From contig NZ_UEYQ01000006.1 in assembly GCF_900492205.1 (NCBI RefSeq), positions 62,001-126,000 on the forward strand: a stretch of DNA of 64,000 nucleotides, in the 5' to 3' direction. The DNA comes from Ciceribacter sp. T2.26MG-112.2 (GTDB taxonomy: Bacteria; Pseudomonadota; Alphaproteobacteria; Rhizobiales; Rhizobiaceae). How positions within the stretch are numbered: position 1 is the first letter of the stretch; every line of letters starts with the position of its first letter. Both the position numbers and the translations under genes were made by a program. Positions 1-64,000 of the stretch are shown piece by piece. The notes below the pieces were generated by a model. That model did not search any database and had not been told where the DNA came from. It was given only the letters and a program-made list of their open reading frames with translations.

Positions 1-1067
<1,067 letters not shown>

Positions 1068-1079
1068 GGCAGAGTTTTC

Positions 1080-1853
1080 ATGCGTATTCTCCTGACCAAT
1101 GACGATGGCATCCACGCCGAGGGCCTGGCGGTTCTCGAACGGGTCGCCCGTACGCTCTCCGACGATGTCTGGATCGTTGCGCCCGAGACCGACCAGAGCG
1201 GGCTTGCGCACTCGCTGACGCTGTCGGAGCCGCTCAGGCTGCGCAAGATCGACGAGAAACGCTATGTGTTGCGCGGCACGCCGACCGATTGCGTGATCAT
1301 GGCGATCCGCGAGATCCTGCCGGAAAAGCCGGACCTCGTCCTGTCCGGTATCAATGCCGGTGGAAACGTCGCCGACGACGTGACCTATTCCGGCACGGTC
1401 GCCGGTGCGATAGAGGGCACGCTGCAGGGTGTCCGCTCGATTTCGCTCAGCCAGCTCTATGAATATGACAATGGCGGCCGTGTCATTCCCTGGGAAGTGG
1501 CCGAAACGCTCGCGCCGAAGCTTCTGGCACAGCTGGTCAAGGCCGATCTGCCGCCGGGGACCTTCCTCAACGTAAACTTCCCGCGCTGCGCACCGGCCGA
1601 CGTCCAGGGGATCGAGGTGACGTCCCAGGGCAAGCTCGACTTTGGCCTCGAGGTCGAACAACGCGCCGATGGCCGCGGCTTTCCCTATTACTGGCTGCGA
1701 TTCGGCGATCGCGGCAGCAAGTTCCGCGAAGGAACCGATCTGCAGGCACTGAAGGAAGACAAGATTTCCGTCACGCCGCTGAAGCTCGACATGACGGACT
1801 ATGCCGCCCAGGACAGCATTGCCCGGGCGCTTGGCTTCGGAGTGGCCGATTGA
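1080..1853 (+). CDS. surE: 5'/3'-nucleotidase SurE
   Basis: Metal-dependent nucleoside monophosphatase of the SurE survival-protein family (257 aa, normal length). The N-terminus has the signature [13 protein letters not shown] with the paired metal-binding aspartates. The second conserved block [18 protein letters not shown] lies around residues 88-105. The start ATG at 1080 follows the serS stop by 12 bases. Its TGA stop (1851-1853) overlaps the TTG start of pcm, so the two are probably translationally coupled. surE-pcm linkage is common in proteobacteria and is associated with stationary-phase survival and protein repair. Confidence 0.96.
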
Positions 1854-2503
1854 AGCCGGGCATGCTGGAGAAGGAGGGCTTTGCCGCGCTGGTTCTCAGG
1901 CTGCGGGCGGAAGGGATATCCGATCTCGATCTCCTGACCGCTGTCGAGCAGACGCCACGCTCGCTCTTCGTTCCGCCGCAGTTCTCCGAACAGGCCTATT
2001 CCAGCCGCTCCATTCCGATCGATTGCGGCGCCTTCATGGAGGGTGCCGACCTTGCAGTGCGGCTGCTCGCCCAACTCCATGTCAAGCCCGGCCAGCGCGT
2101 ACTGGAGATTGGCACCGGCAGCGGTTTCATGACCGCCGTACTCGGCCGTCTGTGCGAGCGCGTCATGTCGATCGACCGATACAAGACGCTGATTGCCGCC
2201 GCCCAGAGCCGCATGGACGGTCTGGGTCTTCGCAACGTGGTGCTGCGTCAGGCCGATGGCAGCAATGGCTTGACGGGCGAGGGAACCTTCGACCGCATTG
2301 TCGCCACCGCGGCTTTTCCCACCATGCCGCGCTTCCTGGCCGACCAGCTGGTATCCGGCGGCGTGCTGCTCGCGCCCCTGATGACCGGCGAGGAGACCTG
2401 CGTGATGATGCGTCTGACCAAGACGGGAAGCCGCTTCGACCGCGAAGACCTGTTCGAGGTTCCTTACCTGCCGCTCGTCCCCAGGCTCGCATCCTTCCTT
2501 TGA
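1850..2503 (+). CDS. pcm: Protein-L-isoaspartate O-methyltransferase, divergent
   Basis: SAM-dependent methyltransferase of the Pcm family (217 aa from TTG at 1850). It would start repair of isoaspartyl residues in aged proteins. SAM motif I is clear as [15 protein letters not shown], about residues 83-97. The N-terminal substrate loop, usually GQTISQP, reads [12 protein letters not shown] here, so this belongs to a divergent Pcm subgroup and its substrate is less certain. TTG at 1850 overlaps the surE stop. ATG at 1862, four codons on, is an alternative start. It forms an operon with serS and surE. Confidence 0.85.
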
Positions 2504-2577
2504 CACCGTCGTACGGGGCCTTGGTGCGCCTGCGAATGTTCGACTTCTCGAAAATAGTTCACGGCGATTCTCTTCGA

Positions 2578-2592
2578 TTAACCGGCCAGTAA
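2578..2592 (+). promoter_or_regulatory. Possible CtrA-type box upstream of nlpD
   Basis: TTAA at 2578-2581, seven bases, then GTAA at 2589-2592. This matches seven of eight positions of the alphaproteobacterial CtrA consensus TTAA-N7-TTAA. It lies about 55 bases upstream of the nlpD-like start, a plausible place for cell-cycle control of a division gene. A single near match can arise by chance. Confidence 0.3.
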
Positions 2593-2647
2593 CACTAACG
2601 CGCTTTAATCATAGCCACATCAAGTTGCGTAATAAGTGGGTCGAGTT

Positions 2648-4210
2648 ATGCGTATGAGTGTATCGCCGAAATCCGGACCGTCTGTCACCCGTATCCTTGT
2701 GGCGATCTTGCTTGCCAGCGCTGCGACCGGCTGCAGCTCGGATGCGTCGCGGTTTAGTTCCGTATTCTCCACTGACAGTCTGACGACGGCGTCCATTCCG
2801 CGCCGCAACGTCGTTGCCAGCCCCATGCCATCGGCCGATGTCGGCGGTATGCAGCCGGCGGCCCAGGCGGACTATTCCAGCCGTCAGCAGGCGGTCAATC
2901 AGCCCTATCCGAGCCAGCCGGCCTACGCTCCGTCCTCGGCAGCCCGTGCAGCCGCTGCACCCGTCGCCGTCCAGCGCGGCGAGCTCGCGGCTCCGGCAGG
3001 GGCGGGCACCACCAAGTCTGCCGAGCGCGCCGCAGCCCTCGGTCAGCCCTTCCCCTCGGCACCCGCACAGCAGCAGACCGCGATGCTTGCGCCTCCCGCA
3101 GCCGGCGATGCGCTGACCACCGGCACGACCAGGACGGCCCCGGCCTGGAGCACGGCGAACGCGGCACGCGTGACGCTGAAGCGCGGCGAGACGATTTCGA
3201 CGCTGTCCGGCCGCTACGGCGTCCCGGAACGGGAAATTCTAAAAGCCAATGGCCTGACGCATCCAAGCGACGCGGCCACGGGTCAGCTGGTGCTGATCCC
3301 GAGCCCGGTCGGCCAGGCAAATGCGGCCCGCGCGGCGGCAGATGCCTCGGTTCTCCCCGATGGCGGCAAGAAGCCGACCCTGCCTCAATCGCCGGAACAG
3401 AATGTTGCGGTCCTGCCGACGGCTCCCTCTTCTCGCGAGAAGTTGCAGGGCCCCGCCTCGAGCGCTACCGGTAAGGCTGTCGCCGGTGCGGGCGAGGGTG
3501 CTGCTCCCGGCACCTACGTGGTCAAGGCAGGGGATTCCCTCAACAAGATCGCCAAGGCGACCGGTACGCCGATCGACAGGCTGAAGGCGGCCAACGGCCT
3601 GACGTCGGCCAATATTCGCATCGGCCAGACACTGAAGATTCCCACCGGTGGTGATCCGGCCCAGGTGGCGTCGACTGCGCCTGCAACCGATCCGGTCAAG
3701 ACGGCGACCATCCCCGCCGGCAAGGCTGACCCGAAGGGCAATGCTCCGGCAGCCTACAAGGCGCCGGCCGCGACTCAGTCGGTCAGCGAGGTCGCTTCGG
3801 TCGATCCGAAGGAAGAGGCACCCGAAACGACGGGCATCGGCAAGTATCGCTGGCCGGTCCGCGGCGCGGTCGTCGCCGGCTATGGCGCCAATGTCGACGG
3901 CAAGCGCAATGACGGTATCGACATCTCCGTTCCGGCGGGAACGCCGGTCAAGGCGGCCGAGAACGGCGTGGTCATCTATGCCGGCAACGGGTTGAAGGAA
4001 CTTGGCAATACCGTTCTCGTGCGCCACGACGACGGAACGGTCACGGTCTACGGCCATGCCGACGGGCTTTCCGTGCAGCGCGGCCAGAAGGTCCAGCGCG
4101 GCCAGCAGCTCGCCACCTCCGGCATGAGCGGCAGCGCCAAGCGCCCGATGCTGCATTTCGAGGTTCGCAAGGATGCGACCCCGGTCAACCCGATGACTTT
4201 CCTGGATTAG
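2648..4210 (+). CDS. nlpD: NlpD-like lipoprotein: two LysM domains plus degenerate LytM domain
   Basis: Outer-membrane lipoprotein (520 aa) that probably activates septal amidases. The N-terminal signal ends in a lipobox A-T-G-C with Cys about residue 29. A long Ala/Pro/Ser-rich linker follows. LysM domains lie at about 174-217 and 287-332, and an M23/LytM domain at about 400-520. The M23 metal ligands are lost: the H-x-G-x-D motif reads N-D-G-I-D (about 420-424) and the HxH motif reads M-L-H (501-503). That is the pattern of E. coli NlpD, an amidase activator with no hydrolase activity. ATG 2648 was preferred over an in-frame GTG at 2636. The pcm-nlpD neighbourhood matches proteobacterial gene order. 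Confidence 0.9.
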   Translation: MRMSVSPKSGPSVTRILVAILLASAATGCSSDASRFSSVFSTDSLTTASIPRRNVVASPMPSADVGGMQPAAQADYSSRQQAVNQPYPSQPAYAPSSAARAAAAPVAVQRGELAAPAGAGTTKSAERAAALGQPFPSAPAQQQTAMLAPPAAGDALTTGTTRTAPAWSTANAARVTLKRGETISTLSGRYGVPEREILKANGLTHPSDAATGQLVLIPSPVGQANAARAAADASVLPDGGKKPTLPQSPEQNVAVLPTAPSSREKLQGPASSATGKAVAGAGEGAAPGTYVVKAGDSLNKIAKATGTPIDRLKAANGLTSANIRIGQTLKIPTGGDPAQVASTAPATDPVKTATIPAGKADPKGNAPAAYKAPAATQSVSEVASVDPKEEAPETTGIGKYRWPVRGAVVAGYGANVDGKRNDGIDISVPAGTPVKAAENGVVIYAGNGLKELGNTVLVRHDDGTVTVYGHADGLSVQRGQKVQRGQQLATSGMSGSAKRPMLHFEVRKDATPVNPMTFLD

Positions 4211-4234
4211 GTTGTGCGTTCCAGGCATGTGGTG

Positions 4235-4261
4235 AAAAGGTCCGGTATCCCCGGGCCTTTT
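4235..4261. terminator. Bidirectional terminator between nlpD and the DUF815 gene
   Basis: An 11-bp stem, AAAAGGTCCGG (4235-4245) pairing with CCGGGCCTTTT (4251-4261) with one G-U pair and a 5-base loop. The A/T-rich outer stem gives a T run on either strand. It serves the converging nlpD and DUF815 transcripts. Confidence 0.85.
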
Positions 4262-4267
4262 CTCGTT

Positions 4268-5140
4268 TCAGGCGCGGTCCATTGAAATGCGAAGCCGGCC
4301 GGCGAGGTCCTGGATGTACTGCCAGGCCACCCGGCCCGACCGTCCGCCGCGCGTGGTCGCCCATTCGAGCGCCTGGTGGTGCAGGTCTTCGCGGTCCAAC
4401 GGCAGTTTGAAATGCGCGGCATAGCCGTCGATCATCGTCAGGTAGTCGTCCTGGCTGCACTTGTGGAAGCCGAGCCACAAGCCGAAGCGATCCGAGAGCG
4501 AGACTTTCTCCTCGACCGCCTCCGACGGGTTGATCGCCGTCGACTGCTCGTTTTCCATCATGTGGCGCGGTAAGAGATGCCGGCGGTTGGACGTCGCATA
4601 GAAGAGGACATTGTCCGGCCGCCCCTCGATGCCGCCGTCAAGCGCCGCCTTCAGCGACTTGTAGGCCGTATCGTCATGGTCGAACGACAGGTCGTCGCAG
4701 AACAGGATGATGCGATGCGGCGTGTCCTTGAGCAGGTCGAGGAGGGCGGGCAGCGTGGCGATGTCCTCGCGGTGGACTTCAACCAGCTTCAGCGAAATTC
4801 CGGTTTGCGCACGGATATCGGCATGCACGGCCTTGACCAGCGAAGACTTGCCCATGCCGCGCGCGCCCCACAAAAGGACATTGTTGGCCGGATAGCCTTC
4901 GGCGAAGCGCAGCGTGTTTTCATGCAGGATGTCGCGCACGTGGTCGACGCCGCGGATCAGCGACAGCGCCACGCGGTTCGGCCGCCTGATCGGCTGGAGA
5001 TGGCTGCGGGCCGGCGACCAGACGAAACAGTCGGCTGCTGTCCAGTCGTTCTCCGCCGGCGGCGGCCCGGCGAGGCGTTCGACCGCCGCGGTCAGGCGGC
5101 GCAGTTCTGCAAGCAGGATCTGGTTTGCTTCTTCGGACAT
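4268..5140 (-). CDS. DUF815 family ATP-binding protein
   Basis: AAA-type P-loop protein of the DUF815 family (290 aa); the molecular role of the family is not established. Walker A is GARGMGKSS at about residues 92-100, and a Walker B-like segment RIILFCDDLSF lies near 145-156. The start at 5140 (MSEEANQ) was chosen because a strong GAGGAGG ribosome site lies just upstream. The frame stays open upstream to 5329 without a comparable site. It is transcribed away from yajC and converges on nlpD through a shared terminator. Family membership is confident; function is not assigned. Confidence 0.88.
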   Translation of the reverse strand: MSEEANQILLAELRRLTAAVERLAGPPPAENDWTAADCFVWSPARSHLQPIRRPNRVALSLIRGVDHVRDILHENTLRFAEGYPANNVLLWGARGMGKSSLVKAVHADIRAQTGISLKLVEVHREDIATLPALLDLLKDTPHRIILFCDDLSFDHDDTAYKSLKAALDGGIEGRPDNVLFYATSNRRHLLPRHMMENEQSTAINPSEAVEEKVSLSDRFGLWLGFHKCSQDDYLTMIDGYAAHFKLPLDREDLHHQALEWATTRGGRSGRVAWQYIQDLAGRLRISMDRA

Positions 5141-5350
5141 CGTGACCTCCTCGACATGGCGCCGCCACGGCGCCGGGCGGCATTTCGCCGGCGGTAGCAT
5201 GGCCTTTTGTGAGCCGAAAGGGTAAGAGGCTGTAAAACGGTACTGGCCGCCGCTGTTTTTGTTGCATTCACAAGTCCCGGCACTATATTCCGGCGACCTG
5301 AAGCGGGGGGCGAGGCTGCCCGCGATCATCGCAGTCTAGGGAGTTATTCC

Positions 5351-5698
5351 ATGTTCATTACGCAAGCCTTCGCTCAGGACGGTGCTGCCGCCGGCGGTGC
5401 ATTCGGTTCCGGCCTCGAAATGCTGTTCCTCTTCGCCCCGCTCATGCTGATCTGGTACTTCCTGCTGATCCGTCCGCAGCGCCAGCAGATGAAGAAGCGC
5501 GCCGAGACGCTGGCCTCGATCCGTCGCGGCGATCAGGTCGTGCTGGGCGGCGGCATCATCGCCAAGGTGACCAAGGTCGTGGATGACAACGAGGTCGAGG
5601 TCGAACTGGCCGAAGGCGTCAAGGTTCGCGCGCTGCGCACCTACATCGCCGAAGTGCGCGTCAAGGGTGAGCCGGTCAAGACCGACGCTGCCGCCTGA
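5351..5698 (+). CDS. yajC: Sec translocase accessory subunit YajC
   Basis: Small inner-membrane protein (115 aa) that joins SecDF to form the auxiliary part of the Sec translocon. One hydrophobic helix spans about residues 20-40 and is followed by the diagnostic RPQRQQMKKR basic stretch and a small cytoplasmic domain (GDQVVLGGGIIAKV). It is located directly upstream of secDF, the canonical order, with a hairpin in between that probably lowers read-through. Confidence 0.96.
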   Translation: MFITQAFAQDGAAAGGAFGSGLEMLFLFAPLMLIWYFLLIRPQRQQMKKRAETLASIRRGDQVVLGGGIIAKVTKVVDDNEVEVELAEGVKVRALRTYIAEVRVKGEPVKTDAAA

Positions 5699-5714
5699 TC
5701 GCTGAGAACACTCT

Positions 5715-5745
5715 GCAACCGGCCTTGCCGGTTGCTTTTCTTTTC
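5715..5745 (+). terminator. Terminator/attenuator between yajC and secDF
   Basis: Perfect 9-bp stem GCAACCGGC (5715-5723) and GCCGGTTGC (5727-5735), loop CTT, followed by TTTTCTTTTC. This is an intrinsic terminator form inside an otherwise co-directional pair, so it may set the yajC:secDF ratio. Confidence 0.8.
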
Positions 5746-5774
5746 GATGGAAACCATCCGACTTCGAGAGTTTC

Positions 5775-8333
5775 ATGCTGTATTTTTCGCGCTGGAAGAC
5801 AATCTTCATCTGGTTCACCGTCCTGGTGAGTATCCTGGTGGCCGTGCCCAATCTTTTCAGCGATGAGCAGCTTGAAGCTTTCCCGTCGTGGATGCCGACC
5901 AAGAAGGTGACGCTCGGCCTCGACTTGCAGGGCGGTTCCCACATCATGCTCAAGATCGAGCAGGCCGACATCGTGAAGGAGCGGCTGGAAACGACGGTGG
6001 GCGACATTCGCGCCGCGCTGCGTGAAGCCGGCATCCGCTATACCGGCCTTTCCGGCGTCGGCCAGCAGGTCCAGGTCCGCATCACCGACGCGGACAAGGT
6101 CGAGGCGGCCAAGCAAGCGCTGTCGTCGCTGTCCGAGCCGGTAAGTGTCGGCGGCCTGACTGGTGGCACCATTCAGGAAGTCACGCTCCAGGAAGACGGC
6201 ACCCTGTTGCGCTTCAACCTGACGGATGAGGGGATCGCGTACCGCACCGGCTCGGCGCTCACCCAGTCGATGGAGGTCGTGCGCCGACGTGTCGACGAAC
6301 TCGGCACGACCGAGCCGCTGATCCAGCGCCAGGGCAATGACCGGATCATCGTCCAGGTGCCGGGCCTGACCGATCCGCAGCGCCTGAAGGCGCTGCTGAA
6401 CCAGACCGCGAAGCTTTCCTTCCATATGGTCGATATGAGCATGCCGGTCGAGGAAGCGATCAACGGCCGACCGCCGGCGACTGCCGAAGTGCTCTATTCG
6501 GTCGACGACCCGGCGGTGCCCTATCTCATCGAGAAGCGCTCTCTGGTGTCGGGCGAAAATCTCGTCGACGCGCAGGCCAGCTTCAACCAGCAGACCAACG
6601 AGCCGGTGGTCACCTTCCGCTTCGACAGCAGGGGTGCCCAGCGCTTTGCCCAGGCGACCCAGGAGAATGTCGGCCGTCCCTTCGCCATCGTGCTCGACGA
6701 TCAGGTCATTTCTGCCCCCGTCATCCGCGAGCCGATCATCGGCGGCTCCGGTCAGATTTCCGGCAATTTTTCCGTCGAGGGCGCCAACGATCTCGCCGTG
6801 CTGCTGCGCGCCGGCGCGCTGCCCGCGACCCTTACCGTCGTCGAGGAGCGTACCGTCGGTCCGGGCCTCGGTCAGGACTCGATCAATGCCGGCGTCCTTG
6901 CCAGCGGCATCGGCGCGATCTTCGTCGTGCTTTTCATGCTCGGCTTCTACGGAACCTTCGGCGTGATGGCCAACATCGCGCTGGCGGCCAATATCGTCAT
7001 GATCCTGGCTCTGTTGTCGTTGCTCGGCTCGACGCTCACCCTGCCGGGCATCGCCGGTATCGTCCTGACCATGGGCATGGCGGTCGACTCCAACGTCCTC
7101 GTCTACGAGCGTATCCGCGAGGAGGCCAAAAGTGGCAGATCGCTGGTCCAGTCGATCGAGGTCGGCTTCAACAAGGCCTTCGCAACCATCGTCGACGCCA
7201 ACCTGACGACCCTGATTGCCGCCGCCGTGCTGTTCTTCCTCGGCTCCGGCCCGGTCAAGGGCTTTGCCGTCACCCTCGCCATCGGTATCGTCACCACCGT
7301 CTTTACCGCCTTCACCATGACGCGCTGGCTGATGGCCGTCTGGTTCCGTTGGCAGCGTCCGAAGCACCTGCCGAAGGGCATCCGCACGGGCATGTTCGAC
7401 GCGCAGAACATCCGTTTCATGGCGATCCGTCGCTATACCTTCGCGGTGGCCGGCGCGCTGTCGCTCATCTCGCTGGTCGGCTTCACGACCGTTGGCATGA
7501 ACCTCGGCATCGACTTCCAAGGCGGCTCGATCATCGAGGTCAAGGCGCGTTCGGGCGAGGCCGATATTTCCGATATCCGCGACCGGTTGAGCGAACTCAA
7601 TCTGGGAGAGGTCCAGGCCCAGGGCTTCGGCGATCCCGCCAGCGTTCTGATCCGCATCCAGGCTCAGGAAGGCGGCGAGAATGCCGAGCAATCGGCGATC
7701 ACCATGGTTCGCGGCGAACTCGAGGAGGCCTACGAATTCCGCCGGGTGGAAGTCGTCGGTCCGGCTGTTTCGGCCGACCTCACCTGGGGCGCGACCATTG
7801 GGGTTGGGGCATCGCTGCTCGCCATTCTGGTCTATATCTGGTTCCGCTTCGAATGGCAGTTTGCGCTGGGCGCGATCATCGCCACGCTGCACGACGTCAT
7901 CCTGACGCTCGGCCTCTACGTCTTCCTCGGTATCGAGTTCAACCTGACCAGTATTGCGGCGATCCTGACGATCATCGGCTATTCACTCAACGACACCGTG
8001 GTCGTCTACGACCGAATGCGCGAAAACCTGAGACGCTACAAGAAGATGCCGCTCGATGTGCTGATCGATATCTCGGTCAACCAGACGCTGTCGCGCACGG
8101 TTCTGACGGGCTCGACGACGTTGCTGGCGCTCATCGCTCTGTATTTCTTCGGCGGCGAGGTCATCGCGTCCTTCACGCTGGCGATGATCTTCGGCGTGGT
8201 GATCGGTACCTTCTCGTCGGTCTATATTGCCGGTCCGGTGCTGATCGCCTTCAAGCTGCGTCCGGAGACTTTCCAGGAGCGGGATGCGGAAGTCGAGGCC
8301 GCCCGTCCGGTTTCGGGCAAGGTCGAGGCTTAA
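5775..8333 (+). CDS. secDF: Fused protein translocase subunit SecDF
   Basis: Inner-membrane RND-family protein (852 aa) that uses the proton gradient to pull exported proteins through SecYEG on the periplasmic side. SecD and SecF are one polypeptide. The SecD half has an N-terminal helix (about 9-28), a large periplasmic domain beginning LGLDLQGGSHIMLKI, and a six-helix block containing GMAVDSNVLVYERIREE. The SecF half begins near residue 545 (NLGIDFQGGSIIEVK) and ends with its own helix block containing YSLNDTVVVYDRMREN. The fusion is typical of Rhizobiales. It lies 76 bases downstream of yajC. Confidence 0.97.
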   Translation: MLYFSRWKTIFIWFTVLVSILVAVPNLFSDEQLEAFPSWMPTKKVTLGLDLQGGSHIMLKIEQADIVKERLETTVGDIRAALREAGIRYTGLSGVGQQVQVRITDADKVEAAKQALSSLSEPVSVGGLTGGTIQEVTLQEDGTLLRFNLTDEGIAYRTGSALTQSMEVVRRRVDELGTTEPLIQRQGNDRIIVQVPGLTDPQRLKALLNQTAKLSFHMVDMSMPVEEAINGRPPATAEVLYSVDDPAVPYLIEKRSLVSGENLVDAQASFNQQTNEPVVTFRFDSRGAQRFAQATQENVGRPFAIVLDDQVISAPVIREPIIGGSGQISGNFSVEGANDLAVLLRAGALPATLTVVEERTVGPGLGQDSINAGVLASGIGAIFVVLFMLGFYGTFGVMANIALAANIVMILALLSLLGSTLTLPGIAGIVLTMGMAVDSNVLVYERIREEAKSGRSLVQSIEVGFNKAFATIVDANLTTLIAAAVLFFLGSGPVKGFAVTLAIGIVTTVFTAFTMTRWLMAVWFRWQRPKHLPKGIRTGMFDAQNIRFMAIRRYTFAVAGALSLISLVGFTTVGMNLGIDFQGGSIIEVKARSGEADISDIRDRLSELNLGEVQAQGFGDPASVLIRIQAQEGGENAEQSAITMVRGELEEAYEFRRVEVVGPAVSADLTWGATIGVGASLLAILVYIWFRFEWQFALGAIIATLHDVILTLGLYVFLGIEFNLTSIAAILTIIGYSLNDTVVVYDRMRENLRRYKKMPLDVLIDISVNQTLSRTVLTGSTTLLALIALYFFGGEVIASFTLAMIFGVVIGTFSSVYIAGPVLIAFKLRPETFQERDAEVEAARPVSGKVEA

Positions 8334-8338
8334 GGCCG

Positions 8339-8743
8339 ATGTCGTCGTTCTCGCCGTCCGGCAAGGGGATCGTCGTCAGGCCTGCCCATTTTCCCGGGCG
8401 CGCCCCGATCGATTCCTACGGCAATGGCGGGTTCCGCTTCGCCGACATGTCGCATCGCGGTTCGTTGCTGATGCTCCCTTCCGGGATCTATGGTTGGGAG
8501 ATGGACGGGGACATGCCGTTGACGGTCGAGAACTTCCGCCGCGTGCTGGAGGATGCCGCCGAGATTGAGGTGCTGCTGGTCGGCACGGGTAAGCAATTGC
8601 GCCCGCTTCCGGCCGAACTCAAGGCCGCGCTGAAGGCCAAGGGCATTGCCAGCGATCCGATGGGAACGGGAGCCGCAGTGCGGACCTACAACATCATGCT
8701 CGCCGAGCAGCGAGCGGTGGCGGCTGCCCTGATCGCCGTTTGA
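8339..8743 (+). CDS. Mth938-like domain protein (DUF498)
   Basis: Small cytoplasmic protein (134 aa) of the Mth938/DUF498 family, related to the mitochondrial complex I assembly factor NDUFAF3. The family core is visible: YGNGGFRFADMSHRGSLLML, then VLLVGTGKQLRPLP, then the C-terminal MGTGAAVRTYNIML. The start ATG at 8339 lies five bases after the secDF stop, and the next gene starts 15 bases after its end, so secDF, this gene and the phytoene-synthase-like gene probably share a transcript. A complex I assembly role is inference from the mitochondrial homologue. Confidence 0.85.
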   Translation: MSSFSPSGKGIVVRPAHFPGRAPIDSYGNGGFRFADMSHRGSLLMLPSGIYGWEMDGDMPLTVENFRRVLEDAAEIEVLLVGTGKQLRPLPAELKAALKAKGIASDPMGTGAAVRTYNIMLAEQRAVAAALIAV

Positions 8744-8758
8744 ACCGGGAAGACGTCG

Positions 8759-9613
8759 TTGAGCAAGGTTGAGACAGCAAAGGGCATCCTCGAGATGTCG
8801 GGACTGCGCGATACCGATCGCGACCGCTATCTCGCCTGCCTGTTGACGCCGCCTTTGAGGCGCGATGCAGTGGCGTCGCTCTATGCCTTCAATGCCGAGA
8901 TCGCCCGCATCCGCGATCTCGTGCGCGAGCCCCTGCCGGGTGAGGTGCGTCTGCAATACTGGCGTGATCTGCTCGCGGGCGCCGCCCATGGTTCGACCGA
9001 GGCCAATCCCATTGCCGCAGCGCTCCTGGAGACCATCCGGCAGCATCAGCTTCCCCTGACCGCGCTGACCGCCATGATCGAGGCCCGCCTGTTCGATCTC
9101 TACGACGACCCGATGGAGACGACCGGGATGTTCGAGGGCTATGCCGGGGAGACGGCGGCAGCGCTCATTCAGCTTGTCAGCCTGGTGCTCGATCCGAAGG
9201 CTGCGGCAGATGCGGCGACGATCGCCGGCCATGCGGGCGTCGCGCAGGCGATTGCCGGAAGCCTTCTGCTGATGCCGGTTCATCGGGCGCGGGGCCAGCT
9301 CTATCTGCCGCTGGAGATCCTTTCGGCGGTCGGGCTCGATCGCGACGGCTTCCTGGCCGGTGACGACAAGCCACGGATTTCGGCCGCGATAGAGGCCTTT
9401 GCCGGGCTGGGCATGGATCATCTGCGCAAGGCGCGCGAGGCGGGGCCACCGCCGAAGAGCCTCGTTCCGGCTTACCTGCCGGTGGCATTGTCCGAGACCG
9501 TCCTCATTCGAGCGCGGAAAGCAGGCTGGGCGGTGTTTGACGGCGATTTGCGGGAGCCGCAATGGCGCCGGCAGTTGCGCCTGCTGCGCGCCACCTTGAT
9601 CGGTCGCTTCTGA
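8759..9613 (+). CDS. Squalene/phytoene synthase-like protein, probably NDUFAF6 type
   Basis: Member of the squalene/phytoene synthase superfamily (284 aa), starting at TTG 8759. The fold is recognisable: LYAFNAEIARIRDLV near 40-55, EVRLQYWRDLL near 61-71, and the C-terminal APSLLP-like segment KSLVPAYLP. The first Asp-rich metal motif, normally DDxxDE, reads N-A-E-I-A here, and the second Asp motif is also not evident. Prenyl-diphosphate condensation is therefore doubtful. The sequence resembles the catalytically degenerate branch that includes mitochondrial NDUFAF6, a complex I assembly factor. Its neighbour upstream is the NDUFAF3-like DUF498 protein, which supports that reading. Confidence 0.8.
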   Translation: MSKVETAKGILEMSGLRDTDRDRYLACLLTPPLRRDAVASLYAFNAEIARIRDLVREPLPGEVRLQYWRDLLAGAAHGSTEANPIAAALLETIRQHQLPLTALTAMIEARLFDLYDDPMETTGMFEGYAGETAAALIQLVSLVLDPKAAADAATIAGHAGVAQAIAGSLLLMPVHRARGQLYLPLEILSAVGLDRDGFLAGDDKPRISAAIEAFAGLGMDHLRKAREAGPPPKSLVPAYLPVALSETVLIRARKAGWAVFDGDLREPQWRRQLRLLRATLIGRF

Positions 9614-9672
9614 CGCGCCACATTCGCGCAAGGCTCGGCTGTTAAGTCCTCCGATGAAGAACGTGTCGGCGG

Positions 9673-10158
9673 ATGTCCGGCCAAAGCGGGAGGCAAGGCG
9701 TGGCGTCGATTACCTGGATCGTTATTTTCCTGCTGGTGGCTGTCTTTGCCTACTATTCGACGCGCATGGCAAAGCAGGCCAATGAGGATGATCTCCACGA
9801 CTCAGGCCTGGCGATCGTCGAATTCGGCCGTGCCTTTCCCAACGAGGCGATCCGGAGTCTGCATGCCACCGAGGACGGACGCGCCGTGTTCGTGCGGCTG
9901 CACGACAACAAGGCCGGGCTCATGCGCAACATGCGCAGCCACTATGCCTGCCATCTGATCGAGCCCGGAACGGTGCGCGTGCGCGACCTGCCGAACGGCC
10001 GGGGCTTTGCCATCGAGTTTCTCGATGCGCCTTTCCACAATGGTGAGTTCACCTTCGCGACGCCTGTCGAGGCGGCGGAGGTCTCGCTTTGGCTGCTTGG
10101 CAACTATGTCGGCAATGCCGAGCGGGATGCCCCGGCCGGGGCGATCCCGACGGCCTGA
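9673..10158 (+). CDS. Hypothetical single-pass membrane protein
   Basis: Not recognised as a named family. The 161-aa product has one hydrophobic helix at about residues 12-27 (ASITWIVIFLLVAVFAYY). A soluble domain of about 120 residues follows, probably outside the cytoplasm, with a single cysteine (HYACHL) and a mixed alpha/beta look. It lies on the plus strand 59 bases after the squalene-synthase-like gene and converges on trmFO with 27 bases between them, so it is the last gene of the secDF-side cluster. Confidence 0.65.
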   Translation: MSGQSGRQGVASITWIVIFLLVAVFAYYSTRMAKQANEDDLHDSGLAIVEFGRAFPNEAIRSLHATEDGRAVFVRLHDNKAGLMRNMRSHYACHLIEPGTVRVRDLPNGRGFAIEFLDAPFHNGEFTFATPVEAAEVSLWLLGNYVGNAERDAPAGAIPTA

Positions 10159-10185
10159 GCCGCCACGGCCTGTTCCGTCATCGTC

Positions 10186-11601
10186 TCAGGCGTGTTCGCG
10201 GGCCAGCCAGGCCTTGCAGTCGTCGAGCGCCCGGGCGGCCATCAACTGCCGTTTCATGATCGTCTTGTCCTTGCCGCGAAAGCGCTTGATGCCCTCCGGC
10301 TTGACGATCGACCCCGGAGCGAGGTCCGGAAACAGCCCGAAATTGATGTTCATCGGCTGGAAGGAGCGCTTGCCGGGCTCCTCGTCGCTGACGAGATGGC
10401 CCCCGGTAATATGGTTGAGCAACGAGCCCATGGCGGTCGTCTGCGGCGGCGGGACGGGCATTTCACCCTTGCGCTCGGCGGCGGCGAAGCGACCGGCGAG
10501 GAGTCCGATCGAGGCGCTCTCGACATAGCCTTCACAGCCGGTGATCTGGCCGGCAAAGCGAAGTTCCGGCCGGCTTTTCAGCGCCAGCGTCGGATCCAGC
10601 AGGACAGGGGAATTTATATAGGTATTGCGGTGCAGGCCACCGAGGCGGGCGAACTCGGCATTTTCGAGGCCCGGGATCATGCGGAAGATTTCCGCCTGCG
10701 CGCCGTAGCGCAGCTTGGTCTGGAAGCCGACCATATTGTAGAGCGTGCCGAGTGCGTTGTCCTGGCGCAATTGCACTACCGCATAGGGCTTGACGGTCGG
10801 ATCGTGGGCGTTGGTGAGGCCCATAGGCTTCATCGGGCCGTGGCGCAAGGTTTCGCGGCCGCGCTCGGCCATGACCTCGATCGGCAGGCAGCCATCGAAA
10901 TAGGGCGTGCCTTCCCACTCCTTGAAGCCGACCGCGTCGCCGGCAATCAGCTCATCGATGAAGGCATTGTATTGCGCTTCGTCGAGGGGGCAGTTGATGT
11001 AGTCCTTGCCTGTGCCGCCGGGCCCGACCTTGTCATAGCGTGACTGGTACCAGCAAATGTCCATGTCGATCGAGTCGCGATAGACGATCGGCGCGATCGC
11101 GTCGAAGAAGGCGAGGGCGTCCTCGCCCGTTTCCGCGCGAATCGCCTCGGCGAGATCGGGCGACGTCAGCGGGCCGGTGGCGATGATTGTCGAGCCCCAG
11201 TCTTTCGGCGGCAGGCCGGTGATCTCTTCACGCACGACGGTAATCAGAGGATGAGCCTCGACCGATTGGCTCACCGCCTCGGCAAAGCCGTCTCTGTCGA
11301 CGGCCAGTGCGCCGCCGGCCGGCACCTGGTGTTTATCGGCGCAGGCCATGATGAGTGATCCGGCAAGCCGCATCTCGGCGTGAATGACGCCGACGGCATT
11401 GGCGGTCGCGTCGTCCGAGCGGAAGGAATTGGAGCAGACCAGTTCGGCAAGACTGTCTGTCTTGTGCGCGTCGGTGCCACGCACGCCGCGCATTTCGTGG
11501 AGAATGACCGGAACGCCGGCCTCGGCCGCCTGCCAGGCGGCTTCCGATCCGGCAAGCCCGCCGCCGACGACATGAATGGGGAGAAGAGTGCTTTTCATCA
11601 T
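10186..11601 (-). CDS. trmFO: tRNA (uracil-54-C5) methyltransferase TrmFO, folate/FAD dependent
   Basis: Flavoprotein (471 aa from ATG 11601) that makes ribothymidine at position 54 of tRNA using methylenetetrahydrofolate and FADH2. The N-terminal dinucleotide-binding glycine motif is [19 protein letters not shown]. The conserved segment with the cysteine, [17 protein letters not shown], follows at about residues 53-69. Further TrmFO blocks are KDYINCPL and [17 protein letters not shown]. Consecutive ATGs at 11601 and 11598 make the exact start uncertain by one codon. The frame stays open up to 11637. Confidence 0.95.
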
Positions 11602-11695
11602 GGCGTGCTGCTTATCACGGGGTGGGCGAAGGGCCAATCCTTTCCGGCCTGCTGCAAGCAGGCAGAGGGAAGACCGCGGGGCAGCCCGGAATCAA

Positions 11696-11719
11696 GAACG
11701 GCACCCGAAGGTGCCGTTC
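11696..11719 (-). terminator. Hairpin after the first DUF1127 gene
   Basis: Perfect 10-bp stem GAACGGCACC (11696-11705) and GGTGCCGTTC (11710-11719) with loop CGAA. On the minus strand it is followed only by TTGATT, so the U tail is weak. It lies 28 bases past the stop of the DUF1127 gene. Confidence 0.6.
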
Positions 11720-11747
11720 CCGCCGCCAGAAAGCTCAACCTTCGCGA

Positions 11748-11891
11748 TTAGCGAAAGGAGCGAGCGGCGATGTTGCGAATTTCGTAGCGGGTGATGCCGA
11801 TGTCGGACAGGGCCTGGTTGGACAGGTTGCCCAGTTCGTTCATCGTGCGGCGGTAGCTCATCCAGTTCTTGGCAATGCGGATCGGGTTCAT
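11748..11891 (-). CDS. DUF1127 small protein, copy 1
   Basis: A 47-residue basic protein with the DUF1127 core: MNPIRIAKNWMSYRRTMNEL, then GNLSNQALSDIGITRYEI, then a short Arg-rich tail. DUF1127 proteins are small Arg-rich polypeptides common in Rhizobiales. In Agrobacterium they have been connected to RNA turnover and phosphate/carbon physiology, but the molecular activity is not settled. The second copy (12130-12276) shares the N-x-W-x-x-Y-R-x-T and L-x-D-I/L-G-I spacing. Its promoter region carries a 13-mer shared with the aSD sRNA upstream region. Confidence 0.85.
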   Translation of the reverse strand: MNPIRIAKNWMSYRRTMNELGNLSNQALSDIGITRYEIRNIAARSFR

Positions 11892-11957
11892 GGTCGTTTC
11901 CTCGGGTGAATCTCTTGCGCTGATCTCGTGGTTTCCTCCACCTCAGCGATTGAGCGT

Positions 11958-11992
11958 TTTATACGCCCGTAAAACAATATTGTGCAGTGCAA
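11958..11992 (-). promoter_or_regulatory. Candidate promoter of DUF1127 copy 1 with 13-mer over the -35
   Basis: On the minus strand, TGCACA (11986-11981), 17 bases, then TATAAA (11963-11958). The -35 lies within a 13-mer, TTGTGCAGTGCAA on the plus strand at 11980-11992. The same 13-mer recurs at 12735-12747. A related TGCAATTGTGCA lies just upstream at about 12010-12021. The layout suggests a regulator site overlapping the -35. Confidence 0.45.
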
Positions 11993-12081
11993 ATTATGAG
12001 CGACTGCTATGCAATTGTGCATGGAATGGCGAATTATGTGGCAGAGACGAGGAAGTAGGCAATCGTCCGTCCGGACAGGCA

Positions 12082-12110
12082 ACAAAAAAGGCCCCCGAAG
12101 GAGCCTTTTG
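12082..12110 (-). terminator. Terminator after DUF1127 copy 2
   Basis: On the minus strand, CAAAAGGCTCC, a TTCG-type loop, then GGGGGCCTTTTTTG, with a six-T tail. A classic intrinsic terminator 20 bases past the stop of the second DUF1127 gene. Confidence 0.85.
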
Positions 12111-12129
12111 TCATCATCTGGGATGGCGA

Positions 12130-12276
12130 TCAGCCAGCGACGGCGTGCCGTGCAACCCGGCGAATATCTTCGCGACCAATGCCGAGGTCGCGCAGTTCCC
12201 GGTCCGACATGCGTCCGAGTTCGGTGACGGTCTGACGGTACTTGCGCCAGTTGTTGAGCGAGCGTGCGATGTTCAT
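12130..12276 (-). CDS. DUF1127 small protein, copy 2
   Basis: A 48-residue basic protein with the same architecture as copy 1: MNIARSLNNWRKYRQTVTEL, then GRMSDRELRDLGIGREDI, then RRVARHAVAG. It begins at ATG 12276 and stops with TGA at 12130-12132. It has its own promoter and terminator, so it is a monocistronic small gene. The pair probably arose by an old duplication: the spacing is the same but few residues are identical. Family role as for copy 1; a nucleic-acid contact through the arginine-rich helices is inference. Confidence 0.88.
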   Translation of the reverse strand: MNIARSLNNWRKYRQTVTELGRMSDRELRDLGIGREDIRRVARHAVAG

Positions 12277-12335
12277 GGTCTTGCCTCTTGTTTCGCGGCT
12301 TCCCATCGGGGTGCCGGCCTGAATCTGATGAATGT

Positions 12336-12364
12336 TATATATGCTGCGGTGCGAAAGACTTGAA
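12336..12364 (-). promoter_or_regulatory. Promoter of DUF1127 copy 2
   Basis: On the minus strand, TTCAAG (12364-12359), exactly 17 bases, then TATATA (12341-12336). Just upstream of the -35 is an inverted repeat, GGAGTC (12370-12375) and GACTCC (12380-12385), that could be an operator. Confidence 0.55.
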
Positions 12365-12518
12365 GTGACGGAGTCGTATGACTCCTATGCGGCAGTTGCA
12401 TAGGCCATGGATCGAGGGGCGGTGGCGTTGATCAAGAATTCGCCAGGCGCTCGAGCGCCGGCCGGCTCGGAAATCGCCCGCAGGATCATGTGGGTTGGCG
12501 GCTGCGGTGGAGTGAAGA

Positions 12519-12645
12519 CAAAAAATAACGCTCACCGGGGGAGGAGGATCCGGTGAGCGTCATTTTGACAGACTGACGACTGGGAGGAGGAGTGTCGTCA
12601 GTCAAATCGACGCTGCGCTGGGAGGAGGAGTGCGCAGGGTCGAAG
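12519..12645 (-). ncRNA. Anti-Shine-Dalgarno sRNA, alpha-r14 / NfeR1-like
   Basis: Three hairpins in a row on the minus strand, each exposing a CUCCUCC loop. The first pairs CTGCGC with GCGCAG (12613-12637). The second pairs GACTGACGAC with GTCGTCAGTC (12571-12603). Both carry the identical 13-base loop ACTCCTCCTCCCA. The third pairs ACGCTCACCGG with CCGGTGAGCGT (12528-12560) around ATCCTCCTCCC. It runs into TTATTTTTT and is the terminator. Repeated anti-Shine-Dalgarno loops in a stable three-hairpin RNA of about 125 nt define the rhizobial alpha-r14 family (NfeR1 in Sinorhizobium), which pairs with ribosome sites of transporter mRNAs. The 5' end is estimated from family length. Confidence 0.85.
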
Positions 12646-12713
12646 GTCGTATCGGTGGGATGTCCACCGCTTGAGCGGGTCGAAGTCATTTCGTCCGCGC
12701 TCTGTTGAAATTG

Positions 12714-12747
12714 ACAATAGCGGAAAAATCGATCTTGTGCAGTGCAA
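12714..12747 (-). promoter_or_regulatory. Possible promoter of the aSD sRNA with shared 13-mer
   Basis: On the minus strand, TGCACA (12741-12736), 16 bases, then TATTGT (12719-12714). The -35 is inside the 13-mer found also at 11980-11992. If it is used, transcription would begin near 12707, giving a transcript longer than the 123-nt type expected for the family. The site may therefore be a regulatory element instead. Confidence 0.35.
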
Positions 12748-12915
12748 TATCATCATGGAAGCCATGCGCAAAGTGCATGGTGGGGCCCAGGCCGTTGGTC
12801 CCAACTTGGTCGGCGGCCCGGATTGTATTTTGCCGGCGCTCGGCTCAAGAATGGCAGCCAGAACCGGAAGGGCGCATTGGGCTTCGCCGAGCGGCCCCGT
12901 GGGGCGGAGGGTTGC

Positions 12916-14019
12916 ATGTATCGCGGACGATTGAAGCGGGATTTGGCGCTTTGGGTGGAGAAGCGGCTGATCGGCCAGGATGTGGCCGACGCCTTGTTGC
13001 GCGACTTTGATTCTCGCCGTTCGTCCTTCAGCATTGGCGGCGTTCTGATGATCCTGGCCGCCGTGCTGATCGCCGCTTCCATTCTGTTGCTGATCGCCGC
13101 CAACTGGCAGGAGATCCCGCGGCTGGTGAAGATCGGCGGGATCGTTGCGCTGATCTGGATCTTTTATGGCCTTGCGGCCATTTGCTTCGCCCGCGGTGCG
13201 GATCGCCTTGGCGGCGCCTTGCTGGTCTTGGGTGCGGCCTGCTTCGGCGGGGCGATTTCGCTGATCGGCCAGCTCTACCACCTGTCGGGTGACGCGTTCG
13301 ACGCCATGCTGCTGTGGTTCGCCATGACCGTGCTCTCGGCAGCGGCGTTCCGATCGGCCGCGCTGACGGTCATGGCCGGGCTTCTGTCCTTTTCCGCCTT
13401 CGGCGCCTTTCTCGATCTGTTCGAGGGCGAATGGCATGGGCTCTATGGCTGGTGGCCGGTGCTCTCGAGCCTCGTCATCGGGCTGTTGAGCGCCTGGACC
13501 GGGGCCGAGCGGGCCCGGCATTTCATCTATCTCCTATTGCTCGGCTGGTGCGGCTGGCTCTATTCGCTCTGGCCGGAGGTGGGAACGGCGGTTGCCTTCG
13601 CCGCGGTCGGACTTGCAGCTTTCGTCGCCGTAACGTTGCCTATGTCGCCGGTTTCTCGGATCCTTGGCGGCCTGGGCGCGGGCCCGGCCTTCTATTCACT
13701 GGTGCTGGCCCTGCTCGGGCTCGGGCTGCTGCACCTTGAATGGACCGATGGCGCCGGTCTGGCCCTGCTGGGGATCGTCACCATCGCCGTCACCCTCCTG
13801 GCGCTTGCGCTCGACGGGCGCGACAACGGCGCTGTGCGCTATCTCGCCTATGCGGTTTTCGCCGGCGAGGTGCTCTACCTTTCCTTCGTCACCATCGATT
13901 CCATGCTCGGCACCTCGGCCTTCTTCCTGCTGGCGGGCCTGGTTGTCGCGGTTCTGGCAATGGTCGTGGTGCGGCTGGAAAGGCTGTTTGCCACACGGAT
14001 TTCGGAGGATCGGGCATGA
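12916..14019 (+). CDS. DUF2157 multi-pass membrane protein
   Basis: Integral membrane protein (367 aa from ATG 12916). The short cytoplasmic N-terminus (MYRGRLKRDLALWVEKRLIG) and the first helices (IGGVLMILAAVLIAASILLL) match the DUF2157 family. Roughly ten hydrophobic helices follow. No transport or catalytic motif is visible and the family function is unknown. Its TGA stop overlaps the ATG of the next gene (ATGA at 14016-14019). The next gene encodes a GDYXXLXY protein, a pairing often seen with DUF2157 and DUF4401 proteins, which implies a joint membrane function. An upstream in-frame ATG at 12742 was rejected. Confidence 0.88.
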   Translation: MYRGRLKRDLALWVEKRLIGQDVADALLRDFDSRRSSFSIGGVLMILAAVLIAASILLLIAANWQEIPRLVKIGGIVALIWIFYGLAAICFARGADRLGGALLVLGAACFGGAISLIGQLYHLSGDAFDAMLLWFAMTVLSAAAFRSAALTVMAGLLSFSAFGAFLDLFEGEWHGLYGWWPVLSSLVIGLLSAWTGAERARHFIYLLLLGWCGWLYSLWPEVGTAVAFAAVGLAAFVAVTLPMSPVSRILGGLGAGPAFYSLVLALLGLGLLHLEWTDGAGLALLGIVTIAVTLLALALDGRDNGAVRYLAYAVFAGEVLYLSFVTIDSMLGTSAFFLLAGLVVAVLAMVVVRLERLFATRISEDRA

Positions 14020-14618
14020 GCGAGCAAGGGTCGAGACGATCAAGACTGCGCTATCTGGCGATTGCCTTTGGCCTCTGCGTGCTGCAGACCGCCATTCTCG
14101 GTGCGATGATCGAAAGCCGTGCTGGGGTTCTGCGATCGGGAGACGAGATCCTGCTCAAGACCGCGCCGGTCGATCCGCGCGATCTGCTGCGCGGCGACTA
14201 TGTCGTTCTTGCCTATGACATATCGACCATCCCGGTCGCCGTGATCACGGGCGAACGTCCGCTCGATGCCGGCTGGCAGACGATGCAGGTGCGGCTGCGG
14301 CCGGGAAGCGACGGCTATTGGACCGTCGCCGAGGCCGCCTTCGGCGCGCTTGCACCGCAGGAAGGCAGCGTCATCCTCCAGACGCAGCGCTTCCGCTATT
14401 ACGGCGCGGGTGAACTTGCGGCCAGCGCCGATGCAAGCCTCAGGGTCGACTACGGCATCGAGCGCTTCTATGTGCCGGAAGGCGAGGGCTACGATATCGA
14501 AACGGCGCGCAATGCTGGGGAAGTGGCGGTCGTCGCACGCGTCGGCAAGGGCGGGCAGAGCCAGATTCGCGAATTGCGCATGGGCGGCGTGGCGCTCTAC
14601 GATGAGCCGCTTTACTAG
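14016..14618 (+). CDS. GDYXXLXY domain membrane-anchored protein
   Basis: A 200-aa protein with one N-terminal hydrophobic helix (about 13-29), so it is anchored with a periplasmic domain. The family-naming motif is present as LLRGDYVVLAYDIS around residue 67, preceded by ILLKTAPVDPRD. The start overlaps the stop of the DUF2157 gene by four bases, a sign of translational coupling. Its TAG stop (14616-14618) lies inside the first bases of a RIME1-type repeat, so the repeat supplies the stop codon. Function unknown; it most likely forms a unit with the DUF2157 protein. Confidence 0.88.
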   Translation: MSEQGSRRSRLRYLAIAFGLCVLQTAILGAMIESRAGVLRSGDEILLKTAPVDPRDLLRGDYVVLAYDISTIPVAVITGERPLDAGWQTMQVRLRPGSDGYWTVAEAAFGALAPQEGSVILQTQRFRYYGAGELAASADASLRVDYGIERFYVPEGEGYDIETARNAGEVAVVARVGKGGQSQIRELRMGGVALYDEPLY

Positions 14619-14720
14619 AGCAATTCCAGCAAAAGTGCGAAGAGGTTTTGCGTCCGGATTTGCGTCAAAACAAAGAGATAGAACATCGAAAGCGCCCCGT
14701 TTTCGCGGGAAATGCTCTAG
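14615..14720. repeat. RIME1-type intergenic repeat
   Basis: A 106-base element bounded by CTAGAGCA (14615-14622) and TGCTCTAG (14713-14720), with internal inverted segments such as GCAAAA and TTTTGC. Its sequence (GAGCAATTCCAGC, then TTTTGCGTCCGG, then AACAAAGAGATAGA) matches my memory of the rhizobial RIME1 mosaic element. It overlaps the end of the upstream gene. Confidence 0.75.
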
Positions 14721-14802
14721 CGCGGGGTGCTCGTTCCGGTGGCGAGTGAACTTTGGCCGCGCTGGTCGGCCTTGATGCGCAATCGTCCACTCTGATGACG
14801 GC

Positions 14803-15447
14803 TCAGTTCGCTGCGCTGCCGTTCAGCAGGCCATCGATATGCTCGGCCAGTTCGCGAACCTCGTCCTCCGCGTCGATCGGCACGACGCCGACCACCGAAC
14901 ATAGATCGGAGACATATCCATTGATGGTCTGCCGCACGCAGCTCAGATAGCGGTCCGGCTGGACGCCGGCGGCGATCATCTCCTCCTGCGTCACCGGGTC
15001 GCGCGGCGCAAGAAGCCGCGCATCGCCGATCTTCAGGCCGGCCGTTGGCCCATAGCTGCGGAAATTACGCTTGTATTGGGAGGCGACGACCAGCGATCCG
15101 GGCTCGGGGCCGAGACCGTTGCGGTGAAGCCGCTTGGCGGCAATCCAGATTTCGGCGAGGCGGCGGGAGATCGGGGTCGCCAGCGCCTCCTTCCACACGG
15201 ATATGGGGTAGCGCCCACTTAGTTGATCCTCCGCCATTTCCGTGAGTTGGCGAACGCTTGGCCGGCTGCGGGCTGTCGAATCGATCTTGCCCGCCCGCAC
15301 ATGAAAGTATTTCTCCTGTAGTGCGGGATTATAGAACATCCATTTTCCGAGATGGACGTCGTAGAGCCGCCCATCGATGCGACAGCGTTTCGTCCATGTA
15401 TTGAGCGCTATGCTGGAATAGACGATGCAGGTCAGGGGAGATGACAT
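14803..15447 (-). CDS. Hypothetical protein, unrecognised
   Basis: A 214-aa soluble protein (from ATG 15447) that I cannot place in a family. It opens with a short beta-rich stretch (LTCIVYSSIALNTW, then GRLYDVHLGKWMFYNP). A helical middle and a C-terminal segment with several cysteines follow (LSCVRQTINGYVSDLCSVV). There is no signal peptide or membrane helix. An alternative ATG at 15498 would add 17 basic residues. It stands alone between the RIME1 element and tRNA-Leu, transcribed opposite to both sides. Gene reality is supported by length and codon pattern only. Confidence 0.6.
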   Translation of the reverse strand: MSSPLTCIVYSSIALNTWTKRCRIDGRLYDVHLGKWMFYNPALQEKYFHVRAGKIDSTARSRPSVRQLTEMAEDQLSGRYPISVWKEALATPISRRLAEIWIAAKRLHRNGLGPEPGSLVVASQYKRNFRSYGPTAGLKIGDARLLAPRDPVTQEEMIAAGVQPDRYLSCVRQTINGYVSDLCSVVGVVPIDAEDEVRELAEHIDGLLNGSAAN

Positions 15448-15763
15448 TGCCGAGCTTCGCGATGGGTGATTGTGACGTTTTAATGACGAAAAGCGCATCT
15501 CACCGGGAATGTAAAGCAGCAATTTTGGATATACCTTCCGTGATGCCGCGGGAAACGTGCCCCTGGCCGCGATGACCACACGGTCGGGATCCTCGGGGTA
15601 AGCCGTTCCGATGGCCCTGCGCCGCGGGCTCCGTTCCTGCCGTCTTTCCTCGGGAAGCCGCCGCCAGAACCGTCATTTTTCCTTTGCGCGGGCAAAAACG
15701 GGTGATATAGAGACGCGCGCTCCGGAGGGGCATGCGCAACGGCTGCATGCATTTTCTTTGGAC
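15448..15763. other. 316-base gap before tRNA-Leu
   Basis: No convincing gene. It should contain the promoter of the unrecognised minus-strand gene and it holds the tRNA-Leu promoter (15684-15711). The remainder is GC-rich with no repeat I recognise. Confidence 0.5.
15684..15711 (+). promoter_or_regulatory. Likely tRNA-Leu promoter
   Basis: TTGCGC (15684-15689), 16 bases, then TATAGA (15706-15711). It lies about 50 bases upstream of the mature tRNA-Leu and resembles the TTGCGG-type promoters of the two tRNA-Glu genes. Confidence 0.55.
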
Positions 15764-15848
<85 letters not shown>

Positions 15849-16033
15849 GATTTGCCGAGCGGGGCGGTGCGAGGCGGACCGGGGACGATCCCGCCACTCC
15901 TTTCACCGATTTGCCTGGCAGGAATGCTTGAAGACTGCGCCGCAGCCACGTCCGGGAACAGAAGATTCCGGCGTCGTGCTCAGGGAAACAACCGGCTGTC
16001 CGAGCACGGCCGCCACGACATGAAGGTAAGAAC

Positions 16034-17515
16034 ATGCAGGTTATCGAAACGCTCGCTGAAGGGCTGAAGCGCGAAATCAAGGTCGTCATCCCGGCCAAGG
16101 ACATGGAAGCTCGCATGAACGAGCGCCTGGCCGAGACCAAGGACAAGGTCCGCATCAACGGCTTCCGTCCGGGCAAGGTTCCGGTCGGTCACCTGAAGAA
16201 GATGTACGGCAAGTCGATCATGGCAGAACTGGTTAACGAGATCATCCGCGACAAGCCGTCGGCGATCCTGTCGGAGCGCGGCGAGAAGTCCGCGACCCAG
16301 CCGGAAATCGCCATGACCGAGGACGAGGCCGAAGCCGACAAGATCCTGTCTGCCCAGGCCGACCTCGAATTCACGCTGTCCTACGAAATCATCCCGCCGA
16401 TCGAGCTGAAGTCGGTCGACGGCATCAAGGTCACCCGCGAAGTGGTCGAGGTTTCGGATGCGGAAGTCGTCGAGCAGATCGAGAAGATCGCCGAGAATGC
16501 CCGCACCTTCGAAGCCAAGAAGGGCAAGGCCGCCGAAGGCGACCGCGTCACCATGGATTATCTCGGCAAGGTCGACGGTGTCCCGTTTGACGGCGGCAAG
16601 GACGAAGATGCCGAACTGGTCATCGGTTCGAACCGCTTCATCCCCGGTTTCGAAGACCAGCTCGTCGGCCTGAAGGCTGGCGATGAAAAGGTCATCACCG
16701 TGACCTTCCCGGCCGACTATCCGGCCGCCAACCTCGCCGGCAAGGAAGCCACCTTCGACATCACCGTCAAGGAAGTGGCAGCCCCTGCCGCGATCGAACT
16801 CAACGACGAACTCGCCTCCAAGCTCGGCATCGAATCGCTCGACAAGCTGAAGGAAATCGTCCGCGGCCAGATCGAGAGCCAGTACGGCAACGTCACCCGC
16901 CAGAAGGTCAAGCGTCAGATCCTCGACCAACTGGACGAACTCTACAAGTTCGACACGCCCTCCAAGCTCGTCGACGCCGAGTTCGAGAACATCTGGCGCC
17001 AGATCAACACCGATCTCGCCCAGTCGGGCAAGACCTTTGCCGACGAAGACACGACCGAAGAAGAAGCCCGCACGGAATACCGCACGCTCGCCGAGCGCCG
17101 CGTCCGCCTCGGCCTCGTTCTCTCGGAAATCGGTGAAAAGGGTGGCGTCGAAGTCACCGAGGACGAAATGCAGCGCGCGCTCTACGCCCAGCTGCAGCAG
17201 TTCCCGGGCCAGGAAAAGCAGATCCTCGACTTTTTCCGCAACACGCCCGGCGCTTCCGCTTCGCTGCGCGCTCCGATCTTCGAAGAAAAGGTCATCGACA
17301 AGCTGCTGGCCGAAATCGACGTGACCGACAAGAAGGTCTCCAAGGAAGAGCTGCTGGCCGACGACGAAGCCGAAGAAGGCGACAAGCCGGCCAAGAAGGC
17401 TGCCCCGAAGAAGAAGGCCGCCGCCAAGGCTGACGACGCCACTGACGGCGAAGAAGCCGCTCCGAAGAAGAAGGCTGCTCCGAAGAAGAAGGCTTCTGAG
17501 GGCGACGCCGAGTAA
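16034..17515 (+). CDS. tig: Trigger factor, ribosome-associated chaperone
   Basis: Ribosome-bound chaperone and prolyl isomerase (493 aa) that meets nascent chains at the exit tunnel. The N-terminal ribosome-binding loop GFRPGKVP is at about residues 43-50. The FKBP-type domain lies at about 155-245 ([20 protein letters not shown], then [18 protein letters not shown]). The helical arms follow. The protein is about 60 residues longer than the usual 430 because of a lysine/alanine-rich C-terminal tail (repeats of APKKKAA) with no counterpart in E. coli. It is monocistronic, with tRNA-Leu upstream and a strong terminator 30 bases after the stop. Confidence 0.97.
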
Positions 17516-17545
17516 GCTTCGGATTGTTGAACGGACATGTGGAAA

Positions 17546-17570
17546 GGCCGCCCGGTGGGGCGGCCTTTTT
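17546..17570 (+). terminator. Terminator after tig
   Basis: Stem GGCCGCCC (17546-17553) and GGGCGGCC (17558-17565), loop GGTG, followed by five T. A typical intrinsic terminator. Confidence 0.92.
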
Positions 17571-17725
17571 GCGTTTGGGGGGAGTGGGAGCGGTCAAGGT
17601 TGCTTACGGTCCGAAGCGGTCAACGGGCGCCGTGAAAGTTCCGCCGCGAAACTCCGACTTTGGCGAGGCGTCTTGCGGCGAAACCGCTCGAAACTTTCGC
17701 GGCGGCTCAGGACGGATACGAGTTT

Positions 17726-18469
17726 TCAGACTGCCACGAAGCCGCCATCGACGAATAGCTCCTCGCCGCCAACGAAGCTGCTTTCCTCCGATGCGAGAAA
17801 CAACACCGCCTTGGCAATCTCTTCGGTCCGGGCGAGCCTGCCGAACGGAATGGTTTGCTGCATCCATTCCTCGGCGCCGGCATTGTTCTGAAGATAGGTC
17901 TGCATCGCCGGTGTCAGGACCATGCCGGGTGATACGACGTTCACGCGAATGCCCTGGCTTTTGAGATCGGTCGTCCATGTTCGTGCGAACGAGCGGATTG
18001 CGGCCTTTGTAGCGCTGTAGATGGAGAGGTTGGCAAAGCCCTTGGCTCCCGCCCCGGATCCGGTCAACACGATAGCACCACCGGCAGACATCAGGGGCAG
18101 AGCCTTTTGCACGGAGAAGACCGTGCCCTTCACGTTGATGCCGAAGACGCGATCGAAATGATCCTCTTCAATGGCGCCGATCGGGGCGGACTCCGACACG
18201 CCGGCATTTGCGAAGACCACATCCACGCGACCTTGATCACGCTCTACTTCCGCATAGAGCCTGTCGAGACTTGCCAGATCGCTGACATCGCCTTGAACGC
18301 CGACAGCGCCGTTGCCGATTTCCTCCAGCGCCTCGTCCAGGCGTTTTTTTCGGCGTCCCGTGACATACACATGGGCACCTTCTGCTGCGAATAGCTTGGC
18401 CGTGGTCAAGCCTATGCCGTCCGTTCCGCCCGTGATCACCACGACCTTGTCTTCAAATCGCCTCGTCAT
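17726..18469 (-). CDS. SDR family oxidoreductase
   Basis: Classical short-chain dehydrogenase/reductase (247 aa), presumably NAD(P)H-dependent. The cofactor motif TGGTDGIG is at about residues 14-21, the NAG motif at NAGVSES, the catalytic Ser at LTGSGAG, and the catalytic YxxxK as YSATK near residue 153. The C-terminal GGEELFVDGGF is typical. The substrate is unknown. It is divergent from a TetR-type regulator across 92 bases that hold two inverted-repeat operators, so it is very likely the regulator's target. The operon appears to contain this gene alone. Confidence 0.92.
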   Translation of the reverse strand: MTRRFEDKVVVITGGTDGIGLTTAKLFAAEGAHVYVTGRRKKRLDEALEEIGNGAVGVQGDVSDLASLDRLYAEVERDQGRVDVVFANAGVSESAPIGAIEEDHFDRVFGINVKGTVFSVQKALPLMSAGGAIVLTGSGAGAKGFANLSIYSATKAAIRSFARTWTTDLKSQGIRVNVVSPGMVLTPAMQTYLQNNAGAEEWMQQTIPFGRLARTEEIAKAVLFLASEESSFVGGEELFVDGGFVAV

Positions 18470-18486
18470 GCCATTCGCTCGCTTTC

Positions 18487-18533
18487 ATAGTAAGTGGAGG
18501 ATTGCTCCACTTACTATATGGAGATATCCTCCA
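18487..18533. promoter_or_regulatory. Double operator between the SDR and TetR genes
   Basis: Site 1 is a perfect 13-bp inverted repeat, ATAGTAAGTGGAG (18487-18499) and CTCCACTTACTAT (18505-18517), spacer GATTG. Site 2 is TGGAG (18519-18523), spacer ATATC, and CTCCA (18529-18533). The shared core is TGGAG-N5-CTCCA, with centres 24 bp apart. TATATG between them could be a -10. This is the expected arrangement for an autoregulated TetR pair. Confidence 0.8.
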
Positions 18534-18561
18534 CTTGCAAGTCAGGATGAGGAGGATTTTT

Positions 18562-19116
18562 TTGGTTGACGAAACCCCGTTGCGCGCCGATGCGCAGCTG
18601 AACAAGGAGCGAATCCTTGCTGCAGCCGAGGAAGTCTTTATGGAGCGGGGCGCGGGCGTTTCATTGGACGAGGTCGCAAAGCGCGCCGGAGTTGGGATCG
18701 GGACGCTTTATCGCCGTTTCCCCAGTCGTGAGGATCTGCTCGCCGCGACGTACAGCGCCCGCTTCTCCGCTTTTGCTGAGACGAGCCGTGTCAGAGCAGT
18801 TGGTCTCGAACCCGCGGACGCCTTGCGCGCCTACCTTGAAGAACTCGTCCGGTATTCGAATGTGTATCGAGGTTTTGCCGCGTCTCTCGGGACGGTTCTA
18901 CAGATTGGAACTCCCGGATGTCTCGCTACCAGTGAGGAAGGTGCCCGACTTCTGCATGCCGCACAGGAGGCGGGGGCTATTCGACCTGATATCAGCTTCA
19001 ACGACATCGTCTGCGTAGCGACCGCAATATCGCTCGCTACCGAGCAGGACAGTTCATCGCACGCGCACATCGCTCATTTGGTTGGGGTATTCATGGATGG
19101 GATCGTTGCGCGCTGA
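18562..19116 (+). CDS. TetR/AcrR family transcriptional regulator
   Basis: Dimeric ligand-responsive repressor (184 aa). The N-terminal helix-turn-helix reads ERILAAAEEVFMERG then DEVAKRAGVGIGTLYRRFPS, the standard TetR_N pattern, and the C-terminal ligand domain is family-variable. The start was set at TTG 18562 because AGGAGG (18550-18555) is ideally placed six bases upstream. An ATG at 18547 would bury that site inside the coding sequence. It is divergent from the SDR gene, with a double operator in between. The ligand is unknown. Confidence 0.92.
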   Translation: MVDETPLRADAQLNKERILAAAEEVFMERGAGVSLDEVAKRAGVGIGTLYRRFPSREDLLAATYSARFSAFAETSRVRAVGLEPADALRAYLEELVRYSNVYRGFAASLGTVLQIGTPGCLATSEEGARLLHAAQEAGAIRPDISFNDIVCVATAISLATEQDSSSHAHIAHLVGVFMDGIVAR

Positions 19117-19177
19117 AACTCCACGACGGCTCTGTTGGCGCAATCATCCTCCGCCCTGTCGAAACCGATGATCCCCC

Positions 19178-20032
19178 TCAGATCAGCCTCAGCCCCCTCA
19201 GGCTCGCATGGCCGTCGCGGCCGATGATGATGTGGTCGTGGACGGTGATGCCGAGCGGCTTGGCCGTGTCGACGATCATCTTCGTCATGTCGATGTCGGC
19301 GCGCGACGGGGTGGGGTCGCCGGAGGGATGGTTGTGGACGAGGATGATGGCGGTGGCCGAGAGTTCCAGCGCCCGCTTGACCACCTCGCGCGGATAGACC
19401 GGCGTATGGTCGACCGTGCCGCGGCCCTGCACCTCATCGGCGATCAGCGCATTGCGCTTGTCGAGGAACAGGATGCGGAACTGCTCGGTCGATTCATAGG
19501 CCATCGCCGTGTGGCAATAGTCGATGACCGAGGACCAGGAGGACAGCACCTGGCGGCCACGGATTTCGCTTTTCAGCATGCGCTGGGCGACGCTGGCGAT
19601 CAGCTTGAGTTCCAGCGCGACGTTTTCGCCGACGCCCTTGACCTCCTGCAGCAGCGCCGGCTGGGCGCCGAAGACGCCGGCCAGCGATCCGAAGCGGGCG
19701 ATCAGCGCCTTGGCGATCGGCTTGGTGTCGCGCCGCGGGATGAGGCGAAACAAAAGGAGTTCAAGGATTTCGTAGTCGGCGAGCGCGGTATCACCGCTCT
19801 CGCGGTAGCGCTCTCTCAGACGGTCGCGATGGCCGTGATAATGCGCATCCGCCGTCTCGACCGTTTCGCTGACGGCGGAGCGTTTTTTCAATCCGCCGGA
19901 TTTCGTTGCCTGCTCGGCGAAGAAGCCGCGTTCGTCACCCGCTTCACCTCCGGCCCCTCCGTCCGCCCCTTGCAGGTCGAAGGCGGGTTCGTCTTCGCTG
20001 TCGAGGGGGGCGGGAGGAGGGGGCTTTGCCAT
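19178..20032 (-). CDS. radC: RadC family protein (JAMM/MPN+)
   Basis: RadC/UPF0758 protein (284 aa from ATG 20032). An acidic and proline-rich N-terminal extension precedes a helix-hairpin-helix region ([30 protein letters not shown], split around the HhH) and a C-terminal MPN+ metal site [14 protein letters not shown]. Despite its name, a DNA-repair role is not established for this family; the metal motif suggests a hydrolase. It starts two bases after the map stop (TGA-AC-ATG), so it is co-translated with map. The frame is open upstream to 20101 inside map, which was rejected. Confidence 0.92.
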
Positions 20033-20034
20033 GT

Positions 20035-20871
20035 TCAGCCCTTGAGCGGCGGAAGACCCGGCCGGTCGAAGCCGCCCGGCGACAGGGTAAAAATCTCGCA
20101 ACCCGTCGCGGTGACGCCGACGGCATGCTCGTACTGCGCAGTCAGCGACCGGTCGCGGGTCACCGCCGTCCAGCCGTCGGAGAGCACCTTCACATGCGGC
20201 CGGCCGAGATTGATCATCGGCTCGATGGTGAAGATCATGCCTTCCTTCAGTTCCGGCCCCTCGTTGGCGCGGCCGTAATGCAGGATGTTCGGGCTGTCGT
20301 GGAACAGCCGGCCGACGCCATGGCCGCAGAAATCACGCACCACGGAGCAGCGCTCGGCTTCGGCATAGGTCTGGATCGCCTCGCCGATCGCGCCGGTCCG
20401 GGCGCCGGGGCGCACGGCGGCGATGCCGCGCATCAGGCATTCATAGGTCACTTCCAGCAGCCGTTCGGCGGCGCGCTTGATCTCGCCCACCGGATACATG
20501 CGGCTCGAATCGCCGTGCCAGCCGTCGAGCACATAGGTCACGTCGATATTGACGATGTCTCCCTCGCGCAGCGGCTTGTCGTTGGGAATGCCGTGGCAGA
20601 CGACGTGATTGATCGAGGTGCAGACCGACTTGGTATAGCCGCGATAGTTCAGCGTCGCCGGCAGGGCGCCGTTGTCCATGCCGAATTCGAAGACGAAGCG
20701 GTCGATGGCGTCGGTCGTGACGCCGGGCTTGACCATCGGCACGAGTTCATCGAGGCAGCGGGCCGTCAGTTGGCAGGCCTTGCGCATGCCTGCAAAATCT
20801 TCAGGCCCATAGAGCCTGATCGCGCCGGTGTTCTTGAGCGGGGCGGTCGCCGCTTCGATATAGGTTACCAT
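20035..20871 (-). CDS. map: Type I methionine aminopeptidase
   Basis: Removes the initiator methionine from nascent proteins (278 aa). Pita-bread-fold metal ligands are visible: [17 protein letters not shown] (two aspartates), [15 protein letters not shown] (histidine), and [10 protein letters not shown] (glutamate). The substrate-pocket sequence [10 protein letters not shown] is conserved. It lies in a minus-strand cluster hxlR-sfsA-map-radC, 39 bases after sfsA and two bases before radC. Confidence 0.96.
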
Positions 20872-20910
20872 TCATCCGCTTTCGATCGTGGAAAAGGCTG
20901 TGTTTGTCGT

Positions 20911-21630
20911 TCATAATGCAGCAGGACCGGGTTCGTCCATGGCGATCGGCTCGAGCGGCACGATTTCCGACGGCGTGACCCTGCATTTCACCGCATAGGC
21001 CTCGACGCCGACCGCGATCGCGCGGGCAAAATTGCGCGCATAGACCGGGTCGAGGTCGGCGCAGATGCGCAAGGCGTCGCAATCCTCGCGTTGCACCAGG
21101 TAGAGCATCACGGCCCTTTGCCCACCCCGGACGATCTCGATCAGTTCCTCCAGGTGTCGCGCGCCGCGCATCGTCACCGTATCCGGAAATTCCGCGAGAC
21201 CTGGCCGGCGGATGAAATGCACGTTCTTAACCTCGACATAGGCGGCGGGGCGATCGGGTGCCGAGAGCAGGAAGTCGATCCGTGATCGGGCGCCGTAGCG
21301 CTGTTCGCGGGCAAGGACCGGATAGCTGGCGAGATCCGACACCAGACCGCTCCGGATCGCCTCTTCCGCCAGCCGGTTGGCGATCGCCGCATGCACGCCG
21401 ACCACGGTGCCCTCCGCCTCGATCAACTCGAAGGCATGGGCATATTTGCGGTTCGGGCTGTCGTGCTCGGAGAGCCAGATGCGCGAGTCCGGCGCCGTCA
21501 GGCCCTGCATCGACCCGGTATTCGGACAGAAGCCGGTGATCTCGCGGCCGTCGTCGAGCACGGCATCGAACAGGAAGCGCTTGTAGCGGCGGACGAGGCG
21601 GGCAGGGACGAGAGGCGGGTCGAAGATCAT
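20911..21630 (-). CDS. sfsA: SfsA family protein
   Basis: SfsA (sugar fermentation stimulation) homologue, 239 aa, close to the E. coli length. Family blocks seen are [58 protein letters not shown] and [13 protein letters not shown]. The fold resembles a DNA-binding/nuclease protein, but the biological role is unsettled. The start ATG at 21630 overlaps the hxlR stop by four bases (ATGA), so hxlR may be translationally coupled to this conserved cluster. Confidence 0.94.
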
Positions 21631-22043
21631 CGGGGCGGGCTGGCCGTGCCGTCTGGCGTCGGGAGCGGTTCGGTGCTCTCCGGCTTGTTCTCCGCCCAGG
21701 TGAGCAGCGCATCCAGCGCCGGGCACAAGGTCTGCCCCCATTCGGTCAGGCAATATTCCACCCGGGGCGGGACCTGGTGGTATACGATCCGGCGGACTAT
21801 GCCGTCCGCCTCCATCTGGCGCAGTTGCTGGATGAGCATTTTCTGCGAGATGCCCGGCGTCTGGCGTTCCAGCTCGGAGAAGCGCAGGACCTTGCCGCCG
21901 AACAGGTGAAACAGGATCACCAGCTTCCAGCGCCCCTCCAGCATGCGAAGCACGTTCTCCACGCCCGCAGCCCCGGCGCTGGGGGTCGGATACCTATCCT
22001 TACTTTTAGGTGAGTACCTTACATTTTCGTCGGTTCTTGTCAT
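21627..22043 (-). CDS. HxlR family transcriptional regulator
   Basis: Winged-helix regulator (138 aa) of the HxlR/MarR-like group. Characteristic segments are [26 protein letters not shown] (helix-turn-helix, shown in part) and [21 protein letters not shown], then [10 protein letters not shown]. HxlR proteins often respond to aldehydes, quinones or oxidants. It is divergent from the NTF2-like gene at 22120, which is probably its target together with the lost downstream SDR gene. A TACTTTTAGGT-type element typical of HxlR operators lies inside its own first codons (near 22000-22015), so the true start could be further in. Confidence 0.85.
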
Positions 22044-22119
22044 ATCGCCAGCTTATGGCCATCTTGGTTGTCGAGCAAGCGCGCAGGCTCTCAACGCAAT
22101 CGAAGATGAGAGAGATATC

Positions 22120-22449
22120 ATGCCAAAGAATTTTCCCAGACCGGTCGAAGATTATTTCGCCGGCAAGAATTCCGGCGACTTCGCCGCCGCACTGTCCGGT
22201 TTTGCCGAGGACGCGGTGGTGAGCGACGAAAACCGCGCCTACCAAGGCAGGCAGGCCATCCGCAGCTGGATGGAGGAGACGCGGGCCCGCTACAATGACA
22301 GGTCCGTCGTCCGCGACTTTGTCGTCGAGGGCGACACGGTCGTCGTGTATGCCGAGGTCTCGGGTACCTTTCCGGGAAGCCCAATCACCCTGCGGTACCG
22401 CTTCACGCTCACCGGCGGCAGCATTGGCCGGCTGGAGATCGGCGCATGA
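22120..22449 (+). CDS. NTF2-like / SnoaL-like fold protein
   Basis: A 109-aa protein with the NTF2 cone fold pattern: helical start (VEDYFAGKNSGDFAAALSGF), then FAEDAVVSDENRAYQGRQAI, then a beta sheet (VVRDFVVEGDTVVVYAEVSG, PITLRYRFTL). Such proteins act as small-molecule isomerases or binding proteins, and the substrate is unknown. The gene is divergent from the HxlR regulator. Its TGA overlaps the ATG of a following SDR reading frame, which is truncated, so this gene is the survivor of a two-gene HxlR-controlled operon. Confidence 0.8.
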   Translation: MPKNFPRPVEDYFAGKNSGDFAAALSGFAEDAVVSDENRAYQGRQAIRSWMEETRARYNDRSVVRDFVVEGDTVVVYAEVSGTFPGSPITLRYRFTLTGGSIGRLEIGA

Positions 22450-22571
22450 CGGTTCACCAGCGCTTCCGGGGCGATCCGACGGAATTTGCCGGCCGCCGCG
22501 TCGTGGTGACCGGCGGTGCGTCTACACCCGTGCCAACACGTAAGTTCCCGGCGCATCGGCGATGGCGTTGA
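22446..22571 (+). pseudogene. 5' remnant of an SDR oxidoreductase gene, fused to the phaC 3' end
   Basis: A reading frame begins with ATG at 22446, overlapping the stop of the NTF2-like gene (ATGA). It encodes MTVHQRFRGDPTEFAGRRVV then VTGGA, exactly how an SDR enzyme enters its Rossmann glycine motif. After codon 25 (about base 22520) the sequence switches directly into the end of the convergent phaC gene, whose stop is at 22522-22524, and the frame ends at 22571. This looks like a deletion junction that removed the rest of the SDR gene and the intergenic DNA up to phaC. Confidence 0.7.
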
Positions 22572-24366
22572 GCGCGCCGCCGCCGGGAATGCGGGCGGGA
22601 ACCCGCTCCTCGTCCATCGCCTCGATCCAGCGCTGCCAGTGCGGCCACCAGGAACCCGGCGTCTCCTTGGCCCCGGCCACCCAGTCTTCGTAAGCGCCCT
22701 TGACCGCGCCATTGGTCCAATACTGGTATTTCTGCTTGTCGGGCGGATTGACGACGCCGGCGATGTGGCCCGAGCCCGACAGTACGTATTCGACGGGGCC
22801 GCCGAACAGTTTGGAGCCGACGAAGACCGACTTGGCCGGCGCGATATGATCCTCGCGGGTGGCGAGATTGTAGATCGGGATCTTGATGTCCTTGAGCGAC
22901 AGCGTCTTGCCGGCGAGCTCCATCTTGCCCTGGCTCAGCGTGTTGCTGAGATAGCAGTTGCGCAGATAGTACGAGTGGTTGGCGGCCGCCATGCGGGTCG
23001 AATCGGAGTTCCAGTACAAAAGGTCGAAGGGCATCGGATCCTGGCCCTTCAGGTAGTTGTTGACGAAATAGGGCCAGATGAGTTCGGACGCGCGCAGCAT
23101 GTTGAAGGCGGCTGCCATCTTCGAGCCGTCGAGATAGCCCGAGGCCTTCATCCGGTCCTCGATGCTGCCGATCTGCCCCTCGTCGACGAAGACCTTGAGG
23201 TCCCCGGCATAGGTGAAATCGACCTGGGTGGTGAACAGCGTGGCGCTGGCGATCCGCTTGTTGCCCTCCTGGGCATGCAGCGCCAGTGCCGCCGCCAGGA
23301 GCGTTCCCCCGACGCAATAGCCGATCGCATTGACTTCCGTTTCGCCGGTCGCCTTTTCGACGGTGTCCAGCGCGAAATCGACGCCTTCGCGGATATAGGA
23401 TTCCCAATCCTTGTTCGCATGCCGCTCGTCCGGATTGACCCAGGAGATCACGAACACGGTGTGACCCTGTTCGACGCACCACTTGATGAAGGATTTCTGT
23501 GGATTGAGGTCGAGAATATAGAACTTGTTGATCCACGGCGGGCAGATCAGCAATGGGCGCTTCAGTACCGTTTCTGTCGCGGCTTCGTACTGGATGACCT
23601 CGCAGATCTCGCTCTGGGCGATCACCTTGCCCGGCGTCACCGCCATGTTCTCGCCGACCTTGAATTTGCTGGTGTCGGTCTGGCGAATCCTCAGATCGCC
23701 TCCGCCGGCTGCTATGTCCTCGGCAAGCATCTGCATGCCCTTGACCAGGTTGGCGCCGTGGCTCGACACCGTCTCTCGATAGAGCTGCGGGTTGGTCATG
23801 ACGAAATTGGTGGGCGACAGCGCAGCGGTGATCTGGCGCATGTAGAACTCGGCCTTGTGCCGGGTGTGCTCGTCGAGGCCCTCGGCCTGCGTGACCATCT
23901 TTTCCGCCCAGTCCGACAGGATGACATAGGCCTGCCGCAGGAAGTCGAAGAACGGATTGCGTTGCCAGTCCTCGTCGGCGAAGCGTTTGTCCTTGATGGG
24001 CTGCGGCGGCTGGGCCTCGCCCTCGCTCGAGAATCGCGACAGTGTTTGGGTCCACATGCCGAAGAGACCGGCGAGCAACTGGGTCTGGGCCTCCAGCGTT
24101 CGCTTCGGGTCGGACATCCAGTATTCCGATACCTTCGACATGGTCTTGACCATTTCGGCCATGGGTTCGGAAACCGGGTCGACGACTTCCCCGCGTTCGC
24201 GGGGGGCCAGCCAGGTCGAGGCTGCCTTGCCGAGGTTTTCCAGCGCCTTTGCCACGTTGAGCGTCAAGGCTTGCGGGTCCTTGACGACATAAGGCTCGAT
24301 CAGTTTGGGATCGAAGCCCGCCGCCTTTGCGCCGCCCGGTCCTGCCTCTTCGCTTCTGCTGGTCAA
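22522..24366 (-). CDS. phaC: Class I poly-3-hydroxyalkanoate synthase
   Basis: Polymerises hydroxyacyl-CoA into PHA storage granules (614 aa). The lipase-like box GYCVGG, with the nucleophilic cysteine, is at about residue 350. The catalytic His is seen in GSGHIAGVVNPP and the conserved PWINKFYILDLNP-type block is present. TTG 24366 is preferred as start because GGGGAGGA lies just upstream. ATG 24414 is the alternative and adds 16 residues. There is no phaAB nearby; the phasin gene is 22 kb away. The stop abuts the truncated SDR remnant, so the native downstream region and terminator appear to be lost. Confidence 0.95.
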   Translation of the reverse strand: MTSRSEEAGPGGAKAAGFDPKLIEPYVVKDPQALTLNVAKALENLGKAASTWLAPRERGEVVDPVSEPMAEMVKTMSKVSEYWMSDPKRTLEAQTQLLAGLFGMWTQTLSRFSSEGEAQPPQPIKDKRFADEDWQRNPFFDFLRQAYVILSDWAEKMVTQAEGLDEHTRHKAEFYMRQITAALSPTNFVMTNPQLYRETVSSHGANLVKGMQMLAEDIAAGGGDLRIRQTDTSKFKVGENMAVTPGKVIAQSEICEVIQYEAATETVLKRPLLICPPWINKFYILDLNPQKSFIKWCVEQGHTVFVISWVNPDERHANKDWESYIREGVDFALDTVEKATGETEVNAIGYCVGGTLLAAALALHAQEGNKRIASATLFTTQVDFTYAGDLKVFVDEGQIGSIEDRMKASGYLDGSKMAAAFNMLRASELIWPYFVNNYLKGQDPMPFDLLYWNSDSTRMAAANHSYYLRNCYLSNTLSQGKMELAGKTLSLKDIKIPIYNLATREDHIAPAKSVFVGSKLFGGPVEYVLSGSGHIAGVVNPPDKQKYQYWTNGAVKGAYEDWVAGAKETPGSWWPHWQRWIEAMDEERVPARIPGGGALNAIADAPGTYVLARV

Positions 24367-24559
24367 ACCGTCCTCCCCAGGATCATTTTCTCGGCGTCTT
24401 TTGCAATTGCGCATCCTGCCTGAAAACGACTACAAGTTCCATAGTTACGAAAGCATAGTCTGACATAGACCATGTGACGAGACGATGGCTTGAACCTGCC
24501 GGGCAAGTTCCCGGCGTCTGGATTCGATAATGATCGCTGATAGTTGGGCAATGGGGTCA

Positions 24560-24934
24560 ATGCGAAGCACAAGCGGCCTGGCCGTGTTCGGGCTTGTGGC
24601 GGCGCTTTCGGGCTGCACGACCCCGGCAGAGCCGTCCGTGGTGGCGCCCGCCCGCGCGGCGAGCATAGAGGTGACCGTCGCCGATCCGGATGCGCCGGCA
24701 ACCGCCCCGGTGCGCTCGGCCGACGGTTACCCGGACTTCTCCGGTTCGCTGACGGCCGCCAATGTGCAGATGGGCAACGAGGAGGCGGCCGATCTGCAGG
24801 CGAGACTTTCCGCGCTCGGTTCGGCGCGCAAGGCCGGCACCATTTCCGAGGCCGAGTATCAGCGCCGGCTTCTGCAATTGCGCAAACTCGCGGCCGAACA
24901 CGGCGCCGACGCGCAGGCGCAGATCGCCAAATAG
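24560..24934 (+). CDS. Small lipoprotein, hypothetical
   Basis: Predicted lipoprotein with signal MRSTSGLAVFGLVAALSGC (lipobox L-S-G-C). A spacer follows, then a helical C-terminal stretch (ARLSALGSARKAGTISEAEY) that resembles a SHOCT-like helical hairpin. About 124 aa from ATG 24560. In-frame ATGs at 24530 and 24551 are possible but give a less typical signal peptide. The family is not recognised. It stands between divergent phaC and alaC. Confidence 0.65.
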   Translation: MRSTSGLAVFGLVAALSGCTTPAEPSVVAPARAASIEVTVADPDAPATAPVRSADGYPDFSGSLTAANVQMGNEEAADLQARLSALGSARKAGTISEAEYQRRLLQLRKLAAEHGADAQAQIAK

Positions 24935-25161
24935 CGCTTGCCTTTGTCCTGCTTTTTACGCAAAGCAGCATATAGGGGCAGGAGGGTCCGCTGCGGATCG
25001 CTTCAGTCCCTGAGGCGCAATTGCGTCAGGATTTGCGGTGACCATGCCGCATGCGTTACAGTTGGGCCGTCCCGGTTATGCGGTTCGTTGCGGGGCGGCT
25101 TTCACCAGGCAAAACGAACCCGCCTGCCGCGGTCATGTCCGTGCGGTTCCAGGGGTTGAAG

Positions 25162-26379
25162 ATGGAAGAATTTCACAAGGTCCGGCGTCTGCCGCCATAC
25201 GTTTTCGAACAGGTCAATCGTTTGAAGGCGAGCGCGCGAGCCGGAGGCGCGGACATCATCGACCTCGGCATGGGAAATCCCGATCTGCCGACGCCGCAGG
25301 CGATCGTCGACAAGCTCTGCGAAGTGGTCCAGGACCCGCGCACCCATCGCTATTCCTCGTCCAAGGGCATTCCCGGCCTGCGTCGGGCCCAGGCGGCCTA
25401 TTATGCCCGCCGCTTCAACGTCAAGCTCAACCCCGACACCCAGGTCGTTGCGACGCTCGGCTCGAAGGAGGGCTTTGCCAACATGGCCCAGGCGATCACA
25501 GCGCCGGGCGACGTGGTGCTCTGCCCCAACCCGACCTATCCGATCCATGCCTTCGGCTTCCTGATGACCGGCGGCGTCATCCGCTCGATCCCGGTCGAGC
25601 CGGACGAAACCTTCTTCCCGCCGCTCGAGCGGGCGGTGCGCCATTCGATCCCGAAGCCGATCGCGCTGATCATCAATTATCCGTCCAACCCCACAGCCCG
25701 GGTCGCCAGCCTCGATTTCTACAAGGACGTCATCGCCTTTGCCAAGAAGCATGAGCTGATCGTGCTTTCGGACCTCGCCTATTCGGAAATCTACTTCGAA
25801 GACACCCCGCCGCCGTCCGTACTGGAAGTGCCCGGCGCGATCGATGTCGCGGTCGAGTTCACCTCGATGTCGAAGACCTTTTCCATGCCCGGCTGGCGCA
25901 TGGGCTTTGCCGTCGGCAACGAACGGCTGATTGCGGCGCTGGCCCGCGTCAAGTCCTACCTCGATTACGGTGCCTTCACGCCGATCCAGGTCGCCGCAAC
26001 CCACGCGCTGAACGGCGACGGCACGGACATCGCAGAAGTGCGCTCCATCTACAAACGCCGCCGCGACGTGATGGTCGAGAGCTTCGGCAAGGCGGGTTTC
26101 GAAGTGCCGCCGCCGGCGGCGACCATGTTCGCCTGGGCGAAGATCCCGGAAAAGTTCCGCTCGCTCGGCAGCCTAGAATTCTCCAAGCTGCTGGTCGAGA
26201 AGGCCGATGTGGCGGTTGCTCCGGGCATCGGCTTCGGTGAAATGGGCGACGAATACGTCCGGCTCGCGCTCGTCGAGAACGAGCACCGCATCCGCCAGGC
26301 GGCCCGCAACATCAAGAAATTCATGTCGAGCGCCGACGAGACGATGCACAACGTCATTCCGCTCAACGCGCACCGCTGA
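25162..26379 (+). CDS. alaC: PLP aminotransferase, alanine transaminase AlaC type
   Basis: Fold-type I class I/II aminotransferase (405 aa), likely glutamate-pyruvate transaminase of the AlaC group. It opens with the diagnostic MEEFHKVRRLPPYVFEQVN. PLP-binding residues: TLGSKEGFANM, LIINYPSNPTA, LSDLAYSEIYFE, and the Schiff-base lysine in SMSKTFSMPGWRMGF at about residue 238. ATG 25162 matches the family N-terminus; the frame is open upstream to 25051. It is followed after 62 bases by hom, and this aminotransferase-hom order is characteristic of rhizobia. Confidence 0.92.
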   Translation: MEEFHKVRRLPPYVFEQVNRLKASARAGGADIIDLGMGNPDLPTPQAIVDKLCEVVQDPRTHRYSSSKGIPGLRRAQAAYYARRFNVKLNPDTQVVATLGSKEGFANMAQAITAPGDVVLCPNPTYPIHAFGFLMTGGVIRSIPVEPDETFFPPLERAVRHSIPKPIALIINYPSNPTARVASLDFYKDVIAFAKKHELIVLSDLAYSEIYFEDTPPPSVLEVPGAIDVAVEFTSMSKTFSMPGWRMGFAVGNERLIAALARVKSYLDYGAFTPIQVAATHALNGDGTDIAEVRSIYKRRRDVMVESFGKAGFEVPPPAATMFAWAKIPEKFRSLGSLEFSKLLVEKADVAVAPGIGFGEMGDEYVRLALVENEHRIRQAARNIKKFMSSADETMHNVIPLNAHR

Positions 26380-26441
26380 GTTTTCCCGGGCGGCCCGTTC
26401 GCGGCCGCCTGCCTTTGATTTTCAAACGTCAGGATTGATTT

Positions 26442-27761
26442 ATGGCTGATGCCCTTAAAATTGGCATTGCGGGGCTCGGTACCGTCGGTGCCTCGCTCGT
26501 CCGTATCCTCCAACAGCGCAGCAACGAACTGGCCGTGTCCTGCGGCCGCGCCATCCAGATCATGGCGGTGTCGGCGCGCGATCGCAGCAAGGATCGCGGC
26601 GTTGACCTGAGCGGCATCACCTGGTTCGACGATCCGGTCGAGATGGCGGAAAAGGGCGATATCGACGTCTTCGTCGAACTGGTCGGCGGCGCCGAGGGCA
26701 CGGCAGACCAGTCGGTTCGCAAAGCCCTTGCGCGCGGGCTTCACGTGGTGACCGCCAACAAGGCGCTTCTCGCCCGCCACGGCGTGGAACTCGCCAAGCT
26801 TGCCGAGGACAAGGGCCTGCTGCTGAACTACGAAGCGGCGGTCGCCGGCGGCATTCCGGTCATCAAGGCGATGCGCGAGAGCCTGACGGGCAGCCATTTC
26901 TCCCGCGTCTACGGCATCATGAACGGCACCTGCAATTACATCCTGACCCGGATGGAGAAGGAAGGCCTGACCTTCGAGGCCTGCCTCAAGGAAGCCCAGC
27001 GTCTCGGTTATGCCGAAGCCGATCCGACCTTCGACATCGAGGGCAATGATACCGCGCACAAGCTGTCGATCCTGACCACGCTCGCCTTCGGCAGCCAGAT
27101 TTCCGCCGACGACATCTACCTCGAAGGCATCAGCAACATCTCGATCGACGACATTCACGCTGCCCGCGATCTCGGCTTCCGCATCAAGCTGCTCGGCGTC
27201 GCGCAGCGCACCGAGACCGGCATCGAGCAGCGCGTGCACCCGACCATGGTGCCGTTCGATTCGGTGATCGCCCAGGTCGACGGGGTGACCAATGCCGTGG
27301 CGCTCGAATCCGACATTCTCGGCGAACTGCTGATGGTCGGACCCGGCGCCGGCGGCAATGCCACGGCGTCTGCCGTGCTCGGCGACATTACCGACATTGC
27401 CAAGAGCCGTCCGGGCATGCAGCAGGTTCCCGTGCTCGGCCGCCCGGCCCATCTGCTCGAGCCCTATCGCCAGGCACAGATGCGCAGCCACGAGGGCGGC
27501 TATTTCATTCGCCTGACGGTGGTCGATCGCACCGGCGTCTTCGCCAGCATCGCGACCAAGATGGCCGACAACAATATTTCACTGGAATCGATCGTCCAGC
27601 GGTCGGAACATGCCGCGGCCGATGCGCCGGTGACCATCATCCTCGTCACCCACGCGACGATGGAAGATGCCGTGCGCAAGGCCGTCAGCGCCATCAAGGG
27701 CGAGGGCTATCTCGTCGGTGAACCGCAGGTCATCCGCATCGAGCGTCCGAAGACGGCCTGA
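26442..27761 (+). CDS. hom: Homoserine dehydrogenase
   Basis: Reduces aspartate semialdehyde to homoserine, the branch point to threonine and methionine (439 aa). The N-terminal NAD(P) motif is GIAGLGTVGASLVRIL. The catalytic-domain segments VTANKALLARHG, YEAAVAGGIPVIKAM, GIMNGTCNYILTRM and GYAEADPTFDIEGNDTAHKL are conserved. A C-terminal ACT domain (about 350-425, IRLTVVDRTGVFASIATKM) implies feedback regulation by threonine. It lies downstream of alaC. Confidence 0.97.
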   Translation: MADALKIGIAGLGTVGASLVRILQQRSNELAVSCGRAIQIMAVSARDRSKDRGVDLSGITWFDDPVEMAEKGDIDVFVELVGGAEGTADQSVRKALARGLHVVTANKALLARHGVELAKLAEDKGLLLNYEAAVAGGIPVIKAMRESLTGSHFSRVYGIMNGTCNYILTRMEKEGLTFEACLKEAQRLGYAEADPTFDIEGNDTAHKLSILTTLAFGSQISADDIYLEGISNISIDDIHAARDLGFRIKLLGVAQRTETGIEQRVHPTMVPFDSVIAQVDGVTNAVALESDILGELLMVGPGAGGNATASAVLGDITDIAKSRPGMQQVPVLGRPAHLLEPYRQAQMRSHEGGYFIRLTVVDRTGVFASIATKMADNNISLESIVQRSEHAAADAPVTIILVTHATMEDAVRKAVSAIKGEGYLVGEPQVIRIERPKTA

Positions 27762-27775
27762 TCTGACGCTTTTCG

Positions 27776-27799
27776 GTGCCGGCTACGATGCCGGCACCG
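27776..27799 (+). terminator. Hairpin after hom
   Basis: Perfect 9-bp stem GGTGCCGGC (27776-27784) and GCCGGCACC (27791-27799), loop TACGAT, 14 bases past the hom stop. There is no T run after it, so it is either a weak terminator or an mRNA 3'-end stabiliser. Confidence 0.55.
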
Positions 27800-27919
27800 C
27801 CGCGCCGGCCATTCATGGCATCTCTCTCCACCCATTTTTTCCCGAACGAGCCACTCGCATCTTGTGCGAGAGGTGGTTACGTTATTGCATCGGTGGAATC
27901 GGGTTCGGGGAGGAGCTTG

Positions 27920-28090
27920 ATGATCCCAGTGGAAGAACGTGATTTGGGGCACGGCGCGGGCAGGGCGAGCCATGATCGCTGGGGCGTGGATGACGAGGAA
28001 TACGAGGGTGCGCGCAACTGGGCCGTCATACTTCTCTATGTTCCTTTGATGACCGTGCCTTTTCTCGCCGTCGCCTGGTTCCTTGCGTGA
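27920..28090 (+). CDS. Small single-pass membrane protein
   Basis: A 56-aa protein: a charged N-terminal half (MIPVEERDLGHGAGRASHDR) and one hydrophobic C-terminal helix (WAVILLYVPLMTVPFLAVAW). It has a strong ribosome site, GGGGAGGAG, just before the start, with ATG 27920 or the adjacent TTG 27917 as initiator. No family recognised. It sits alone between hom and recJ, where several related genomes carry glpX, so it may be lineage-specific. Confidence 0.6.
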   Translation: MIPVEERDLGHGAGRASHDRWGVDDEEYEGARNWAVILLYVPLMTVPFLAVAWFLA

Positions 28091-28211
28091 ATGCCCGGTC
28101 TTGGTCAGGCTTGTCCGATTACCTGTGCCTTGACGTCCACAAGTGCCATAGCGTGACGCCTGCCTCAGGCAGGGCTGGTCATTTGCCTGCGGACCTGTAG
28201 AAAGGGGGCAG

Positions 28212-30035
28212 ATGCAATGGACCGCAGACAGCATGGAAGAACCCGTAGATCCCGTCCCGCGCGCATTTCTTGGCGTTGATCGCTCGGTCTCCGGGCAACG
28301 CTGGGTGTCGCGCCTGGACCAGGCCGGGCAGAACCGGGCTCTGGCGATGAGCCAGCTTCACGGCATGCCAGAGCTTGTGGCGCGGGTGCTGGCCGGACGG
28401 GGCGTCGCAGTCGACGACGCGCCTGCCTTTCTCGAACCTTCCATCCGTAGCCTGATGCCCGACCCCTACCGGCTGACGGATTGCGAGGCGGCGGCCGAAC
28501 GGCTGGTCGAAGCGATCCGCCGCGGCGAACGCGTGGCGATCTTCGGTGACTACGACGTCGACGGTGCGGCGTCCTCCGCATTGCTTTGGCGTTTTCTGAA
28601 CCATTTCGGCATCGATTCGGAAATCTACATTCCCGACCGCATATTCGAGGGCTATGGACCGAACCCGGCGGCGATCGGCCAGTTGATCGATCGTGGCGCC
28701 CGACTGATCGTCACGGTCGACTGCGGCTCGACCAGCCTCGAGGCGCTGGCGGTGGCGAAGGAACGCGGCATCGACGTCGTCGTGATCGACCATCACCAGA
28801 TGGGGCACGAAATGCCGCCTTGTCTCGCCCTGGTCAATCCGAACCGCGAGGACGATCTGTCGGGGCAGGGGCATCTCTGTGCCGCCGGCGTGGTCTTCCT
28901 TGTCCTTGTCGCCACCCTGCGCGTGCTGCGCCAGAATGGCCATCCGCAGGCCCGCTCGCTCGATCTTCTGGTCTGGCTCGACCTGGTGGCACTGGCGACG
29001 GTGTGTGACGTCGTGCCGTTGAAGGGACTGAACCGTGCCTATGTCACCAAGGGTCTGATCGCGGCGCGCCACCAGAACAATGCCGGCCTTGCCGCGCTTC
29101 TGCGCGTCGCCGGCATAGGCGGGCCGGTCACGCCCTATCATTTCGGCTTTCTCGTCGGCCCGCGCATCAATGCCGGCGGGCGCATCGGCGACGCAGCACT
29201 CGGCAGCCGGCTGCTGACGCTGGACGATGCCGGCGAGGCTGAAGAGATCGCCCATAAACTCGACGAACTGAATCGCGAGCGTCAGGCGATGGAGCAGGTC
29301 ATGCTGGCCGAAGCCGAGGCCGAGGCACTCGCCGAGTATGGCGACGGCCAGACGGCCTCCGTCATCGTCACCGCGCGTGACAACTGGCATCCGGGAATCG
29401 TCGGCCTGCTCGCCGCCCGGCTGAAGGAAAGGTTCAAGCGCCCGGCCTTCGCAATCGCCTTCGACCTCAACGGCAAGGGCGCCGGCTCCGGCCGCTCGAT
29501 CAACGGTTTCGACATCGGCCGTATGGTGCGGGCCGCAGTCGATTCGGGGCTTCTGGTGAAGGGTGGGGGCCACGCCATGGCGGCGGGTCTCACCGTCGAG
29601 CGGGCCAATCTCGGGCGTCTGCGGGCCTTCTTCGATGAAGCCTCCGCCGAACAGGTGGGGGCGCTTGCCGCCAACCAGACGCTGAAGATCGACGGCGCGC
29701 TCGGCGCCTCGGGCGCGACCATTGCGCTGATCGATCAGTTGGAGGCGGCCGGCCCCTTCGGCTCCGGCCATCCGCAACCGATCTTTGCCGTGCCTGCCCA
29801 TCGCCTGCGCGATGCCCGGCCGGTCGGAACGACCCATGTGAAGGTGACGCTCGAGGCGGCCGACGGCACCCGGCTGGAAGGTATTGCCTTTCGCGCCGCC
29901 GAGACGGCGCTCGGCGACTTCCTGCTCAACGGCCGAGGCACGCAGGTCCATGTCGCGGGTACGCTCAGCGCCGATCACTGGCAGGGAACGCGCCGCGTGC
30001 AGATGCGTGTGCTCGACGCAGCCAAGGCGTTCTGA
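28212..30035 (+). CDS. recJ: Single-stranded-DNA-specific exonuclease RecJ
   Basis: 5'-3' exonuclease for recombinational and mismatch repair (607 aa). DHH phosphoesterase motifs are visible: IFGDYDVDGAASSAL, TVDCGSTS, the name-giving VVIDHHQMG, and CAAGVVFLV. The DHHA1 part has GRINAGGR-like PRINAGGRIGDA and SGRSINGFDIG, then KGGGHAMAAGLTVE. The C-terminal OB-like domain follows. The start ATG at 28212 gives a normal length; ATG 28233 is an alternative. It is followed by two minus-strand tRNA-Glu genes. Confidence 0.96.
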   Translation: MQWTADSMEEPVDPVPRAFLGVDRSVSGQRWVSRLDQAGQNRALAMSQLHGMPELVARVLAGRGVAVDDAPAFLEPSIRSLMPDPYRLTDCEAAAERLVEAIRRGERVAIFGDYDVDGAASSALLWRFLNHFGIDSEIYIPDRIFEGYGPNPAAIGQLIDRGARLIVTVDCGSTSLEALAVAKERGIDVVVIDHHQMGHEMPPCLALVNPNREDDLSGQGHLCAAGVVFLVLVATLRVLRQNGHPQARSLDLLVWLDLVALATVCDVVPLKGLNRAYVTKGLIAARHQNNAGLAALLRVAGIGGPVTPYHFGFLVGPRINAGGRIGDAALGSRLLTLDDAGEAEEIAHKLDELNRERQAMEQVMLAEAEAEALAEYGDGQTASVIVTARDNWHPGIVGLLAARLKERFKRPAFAIAFDLNGKGAGSGRSINGFDIGRMVRAAVDSGLLVKGGGHAMAAGLTVERANLGRLRAFFDEASAEQVGALAANQTLKIDGALGASGATIALIDQLEAAGPFGSGHPQPIFAVPAHRLRDARPVGTTHVKVTLEAADGTRLEGIAFRAAETALGDFLLNGRGTQVHVAGTLSADHWQGTRRVQMRVLDAAKAF

Positions 30036-30070
30036 CCTAACGGAATGATGTGGGATAACGTAAGGTGAAG

Positions 30071-30145
30071 TGGCACGCCCTAGGGGAGTCGAACCCCTCT
30101 TCCCAGAATGAAAATCTGGTGTCCTAACCGATAGACGAAGGGCGC
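30071..30145 (-). tRNA. tRNA-Glu (UUC), copy 1
   Basis: A 75-nt tRNA on the minus strand. Acceptor GCGCCCT pairs with AGGGCGT. The anticodon loop TTTTCAT between CCAGA and TCTGG gives UUC. The T arm is AGGGG-TTCGACT-CCCCT and CCA is encoded. It is identical to the copy at 30338-30412 over the whole mature sequence. Confidence 0.96.
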
Positions 30146-30165
30146 CTGCGCTTCGTGGTGGCGCC

Positions 30166-30194
30166 CTTATAGTCAGGGCCCGGAAAAGCCGCAA
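30166..30194 (-). promoter_or_regulatory. Promoter of tRNA-Glu copy 1
   Basis: On the minus strand, TTGCGG (30194-30189), exactly 17 bases, then TATAAG (30171-30166). Both hexamers and the spacing are the same as at copy 2, while the spacer sequence differs. Confidence 0.75.
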
Positions 30195-30337
30195 GCGGAA
30201 TCTTGCTGTTTTTCCATTCCAATTTTGAAAAAGATTGGCCTGTGGAAAACCATCGAGCGACCGGAAAAGGCGCGGGACGACACGCCGGAAGCGACGCTCA
30301 TATTCTTGCATTTGGGGGGAGAAATAGTACGGAGGAG

Positions 30338-30412
30338 TGGCACGCCCTAGGGGAGTCGAACCCCTCTTCCCAGAATGAAAATCTGGTGTCCTAACCGATA
30401 GACGAAGGGCGC
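30338..30412 (-). tRNA. tRNA-Glu (UUC), copy 2
   Basis: A second 75-nt tRNA-Glu gene identical to the first, with the same orientation and 192 bases between them. The 5' flank (a GGCGCC...TATAAG-type segment) is also conserved, so the duplicated unit included the promoter. Confidence 0.96.
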
Positions 30413-30429
30413 GTGCGCTCCGTGGCGCC

Positions 30430-30458
30430 CTTATAGTCAGGTGATTTTATTCCCGCAA
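30430..30458 (-). promoter_or_regulatory. Promoter of tRNA-Glu copy 2
   Basis: On the minus strand, TTGCGG (30458-30453), 17 bases, then TATAAG (30435-30430). Same hexamers as copy 1. The flanking TGACTATAAGGGCGCC is shared by both copies. Confidence 0.75.
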
Positions 30459-30659
30459 GCGCCAATTTCTGTTTTTTGCAAAAAATGTGACAGAGCCCTT
30501 TTCGAGGCGCGGTGAAACGCGATTGGACAACGAAACCAGCCACTTGGAGAATGTCTCGCAAAGCCTGCCATCCTCGTGCAGGGCTGACGGGGCCGCAGCC
30601 GCCCCTCAGTTGGCCAACACGTAAGTCGGTCAGGCAAGGAACGGTGCGGTGCGGATTGC

Positions 30660-31472
30660 CTAGTCCTTCTTCTGGCCGATCATCGCCTTGAGCGATGTCA
30701 GCCACGTGCGCTTCTTCGGCTGCTCGGGCTCCGCGTCCACTGCCGTAGCTTCCGCTGCCTCGGCGGCTTGCTGTTCGTTTTCGACGACCGGCTGTACGGC
30801 CGAGGCGGGATTGTCGTAGACCGGCAGTTCCCCCGCCGCATAGACCGGCGGCTCGCCCGAGGATGCTGCCGGTAGGGCGGCTTCCTCGATGACGGCCGGC
30901 CGGGGCTGGCGCAATTCGGCACTGAACAGGCTCTTGCTCATCGGATTGACCTGGCGCGTCGGAAGCTCGGACGGAACGACGATGCTGGTCGAGGTGCCGC
31001 GGCCGCTTTCGGCAAGCGCCATGGCCTGGGTGTCGGCCGGTGTGGTTGCTGGCGTATTTGCGGGTGGGGCTCCGAGCGATTCCTCGGCCACAACCGGTGC
31101 CGGAGAGAAGAGACTGTTGCGGCTGGCATTGACGCTGGTCGCCTGCATGGTCAGTTCGCCGAGATCGCTGGGCGTCGGGGAGGGAGCATAGGCGGCAAGC
31201 GAGCCGTCACCAGACGAAACAGGCGAGTCTACCTGCCGGTTGCTCGACCCGGCGGCGCTCGCCACCAGCGGATCGGTGTAGACCCCGGTTGCCTTCTTGG
31301 CCGGTGCGGGCTTGGTCGGGGTGTTGCCTGCCGCTTCCATGGGGATTGCATCGCCCTGGGCCGCGCTATCCTGCGCCGTGGTCTGGCAGGAGGCGAGCAT
31401 GAGGGCGGCGATCGCCGGAGCGGCGACGCGGGCGAACAGGCGGCCGCTGATGAATGGGATGTTGCGCGACAC
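30660..31472 (-). CDS. Hypothetical lipoprotein, low complexity
   Basis: Predicted lipoprotein (270 aa) starting at GTG 31472, with an AGAGG ribosome site upstream. Its signal is SRNIPFISGRLFARVAAPAI then AALMLASC (lipobox L-A-S-C). The rest is Ala/Pro/Ser/Glu-rich and largely disordered-looking, with a basic C-terminus (KKRTWLTSLKAMIGQKKD). The family is not recognised. A longer frame open to 31574 lacks a ribosome site. It lies downstream of gloA on the same strand, separated by 142 bases. Confidence 0.7.
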   Translation of the reverse strand: MSRNIPFISGRLFARVAAPAIAALMLASCQTTAQDSAAQGDAIPMEAAGNTPTKPAPAKKATGVYTDPLVASAAGSSNRQVDSPVSSGDGSLAAYAPSPTPSDLGELTMQATSVNASRNSLFSPAPVVAEESLGAPPANTPATTPADTQAMALAESGRGTSTSIVVPSELPTRQVNPMSKSLFSAELRQPRPAVIEEAALPAASSGEPPVYAAGELPVYDNPASAVQPVVENEQQAAEAAEATAVDAEPEQPKKRTWLTSLKAMIGQKKD

Positions 31473-31614
31473 TGGCGGACCTCTGCACACGATAGGGATG
31501 ACGCACGCAATCCCGGGCCGGTGCCGGGTCGCGCTTTTCGTCCGCCGGATGCCGGCGGACTCTCGGTGCTTCAATGTCTAGCGCCTCAATCTTGCGCGAA
31601 GCGGGAAGAGGGGC

Positions 31615-32055
31615 TTACCAGGCGCCGGTGTTCGGCATGGAAAGCCACGGCTCGGCCGGGGCGAGGCTTTCGCCTTTCTGCAGGATCTCGATGGAGATCC
31701 CGTCCGGTGAGCGGACGAACGCCATGTGTCCGTCGCGCGGTGGCCGGTTGATGATCACGCCATGGTCCACCAGTTTCTGGCAGATGGCATAGATGTCATC
31801 GACCTCATAGGCGAGATGGCCGAAATTGCGGCCACCGGCATAGTCTTCCGTATCCCAGTTGTAGGTGAGCTCCAGGCAGGGCGCCATTTCGCCGCGCGCC
31901 CGGTCGAGGTCGTCGCGGGCAGCGAGAAAGACCAGGGTGAAACGGCCCTTTTCGCTGTCCATCCGGCGAAATTCTGTCAGGCCGAAAATGTTGCAGTAGA
32001 AGTCGAGCGAGGCGTCGAGATCTTTGACGCGAACCATGGTGTGAAGATAACGCAT
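31615..32055 (-). CDS. gloA: Glyoxalase I (lactoylglutathione lyase)
   Basis: VOC-superfamily metalloenzyme (146 aa) that detoxifies methylglyoxal as its glutathione adduct. It has the family opening [20 protein letters not shown] and the metal ligands: His in LHTMVRV, Glu in LELTYNW, His in [10 protein letters not shown], and the C-terminal Glu in [11 protein letters not shown]. GloA blocks [18 protein letters not shown] and FVRSPDG are conserved. It is divergent from the cold-shock gene. Confidence 0.94.
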
Positions 32056-32239
32056 GAAGGTCCTCCTGAGAATGGCAGGGATATGGAGCAGGCAACAGTT
32101 TCGAGCAAGCCTGCAAGGGCAAAAAGCATTTGGGTATATGTCAAACTAGGACTTGCGTAGATCCATTGCTCGAATGTTAATCTTAACTTCAAGAATCAAT
32201 TAACTCTGCAATGTGACGCGTTTCGAGGGGCTTTGGGAA

Positions 32240-32818
32240 ATGGCGGACAGGATTACACCGAAAGGGCTCGCTGGGTTCGAGGACCTGTCCAGCGAAGCCG
32301 TCGACCTTATGGAGATCACCGGTGTCGTCAAGTGGTTCGACGTCGCCAAGGGTTTCGGCTTCATCGTGCCCGACAACGGCATGCAGGACGTGCTGCTGCA
32401 CGTGACCTGCCTGAGGCGTGACGGCTATCAGACCATTCTCGAAGGCACGCGCATCGTCGCGCTCGTTCAGAAGCGCGATCGCGGCTACCAGACCTTCCGC
32501 ATTCTCTCGATGGACCAGTCGACCGCGGTGCATCCCTCGATGCTCCCGCCGGTGCGCACCCATGTGCAGGTGACGGCGACCAGCGGCCTGGAGCGGGCGC
32601 TGGTCAAATGGTTCAACCGCACCAAGGGTTTTGGCTTCCTGACGCGCGGCGAGGGCACCGAGGACATTTTCGTCCACATGGAAACGCTGCGCCGCTTCGG
32701 CCTGACCGAGCTTCGTCCGGGACAGACCGTTCTGGTGCGCTTCGGACCGGGCGACAAGGGCCTGATGGCCGCCGAGATCCACCCCGACAATCCGGGCCCC
32801 TCGGTCCTGGCGCATTGA
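32240..32818 (+). CDS. Double cold-shock-domain protein
   Basis: A 192-aa RNA/DNA-binding protein with two tandem cold-shock domains. Domain 1 has [17 protein letters not shown] and DVLLHVTCL. Domain 2 has [17 protein letters not shown] and [10 protein letters not shown], so the RNP1 (KGFGF) and RNP2 motifs occur in both. The linker between them is about 30 residues. Tandem-CSD proteins are typical of Rhizobiales; they probably act as RNA chaperones. ATG 32240 was chosen over 32213. The upstream region is AT-rich (several TTAA), a likely promoter. The DUF192 gene follows after 11 bases. Confidence 0.93.
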
Positions 32819-32829
32819 GGTCTCGGGCG

Positions 32830-33303
32830 ATGAGGGAAATGATCAAAAGCGCTTTCGTGGCGCTTTTTTTGTGGGCGCTCGCCGGGCCGGCCGCAGCCCA
32901 GGCGCCGCATTTCGACCGGTCCATGCTGACGATCCGCACGGTCGAGGGCAAGGAGATCGCGCTTGACGTCGAATGGGCGATCACAGCCGACCAGCGCGCC
33001 CACGGCCTGATGTTCCGTGAAGAACTGGGTGACCACCAGGGCATGATCTTCGATTTCGGCACGACGCGCGACGTGATGATGTGGATGCGGAACACGCCAC
33101 TGTCGCTTGACATGGTCTTTATCGATGAGAGCGGTCTGGTGAAGCGCATCGCCAGCCGGACCACGCCGTTCTCCGAGACGATCATCCCGTCGGGGGCGCC
33201 GGTGCGGTATGTGCTCGAGATCCGCGGGGGGCAGGCCACAGCGCTCGGCATAGCCGAGGGCGCGATTGTCGAGCTGCGTCCTCCGGGCGGCCCGTCCGAC
33301 TGA
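32830..33303 (+). CDS. DUF192 family secreted protein
   Basis: A 157-aa protein with a cleavable signal (MIKSAFVALFLWALAGPAAA, cut near AQA) and one DUF192 domain, placing it in the periplasm. Family hallmarks: ALDVEWAITADQRAHGLMFR, MIFDFGT, MMWMRNTPLSLDMVFID, and VLEIRGGQATALGI. The function of DUF192 is not defined. It lies 11 bases downstream of the double-CSD gene, an adjacency that recurs in Rhizobiales, so they form a probable operon. Confidence 0.92.
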   Translation: MREMIKSAFVALFLWALAGPAAAQAPHFDRSMLTIRTVEGKEIALDVEWAITADQRAHGLMFREELGDHQGMIFDFGTTRDVMMWMRNTPLSLDMVFIDESGLVKRIASRTTPFSETIIPSGAPVRYVLEIRGGQATALGIAEGAIVELRPPGGPSD

Positions 33304-33396
33304 TGGCGCCGGGGCGAATTCGACGCCGGCCTGGAAAGCGCCTTTTTGCTGTTGCGGCTCACGGGTGAACCGTGTATTCCGCTCCCATTGCTAAGA

Positions 33397-33473
<77 letters not shown>

Positions 33474-33669
33474 TTGCAAGCGGTGCCGATGTCCCAATCC
33501 GGCACAGCAAACCTCCCAATTTTATCGCCACTGAACTGTCATCGACATCGCCTGTCCGCACCGGGCCAGGCTTCGACTGACTGCGTCCGCGCCCGTTCGC
33601 ACCCGCGGTTTCCGGAACCGATCGCCTTCCCGTCGCGTTCCTCCTTGATCCAACAGGGAGGATAGAACC

Positions 33670-33993
33670 ATGACAAAACTCACAACCATGGTCGCTGCCG
33701 TCGGCATGGCGGCCTTTGTGGCGGGTCCGGGAATCGCGGCTTGCCCCGAAGTGACGGGCTCCGTCGACGGCACGGCCGCGGCGGGCATCTCGAAGGACGG
33801 AACCCATGTTCCCCTCGAGGGCTCGACCGATACCCAGGCTGGCGCCTCCGGCGGCGTGCAGAAGGATGGCAACACCATGCCGCTGGCAACCGACAAGGAT
33901 CTCGCGACCTCCAACCAGGACGTCGCCGCCCAGCAGCAGGGCGAAGAAACGGCGGCCGCGTCGGCGGCGGACAAGGACAAGTGCACCGACTAG
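33670..33993 (+). CDS. Small secreted protein, hypothetical
   Basis: A 107-aa protein with a signal peptide (MTKLTTMVAAVGMAAFVAGP, predicted cleavage after GIA). The mature part is Gly/Thr/Asp/Ala-rich and contains two similar units: GISKDGTHVPLEGSTDTQAG and GVQKDGNTMPLATDKDLATS. It has one cysteine near the new N-terminus and one near the C-terminus, possibly a disulfide. A good GGGAGG ribosome site precedes the ATG. No named family recognised; periplasmic or exported. Confidence 0.75.
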   Translation: MTKLTTMVAAVGMAAFVAGPGIAACPEVTGSVDGTAAAGISKDGTHVPLEGSTDTQAGASGGVQKDGNTMPLATDKDLATSNQDVAAQQQGEETAAASAADKDKCTD

Positions 33994-34336
33994 CCGGGTA
34001 TGGACCCGATCGCACTGGCCGCGGCTGGATTGCCGTGGGGTGGCTGAATGCGTCGAGAGGATCGCCGTCTCCATGGCCCCGGTCGCATTCACAGAGCGCT
34101 TCGCCGGCAAGGCGCGGCGCTCTTGTTCTTTGCGCCGGCTGGCTGGAGGTTCCGCTTGAAAATGATCGCAATCGTCGCTACGACGGGAACGGTCATCCGG
34201 CATTGCGCCGGAGCTTCTGAAGCCGGTTGTCAACGGCTTGGAAACAGGATTTCGCCGCGGCGTTCTGCCGTGGCTGGTACCAGGAACCAGACGGGGCAGG
34301 GTAACGCCTGGCCGTCACTTTGGAGTTGGATGCGAC
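33994..34336. other. 343-base gap upstream of the NDUFS4-like gene
   Basis: No gene supported. It contains two small hairpin-forming segments: GCCG-N8-CGGC near 34212, and CTGG...CCAG within CTGCC...GGCAG near 34266-34300. They lie just before the NDUFS4-like gene and could be part of its leader. A TTGAAA-N17-TACGAC pair near 34155 is a weak promoter candidate. Confidence 0.4.
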
Positions 34337-34642
34337 ATGTCTGCAAAGATCTACCGCCCGGCAAAGACCGCGATGCAGTCCGGCAAGGCGAAGACGCAAG
34401 TGTGGAGCCTCGAATTCGACCAGGCCATTCCGAAGAAGATCGATCCGATGATGGGCTACACGACCTCGGCCGACACCCGTCAGCAGCTGAAGCTGTTGTT
34501 CGAGACGCAGGAACAGGCCGAGGCCTATGCCAAGCGCGAAGGTATCGACTATCGCGTCATCCCGCCGAAGGAAGCCAAGCGCCAGGTCGTCTCCTACACC
34601 GACAATTTCAAGTACAGCCGCCTGCAGCCCTGGACGCACTGA
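34337..34642 (+). CDS. NADH dehydrogenase accessory subunit, NDUFS4-like
   Basis: A 101-aa protein of the ETC complex I subunit family (bacterial NDUFS4, the 18-kDa subunit). The family pattern is clear: MSAKIYRPAKTAMQSGKAKT, WSLEFDQAIPKKIDPMMGYT, and the C-terminal DNFKYSRLQPWTH. It binds the peripheral arm of respiratory complex I in alphaproteobacteria and mitochondria. It is a single gene, away from the nuo operon, directly followed by tRNA-Arg. Confidence 0.93.
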   Translation: MSAKIYRPAKTAMQSGKAKTQVWSLEFDQAIPKKIDPMMGYTTSADTRQQLKLLFETQEQAEAYAKREGIDYRVIPPKEAKRQVVSYTDNFKYSRLQPWTH

Positions 34643-34708
34643 CCATCGCTCGCGTCGGACCGCTCCGGCCCGGCAAACCTCGCCCGTCGATTGGTCCTTC
34701 ATCGACAA

Positions 34709-34785
<77 letters not shown>

Positions 34786-34803
34786 AACCTTACATTGTCC
34801 ATT

Positions 34804-34843
34804 CCTGACACATAGGTAACATCGCGTACCTAAGACATGGGTG
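34804..34843. mobile_element. Transposon-end-like remnant downstream of tRNA-Arg
   Basis: Two near-identical 15-mers in direct orientation: CCTGACACATAGGTA (34804-34818) and CCTAAGACATGGGTG (34829-34843). Read on the minus strand the segment resembles the ends of IS481-family elements (a TGTCACCCATGTC then TTAGGTA pattern). No transposase or second end is present, so it would be a solo end or scar. Confidence 0.4.
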
Positions 34844-35029
34844 ACAACCCCGTGCCGAAAGGGTCGCCGTCGTCGGTCAGGCGCAAGACCCACTGGCATT
34901 TCCATGGTCAAATCGGCTATCGCTGCGGGTGCATGATTCGGCGCGGCTCGGCTGGTCCGCTCGCGCCGTCATGCGGCTGGCGGTGATCCCATTTGAGGTG
35001 ATCGGCAGCCGTCGACGCGAGGGTTTTTC

Positions 35030-35794
35030 ATGGCACGTTCCACCACTACGAGGCGAAAGCCGCGCAAGCGCAGCAGCACGGCGCGCAAGAAGTCGTCGGG
35101 CGGCGGCGGCCTCTGGCCGTGGGTCGTGGCGCTGGTCCTGGTCGCCGGTGCGATCGCCGCCTATGACAATCGCGAAAAGCTGCCCCGGATGATCGCGGCC
35201 TACCTGCCGAAAACCGCCCATAGCTCCTCCGGCAAGCCGGCAGAGAACGCGCCTGGCGGTGGCGCGGCAACGCCGCGTGTGAAAGCGGATGCGAAGCCCG
35301 CCCAGCCGGCGAAACCGGTCGACAGGCGCGACAGTGGTCCGGTCCCGCCGGCCCCGGTCGGCACCGCGCCGGGCGTGTCGCCGGTTGCTGTTCCCTTGCC
35401 TGGAGGCCGTCCGGGTGATGCCTCGTCGGACGGCAAGGGCTTCACCGGCAAGTTCTATTTCTGCGGAACCTCCGGCCTCGACAACTGCGTCGTCTCCGGC
35501 GACAGCTTCTGGTTCCGAAAGGGGCGCATCGTGCTCGCCGACGTGGTGGCGCCGGCGACCGAGGACGCCAAATGCCAGCAGGAGCGGGACAAGGGCTTTG
35601 CCGCCAAGGTGCGGCTGCGCGACCTGCTCAATGCCGGAAGCTTCGAGTTTTCGCAGTTGAAGGGCCAGAACGTGCCCACGACGGGCCCGGCCATGCGCGT
35701 GGTCACGCGCAACGGCCGTTCGCTCGGCGCGACCCTGGTGGCGGAGGGGCTGGCCCGGCCGCGTTTCGGCCCGCAGCAGTCCTGGTGCCCGTAA
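35030..35794 (+). CDS. Membrane-anchored thermonuclease-like protein
   Basis: A 254-aa protein. A basic N-terminus (MARSTTTRRKPRKRSSTARK) precedes one transmembrane helix (LWPWVVALVLVAGAIAAY, about 28-45). A long Pro/Ala-rich linker follows, then a C-terminal staphylococcal-nuclease-like domain (about 145-250: GRIVLADVVAPATEDAKC, FAAKVRLRDLLNAG, LVAEGLARPRFG). The usual catalytic arginine/glutamate loop (RLxGIDAPE) is altered to IVLADVVAPATE, so nuclease activity is uncertain. It probably faces the periplasm. It converges on aapP through a shared terminator region. Confidence 0.75.
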   Translation: MARSTTTRRKPRKRSSTARKKSSGGGGLWPWVVALVLVAGAIAAYDNREKLPRMIAAYLPKTAHSSSGKPAENAPGGGAATPRVKADAKPAQPAKPVDRRDSGPVPPAPVGTAPGVSPVAVPLPGGRPGDASSDGKGFTGKFYFCGTSGLDNCVVSGDSFWFRKGRIVLADVVAPATEDAKCQQERDKGFAAKVRLRDLLNAGSFEFSQLKGQNVPTTGPAMRVVTRNGRSLGATLVAEGLARPRFGPQQSWCP

Positions 35795-35876
35795 GCCTGG
35801 CGACTGGCGAGACGGACCGACCTGCCAAGCCTCGCCACTGAGGAACACCACAGCGCCATTACGCTGTAACACCATG

Positions 35877-35911
35877 GAAAAAGCCCGCGCGGGGTCTCCC
35901 GGCGCGGGCTT
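35877..35911 (-). terminator. Terminator of the aap operon
   Basis: On the minus strand, AGCCCGCGC (35910-35902), an 11-base loop, then GCGCGGGCT (35890-35882) followed by TTTTT. It lies 21 bases past the aapP stop. Confidence 0.88.
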
Positions 35912-35931
35912 CTGCGTGTCGAGGACAGGTC

Positions 35932-36705
35932 CTAGTGCAGGATCTGGCTGAGGAAGAGCTTGGTGCGTTCGTGCTGCGGATTGTCGAAGAACTCGGCCGG
36001 AGAGTTCTGCTCGACGATCTGGCCCTGGTCCATGAAGATCACCCGGTTGGCGACCTGGCGGGCAAAGCCCATTTCATGGGTGACGCACAGCATGGTCATG
36101 CCTTCTTCGGCCAGCCCCACCATGGTGTCGAGCACTTCCTTGATCATTTCCGGGTCGAGCGCCGAGGTCGGTTCATCGAACAGCATGATCTTCGGGCTCA
36201 TGCACAGCGAGCGGGCGATCGCCACGCGCTGCTGCTGGCCGCCGGACAGCTGGCCCGGATACTTGTTGGCCTGTTCCGGGATCTTGACCCGCTCGAGGAA
36301 GTGCATGGCGATTTCTTCCGCCTTCTTCTTCGGCATCTTGCGGACCCAGATCGGCGCCAGCGTGCAGTTTTCCAGGATGGTCAGGTGCGGGAAGAGGTTG
36401 AAGTGCTGGAACACCATGCCGACTTCGCGGCGCACCTCGTCGATCTTCTTCAGGTCATTGGTCAATTCGATGCCGTCGACGAAGACCTGGCCCGTCTGGT
36501 GTTCTTCCAGGCGGTTGATGCAACGAATCATCGTCGACTTGCCGGAGCCCGATGGACCGGCAATGACGATGCGCTCGCCACGCATCACTTTCAGGTTGAT
36601 GTCGCGCAGCACATGGAAATCCCCGTACCACTTGTTCATGTTGACGATTTCGACCGCGACATCGGTGTCCGAGACGGTCATCTTGGTGGGTTGGACTTCA
36701 GCCAT
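35932..36705 (-). CDS. aapP: General L-amino acid ABC transporter, ATPase AapP
   Basis: Cytoplasmic ATPase subunit (257 aa) of the Aap uptake system for a broad range of L-amino acids. Walker A is [10 protein letters not shown], the Q-loop is in [13 protein letters not shown], the ABC signature is [15 protein letters not shown], Walker B is [15 protein letters not shown], and the H-loop is VTHEM. It is the last gene of aapJQMP, 15 bases after aapM, and is followed by a terminator. In rhizobia the Aap system is needed for amino-acid exchange in nodules. Confidence 0.96.
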
Positions 36706-36720
36706 TGTTTTCCCCTGATG

Positions 36721-37875
36721 TTATTTCTTGTGGCCGGTATCGAGGTGCCGTTCCATGAATCCTGAATAGCGTGACATGCCGAAACAGAAAATCCAGAAAA
36801 CGAAACCGGCGAAGATCAGACCGGTCAGCGGCGTGACCGGAGTCTGCCAGCCCGAATCGCCGAACGATGCCTTCACGATGCCGAGAAGGTCGTACATCGA
36901 GATAATGGTGACGAGTGAGGTATCCTTGAAGATCCCGATGAAGGTGTTGACGATGCCCGGAATGACGAGCTTGATCGCCTGCGGCATGATGATAAAGGCC
37001 GTCTTGTGGAAGTAGCTGAGGCCCAGCGCATCCGCCGCCTCGTACTGCCCCTTCGGAATGGCCTGCAACCCGCCGCGAATGACTTCCGCCATATAGGCGG
37101 AGGCAAAGATCGACACGCCGATCAGCGCGCGCAGGAACTTGTCGATATTGTTGCCCGGCGTCAGGAACAGCGGCAGAAGCACGCTCGCCATGAACAGCAC
37201 CGTGATCAGCGGCACGCCGCGGATGAGTTCGATGAAGGCGACCGACAGCGTCCTGACGATCGGCATCGGCGAGCGCCGGCCGAGTGCCAGGAGAATCCCG
37301 AGTGGCAGCGAGACCGCGATGCCGACAAAGGAAAGGATCATGGTGACCATGAGCCCGCCCCATAGCGGCGTTTCGACATGCGACAGGCCGAACCAGCCGC
37401 CGAGCAGCAGCACATAGGCAACGATCGGCAGGCCGACCAGCAGCAACAGGGCATTCAGCCCCTTGCGCGGAGCCTTGGGGATCAGGAACGGAATAAGCAG
37501 CGCGACGAACAGCAGGGCAATCAGCAGCGGGCGCCACAATTCTCCGCGCGGATAGGAGCCGAACATGAACTGGACGAAGCGGTCGCTGACATAGGCCCAG
37601 CAGGCGCCGTTCCAGCCCTCGGGCTGGATGCCGCCCTGGACGGCCGTGGTGCATACCGAGCGGTCGGCGCCGGTCCACACCGCCGAGATGAACAGCCAGT
37701 CGATGATGCCCGGCAGGAAGGTGACGAGCGCCACGATGGCAATCAGGGTGAGGATCGTGTCGCTGATCGACGCGAACAGGTTCTTCCGCAGCCAGCCGAC
37801 GACGGAAGACGATTTCTGCGGCGCGGCTTCCGCGGGCAGGAATGTGTGGCGGACAAAGGCGGTCTCGGTATTCAT
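36721..37875 (-). CDS. aapM: General L-amino acid ABC transporter, permease AapM
   Basis: Inner-membrane permease (384 aa) that pairs with AapQ. It is longer than typical His/Glu-family permeases because of the extended N-terminal hydrophobic region, as is usual for AapM. The C-terminal half has the binding-protein-dependent permease pattern, with the EAA loop [26 protein letters not shown] (split) and [20 protein letters not shown] ahead of it. The start ATG at 37875 lies next to the aapQ stop, so translation is probably coupled. Confidence 0.95.
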
Positions 37876-37876
37876 G

Positions 37877-39088
37877 TCAGCGCTCCACCAGGGCCATTTT
37901 TGCGTTGAACCAGTTCATGAACAACGAGGTCACGAGGCTGATGGTGACATAGATCATCATCCAGATGGCGATGATCTCGACGGCCTTGCCGGACTGGTTG
38001 AGGATGGTGCCACCCACGGCCACCAGGTCCGCATAGCCGACGGCGACCGCCAGCGAGGAGTTCTTGATCAGGTTCAGGTATTGCGACGTCAGCGGTGGAA
38101 TGATGATGCGCAGGGCTTGCGGCAGGACGACGAGGCGGGTCGTCAGGCCGGGACGCAGGCCGAGCGCATAGGCGGCCTCGGTCTGCCCCTTGGGAACGCC
38201 GCGAATACCGGCCCGCACGATCTCGGCGATGAAGGATGCCGTATAGAGCGACAGGGCGAGATAGAGCGCCAGGAATTCCGGCCCGATGACCATGCCGCCG
38301 CGCATGTTGAACGACCCCGGGATCGGGTAGTCGAACGACAATGGTGCGCCGACCGCGAGGAAGACGGCGAGGGGCAATAGGACCATCAGCGCCAGATTGA
38401 CCCAGAGAACGGGCGGACGCAGCCCCGTCGCCAACTGGCGACGGTTGGCCCAGATCGTGTAGAGGATGGCGCCGATCAGGCCGGCGAGAAATGCCGCGGC
38501 GACATAGACGAAGCCATCGCCGAACACCGGGGCGGGCATGTAGATGCCGCGGTTCGAGATGAAGAAGACGGCGTCTGGATTGTCCTTCACATGCTCGAAG
38601 ATCGTGCGGATCGCCGGCAGCAGGGCAAGCACGCCGAGATACCAGAAGAAGATGACCAGCAACGGCGGAATGTTGCGGAAGATCTCGACATAGACGGTCG
38701 ACAGCCGGGCAATCAGCCAGTTGTGCGACAGCCGGCCGATGCCGACCAGCAGTCCGACGATGGTCGCCGTGATGATGCCGAAAAAGCCGACGACCAGTGT
38801 ATTGATGAGGCCGACCTGCAGCGCACGCAGATAGGTCGAATCGCTCGAATAGGCGATCAGGGCCTGGGATATGTCAAAGCCGGCGCGGCTGTTGAGAAAG
38901 CCGAAACCCGAGGTCATGTTGGCGCGGGCGAGATTTTGCGCGGCATTGTTCCAGGCGAAATAGATCACCCAGGCGATGATAGCCAGTGTGAGTGCCTGAT
39001 AGGCGGCGCGTCGGAAGGCCTGATTGTAGATTAGCGACACCTTCGGACGGTCGTCGCCGCCCTGGGTACGGGCATCGGTGACAGCCAT
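37877..39088 (-). CDS. aapQ: General L-amino acid ABC transporter, permease AapQ
   Basis: Inner-membrane permease (403 aa), the partner of AapM. About eight hydrophobic segments are present. The conserved permease segments are [20 protein letters not shown] near the first core helix and the EAA motif [20 protein letters not shown] near residue 300. It is preceded by aapJ with an attenuator-like hairpin between them and followed at once by aapM. Confidence 0.95.
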
Positions 39089-39146
39089 CGATAATTCCCC
39101 TGTCTTTCATCCACCCTTTTCGCCGGGTGTTATCGTCTGAAAGAAG

Positions 39147-39166
39147 AAGGCGGATTTCTCCGCCTT
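39147..39166 (-). terminator. Attenuator hairpin between aapJ and aapQ
   Basis: Perfect 8-bp stem AAGGCGGA (39147-39154) and TCCGCCTT (39159-39166), loop of four, followed on the minus strand by CTTCTTTC. Such hairpins after the binding-protein gene let it be made in excess of the membrane subunits. Confidence 0.7.
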
Positions 39167-39185
39167 CCCGTTTTCAAGCTGTCGA

Positions 39186-40214
39186 TCAGCGGATCGGCGG
39201 AGCGTACTGCAGGCCGCCCTTGGTCCACAGAGCGTTCAGGCCGCGGTCGATCTTGAGCGGAGAACCCTGGCCCACATTGCGCTCGAAGCTCTCACCGTAA
39301 TTGCCCACGGCCTTGACGATCTGGGTGGCCCAGTCCTTCGGCAGGCCGAGGTCGGCGCCGAGGGTCGAGTCGGCTTCTTCGCCGAGGAAGCGCTTGATGT
39401 CCGGGTTCTCGGACTTCTTCATTTCCTCGACATTGGCCTGGGTGATGCCGAATTCTTCGGCGGCAACCATGGCGAAGTGTGCCCAGGTCACGACATCCAG
39501 CCACTTGGAATCATTCTGACGCACGGCCGGGCCAAGCGGCTCCTTGGAAATGATCTCTGGCAGAACCTGGTGATCATCCGGATTAGCCATCTTCAGGCGG
39601 ATCGAATAGAGGCCCGAGGCGTCCGTGGTATAGGCGTCGCAGCGGCCGGCATTGTAGGCGGCGTCGGCTTCATCCTGGGCCTCGAACACGACCGGCTTGA
39701 ATTCCATGTTGTTGGCACGGAAGTAGTCGGCGAGGTTGAGTTCGGTGGTGGTGCCGGACTGAACGCAGATCGAGGCGCCATTGAGCTCGAGCGCCGACTT
39801 CACGTTGAGTTCCTTCTTCACCATGAAGCCCTGGCCGTCATAATAGTTTACGGCGCGGAAGTCGAAGCCGAGCTGCGAATCGCGGCTTGTGCTCCAGGTG
39901 GTGTTGCGGGCCAGCATGTCGACTTCACCCGACTGCAGGGCCGGAAAACGGTCCTTGGCGGAAAGCGGGGTGAATTTCACCTTCGTCGCGTCGCCGAACA
40001 CGGCAGCGGCAACAGCCTTGCAGAGATCGACGTCAAGACCGGTCCAGTTGCCCGAGGAATCCTGTGCGCCGAAGCCGGCGAGGTTCGAGCCGTTGACACC
40101 GCACTGGACGAAACCCTTGGCCTTCACGTCATCGAGCGTGCCAGCAAATGCAGCCGACGCGCCCATTCCCAGGACTGCAGCGCCGAGTGCGGCTGACAGG
40201 AGATTCTTGTTCAT
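39186..40214 (-). CDS. aapJ: General L-amino acid ABC transporter, binding protein AapJ
   Basis: Periplasmic solute-binding protein (342 aa) that delivers L-amino acids to AapQM. The signal peptide is MNKNLLSAALGAAVLGMGAS then AAFA, with the mature protein starting GTLDDVKAKGF. Family-3 SBP segments are WTGLDVDLCKAVAAAVFGD, KDRFPALQSGEVDMLARN, SICVQSGTTTELNL and YDGQGFMVKKEL. ATG 40214 was chosen because it begins the signal peptide; the frame is open upstream to 40358. It is the first gene of the operon, with a 357-base regulatory region upstream shared with metC. Confidence 0.96.
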   Translation of the reverse strand: MNKNLLSAALGAAVLGMGASAAFAGTLDDVKAKGFVQCGVNGSNLAGFGAQDSSGNWTGLDVDLCKAVAAAVFGDATKVKFTPLSAKDRFPALQSGEVDMLARNTTWSTSRDSQLGFDFRAVNYYDGQGFMVKKELNVKSALELNGASICVQSGTTTELNLADYFRANNMEFKPVVFEAQDEADAAYNAGRCDAYTTDASGLYSIRLKMANPDDHQVLPEIISKEPLGPAVRQNDSKWLDVVTWAHFAMVAAEEFGITQANVEEMKKSENPDIKRFLGEEADSTLGADLGLPKDWATQIVKAVGNYGESFERNVGQGSPLKIDRGLNALWTKGGLQYAPPIR

Positions 40215-40571
40215 TTTTCCCAACCTTTTTTCCGTTGTCTTTTGCTCTCGACCGCCGCGTCCATGTCTTCGGTGCAGCGAGCCGGCTCGCTGCCCTCCCG
40301 GCGCGAACTCGGCTATCACAGTCTTAAATGGATCGACGGTCAAGTCTTGACGCCGCAAATTGCGGCGAAAAGCGGCAAATTGCTAAATCAGCTGGAAAAA
40401 CAGGCACGAATCACTGTTTTCGGTCATTCGATGATTAAAAACGGTTCGGGCAAAAGCGCTTTGAATGGCGCTCCGGACAATGGCCGGGTGACAAATCTCG
40501 GCTTGACCGCCAAGCCTGCCGCCTTCAAAAATCGCCGCTTCATACCTCGCAATCAGAAGGCCCAAGGTTTC
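40215..40571. other. 357-base divergent control region between aapJ and metC
   Basis: It contains a perfect inverted repeat, CGCCGCAA (40351-40358) and TTGCGGCG (40360-40367), with a related half, GCGGCAAATTGC, just after it near 40372-40383. On the minus strand a TTGACC (about 40345-40340) followed 17-18 bases later by TGTGAT could be the aapJ promoter. Because the palindrome sits directly upstream of that -35, it is a candidate activator site. The segment 40384-40571 holds no recognisable gene or riboswitch. Confidence 0.5.
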
Positions 40572-41762
40572 ATGAAGGACAGGAAAGACATGCTGGCCGG
40601 CGCCGGCACGGATACGAAGCTTTGCCACATCGGCCACGACCCGTCGAGCTTCCATGGCTTCGTTAATCCGCCGGTCGTGCACGCATCGACCGTGCTGTTT
40701 CCCGACGTGAAGACCATGGAGACGCGCGCCCAGAAATACACCTACGGCACGCGCGGGACACCGACGACGGACGCGCTGTGCGAGGCGATCGACGCGCTCG
40801 AGGGTTCGGCCGGCACCATCCTCGTTCCGACGGGGCTTGCCGCCATCACGGTGCCTTTCCTTGCCTTCCTCTCGGCCGGCGATCATGCGCTGATCGTCGA
40901 TTCGGTCTATTCGCCCTGCCGCCATTTCTGCGACACCATGCTGACGCGGCTCGGCGTGGAGGTCGAATATTACGATCCGGAGCTCGGCGCCGGCATTCAG
41001 TCGTTGATCCGGCCGAACACAAAGTTGGTCCATACCGAGGCGCCGGGCTCCAATACCTTCGAAATGCAGGACATTCGCGCCATTGCCGATGTCGCCCACA
41101 AGCATGGCTGCGTGGTGACCATGGACAATACCTGGGCCACGCCGCTCTATTTCCGGCCGCTCGATTTCGGCGTCGACATCTCCATCCATGCCGCGACCAA
41201 ATATCCTTCCGGCCATTCCGACATCCTGATGGGTACGGTCTCGGCCAATGCGGCGCATTGGGATCGCTTGAGAGAAGCCAATATCACGCTCGGCATCTGC
41301 GGATCGCCCGACGATTCCTACATGATCCTGCGCGGACTGAGGACGATGAACCTGCGCCTCGAGCACCATGGCCGCAGTGCCCTTGCGGTGGCCGAGTGGC
41401 TGGAGGGCCGCGATGACGTGGCGCGCGTGCTGCATCCGGCGCTGCCGAGCTTCCCCGGCCACGCCATCTGGAAGCGCGACTTCAAGGGGGCGAGCGGCAT
41501 TTTCTCCTTCGTGCTCGCCGCCGATGCGCCGGAAAAGTTCAAGCCGAAGGCTCGCGCCTTCCTGGATGAACTGTCACTGTTCGGCCTCGGCTATTCCTGG
41601 GGCGGCTTCGAGAGCCTGGCGGTGATGGTCAATCTCGAAGACCGGAGGATCCGCAAGGCGCCGAGCGAAGGCCCGGTCATCCGCCTGCAGATCGGGCTGG
41701 AGAATGTCGAGGATATCCTTGCCGACCTGCAACGGGGCTTCAAGGCTACCGCCGCCGTCTAG
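40572..41762 (+). CDS. metC: Cystathionine beta-lyase
   Basis: PLP enzyme (396 aa) of the Cys/Met metabolism family that cleaves cystathionine to homocysteine. Blocks seen: NPPVVHASTVLFPDVKTMET, TYGTRGTPTTDALCEAI, VPTGLAAITVPFLAFLSAGD, VTMDNTWATPLYFRPLDFG, and the PLP lysine in IHAATKYPSGHSD at about residue 209. The C-terminal GYSWGGFESLAV is typical of MetC rather than MetB. ATG 40572 matches the family N-terminus, although the frame is open upstream to 40242. With hom and cysE in the same window, it belongs to the methionine branch. Confidence 0.93.
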   Translation: MKDRKDMLAGAGTDTKLCHIGHDPSSFHGFVNPPVVHASTVLFPDVKTMETRAQKYTYGTRGTPTTDALCEAIDALEGSAGTILVPTGLAAITVPFLAFLSAGDHALIVDSVYSPCRHFCDTMLTRLGVEVEYYDPELGAGIQSLIRPNTKLVHTEAPGSNTFEMQDIRAIADVAHKHGCVVTMDNTWATPLYFRPLDFGVDISIHAATKYPSGHSDILMGTVSANAAHWDRLREANITLGICGSPDDSYMILRGLRTMNLRLEHHGRSALAVAEWLEGRDDVARVLHPALPSFPGHAIWKRDFKGASGIFSFVLAADAPEKFKPKARAFLDELSLFGLGYSWGGFESLAVMVNLEDRRIRKAPSEGPVIRLQIGLENVEDILADLQRGFKATAAV

Positions 41763-41777
41763 CCGGCGGTCTTATCG

Positions 41778-42944
41778 TCAGCCCCGGGTGCGATACCCGT
41801 AGAGCCAGTCGAGATCGCCGGCGAGGCTCTCCGGGGAACGCAGCGACAGGACGAGGTCGCGACCGAGCCGGATCGGGCCGCGGGCGTGATAGGCGAACCT
41901 GTTGAACGCGCCGCGATGGCGAACCTTGCCAGCACGCGCCTTGCGGGACGCCTCGAAGCGGGAAAGCGCCTCGCGCAGGGGCAGTGAGCCGGCCACCTCT
42001 CCGGCCAGTTCGAATCCGTCCTCGATCGCCATGGCGGCCCCTTGCGCGGAAAACGGCATCATCGCATGCGCCGCGTCGCCGATCAGCACGGTATCGCGGC
42101 CATTCTGCCAGTGGCCGTCCGAGGTCTCGTAGAGCGGCCAGAAGGTTGCTCGTTCGATCGAGGCGAGCAGGGTGCAGATCTCGATGTTCCAGCCGGCAAA
42201 CTGGCGCAGCAGCAGGGCGCGTTGTCCCGCGCTTCCTTCCGCGCTCCAGGTCTCGCCGGGGTCCAGTCCGGCCGCGATCGCGACGATGTTGAAGCCGTCG
42301 ATTTCTTTCAGCGGATAGGCGACGAGATGCGAATTCGGGCCGAGATAGGCGGTGACGTTCAACGGGTCGAGAAAGGCCGGAGCGGCTTCCGCCGCGATGG
42401 TGAAGCGCCAGGCGACATTGCCGGAGAAACTGACCTTCGGACTGTCCTTGACCAGCTTGCGCATGCAGGACCAGGCACCGTCCGCCCCGACGAGAAGGTC
42501 CGGCTGCCGCCCGGTCAGGCGCTCGATCGTCGTGTGGTCCGGCAGATCGAGCCGGCAGCCGAGATGCAGTCGGCAAAGAGGATTGTGCAGGACTTGCCGC
42601 AAGAGCGCCTGCTGCAGGGTGGAGCGATGCAAAACGCCATACGGCGCACCCCAGCGCTTGCGTGCAAAGCTGCCGGTCGGCACGGTGGCGAGCGGCTTCA
42701 GCGTCACGCCGGAGGCGAGGCGCACCGCGTCAGGCTCCAGCCAATGGTTCTCGATCTCGTCGAGAGCGCCGAGTTTGCCGAGAATATACGAGGCGTTGGG
42801 AGAGATCTGCAGGCCCGCGCCGACCTCGCCAAGTTGCGCAGCCTGCTCGATGATGTCGGTGCGGATACCATGACGCGCCATGGCGAGTGCGGTCGTAAGA
42901 CCCGCCACCCCGGCTCCGATGATGGCGGCGGTCTTGATCGACAT
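41778..42944 (-). CDS. FAD-dependent monooxygenase, salicylate hydroxylase-like
   Basis: Flavin monooxygenase (388 aa) of the PHBH/UbiH family. The N-terminal FAD motif is AIIGAGVAGLTTALAMARHG. The middle motif DLLVGADGAWSCMRK (DG) and the C-terminal GDAAHAMMPFSAQGAAMAIE, with the FAD-ribityl GD motif, are intact. It is most similar in layout to salicylate 1-monooxygenase/3-hydroxybenzoate hydroxylase-like proteins. The substrate cannot be told from sequence. It is 15 bases from metC (converging) and 27 bases from the zinc-finger gene upstream. Confidence 0.87.
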   Translation of the reverse strand: MSIKTAAIIGAGVAGLTTALAMARHGIRTDIIEQAAQLGEVGAGLQISPNASYILGKLGALDEIENHWLEPDAVRLASGVTLKPLATVPTGSFARKRWGAPYGVLHRSTLQQALLRQVLHNPLCRLHLGCRLDLPDHTTIERLTGRQPDLLVGADGAWSCMRKLVKDSPKVSFSGNVAWRFTIAAEAAPAFLDPLNVTAYLGPNSHLVAYPLKEIDGFNIVAIAAGLDPGETWSAEGSAGQRALLLRQFAGWNIEICTLLASIERATFWPLYETSDGHWQNGRDTVLIGDAAHAMMPFSAQGAAMAIEDGFELAGEVAGSLPLREALSRFEASRKARAGKVRHRGAFNRFAYHARGPIRLGRDLVLSLRSPESLAGDLDWLYGYRTRG

Positions 42945-42971
42945 GTTCTATCCGATCAGGCGAAGCGCCGG

Positions 42972-43217
42972 TTACGCTGCCTTGACGTGATAGACGCAGC
43001 CCGGCGGGTTGGTCTGCTCGGCTTTGAGCGAAGGATTGAAGCGATAGAGCGTCGAGCAGTAGGCGCAGACTTTCTCGTTGTCATGGCCCATGTCGATGAA
43101 GATGTGCGGATGGTCGAAGGGAGCGGAAGCGCCGGTGCACATGAATTCCTTGACGCCGATCTCGATCACCTGGTGACCGCCGTCGTTCTGGAAATGGGGA
43201 ATGCTGTGCCCGGCCAT
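42972..43217 (-). CDS. Zinc-finger CHCC protein, NDUFS6-like
   Basis: An 81-aa protein with the CHCC zinc-binding pattern: Cys in EFMCTG, His in HPHIFIDMGH, and the pair in VCAYCSTLYRF. This is the bacterial counterpart of mitochondrial NDUFS6, a peripheral complex I subunit. ATG 43217 matches the family length; the frame runs open to 43364. It is divergent from the alpha/beta hydrolase. A second complex-I-linked small gene, NDUFS4-like, is 8 kb away. Confidence 0.9.
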   Translation of the reverse strand: MAGHSIPHFQNDGGHQVIEIGVKEFMCTGASAPFDHPHIFIDMGHDNEKVCAYCSTLYRFNPSLKAEQTNPPGCVYHVKAA

Positions 43218-43396
43218 GTTCGTCTCCGCTCTGCCATTCAACGCGGCGGACCATATCGTCCTTCGATCGGAAAGTGTAGAGCCAAACGCCCCCGCCGCCC
43301 ACAGAAAATCGAGCGACCGGGTTTGACCCATCGCCGACAATTTATACTGTGGGACAAAACCCATGCCGATTATTCCGCGGCCGACAGGACAGACCC

Positions 43397-44182
43397 ATGA
43401 ATCTCGATGCCCCGCCTTTCTCGCTCTTCTATCATGACGGTCTGCAACTCGCCTATTTCGACGAAGGCGATCCGGCGGGCGATCCGGTCCTGCTGATCCA
43501 CGGGTTCGCTTCGACTGCCAGCGTCAACTGGGTCTATCCGGGCTGGCTGAAGACCCTGGGGGAGGCGGGCTACCGCGTGATCGCCCTCGACAATCGCGGC
43601 CATGGCGCCAGCGACCGGCCGCACGACCCCGCAGCCTATCACCCCTCGCTGATGGCCGGTGATGCAGCCGCGCTTCTGACCCATCTCGGCATAGAGCAGG
43701 CGCATGTCATGGGCTATTCCATGGGGGCGAGGATTTCGGCATTTTTTGCCATCGAACACGCCAATCGCGTCCGCTCGCTGGTTTTCGGTGGCCTCGGGAT
43801 CGGCCTGTGCGACGGCGTCGGCGATTGGGATCCGATCGCGGACGCGTTGCTGGCGCCGCAGCTGTCGGACGTCACCCACCCGCGCGGCCGGATGTTCCGG
43901 GCCTTCGCCGACCAGACCCATTCCGACCGCTTCGCCCTGGCCGCCTGCATCAAGACCTCGCGCGTGCTGGTCGAGCGCGGAGATATCGCCAAGGTCGACG
44001 TTCCGACGCTGATCGCGGTCGGCACCAAGGATGACATTGCCGGCTCGGCCGCCGAACTGGCCGCCCTTATGCCGGATGCCAAAGCGATCGACATTCCGAA
44101 CCGCGACCATATGCTCGCCGTCGGCGACAAGGTGTTCAAGCGGGCGGTGCTCGACTTCTACCGTGGGATCAAGGCCGGCTGA
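43397..44182 (+). CDS. Alpha/beta hydrolase
   Basis: A 261-aa serine hydrolase with the complete catalytic set. Oxyanion region HGFAST, nucleophile elbow GYSMGARIS (Ser about residue 108), acid in VGTKDDIAG, and His in NRDHMLAV. The N-terminus is FYHDGLQLAYFDEG. The fold is that of epoxide hydrolase/haloperoxidase-like esterases. The substrate is unknown. ATG 43397 was chosen over an upstream frame start at 43349. It converges on the crotonase gene. Confidence 0.9.
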   Translation: MNLDAPPFSLFYHDGLQLAYFDEGDPAGDPVLLIHGFASTASVNWVYPGWLKTLGEAGYRVIALDNRGHGASDRPHDPAAYHPSLMAGDAAALLTHLGIEQAHVMGYSMGARISAFFAIEHANRVRSLVFGGLGIGLCDGVGDWDPIADALLAPQLSDVTHPRGRMFRAFADQTHSDRFALAACIKTSRVLVERGDIAKVDVPTLIAVGTKDDIAGSAAELAALMPDAKAIDIPNRDHMLAVGDKVFKRAVLDFYRGIKAG

Positions 44183-44210
44183 GGCGGGCGTTCAGGCTCG
44201 CAGGTGGCTG

Positions 44211-45014
44211 TCAGCGGCCGGTAAATTGCGGCCGGCGTTTCTCGGCGAAGGCGTTGCGGCCTTCGGCATAGTCTGCGCTGTCAAAGGTGGCGGCGCCGAT
44301 GACCTCCGCCTCGCGCAGCAAGTCATCGTCCTGCTGGCTCGCGGCGCGCAGCGCGAGCTTGGAGGCCTGAACCGACAGCGGTGCATTGGCGGCGATTGTT
44401 TCGGCCAGCGTCAGTGCGGCCGGTTCCAGACCCTCGGCCGTCGTCATGTCGAGCAGGAAACCGGCGGCAAGCAGATCGTTCACCGACATGGGCAAGCCGG
44501 TGTAGAGGGCCTTTCCGGCCATTTGCGCACCGAGCGTCCGGATGAAGTCCTGAACCGCATCGGCCGGGTAGGCGAGGCCGAGACGCGCCGCCGGCACGGC
44601 GAAGGCGGCTCCCTCCGCCGCGATCCTCAGATCTGCAGCCGCGGCAAGGCCGAAGCCGCCGCCATAGCAGATGCCGCGGATCGCGGCGATCACCGGCACG
44701 CGGGCGTTGCGGATTGCGGAAAAGGCCTTGCTGTTTTCGCTCTCGTAGAGGCGAGCGGTCGCCGTGTCCTTGCGAACCGTCGGGAATTCGGAAATGTCGG
44801 CACCGGCACAAAAGTCCGTGGTCCCGGCGCCCATCAGCACGATGACCCTTGCCTCGCCCTCGCCGCACAGCCAGTGCATCGCTTCCGGGATGGCCCGCCA
44901 CATCGCCGCGGTCACGGCATTCTTGCGGTCCGGATTGTCGATCAACAGCAGGCCCGTTCCGGCCTGGCTGGCGGCACGGATCTTCCCGGCGGCGAAATCA
45001 TGGATGCGTTTCAT
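44211..45014 (-). CDS. Enoyl-CoA hydratase/isomerase family protein
   Basis: Crotonase-fold protein (267 aa). The two oxyanion-forming segments are present: DFCAGADISEF and RGICYGGGFGLAAAADLRIA. The position of the usual catalytic glutamate (in PEVGLGxxP-type segments) reads VPAARLGLAYPADAV, so the standard hydratase glutamate is missing. It may be an isomerase, a lyase or a different crotonase member. It is divergent from cysE across 73 bases. Confidence 0.85.
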   Translation of the reverse strand: MKRIHDFAAGKIRAASQAGTGLLLIDNPDRKNAVTAAMWRAIPEAMHWLCGEGEARVIVLMGAGTTDFCAGADISEFPTVRKDTATARLYESENSKAFSAIRNARVPVIAAIRGICYGGGFGLAAAADLRIAAEGAAFAVPAARLGLAYPADAVQDFIRTLGAQMAGKALYTGLPMSVNDLLAAGFLLDMTTAEGLEPAALTLAETIAANAPLSVQASKLALRAASQQDDDLLREAEVIGAATFDSADYAEGRNAFAEKRRPQFTGR

Positions 45015-45026
45015 TTGGAAGGCCCA

Positions 45027-45057
45027 TTTGTGTTGATTCACGGATCGACTATATAAT
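45027..45057 (+). promoter_or_regulatory. Likely cysE promoter
   Basis: A perfect TATAAT at 45052-45057, overlapping TATATA at 45050-45055. TTTGTG (45027-45032) lies 17 bases before TATATA. It is 30 bases upstream of the cysE ATG. Confidence 0.5.
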
Positions 45058-45087
45058 GCGCTCGAACAGGAAACGAGGAGACCGGCA

Positions 45088-45909
45088 ATGGCCGCAAAAA
45101 GCGAAATCCTCAAGAGAGAGCCAGTGCAGTCGATGGATCCGATCTGGGACAGTCTGCGCAGCGAAGCGCGCGCCGCAGCCGACTTCGATCCTTTGCTGGC
45201 GGCTTTTCTCTATTCCACGGTGCTCAACCACCGTTCGCTCGAGGATTGCGTCATCTACCGGATCTGCGAACGGTTGGATCATCCCGATCTGCAGGCCATC
45301 CTGCTGCGTCAGACATTCGACGAGATGCTGCGCGACTGGCCGGAATGGGGCTCGATCATGCGCGTCGATATCCAGGCGGTCTACGATCGCGACCCGGCCT
45401 GCATCCGCTTCATGGAGCCGGTGCTCTATTTCAAGGGTTTTCACGCGATCCAGACCCATCGCCTGGCCCACTGGCTTTTGAACCACGGCCGCCGCGACTT
45501 TGCGCTCTACCTGCAAAGCCGGGCTTCGAGTGTCTTCCAGACCGACATCAACCCGGCCGCACGCATCGGCAAGGGGATCTTCCTCGATCACGCGACCGGC
45601 CTCGTCGTCGGCGAGACCGCACGGATCGGCGACAATGTCTCGATCCTCCATGGCGTCACGCTCGGCGGCACGGGCAAGGAGGGCGCGGACCGCCACCCGA
45701 AGATCGGCGACGGCGTGCTGATCGGCGCGGGCGCCAAGGTGCTCGGCAATATCGAGGTCGGCTGCTGCTCGCGCATCGCCGCCGGTTCGGTGGTGCTGAA
45801 GCCTGTACCGCGCGGTTGCACCGTGGCCGGCGTTCCGGCGCGTGTCGTCGGCGAGGCGGGCTGCGCGGAGCCCGCACGCTCCATGGACCAGATGCTGGCC
45901 GCCGACTGA
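45088..45909 (+). CDS. cysE: Serine O-acetyltransferase
   Basis: Makes O-acetylserine, the acceptor for sulfide in cysteine synthesis (273 aa). The N-terminal helical domain includes AAFLYSTVLNHRSLEDC, typical of CysE. The C-terminal left-handed beta-helix of hexapeptide repeats (from about residue 155) carries the active site DINPAARIGKGIFLDHATGL and GDNVSILHGVTLGGTGKEG. The C-terminal region that binds cysteine (feedback) and cysteine synthase is shorter and ends RSMDQMLAAD. It is a single gene with DUF3126 downstream. Confidence 0.97.
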   Translation: MAAKSEILKREPVQSMDPIWDSLRSEARAAADFDPLLAAFLYSTVLNHRSLEDCVIYRICERLDHPDLQAILLRQTFDEMLRDWPEWGSIMRVDIQAVYDRDPACIRFMEPVLYFKGFHAIQTHRLAHWLLNHGRRDFALYLQSRASSVFQTDINPAARIGKGIFLDHATGLVVGETARIGDNVSILHGVTLGGTGKEGADRHPKIGDGVLIGAGAKVLGNIEVGCCSRIAAGSVVLKPVPRGCTVAGVPARVVGEAGCAEPARSMDQMLAAD

Positions 45910-46055
45910 TTTTCCGACGACTGCGCGGACCTATCCGGGTCCCGCGCCGTTGTCGGGGTGCCATGCTTGGCAAAGAATGGGCTTTCGCGTCTTTACAGCG
46001 GCGGACGGCGCATGCGACAAGCGGCCGAATTTGAATCCCCGATGGAGACTGGATC

Positions 46056-46259
46056 GTGAAACCCGAAGAAATCAAGAAGCTCGACGCCTATTTCAAGCGG
46101 ATGTTCAACCCGAGCATGGTGGTGAAGGCTCGCCCCCGCAAGGATGACTCTGCCGAAGTCTACGTCGGCGACGAGTTTCTCGGCGTGGTTTTCCGTGACG
46201 ACGAGGACGGCGATCTGTCCTACAATTTTTCGATGGCGATCCTCGACGTCGACCTCTAA
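46056..46259 (+). CDS. DUF3126 family protein
   Basis: A 67-aa acidic protein, MKPEEIKKLDAYFKRMFNPS through FSMAILDVDL, matching the alphaproteobacterial DUF3126 family almost end to end. It is adjacent to cysE in many Rhizobiales, as here. Function unknown. It has its own terminator and is probably expressed with or just after cysE. Confidence 0.93.
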   Translation: MKPEEIKKLDAYFKRMFNPSMVVKARPRKDDSAEVYVGDEFLGVVFRDDEDGDLSYNFSMAILDVDL

Positions 46260-46309
46260 GCCGGTGGTTGCAGGCTGACTGATATATGTTTTCCTTTTCA
46301 AGGAAACAG

Positions 46310-46340
46310 GGCCGACCGTCGTCCGGTCGGCCTTTCTATT
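46310..46340 (+). terminator. Terminator after DUF3126
   Basis: Stem GGCCGACC (46310-46317) and GGTCGGCC (46325-46332), loop of 7, then TTTCTATT. Confidence 0.85.
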
Positions 46341-46385
46341 GCCTTCATTCGCAACCTGGGCGCGATATCGCATCGCACAAAACAC

Positions 46386-46414
46386 TTGACTGTTTTTGTG
46401 CAACTGCTATGTAG
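46386..46414 (+). promoter_or_regulatory. Phasin promoter
   Basis: CTTGAC (46386-46391) and CTATGT/TATGTA (46408-46414), with 16-17 bases between, close to the rhizobial housekeeping consensus CTTGAC-N17-CTATAT. The spacer contains TTGTGCA, the half of the 13-mer seen near the DUF1127 and sRNA genes, and could be a repressor site. Confidence 0.75.
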
Positions 46415-46450
46415 TTGGGCACCGAATGAACGGACCGGAAGGAGAGTGGC

Positions 46451-46801
46451 ATGATCAATTTCGACGACGCCAACAAGAAGGGTAAGGAAGCCATGGACGC
46501 CATGCTGAAGAACTATTCGGAAGTGGCCAAGGGTTTCCAGGCCATCACGACCGAAGCCTCCGAGTATTCGAAGAAGTCGTTCCAGGACGTCGCTTCCCAT
46601 ATGGAAGCGCTGTCGGGCGCCAAGAGCATCGAGACCGCTCTCGAGCTGCAGACCAATTTCCTCAAGTCGTCCTACGAGAGCTTCGTCGCCGAAGCCACCA
46701 AGATGAGCGAAATGTACGCCGATCTCGCCAAGACCGTCTACAAGCCGTTCGAGGCCCCGGTTGCCAAGGGGACCGGCATGTCGATGCCGACGGCTGCCTG
46801 A
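46451..46801 (+). CDS. Phasin family protein
   Basis: A 116-aa helical protein of the phasin_2 family, which coats PHA granules. The typical pattern is MINFDDANKKGKEAMDAMLK, a central amphipathic helix (FQAITTEASEYSKKSFQDVA), LELQTNFLKSSYESFVAEAT, and a short Pro/Ala-rich C-terminus. It works with PhaC, whose gene is at 22.5-24.4 kb. It is preceded by a strong promoter and followed by a long perfect hairpin. Confidence 0.93.
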   Translation: MINFDDANKKGKEAMDAMLKNYSEVAKGFQAITTEASEYSKKSFQDVASHMEALSGAKSIETALELQTNFLKSSYESFVAEATKMSEMYADLAKTVYKPFEAPVAKGTGMSMPTAA

Positions 46802-46827
46802 TACCGGCCTGACAGATCAAGAATGCC

Positions 46828-46863
46828 GCAAGACCGGCCGCGCACTCGCGCGGCCGGTCTTGC
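46828..46863 (+). terminator. Long hairpin after the phasin gene
   Basis: A 16-bp perfect stem, GCAAGACCGGCCGCGC (46828-46843) and GCGCGGCCGGTCTTGC (46848-46863), loop ACTC. The tail is weak (CATTTG). It may stabilise a very abundant mRNA as well as end it. Confidence 0.75.
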
Positions 46864-47055
46864 CATTTGTGCCGGCTCGTATAAGGCTTGGGCATCTTTT
46901 TGACCCTGCTCTGCGGACACCTCGCGCAATTCTGTTTGCGCTGTGCAAAGGGGGGCTTAAAATCACCGAATTATGAACTACCTTACTGAGCTGAGTGTTT
47001 GTCCGTCGCGTTGCGTCTTCGGCAGATCGGCCGGACAATTGGAGAATGAACTTAA

Positions 47056-47403
47056 ATGATCGCCAAGCCGGTCTTCATGCAAAGCCAGCGGGACGGGGAC
47101 AACGCCAATCGTGGCACCTCGGTGATCACGCGTACCAAGCCCAAGACGAAGAAACCAAACCTGTACCGCGTCCTGCTTCTCAATGATGACTATACCCCGA
47201 TGGAATTCGTGATCCATGTACTGGAGCGGTTCTTCCAGAAGGACAGGGAAGCAGCCACCCGCATCATGTTGCACGTGCACAATCATGGTGTCGGGGAATG
47301 CGGCGTCTTCACCTACGAAGTCGCCGAGACCAAGGTGAGCCAGGTCATGGATTTCGCCCGGCAGCATGAGCATCCGCTTCAATGCGTCATGGAAAAGAAG
47401 TGA
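47056..47403 (+). CDS. clpS: ClpS adaptor
   Basis: N-end-rule adaptor for ClpAP (115 aa). The family segments [20 protein letters not shown] then LERFF, then [20 protein letters not shown], are conserved and include the N-degron pocket residues. An N-terminal extension of about 35 residues precedes the core. It is located nine bases upstream of clpA, the classic operon. Confidence 0.96.
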
Positions 47404-47412
47404 GGAACTGAC

Positions 47413-49887
<2,475 letters not shown>

Positions 49888-49946
49888 GCATTGGTGGCCT
49901 CGGGAGATACGCCCGCGCCACGCTCGTTTCATATGCTGGAAATCGA

Positions 49947-49975
49947 CCCCTCGCGGCATCGCTGCGAGGGGTTTT
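49947..49975 (+). terminator. Terminator after clpA
   Basis: Stem CCCCTCGC (49947-49954) and GCGAGGGG (49964-49971), followed by TTTTG. Confidence 0.8.
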
Positions 49976-50092
49976 GTCGTTAAACGGTTGACGTTTCTGT
50001 GATCTGCCGGTGAAACCATGCCGTGAGGCTTGCGGGCCGTGTCGGCCCGACGATAGACTCAAAAAGAGGGCAGACGGGGCAGGGATGGCCGG

Positions 50093-50509
50093 ATGGACAG
50101 TGACGACCGGGAAGCGCAGCATTTTTCGCATGAAGAGCGCGACCTCTGGGACCATGTGACGGAACTTTGGGAAATCGCCCGTCGTCGAGAAACGGCACCC
50201 ATCCGCAAGCTCCTGCATCGCGATTATTCGGGCTGGGTGACAGGCCTGGAGACACCACACGATTACGAGGCGGCTGTCGCATCGGTCGGGCCGGAGACGC
50301 CGCGCGTGCTGCGCTATCGGTTGAAGCCGCTGAAAGTGAGCGTGTTCGACCACGAGGTAGGTGTTGTGCATTACAGTTATGAGGCCGATGTCGAATCGGC
50401 CGCCGGGTCGGCACAGCATGTCGGTGGTCGATGGACCGAGGTCTACAAGCGACGAGGCAATGCCTGGCTGATGATAGCGGTCAGCGGCGGTCCGGACGGC
50501 ATGCGCTGA
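50093..50509 (+). CDS. NTF2-like / DUF4440-type protein
   Basis: A 138-aa protein with the NTF2-like cone fold pattern: helical start (RDLWDHVTELWEIARRRETA), HRDYSGWVTGLETPHD, a beta segment (LKVSVFDHEVGVVHYSYEAD), and a C-terminal GRWTEVYKRRGNAWLMIAVS typical of DUF4440/SnoaL-like proteins. No catalytic residues identified. A small-molecule-binding or enzyme role is inferred from the fold only. Single gene downstream of the clpA terminator. Confidence 0.75.
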   Translation: MDSDDREAQHFSHEERDLWDHVTELWEIARRRETAPIRKLLHRDYSGWVTGLETPHDYEAAVASVGPETPRVLRYRLKPLKVSVFDHEVGVVHYSYEADVESAAGSAQHVGGRWTEVYKRRGNAWLMIAVSGGPDGMR

Positions 50510-50631
50510 CGGCTTGAGGGACCAAGAAGTCCCTGTCTCAGACCTTCGATCCGCTGTATACGTCCTAAGTCGTGTTACGACCCTTCAGATTCGCTCCGCA
50601 CGCCCGCGTCCTTCATCCGCCGGATCCGTTC

Positions 50632-51390
50632 ATGCCCGCATCCCCTGCCGATACCGCTTCGTTTCGCTGGTTCCTCGAGGGCGCGCGCGGCATCTTTTCC
50701 CTTCCAGCCTTCATCCTGATGACCTCGTTTGTCGGTTTCAGCGCCTTTGCCCTCGAATCCGGGGTGAGCCGTGGCGAGGCAATGTTCATGACCGCCATGA
50801 TCTGGGCATTGCCGGCAAAGATGATCCTGATCGGCATGATGGCGAGCGGTGCCAATATCTTGGCGATGTTTCTTGCTGTAACACTTTCATCGATCCGGAT
50901 GATGCCGATGGTCGCTTCGCTCGTTCCGGAACTGCGTGGCGCCCGCACGCCGACCTGGCTCCTGCTGGTCCTGTCGCATTTCGTCGCCATCACCGCCTGG
51001 GTCTTCGCCATGGGGCACCTCAAGGATGTGCCGCGCGAGGCGCGCGTCGCCTATTTCGCCGGCTTCGGCCTGACGCTGGTCTCGGCCAACACCATCCTGG
51101 TAGGCTTGAGCTACGGGATCGTCTCCACCTTTCCGCCTGCCGTTGCCGGGGTTCTGTTCTTCCTGACGCCGGTCTATTTCGTCGGTTCGATCTGGGCCTC
51201 GGCCCGCCATTCCGTGGTCAAGATTGCCTTCGTCATCGGAGTGGTCGCCGGTCCGCTCCTGGCGGTGGTCGCACCCGGTTTCGACATTCTGATTGCGGGG
51301 ATCGGCGGGGGAACGCTTGCCTACCTCATCGACCGCCTTGTCGTGCGTCGACGCGGGGCCGTCCCGCCAGGCGGTGGAGACGCGCCATGA
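50632..51390 (+). CDS. azlC: AzlC family branched-chain amino acid exporter, large subunit
   Basis: Inner-membrane protein (252 aa) of the AzlC family. About eight hydrophobic segments are visible, starting with FILMTSFVGFSAFALESG, and SRGEAMFMTAMIWALPAKMI is family-typical. With AzlD it forms a two-subunit exporter for branched-chain amino acids or analogues. ATG 50632 was chosen; the frame is open to 50572. Its stop overlaps the azlD start by four bases (ATGA). Confidence 0.93.
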   Translation: MPASPADTASFRWFLEGARGIFSLPAFILMTSFVGFSAFALESGVSRGEAMFMTAMIWALPAKMILIGMMASGANILAMFLAVTLSSIRMMPMVASLVPELRGARTPTWLLLVLSHFVAITAWVFAMGHLKDVPREARVAYFAGFGLTLVSANTILVGLSYGIVSTFPPAVAGVLFFLTPVYFVGSIWASARHSVVKIAFVIGVVAGPLLAVVAPGFDILIAGIGGGTLAYLIDRLVVRRRGAVPPGGGDAP

Positions 51391-51722
51391 CCGCAGCCGA
51401 CCTCTGGCCCTATGCGATCATCCTGTTCGCCGGCTGGTTCGCCACCGATCTGTGGCGCTGGCTCGGCGTGATCGCCGGCAACCGGCTGGCCGAAGGCTCG
51501 GAGGCGCTGAACTGGGTGAGGGCGGTCGCCACGGCCCTGGTCATGGCGGTGACCGCCAAGCTGATCGTATTTCCGACCGGCAGCCTGGCGGATTCGCCGC
51601 TCTGGCTCCGGCTCGCCGCCGCCAGCCTCGGCTTCGTCGCCTTTCTCGCCGCCGGGCAGCGCGTCATTGTCGGCGTCGTCGTGTCGCTTGCGCTGCTGTC
51701 ACTCGGGCTGGCAGCGCTATGA
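51387..51722 (+). CDS. azlD: AzlD family branched-chain amino acid transport protein, small subunit
   Basis: A small membrane protein (111 aa) with three to four helices (LWPYAIILFAGWFATDLWRW, then a central AVATALVMAVTAKLIVF, then the C-terminal VIVGVVVSLALLSLGLAAL). It pairs with AzlC. The start overlaps the azlC stop, so the two are translationally coupled. Confidence 0.9.
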   Translation: MTAADLWPYAIILFAGWFATDLWRWLGVIAGNRLAEGSEALNWVRAVATALVMAVTAKLIVFPTGSLADSPLWLRLAAASLGFVAFLAAGQRVIVGVVVSLALLSLGLAAL

Positions 51723-51829
51723 GCGCCAGCGTCGCGCGGTAAGGGCGACGGCGCATTTGGACGCGCACGGCAGCCGTCGTCGATCTATAGACCTGTCATC
51801 CTACGGAACCGCAAACACAGGAACCACCC

Positions 51830-52684
51830 ATGTCTTCGATACCCTCAGTCACCGCTCCGGCCGATGCCGCCGAGCGCCGCGCCGTCAAGCCCGTGGTCTG
51901 CTATCCCGTCGAGACGCTGCCTGTGCCGGACATGGCAACGCTGCGACGCACCCGCGAGACGCTGACCAAGGTGGACGAGGTGACCGTCCCGCCGCGCGAG
52001 GGCGCCACGTTTTCCGTGCCGAAGGGACATTTCTTCCGCATCCTCAGCATCGACGGCCCACAGGTCGGCGACCTCAACCTGTGGAACGCCAACGACCTCA
52101 CCGAGCGCTTCTTTTCCGGCAAGACACGCGCATTGCACGCCACCCATGTGACCACCGGCAACCGTCTGTGGAGTACCCTTCCCAATCTTCGTCCGATGGC
52201 GACGGTCACCCACGACACGCTCGGCTGGTACGGCTTCGACGAGTTTGGCGGCAGCGTCCACGACGTGATCGGCACGCGCTGCGATCCCTATACCAACCGG
52301 CTCTTGTTGGGCGGCGACTATCACCACTGCTGTCATTCCAACCTGACCCGCGCACTGGCCGGCACCAAGGGCATGTCGTTCGCCGAGGCCGAACCCTTCG
52401 TGCATGACGTGCTGAACGTCTTCATGTGCACCGGGTTTACCGCCGACACCCACCAGTATTTCATGAAGGCGAGCCCGGTGCGGCCCGGCGACTACATCGA
52501 GTTCTTCGCCGAGATCGACTTGCTGGGCGGGCTGTCCGCTTGCCCGGGCGGCGATTGCAGCGCCAAGCATTCGAGCGACGTCGCTGTCTGCTATCCGCTC
52601 AAGGTCGAGATCTTTCGGCCGGACATGGACCTGCTGAAAACCTGGCCCTTCCCGGAGCGGAACGGCTACCGCAATCCCGAATAA
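51830..52684 (+). CDS. DUF1989 family protein (urea carboxylase-associated type)
   Basis: A 284-aa soluble protein of the DUF1989 family. The pattern GATFSVPKGHFFRILSIDGP, GDLNLWNANDLTERFFSGKT, VTHDTLGWYGFDEFGGSVHD then CHSNLTRAL, and VFMCTGFTADTHQYF is family-typical. Many conserved cysteine and histidine residues (HHCCHSN, SACPGGDCSAKH) suggest a metal site. Some members (urea carboxylase-associated) support urea/guanidine breakdown, but no urea carboxylase is nearby here, so the role is undetermined. Confidence 0.85.
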   Translation: MSSIPSVTAPADAAERRAVKPVVCYPVETLPVPDMATLRRTRETLTKVDEVTVPPREGATFSVPKGHFFRILSIDGPQVGDLNLWNANDLTERFFSGKTRALHATHVTTGNRLWSTLPNLRPMATVTHDTLGWYGFDEFGGSVHDVIGTRCDPYTNRLLLGGDYHHCCHSNLTRALAGTKGMSFAEAEPFVHDVLNVFMCTGFTADTHQYFMKASPVRPGDYIEFFAEIDLLGGLSACPGGDCSAKHSSDVAVCYPLKVEIFRPDMDLLKTWPFPERNGYRNPE

Positions 52685-52717
52685 GGGGCGGAACGCTTCC
52701 GCGTTCGCCGTCACCGA

Positions 52718-52853
52718 CACCTCCCCCTTGATGGGGGAGGTCGCGCGGAACGCGCGGGTGGGGTGATCTTGAGAGCCGAGCGATCGGCCGTGTGGTCGCG
52801 ACATCGCCCCACCCTAGAGCTTCGCTCCGACCCTCCCCCTCGAGGGGAGGGTG
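52718..52853. repeat. GC-rich palindromic repeat unit
   Basis: Two hairpins at the ends: CCTCCCCC (52720-52727) with GGGGGAGG (52733-52740), and CCCTCCCC (52831-52838) with GGGGAGGG (52844-52851). An inner inverted pair, GGGTGGGG (52756-52763) and CCCCACCC (52807-52814), lies between. It resembles the dispersed palindromic units common in Rhizobiales and fills the gap between the DUF1989 and HIT genes. It could also act as a bidirectional transcript end. Confidence 0.65.
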
Positions 52854-52857
52854 GTTG

Positions 52858-53283
52858 TCACAGCGCCGCCTTGATCTTCTCGGCATTCGCCTTCAGCACC
52901 TCGATGTCCTCCATCTTGCCGGCATGGGCTTTGAGCGGCACGCCCTCTTGCCGCGGAATGATGTGGAAGTGCAGGTGGTTGACGGTCTGGCCGGCCGCCG
53001 CTTCGTTGAACTGGGCGACGGACACGCCGTCTGCGTCAAATGCCTCTTTCGCGGCGATGGCGAGTTTCTGCACCACCGGCATCAGCCTCGAAAGCACCGC
53101 CGGATCGGCGTCGAGCATGTTGCGCGAGGCGGCCTTGGGGATGACCAGGAGATGACCGGTCGCCTGGGGCATGACATCCATGAAGGCGAGCGTGTCGTCG
53201 TCTTCGTAGAGCTTCACCGACGGAATCTCGCCCTTGAGGATCTTGGCGAAGATGTTGTCTGGATCATAGGCGGGGTTGGTCAT
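52858..53283 (-). CDS. HIT family nucleotide-binding protein
   Basis: Histidine-triad hydrolase/transferase (141 aa), probably acting on AMP-linked nucleotides. The signature is NHLHFHIIP near residue 98, and the opening NIFAKILKGEIPSVKLYEDD matches bacterial HIT proteins. It is the last gene of the minus-strand cluster ridA-ugpQ-acyltransferase-HIT, 58 bases after its neighbour. Confidence 0.94.
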   Translation of the reverse strand: MTNPAYDPDNIFAKILKGEIPSVKLYEDDDTLAFMDVMPQATGHLLVIPKAASRNMLDADPAVLSRLMPVVQKLAIAAKEAFDADGVSVAQFNEAAAGQTVNHLHFHIIPRQEGVPLKAHAGKMEDIEVLKANAEKIKAAL

Positions 53284-53341
53284 CGGGAATCTCCTGTGGT
53301 TTGCCGTAGTTAAGGCAGCCGGCGGGAAAGGATCAAGCGGC

Positions 53342-54541
53342 CTATTCGTCGCTCTCGCAGTCGCGTTGCTGGCGCTCGCCGCGGCGAAACGGCGTATGCT
53401 CTCCGAGGATCTCGGCCATCTGCTCGACCTCGCGCCGCTCATGCTCGAGATAGTCGGCGACGGCACGCCTCAGCCCCGGATGGGCGATGTAATGCGCCGA
53501 ATGGGTCGTGATCGGCTGGTAACCGCGCGCCAGCTTGTGCTCGCCCTGCGCACCCGCCTCGACGCGTTTCAAACCCTTCGACAGCGCAAAGTCGATCGCC
53601 TGATGATAGCAGACCTCGAAATGCAGATAGGGGTGATCCTCGATGCAGCCCCAGTGCCGGCCGTAGAGCGCATCCGCGCCGATGAAATTGATGGCACCCG
53701 CCACATAGCGCCCTTCGCGTCTTGCCATCACCAGCAGGATGTCGTCGGCCATGCGCTCGCCGATCAGCGAATAGAAGGTCCGCGTCAGATAGGGTTTGCC
53801 CCATTTGCGGCTGCCGGTATCCATGTAGAAGGCGAAGAACTGGTCCCAGATCTCTTCGGTCAAATCCGACCCGGTCAGCCAGTCGATTTCGATGCCGTTC
53901 TCCAGTGCCGCCCGCCGTTCCTTCTTCAGTGCCTTGCGCTTGCGCGAGGCGAGCGTGTCGAGGAAGTCGTCGTGGTCGCGGTAACCGGGATTGAGGAAAT
54001 GGAACTGCTGGTCCGTGCGATGCAGGTAGCCGCCGCCGATGAAGGCGGGCAATTCGCCCTCGGGAATGAAGGTCGCGTGCGCCGAGGAGACGCCGAGCTC
54101 GTCGGCCACCTGCCGCAGCCCGGCAGCCAGCAGCGGCCGGATTTCCGTCGGATCGCAACCCTCGGCCACCATCAGCCGCGGCCCCGTCGCGGGGGTGAAG
54201 GGAAAGGCGCTCTGCAATTTCGGATAGTAGCGGCCGCCGGCCCGCTCGAAGGCGTCGGCCCAGCCCTGGTCGAAGACATATTCGCCGCGGCTGTGGCTTT
54301 TCAGATAGCAGGGAATGGCGCCGAGCAGGTGGCCGGCTGAGTCTTCCAGGAGCAGGTGATGGCCGAGCCAGCCGGTTTCGGCCGCGGCCGAGCCGGACTC
54401 CTCGAGCGCCGACAGGAAGGCGTGCGAGGTGAACGGGTTATAGCCGTCCGCGCCGCGTCTGGCGCCGCCGAGGCTCGCCCAGCGTTCAGGAGAAATTCCG
54501 GCAAGGGATCTTTCGACCCGGATCGTCACGTCTCCTGGCAT
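53342..54541 (-). CDS. GNAT/FemAB-like acyltransferase (COG3146 type)
   Basis: A 399-aa protein of the COG3146 group. Family blocks are YNPFTSHAFLSALEESG, YFPKLQ-like YYPKLQSAFPFTPATGPR, SSAHATFIPEGE, YRDHDDFLDTLASRKRKAL, and YGRHWGCIEDHPYLHFEVCY. These are typical of uncharacterised acyltransferases with a peptidyl- or acyl-transfer fold. The substrate is unknown. It starts ten bases after the ugpQ stop. Confidence 0.85.
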   Translation of the reverse strand: MPGDVTIRVERSLAGISPERWASLGGARRGADGYNPFTSHAFLSALEESGSAAAETGWLGHHLLLEDSAGHLLGAIPCYLKSHSRGEYVFDQGWADAFERAGGRYYPKLQSAFPFTPATGPRLMVAEGCDPTEIRPLLAAGLRQVADELGVSSAHATFIPEGELPAFIGGGYLHRTDQQFHFLNPGYRDHDDFLDTLASRKRKALKKERRAALENGIEIDWLTGSDLTEEIWDQFFAFYMDTGSRKWGKPYLTRTFYSLIGERMADDILLVMARREGRYVAGAINFIGADALYGRHWGCIEDHPYLHFEVCYHQAIDFALSKGLKRVEAGAQGEHKLARGYQPITTHSAHYIAHPGLRRAVADYLEHERREVEQMAEILGEHTPFRRGERQQRDCESDE

Positions 54542-54551
54542 GCGGCTCCCA

Positions 54552-55286
54552 TCATGCGCTGGCGATGGCCACCTCGCGGGGATCAAAACCCTCGAAGGTC
54601 ATCTGGTCCGCATGAGTATAGGTATGCGCGCGCATGGTTTCATCCCTGACGGTCCAGGTTATCACCGGAATTCCGCGCTCGCGCTGCGCCGCCACGAAGC
54701 TGTTGGGCAGGTGAGGGGCACAATAGGAAATGAAATCGAGGCCGAGCTGCATGGCCTCTTCGTGGGCTGCGAGCTGTTCCGGCTTCACACCTTCCGCGGT
54801 CAATCCGACCGGGTAGGGGCAGTCGAGCTTCTTGAGGTCCCGCAGCAGCCAGTAGTCGAAGCTCATCAGCGCGACCTTGCCCTGATAGCCCTCCAGCACC
54901 TCGAGCACGGCCTCCGCCAGGCCGTCGTCCTGCTCCGCATCAATGCCCTTGAGCTCGATCACCAACGGTACCTGACCCTTGGCCAGGGCCAGCATCTTCT
55001 TGAGCGACGGGATCTTGTCGGCCGTGCCGCCAACCGACAGCAGACCAAGCTCGCCGCCCGTGCGCTCACGCACCGCGCCGGCAAGTCCGCACAGCCGCTG
55101 CAGGTCATGGTCGTGGAATACCATCGGCACACTGTCCGACGACAGCTGGATGTCGCACTCGATGGCAAAGCCCGCATCGATGGCGCGCTGGAAGGCCGAG
55201 AGCGTGTTTTCCCATACCGTCTTGTTCTGGTCGTGGAAGCCGCGATGGGCGACCGGAACGTCCTTGATCCAGCTGACGTCACTCAC
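54552..55286 (-). CDS. ugpQ: Glycerophosphodiester phosphodiesterase
   Basis: Hydrolyses glycerophosphodiesters to glycerol-3-phosphate (244 aa, cytoplasmic; no signal). GDPD signatures: VAHRGFHDQN (first His), WENTLSAFQRAIDAGFAIE, CDIQLSSDSVPMVFHDHDL (metal Glu/Asp and second His), VPLVIELKG. The ATG at 55286 overlaps the ridA stop (ATGA), indicating coupling. Confidence 0.92.
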   Translation of the reverse strand: MSDVSWIKDVPVAHRGFHDQNKTVWENTLSAFQRAIDAGFAIECDIQLSSDSVPMVFHDHDLQRLCGLAGAVRERTGGELGLLSVGGTADKIPSLKKMLALAKGQVPLVIELKGIDAEQDDGLAEAVLEVLEGYQGKVALMSFDYWLLRDLKKLDCPYPVGLTAEGVKPEQLAAHEEAMQLGLDFISYCAPHLPNSFVAAQRERGIPVITWTVRDETMRAHTYTHADQMTFEGFDPREVAIASA

Positions 55287-55753
55287 AGGGCGATCTCCAG
55301 GATCGCGTCGATCTCGACGGCGGCATTGAGCGGAAGCGCGGCCATGCCGACGGCGGCGCGCGCATGCTTGCCGGCATCGCCGAGCACGCCGGCGATCAGG
55401 TTGGATGCGCCGTTGATGACGAGATGCTGTTCAGTAAAGCCCGGAGCCGAGGCGACGAAGCCGTTGAGCTTGATGACGCGCACGATGCGGGAAAGATCGC
55501 CCGACAGGGCCGACTTCGTCTGGGCGAGGATATTGATGGCGCAGAGTTCGGCGGCCCGCTGCGCGTCGGCGAGCGCAACGTCGCTGCCGACCAGGCCGGT
55601 GACGGCGATCTTGCCGCCTTCGATCGGCAATTGGCCGGACAGATAAAGAAGGTTGCCGCTGATGACATAGGGCACATAGTTGGCGGCAGGGGCTGCCGCC
55701 TCGGGTAGTGTGATTCCCATGGCGTTGAGGCGGCCGTCGATCGTATCGGACAT
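55283..55753 (-). CDS. RidA family enamine/imine deaminase-like protein
   Basis: A 156-aa protein of the YjgF/YER057c/UK114 family. Some members detoxify reactive enamines. The pattern ANYVPYVISGNLLYLSGQLP, then KLNGFVASAPGFTEQHLVIN, then RAAVGMAALPLNAAVEIDAI is typical. The longer N-terminus (DGRLNAMGITLPEAAAPAAN) marks the RidA-like subgroup found next to ugpQ. The catalytic arginine of RidA proper sits at the RAAVGMAALP position. First gene of the cluster. Confidence 0.88.
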   Translation of the reverse strand: MSDTIDGRLNAMGITLPEAAAPAANYVPYVISGNLLYLSGQLPIEGGKIAVTGLVGSDVALADAQRAAELCAINILAQTKSALSGDLSRIVRVIKLNGFVASAPGFTEQHLVINGASNLIAGVLGDAGKHARAAVGMAALPLNAAVEIDAILEIAL

Positions 55754-55871
55754 GTTCGGTTCCCGGTCTGCGTAAAATTGTTGAAAGAATCGCGTTCCCA
55801 TCAAAAGCTTGTCTCGCTTTTGCCGGATCTGTTCTTATAACATCGCCGCCATGTGCAACAGGAGGATGTCG

Positions 55872-56696
55872 ATGTTTCGTTCGAGCTTAGCCGTGGTCGT
55901 GGTTGCGGGCTCCGCCGTCGGCCTTTCGGCAGCCATTGCCAGTGCGGCGGGGGCGGGCGGTCTCGTGCCGCACCGGGCGGTCTACGACATCCAGCTCAAG
56001 CAGGCCTCGGAACGGTCCGGTATCGAGGGCATGCGTGGCCGCATGGTCTATGAGTTCAGCGGCTCCGAATGCCAGGGCTTCACCACCAATTTCCGCTTCG
56101 TCACCCGCATCGACACCGGTGAGCAGATCCGCGTCACCGATCAGCAGAGCATGACCTTCGAGGATCTGGCAGCCGGAAAATTCCGCTTCGAGACCAAGTC
56201 GTTCACCGACGACCAGTTGGACAAGGATGTGAGCGGCGCCGCGGAGGACGAGGATGGTAAGGTCAGGATCGAAATCGAGGAGCCCGAGCCTCGTGCGGTC
56301 GAACTTGCCGACAGCCGCTTTCCCACCGCGCACATGATGGATGTGATCGCGAACGCCCGCAAGGGCAAGTCCCTGTTCGAAGCCCGTATCTTCGACGGGT
56401 CCGAGGACGGCGACAAGAGCTATCTGACCACCACCGTCGTCGGCCGCGCGCACACTCCGACCTCCCTTGAGGCCGCCGACAAGTCGGCCGGAGCGATGGC
56501 GGCCGAGGCCTATTGGCCGGTGTCGATCGCCTATTTCGACGAAAAGGCTTCGGGTGACCTGCTGCCGATCTACACACAGTCGTTCAAGCTCTACGAGAAC
56601 GGTATCTCCCGCGACCTGACGCTCGACTACGGCGATTTCGTTCTCACCGGCAAGCTGACCAAGCTGGAAGTGCTCGGCTCGGGCGAGTGCCGGTGA
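55872..56696 (+). CDS. eipB: EipB-like periplasmic protein (DUF1849)
   Basis: Secreted periplasmic protein (274 aa), homologue of Brucella EipB, which maintains cell-envelope integrity with its beta-spiral fold. The signal peptide is MFRSSLAVVVVAGSAVGLSA then AIASA. The domain opens LVPHRAVYDIQL and has GRMVYEFSGSECQGF. The cysteine there (about residue 67) and the one in the C-terminal GECR (about 273) match the conserved EipB disulfide. ATG 55872 has AGGAGG six bases upstream; ATG 55866 is too close to it. Confidence 0.9.
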   Translation: MFRSSLAVVVVAGSAVGLSAAIASAAGAGGLVPHRAVYDIQLKQASERSGIEGMRGRMVYEFSGSECQGFTTNFRFVTRIDTGEQIRVTDQQSMTFEDLAAGKFRFETKSFTDDQLDKDVSGAAEDEDGKVRIEIEEPEPRAVELADSRFPTAHMMDVIANARKGKSLFEARIFDGSEDGDKSYLTTTVVGRAHTPTSLEAADKSAGAMAAEAYWPVSIAYFDEKASGDLLPIYTQSFKLYENGISRDLTLDYGDFVLTGKLTKLEVLGSGECR

Positions 56697-56741
56697 ATAT
56701 CCGCCAAGCCCGGGTCGAACCAGATTTCTGCCGGAAATGCC

Positions 56742-56768
56742 TTGATTTTCCGAAAGAGTCGCTATAAG
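56742..56768 (+). promoter_or_regulatory. Probable rpsB promoter
   Basis: TTGATT (56742-56747), 15 bases, then TATAAG (56763-56768). The -10 matches that of the tRNA-Glu genes. The spacer is shorter than usual, so the -35 assignment is uncertain. Confidence 0.5.
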
Positions 56769-56785
56769 GCCACCAGCATTCCACA

Positions 56786-56865
56786 CGCGAGACTTGGGAT
56801 CGACCGGGAGACATCCGGAAGGTTCCGCCGGTGGCATCCTTGAAAAAGGTGCTGTTTGTCTCGCG
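56786..56865 (+). promoter_or_regulatory. Structured 5' leader of rpsB
   Basis: A perfect 8-bp long-range helix, CGCGAGAC (56786-56793) and GTCTCGCG (56858-56865), encloses a domain with internal hairpins (around CCGGAAGGTTCCGCCGG). It lies between the promoter and the rpsB start. This looks like a ribosomal-protein autoregulatory leader, in which S2 would bind its own mRNA. Confidence 0.5.
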
Positions 56866-56894
56866 GGGGTTCAACCGGAAAAGGAGAAAAAGGC

Positions 56895-57662
56895 ATGGCA
56901 TTGCCTGATTTCAGCATGCGTCAGCTTCTTGAAGCTGGTGTTCACTTCGGCCACCAGACTCATCGCTGGAACCCGAAGATGAAGCCGTACATCTTCGGCG
57001 ATCGTAACAACATCCACATCATCGACCTGGCCCAGACCGTTCCGATGCTGTCGCGCGCCCTGCAGGTCGTGTCGGACACCGTCGCTCGCGGCGGCCGCGT
57101 CCTGTTCGTCGGCACCAAGCGCCAGGCGTCCGAACTGATCGCCGACTCGGCGAAGCGTTCGGCCCAGTACTACGTCAATTCGCGCTGGCTCGGCGGCATG
57201 ATGACGAACTGGAAGACGATCTCGAACTCGATCGCTCGCCTGCGCAAGCTCGACGAGATCCTGAATTCGGATGCGTCCGGCTTCACCAAGAAGGAGCGCC
57301 TGAACCTCGAGCGCGAACGCGAGAAGCTTGAAAAGGCTCTCGGCGGTATTCGCGACATGGGCGGCACCCCGGACCTGATGTTCATCATCGACACCAACAA
57401 GGAAAAGATCGCGATCGACGAAGCCAAGCGCCTCGGCATCCCGGTCGTCGCCATCATCGACTCGAACTGCGATCCGGACCTGATCGACTATCCGATCCCG
57501 GGCAACGACGACGCCTCGCGCGCCATCTCGCTCTACTGCGACCTGATCGCTCGCGCCGCCATCGACGGCATCGCTCGCCAGCAGGGCGCCTCGGGTCGTG
57601 ACATCGGCGCCGCCGCCGAAGCTCCGATCGAGCCGGCACTCGAAGAAGAAGCCGGCGCCTGA
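56895..57662 (+). CDS. rpsB: 30S ribosomal protein S2
   Basis: Ribosomal protein S2 (255 aa) of the small subunit, binding on the 30S head-body junction. Family blocks: [82 protein letters not shown]. The start ATG at 56895 follows AAGGAGAAAA. The Ala/Glu-rich C-terminus is typical of alphaproteobacteria. rpsB-tsf is a universal pair. Confidence 0.98.
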
Positions 57663-57715
57663 TCGCGCCGCGCGGCCGGTCCTTTGAGGGCCGGCCGGCT
57701 TTCCCGATTGGGAAC

Positions 57716-57748
57716 GGCCGCCTGGAAGCCAAGGGCTGACAGGCGGCC
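57716..57748 (+). terminator. Hairpin between rpsB and tsf
   Basis: Stem GGCCGCCTG (57716-57724) and CAGGCGGCC (57740-57748), loop of 15, followed by TTGTCCCTTT. A smaller GC hairpin lies just before it (57674-57699). It is probably a partial terminator/attenuator. Confidence 0.6.
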
Positions 57749-57925
57749 TTGTCCCTTTGATGTCCGGCGTCGAGCAGTGCCGGACGGACAAGGCGACGAC
57801 CATGTCCGTGGTGGCTTTGCTTCATCACGCTGTCATATTTCCGGGTACATTTCGTCCCCCAAACAGGGTGCAGTCCAGGAATCTCGCGGATGACTGGCAC
57901 CGCCTGAACAGACAAGAGGCACATA

Positions 57926-58852
57926 ATGGCTGAAATCACTGCAGCACTGGTTAAGGAACTGCGCGAAAAGTCCGGCGCAGGCATGATGGATTGCAAGAAG
58001 GCGCTCACCGAAAACAACGGTGACATCGAAGCCGCGATCGACTGGCTGCGCGCCAAGGGCATCGCCAAGGCCGACAAGAAGTCGGGCCGCACCGCGGCTG
58101 AAGGCCTTATCGGCATCGCCGGCGCCGGCACCTCGGCCGTCGTCGTCGAAGTCAATTCCGAAACCGACTTCGTTGCCCGCAACGATGCCTTCCAGGAACT
58201 GGTTCGCGGCGTTGCTTCGGTTGCGCTTTCGACCGACGGTACTGTCGATGCGATCGCTGCTGCCAACTATCCGGCAACCGGCAAGTCCGTTTCCGACACC
58301 ATCAAGGACGCCATCGGCCATATCGGCGAAAACATGACCCTGCGTCGCGCCGCGCTGCTGTCGGTCGAGGACGGCGTTGTCGCCACCTACGTCCACAATG
58401 CCGTTTCCGACGGTCTCGGCAAGCTCGGCGTGCTGGTCGCCCTCAAGTCGACCGGCAACAAGGATGTCCTGACCGCCATCGGCCGCCAGGTCGCCATGCA
58501 CATCGCTGCCACCAACCCGCTCGCCATCCGCGCGGAAGAAGTCGACGCCACGGTTGCCGAGCGCGAACGCAACGTCTTCATCGAGCAGTCGCGCGCTTCG
58601 GGCAAGCCGGACGCGATCATCGAAAAGATGGTCGACGGCCGCATGCGCAAGTTCTTCGAAGAAGTCGCGCTTCTGAGCCAGGCCTTCGTCGTCAATCCGG
58701 ACCTGACCGTCGGCGCCGCCATCAAGGAAGCCGAAAAGGAAGCCGGCGCGCCGATCGAAGTGACCGGCATGGCCCGCCTGCTGCTGGGCGAAGGCATCGA
58801 GAAGGAAGAGAGCGATTTCGCTGCGGAAGTGGCAGCCGTCGCCAAGGGCTGA
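57926..58852 (+). CDS. tsf: Elongation factor Ts
   Basis: Guanine-nucleotide exchange factor for EF-Tu (308 aa). The N-terminal [19 protein letters not shown] matches the TDVM/EF-Ts signature. [19 protein letters not shown] is the core motif, and the C-terminal [20 protein letters not shown] is conserved. It follows rpsB on the same strand with a 263-base gap that includes a partial terminator. Confidence 0.97.
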
Positions 58853-58890
58853 TCGCCTTTTCATCGATCGACCTTGTTAGGGAAAAGTCG

Positions 58891-58916
58891 GGGCATCGCG
58901 TGACAACGCGGTGCCC
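58891..58916 (+). terminator. Hairpin between tsf and pyrH
   Basis: A 10-bp stem with one G-T pair, GGGCATCGCG (58891-58900) and CGCGGTGCCC (58907-58916), loop TGACAA, followed by TTCG. It lacks a U run. Confidence 0.55.
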
Positions 58917-58954
58917 TTCGTGTATCCGGCTTCAGAATTATCCGAGGATACAGC

Positions 58955-59677
58955 ATGACTTCCAAGCCACTCTACAAGCGCGTCCTTCTCAAAGCCTCCG
59001 GCGAAGCCCTGATGGGCAGCCAGGGCTTCGGTATCGACGTCGCGGTTGCCGACCGCATTGCCAGTGACATCGCCGAGGCCCGCGCCATGGGCGTGGAGGT
59101 CGGAGTGGTTGTCGGCGGCGGCAACATCTTCCGCGGCGTGGCCGTCGCATCCAAGGGCGGGGACCGTGTGACCGGCGACCACATGGGCATGCTGGCAACC
59201 GTGATCAACGCGCTGGCGCTTGCCACCTCGCTGCGCAAGCTCGACATCGACACGGTCGTTCTCTCGGCGATCGCCATGCCGGAAATCTGCGAGAGCTTCA
59301 CCCAGTTGCGCACCCTGCATCATCTCGAGCAGGGCCGCGTGGTGATTTTCGCCGGCGGCACCGGCAACCCCTTCTTCACCACGGATTCCGCCGCCGCTTT
59401 GCGCGCCGCCGAAATCGGCGCCGAGGCGATCTTCAAGGGAACGCAGGTCGACGGCATCTATTCGGCCGATCCGAAAAAGGATCCGACCGCGACGCGCTTC
59501 GATCAGCTGACCCACAGCGAGGTGCTGGACAAGGGTCTCGCCGTGATGGATGTCGCGGCCGTTGCCCTGGCGCGGGAAAATTCCATTCCGATCATCGTCT
59601 TTTCCATCCATGAGAAGGGTGGGTTCGGCGAGATCCTATCCGGCGGTGGGCGCAAGACCATCGTCAGCGACAATTGA
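58955..59677 (+). CDS. pyrH: UMP kinase (uridylate kinase)
   Basis: Phosphorylates UMP to UDP (240 aa), hexameric amino-acid-kinase fold. The N-terminal [14 protein letters not shown] and [20 protein letters not shown] bind ATP and [23 protein letters not shown] and [18 protein letters not shown] are family blocks. Second half of the rpsB-tsf-pyrH-frr cluster. Confidence 0.97.
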
Positions 59678-59729
59678 GGGCAGGCGACCGGTCTTGCGGT
59701 CCCCAGGCTCAGCGAAAAAGGAGTTCATC

Positions 59730-60290
59730 ATGAGCGAAGGTATTGATCTCAACGACATCAAGCGCCGCATGGATGGCGCGATCAACGCGTTCAAGCACGA
59801 CATCGCGTCGCTGCGCACGGGTCGCGCCTCGGCCAACATTCTCGACCCGGTGACGGTCGAAGCCTATGGTTCGCGCATGCCGCTGAACCAGGTCGCCAAC
59901 GTCACCGTGCCGGAGCCGCGCATGCTCGGCATTTCCGTCTGGGACAAGTCGATGGTCAATGCCGTCGACCGCGCCATTCGCGAGGCCAATCTCGGCCTCA
60001 ACCCGATCGTCGACGGCCAGAACCTGCGCATTCCTCTTCCCGAACTGAACGAGGAGCGCCGCAAGTCGCTGGTCAAGATCGCCCACGAATATGCCGAAAA
60101 GGCCAAGGTGGCGATTCGCCATGTGCGCCGTGATGGCATGGACGGCCTTAAAAAGGCCGAGAAGGACGGCGTAATCGGTCAGGACGAAAGCCGCGCCACC
60201 TCCGAGAAAGTGCAAAAGATGACCGACGACACGATTTCGGATGTCGACCGCTTGCTCGCCGAGAAGGAAAAGGAAATCATGCAGATCTAG
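59730..60290 (+). CDS. frr: Ribosome recycling factor
   Basis: Splits post-termination ribosomes with EF-G (186 aa). It has the expected [20 protein letters not shown] and [20 protein letters not shown], and the two long helices. The C-terminal [18 protein letters not shown] is typical. ATG 59730 gives the family length. It lies 52 bases after pyrH and 48 bases before uppS. Confidence 0.97.
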
Positions 60291-60338
60291 CATGCGCGTT
60301 TCGTTTGCCCGCCCAGGATGCCTTGAACCGGACCGAAT

Positions 60339-61082
60339 ATGTCGACAGCTGAGAACCGCGCCGCACCCGAGCATGTTGCCATCATCATGGATGGCAATGG
60401 TCGATGGGCAAGTGCGCGCGGGCTTCCGCGGACCTTCGGTCATCGCAAGGGTGTCGAGGCGGTGCGCGAAACGGTGAAGGCAGCAGCCGAGGCGGGCATT
60501 CGCTACCTGACGCTGTTTGCCTTTTCCTCGGAGAACTGGCGCCGTCCGGAATCGGAGATCAACGACCTCTTCGGCCTTCTCAAGACCTTCATCCGGCGGG
60601 ACCTGGCCGAACTGCATCGCGAGAACGTCCGGATCCGCATCATCGGCGATCGGGCCAATCTGCGCGACGACATCCGCTCGCTGCTGCTCGAGGCCGAGGA
60701 GACGACCCGTGGCAATTCGGCCCTGACCGTCGTGATCGCCTTCAACTACGGCGCCCGCGACGAGATCGCCCGCGCCGCCTCGAGCCTGGCCGCGGACGTC
60801 GCCGCCGGCCGCCTCAAGGTGTCGGACATCGATGCGCGGATGATCGACGAGCGGCTCGACACCAGTGACATTCCCGATCCCGACCTGATCATCCGCACCA
60901 GCGGCGAGGAACGGCTGTCGAACTTCCTGCTGTGGCAGGCCGCCTATTCCGAATTGATGTTCGTGCCGGAACTCTGGCCCGATTTCAGTCGCGAAGTGTT
61001 CTTTGCGGCGCTGGAGCGCTTCGGCGCGCGTGACCGGCGGTTTGGCGGCCTGTCGGCCAAAGCCGTGGCGCTCGGGTCCTAA
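60339..61082 (+). CDS. uppS: Isoprenyl transferase (undecaprenyl diphosphate synthase)
   Basis: Cis-prenyltransferase (247 aa) that makes the C55 lipid carrier for peptidoglycan and other envelope polymers. The catalytic aspartate is in [17 protein letters not shown]. Further motifs are [25 protein letters not shown], and the C-terminal [20 protein letters not shown] then AAYSEL. It lies upstream of cdsA, with a nine-base gap. Confidence 0.97.
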
Positions 61083-61091
61083 GGCGCGATC

Positions 61092-61925
61092 ATGAGCCGG
61101 GAACTCACCCTCCGCATCTATTCCGCCATCGTCATGGTCGCCGTCGTCCTGGCGGCAACCTGGTTCGGCGGTCTGGCTTTCAGGATTCTTGCCGGCGCGA
61201 TCGGACTGCTCGTCTATTATGAATGGTCATCGATGACCAAGCTTGGCGAGCGCAGCATGCGTGGCCATGCCTTCGGCTGGTTCTCCATGGCTGCGATCGT
61301 CGCCAACATGCTGTTCGGCGAGCCGGATCTGACGGTTCCGCTTTTCGCCGGTCTGGTCCTGACCGCGACCCTGCCGGCGCTCGTCGGCAATTGGAGCTGG
61401 TGGCAGGCCGGCGGCATCTTCTATTCGGGCTTGAGCGCGGTCTCGCTTGCGGCGATCCGCGGCGACGATCAGCTCGGCTTTGCCGCGACGATCTTCGTCT
61501 TTGCCGTTGTCTGGTCGACCGACATCCTGGCCTATTTCGTCGGCCGCGCCATTGGCGGTCCGAAGCTTGCGCCGCGCATCTCTCCCGGCAAGACCTGGTC
61601 CGGTGCGATCGGCGGGACGATCGCCGGCGTCCTGGGCGGTGTCGCCGTGGCGCTGTCCTTCTTCCAGTGGAACGGCCTGTGGGTGCCCCTTGTGGCCTTG
61701 TTCCTGTCGGTTGCCGGCCAGATCGGCGACCTGTTCGAATCCTTCATCAAGCGGCGTTTCGGCGTGAAGGATTCCAGTCATCTCATCCCCGGTCATGGCG
61801 GCGTCATGGACCGGGTTGACGCACTTGTCTTTGCCTGTTTCGCTGTATTCTTTCTTGCGATAGGTTTCTCCGCGGTCGGCATGGGGGCTGTCGACTCGCT
61901 CGGTGCTTTTCTCTTCGGTCTCTGA
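61092..61925 (+). CDS. cdsA: Phosphatidate cytidylyltransferase
   Basis: Inner-membrane enzyme (277 aa) that converts phosphatidate to CDP-diacylglycerol, the precursor of all phospholipids. Around eight hydrophobic helices are visible. The C-terminal family signature KDSSHLIPGHGGVMDRVDAL is intact, and the SPGKTWSGAIGG segment is present. It is embedded between uppS and rseP, the common order. Confidence 0.95.
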   Translation: MSRELTLRIYSAIVMVAVVLAATWFGGLAFRILAGAIGLLVYYEWSSMTKLGERSMRGHAFGWFSMAAIVANMLFGEPDLTVPLFAGLVLTATLPALVGNWSWWQAGGIFYSGLSAVSLAAIRGDDQLGFAATIFVFAVVWSTDILAYFVGRAIGGPKLAPRISPGKTWSGAIGGTIAGVLGGVAVALSFFQWNGLWVPLVALFLSVAGQIGDLFESFIKRRFGVKDSSHLIPGHGGVMDRVDALVFACFAVFFLAIGFSAVGMGAVDSLGAFLFGL

Positions 61926-61955
61926 ACGACCGAAAGGCACCATGAACAGGATCGA

Positions 61956-63092
61956 ATGATGGATCAATTGACCGCCTTCTTCGGCTTTCTTGCCGGTTAC
62001 ATCCTTCCCTATGTGGTCGTTCTGTCGCTGCTCGTCTTCGTGCACGAGATGGGACACTATCTGGCCGGGCGCTGGTCCGGGATCCGGGTTCTGGCGTTTT
62101 CGATCGGCTTCGGGCCGGAGATCGTCGGCTATACGGACACCCACGGGACGCGGTGGAAGCTCTCCGCCATCCCGCTCGGCGGTTATGTGCGTTTCTATGG
62201 CGATGCCGACGCGGCAAGCCTTGCCGATGGCGATGAACTGGCCGAGATGTCACTGGCCGAGCGCGCCCAGACGCTGGCCGGCGCCAAGCTTTGGAAGCGC
62301 GCCGTCACGGTCGCGGCCGGCCCGATCGCCAATTTCCTCGCAGCAATTGCCATCTTCGCCGTCTTGTTCGCCACCCAGGGCAAGCCTGTCGCCGATCCGG
62401 TCGTCGCCGAGGTCAAGGCCGACAGTGCGGCCTTCGAGGCCGGCGTGCAGCCCGGCGATGTGCTGGTCGCGCTTGACGGGGACCGGATCGAGACCTTCGA
62501 TGAGGTGGTGCGCTACATCAGCATGCGGCCGGAAATGCCGGTCGTCGTGACCGTGCGCCGCAACGAAAGCGAGGTCGATCTCAACATGGTGCCGCGGCGC
62601 ACCGTGACCACCGACCGCTTCGGTAACGAGATGGAAGTGGGTCAGATCGGCATCGTCACCAATCAGCAGAGCGGCAATTTCCGCATCGTCGAATTGACGC
62701 CGCTGCAGGCGGTGGGCGAGGGGGGCTTGCAGACCTGGCATATCGTAACCGGGACGTTCGACTACCTGTCCAATCTCTTTACCGGACGAATGAACGCGGA
62801 TCAGCTGGGCGGACCGGTTCGGGTGGTGCAGGCTTCGGGCCAGATGGCGACCCTCGGCATCGTGGCCCTGTTCAATCTGGCGGCCGTTCTCTCGGTTTCG
62901 CTGGGGCTTCTCAATTTGATGCCAGTTCCGGTCCTTGACGGCGGCCATCTGGTCCTCTACGCGCTGGAGGCAATTCGCGGGAAGCCAGTCGGGCAGAACG
63001 CGCAGGAGATTGCTTTCCGGGTCGGTCTGGCCATGATCCTGTCGCTGATGGTGTTCGCAACATGGAATGATATCAGCCGGTTAATCGGCTAG
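61956..63092 (+). CDS. rseP: Site-2 protease RseP (RIP zinc metalloprotease)
   Basis: Intramembrane zinc protease (378 aa) that cuts anti-sigma factors and signal-peptide remnants. The zinc-binding HEMGH is at residues 30-34 in LLVFVHEMGHYLAGRW. The second motif LNLMPVPVLDGGHL (third ligand Asp) is near the C-terminus. One PDZ domain is visible between them (about 130-195: ADSAAFEAGVQPGDVLVALD). It lies upstream of bamA, typical of the cdsA-rseP-bamA envelope cluster. ATG 61956 and 61959 are both possible starts. Confidence 0.96.
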   Translation: MMDQLTAFFGFLAGYILPYVVVLSLLVFVHEMGHYLAGRWSGIRVLAFSIGFGPEIVGYTDTHGTRWKLSAIPLGGYVRFYGDADAASLADGDELAEMSLAERAQTLAGAKLWKRAVTVAAGPIANFLAAIAIFAVLFATQGKPVADPVVAEVKADSAAFEAGVQPGDVLVALDGDRIETFDEVVRYISMRPEMPVVVTVRRNESEVDLNMVPRRTVTTDRFGNEMEVGQIGIVTNQQSGNFRIVELTPLQAVGEGGLQTWHIVTGTFDYLSNLFTGRMNADQLGGPVRVVQASGQMATLGIVALFNLAAVLSVSLGLLNLMPVPVLDGGHLVLYALEAIRGKPVGQNAQEIAFRVGLAMILSLMVFATWNDISRLIG

Positions 63093-63285
63093 CGTTTCGG
63101 CTTGCTCCGGCGAAAAGGATTTGTTTACGATGTTTCAAACTCATAGTGGCGATTGGGCCACGGCTGCAAATGAAGTAAATAGAATTTAACGTCCGTACTT
63201 GCTTGTAGGGTAAAAGCCGGTAAAACCACACACGGGCCGGAGTCGGGAACGACTGCGGGACAATGGAAGAAGGTTGAGAATACAC

Positions 63286-64000
63286 ATGAAGGCTGGTTCA
63301 AGATTTTTGAACGCGGTATCGGCGATCGCGCTGTCTGCTGGTGTTGTTTCTTCGGGCGCAGGCATGGCTGTTCTCGCGTCTGCGGCTGTTGCCGAGGCTG
63401 CGGTGATCCAGCGTATCGATGTCCGTGGTGCCCAGCGCGTCGGTGTGGATGCGGTTCGCTCCAATATCACCATCCGTCCCGGCCAGAGTTTCTCCAATGT
63501 CGACATCGACGAGTCGGTCAAGCGGCTCTACGCGACCGGTTTCTTCTCGGATGTGCGCATTTCCGTGTCCGGCGGCACGCTGGTGGTCAACGTCAGTGAG
63601 AACCAGCTCGTCAACCAGGTCGTGTTCAACGGCAACCGCAAGCTCAAGGACGACAAGCTGCGCGGCGTTGTTCAGACGCAGCCGATGGGTCCCTATAGCG
63701 AAAGCCTGATCTCGGCCGACATCGAGCGGATCAAGGAAGCCTATGCCGGCATCGGGCGCAGCGACGTCGAGGTGACGACCCAGGTCGTTCCGGTCGCTGA
63801 AGGCCGCGTCAATCTCGCCTTCGTCGTCAACGAGGGTGATCGCACCAAGATCAACAAGATCAACTTCGTCGGCAACAATGCGTATGGTGATGGCCGTCTG
63901 TCCGCGCTGATCCAGACCAAGCGTTCCAACATGCTGTCCTTCCTGACCCGCAAGGACGTCTACAATGAGGACAAGCTGCGCGCTGACGAAGAAGCGCTGC
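63286..64000 (+). CDS. bamA: Outer membrane protein assembly factor BamA (3' end missing)
   Basis: The start of the BAM-complex core subunit. Signal peptide of about 37 residues (MKAGSRFLNAVSAIALSAGV to AAVAEA). POTRA domains follow: POTRA1 starts VIQRIDVRGAQRVGVDAVRS, POTRA2 is around VNQVVFNGNRKLKDDKLRGV, and POTRA3 starts INKINFVGNNAYGDGRL. The frame is open to the end of the window, so the remaining POTRA domains and the beta-barrel are outside. Located 193 bases after rseP. Confidence 0.96.
   Translation, partial: MKAGSRFLNAVSAIALSAGVVSSGAGMAVLASAAVAEAAVIQRIDVRGAQRVGVDAVRSNITIRPGQSFSNVDIDESVKRLYATGFFSDVRISVSGGTLVVNVSENQLVNQVVFNGNRKLKDDKLRGVVQTQPMGPYSESLISADIERIKEAYAGIGRSDVEVTTQVVPVAEGRVNLAFVVNEGDRTKINKINFVGNNAYGDGRLSALIQTKRSNMLSFLTRKDVYNEDKLRADEEAL

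Follow-up and report, generated by a model that had tools for sequence, protein, structure and literature searches.

An alpha-r14 small RNA next to two DUF1127 genes in a Ciceribacter genome, and a promoter plan that they may share

The window (the whole stretch of 64,000 nucleotides from Ciceribacter sp. T2.26MG-112.2 that we analysed) carries on its minus strand, at 12523–12648, a small RNA (sRNA) that is a member of the known alpha-r14 (cuckoo) family, with two DUF1127 genes downstream on the same strand (Table 1). Taken as a whole, the explanation that we regard as very probable is an alpha-r14 sRNA with its own LsrB/VtlR-type promoter, which represses through its loops and is co-regulated with the DUF1127 genes. 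By itself the window sRNA is an ordinary member of a well-described family, and the suggested shared regulation is a small addition; new, if modest, are the retention of the sRNA-DUF1127 pair upstream of trmFO and the common promoter plan. The original prediction from this sequence held in its family assignment and is less well supported in its named targets and its transcript length.

Table 1 Features of the sRNA-DUF1127-trmFO locus in window coordinates.
Feature	Position	Strand	Basis
TGCA-N6-GCAT box (LsrB-like) upstream of sRNA	12764..12777	(-)	motif from PMC10746234
TTGCACTGCACAA, conserved promoter element of sRNA	12735..12747	(-)	promoter alignment
Candidate -10 of sRNA, CTATTG	12715..12720	(-)	alignment of 29 promoters
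Possible sRNA 5' leader with its own small hairpin	12649..12706	(-)	inferred from -10 position and fold
ar14 (cuckoo-type) sRNA, three anti-Shine-Dalgarno (aSD)-loop hairpins, the third a terminator	12523..12648	(-)	Rfam RF02344, fold, covariation
Loop 1, ACTCCTCCTCCCA	12619..12631	(-)	sequence position
Loop 2, same 13-mer as loop 1 (ACTCCTCCTCCCA)	12581..12593	(-)	sequence position
Loop 3, ATCCTCCTCCC, inside terminator hairpin	12539..12549	(-)	sequence position
TGCA-N6-GCAT box upstream of DUF1127 A	12387..12400	(-)	motif match
Candidate -10 of DUF1127 A, TATATA	12341-12336	(-)	sequence position
DUF1127 gene A, 48 aa	12130..12276	(-)	PF06568 60.2 bits
Terminator-like inverted repeat and T run after DUF1127 A	12083..12109	(-)	sequence read directly
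TGCA-N5-GCAT variant box upstream of DUF1127 B	12009..12021	(-)	motif match
TTGCACTGCACAA upstream of DUF1127 B	11980-11992	(-)	same 13-mer as at sRNA
Candidate -10 of DUF1127 B, TATAAA	11963-11958	(-)	sequence position
DUF1127 gene B, 47 aa	11748..11891	(-)	PF06568 51.6 bits
trmFO (GidA family), syntenic anchor of the locus	10186..11637	(-)	PF01134 329.5 bits; 80 relatives

The covariance search suggested together with the original family assignment bore it out: an Rfam covariance-model scan matched RF02344 (ar14) over model positions 1–123 of 123 with 110.1 bits (E = 1.7e-19; cut-off 58.8). Three minus-strand hairpins had been described as perfect, which is true of hairpin 2 (12603–12571; 10 pairs) and hairpin 3 (12566–12523; one G-U pair), both uninterrupted, while hairpin 1 (12643–12607; 11 pairs) contains one C.C mismatch and is not strictly perfect. 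Two of the loops are identical 13-mers, as had been noticed, and the last hairpin, with six T at 12525–12520, is an intrinsic terminator as proposed. The fold has a minimum free energy of -61 kcal/mol compared to a shuffled mean of -26.2 (sd 3.15; z = -11.06), and because 0 of 200 shuffles were as good, the hairpin array is not a product of chance. In addition, CCTCCTCCC is absent from the plus strand of the window and has four occurrences on the minus strand, three of which fall inside the sRNA. We then aligned 34 copies, five from this genome and 29 of the best-scoring family matches, and counted 37 pairs: 88.7% of the cells were paired and 34 of the 37 pairs showed both-sided change, with 0 of 500 shuffles as high and slid controls at 36–46% paired. 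The structure was taken from one of the 34 copies and the copies were chosen by ar14 score, both of which favour that structure; the size of the effect despite this selection bias leaves little doubt that the stem structure is real. The loops are near-invariant across the same copies. A peptide reading was also considered and rejected: the 67-aa ORF over the sRNA (12486–12689) has no Pfam match, and stem covariation favours an RNA.

The genome (80 contigs, 4.97 Mb) contains five ar14 copies over the cut-off, four of which are accompanied, within the fetched flank, by a same-strand DUF1127-like ORF. The remaining copy (L004) is solitary, its flank being free of DUF1127. Three similar cassettes on contigs C46 and C45 (L006, L007 and L008) consist of DUF1127 followed by an aSD RNA; L006 and L007 carry an additional aSD motif before the ar14 match, and their RNA is preceded by a perfect TGCA-N6-GCAT box, and in L008 the additional motif is altered and the box imperfect. 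An ar14 match was present in 116 of 121 sampled genomes of the family as the search tool groups it (108 over the cut-off), and in 32 of 101 genomes sampled across the order (11 over the cut-off), a sample that takes in this genome and two family members. Elsewhere in the window, an rpsB sRNA match (RF01815; 45.3 bits, cut-off 40) at 56782–56893 (+) directly precedes the ribosomal S2 gene (L204) starting at ~56895, and two tRNA matches of identical sequence (30074–30145 and 30341–30412, minus strand; both 55.0 bits) start 267 nt apart.

Conserved promoter elements predict that the sRNA starts at ~12706, which would make the primary transcript about 189 nt long; the transcript of ~125 nt originally expected is less supported. 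By a count made by eye, 10 of the 29 promoters in the alignment have CTATATT at the -10 position. The CTATTG of the window is weaker than the corresponding elements of its relatives and lies outside the -10 forms counted in the spacing test below. The two neighbouring genes had been named as DUF1127 from the outset, an identification confirmed by Pfam, and their upstream regions follow the plan of the sRNA: from box start to candidate -10 start the distance is 57 nt for the sRNA, 59 nt for DUF1127 A and 58 nt for DUF1127 B. On the minus strand of the window, the only two occurrences of the 13-mer TTGCACTGCACAA are those in front of the sRNA and of DUF1127 B. Because their candidate promoters share this plan, DUF1127 A and B are probably co-regulated with the sRNA, with no read-through from it. 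A simple terminator scan of 11600–13000 listed no site.

Counts of TGCA-N6-GCAT in the window are insufficient to carry this point, since 7 of 100 shuffles reach the observed six (2.47 expected); it is carried by placement across relatives. As zones we took the 400 nt upstream of each ar14 or DUF1127 element, together 9.7% of the sequence. In the 80 best trmFO loci and the window locus, 73 of 88 boxes fell into these zones, and such boxes were present in 54 of 81 loci, the boxes of related genomes being non-independent. A TATAT-like -10 followed at 40–80 nt in 47 of the 73 in-zone boxes, and in 42 of these the two starts were 58 or 59 nt apart; among the 15 out-of-zone boxes two had one, in one case at 59 nt. 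Control pairs of the same letters (n = 575) averaged 1.1 in zone, and the highest, GCAT-N6-CATG with 53, overlaps the same conserved block in alignments read by eye. Other half-site spacings gave in-zone/out-of-zone counts of 3/3 (N4), 38/4 (N5), 1/14 (N7) and 18/20 (N8), compared to 73/15 for N6; TGCA-N5-GCAT is thus concentrated in the zone as well. Two results speak against the proposed promoters and an LsrB-type regulator. The published LsrB consensus GCAT-N3-TG-N3-T had 10 matches in the window (7.67 expected) and no exact one at the sRNA-DUF1127 locus. An E. coli-type sigma-70 scan returned two nearby sites, at 12062–12033 and 12021–11993 (-), neither of which coincides with the promoter proposed for the sRNA or for DUF1127 A.

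The proposed regulator type builds on published work. LsrB activates NfeR1, and its reported site at the nfeR1 promoter has the TGCA-N6-GCAT form (PMC10746234). Brucella VtlR activates three DUF1127 genes along with AbcR2 (PMC12595884), and lsrB adjoins abcR1/2 in S. meliloti (PMC8844928). Four AbcR/suhB-type RNAs exceed the cut-off in the genome under study, and we read the neighbourhoods of two: one (L207) has a LysR-family gene 146 nt upstream, and the ORF list around the other, the best-scoring of the four (L206), contains no LysR-like neighbour. From promoter sequence and these precedents we infer shared LsrB/VtlR-type control of the sRNA and the DUF1127 genes. No description of a shared sRNA/DUF1127 promoter plan was found in the available parts of the literature covered, outside which the primary 2015 cuckoo-RNA paper falls.

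The weak candidate -10 raises the prospect of a silent paralogue, intact in sequence and little or not at all expressed, with another copy doing the work. Such a situation would resemble that in S. meliloti, where Northern blots reliably show no more than one of the six copies (PMC7143759). However, stems, loops and box are all intact in the window copy and many relatives retain the locus, and we consider silence unlikely, while giving it appreciable weight.

We next turn to the locus in related genomes, anchored on the gene at 10186–11637, which we take to be trmFO rather than gidA. Its product is closest, among the matches listed, to Rhizobium and Allorhizobium records (91 and 89% identity). 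The comparison comprised the best 80 of at least 591 relatives, with no random draw, and ar14-type RNAs were sought in the loci with a covariance model built in this analysis. This model gave 112 matches at E <= 0.01, one of them the window itself; four weak ones (L066 twice, L024 and L028; E 1.3e-4 to 2e-3) were excluded from the architecture count. An ar14-type RNA was present in 62 of the 80 loci. Sixty contained both RNA and DUF1127, in every case on the trmFO strand and upstream of trmFO, and the other two RNA-bearing loci are cut by contig ends. A retained ar14 match was absent from 18 of the 80, six of which also had no DUF1127. A tRNA scan of seven of the 80 relatives found tRNA-Leu in six.

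Gene order divides the 60 loci evenly. The RNA comes first in 30, from records named Rhizobium, Allorhizobium, Sinorhizobium/Ensifer, Shinella, Ciceribacter, Mycoplana, Pararhizobium, Pseudorhizobium, Endobacterium, Gellertiella and two 'Rhizobiales bacterium' entries. DUF1127 comes first in the other 30, from Mesorhizobium, Brucella/Ochrobactrum, Phyllobacterium, Aminobacter, Nitratireductor, Pseudaminobacter, Oricola, Aurantimonas, Aureimonas, Kaistia, one 'Phyllobacteriaceae bacterium' and two 'Hyphomicrobiales bacterium' entries. No genus named in the record titles is common to both groups. We presume the RNA-first group to be Rhizobiaceae and the DUF1127-first group to belong to other families, a placement checked for Allorhizobium taibaishanense and Mesorhizobium; we do not claim this difference between families as new. 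In 32 of 35 measured cases, an RNA that follows DUF1127 lies 4–26 nt from the DUF1127 domain. In RNA-first loci the two are separated by 179–463 nt, as measured in 27 of 31 such loci with the window among them. Mixed arrays also occur among the trmFO loci (dRdRd, RdRdd, RdRd and dRdR, with R for RNA and d for DUF1127) and suggest an ancestral tandem array that may have undergone differing losses. In an Aurantimonas record (L055, 3076–3881), six tandem ar14-type RNAs stand behind one DUF1127 gene upstream of trmFO.

These arrangements bear on the possibility that the hairpins are a regulatory leader (attenuator) of the DUF1127 mRNA, the sRNA being merely its terminated product. Both are on the same strand, DUF1127 A begins 247 nt past the sRNA end, and an S. 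meliloti DUF1127 gene is controlled by leader attenuation (PMC12218461). Nevertheless, DUF1127 A has a separate conserved candidate promoter (box and TATAT) downstream of the sRNA terminator, which makes read-through or attenuation unlikely, and a leader is at odds with the 30 of 60 relatives in which DUF1127 comes first. In addition, the sole intrinsic-terminator candidate of the S. meliloti leader proved inactive as a terminator (PMC12218461), and the terms smr14, ar14 and nfer1 are absent from the text of that paper. We therefore hold an attenuator to be highly improbable and retain an independently transcribed sRNA as the preferred reading.

As to targets, the original prediction had named the DUF815 gene, the gene for a 56-aa protein, phaC and tetR as natural candidates. 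Their sites, all of GGAGG type, match the loops over 7, 8, 7 and 8 nt, respectively, the match of the 56-aa gene (27920–28090) preceding an ATG and those of phaC and tetR preceding TTG starts in a crude ORF reading. They are not singled out: 26 ORFs in the window have a loop match of at least 6 nt. Across the genome, GGGAGGAG-N3-9-ATG occurs 42 times (reversed-pattern control, 4) and the control Shine-Dalgarno pattern AAGGAGAA-N3-9-ATG 43 times. The target set scanned consisted of ORFs of at least 100 aa plus the 56-aa gene of L161, with L135 duplicating L134; of the 28 control ORFs, 26 were scanned, the own sites of L167 and L181 giving 93 and 55 aa. Components of ABC or TRAP transporters made up 8 of 30 ORFs of at least 100 aa behind GGGAGGAG vs 1 of 26 behind AAGGAGAA (Fisher one-sided p = 0.022); the eight are Peripla_BP_6 (three times), ABC_tran (twice), BPD_transp_2, DctP and DctQ. 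The ATG of L141 seems to lie inside a longer ABC ATPase, and leaving this ORF out gives a ratio of 7/29 vs 1/26 (p = 0.037). When ORFs with at least 60 open upstream codons were dropped from both sets the ratio became 3/22 vs 1/19 (p = 0.36), a filter that also removes ORFs such as L140, L142 and L158, which by eye have signal-peptide-like beginnings. These numbers are suggestive, if fragile, of a lean of loop-matching sites to uptake transporters, in agreement with the published target class of NfeR1.

So weak a target-site bias would also fit loops that, instead of acting on specific mRNAs, serve as a titrating decoy that captures either Shine-Dalgarno sequences generally or an RNA-binding protein, for example DUF1127. 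The likeness of the loops, two of them identical and the third almost so, is in keeping with titration, as is the DUF1127 linkage, the Rhodobacter sphaeroides homologue CcaF1 being known to bind RNA and to promote maturation of the aSD-type CcsR RNAs (PMC10253847). NfeR1 with all three loops mutated, on the other hand, no longer represses ntrB (PMC10746234), and we rate a decoy as improbable. In the preferred reading of loop-mediated repression, the sRNA would be transcribed alone from a promoter with an LsrB/VtlR-type box and be terminated by hairpin 3. The three aSD loops would be exposed, and any one of them could then pair with purine-rich ribosome-binding sites of trans-encoded mRNAs, probably including those of uptake transporters, and block translation. 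By analogy with CcaF1, the DUF1127 proteins may act on the sRNA or on RNA turnover.

More tentatively, as a reading that we hold less likely than not, the aSD sRNA of Hyphomicrobiales and its DUF1127 neighbours would make up a single module under an LsrB/VtlR-type regulator, its linkage and box kept despite the difference in order between Rhizobiaceae and the other families, with own boxed promoters where the sRNA is first. If one such module has been kept, DUF1127 proteins would be working partners of aSD RNAs in rhizobia too. Small DUF1127 proteins of A. tumefaciens act through PhoR (PMC12501420), and with a common promoter plan and a retained linkage, a rhizobium would offer a setting in which to test whether DUF1127 works by binding RNA or by binding PhoR.

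The alpha-r14/NfeR1 kind is established in print as to family, loop mechanism and copy number (PMC3927594, PMC7143759, PMC10746234). With Rfam RF02344 (ar14/alpha-r14; SmelA075 and SmelA099 groups) the window sRNA shares the full-length match, the three hairpins and the CCUCCUCCC loops, as well as variable stems and several copies per genome (PMC3927594). It differs in the longer 5' leader predicted for it, and nothing excludes membership. NfeR1 (Smr14C2) of Sinorhizobium meliloti, which silences ntrB via its loops (PMC10746234; loop-dependent repression also in PMC7143759), belongs to the same family and has like loops; its box lies at -72 to -57 (PMC10746234) and that of the window sRNA at ~-71 to -58 from the predicted start. 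Sought as a mark of orthology to NfeR1, the published promoter string CTTAGAC-N17-CTATAT had no exact match when the window locus and the best 80 relatives were searched on the trmFO strand, and its looser form none in 30 other ar14 loci, so that this search lacks a positive control. AbcR1/2 (alpha-r15) with LsrB/VtlR offers a parallel in aSD mechanism, LysR-type activator and transporter targets (PMC8844928, PMC12595884), and is an RNA family other than ar14. The link of aSD RNAs to DUF1127 genes is itself already published: in cuckoo RNA/CIN1 and R. sphaeroides ccaF1-CcsR1-4, aSD RNAs are linked to a short DUF1127 gene on the same strand (PMC10253847). There, one operon has DUF1127 first, whereas the window locus departs from this operon type in its reversed order, with the sRNA's own terminator and a candidate DUF1127 promoter in between. 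The relatives in which the RNA lies 4–26 nt after DUF1127 match the published ccaF1-CcsR order.
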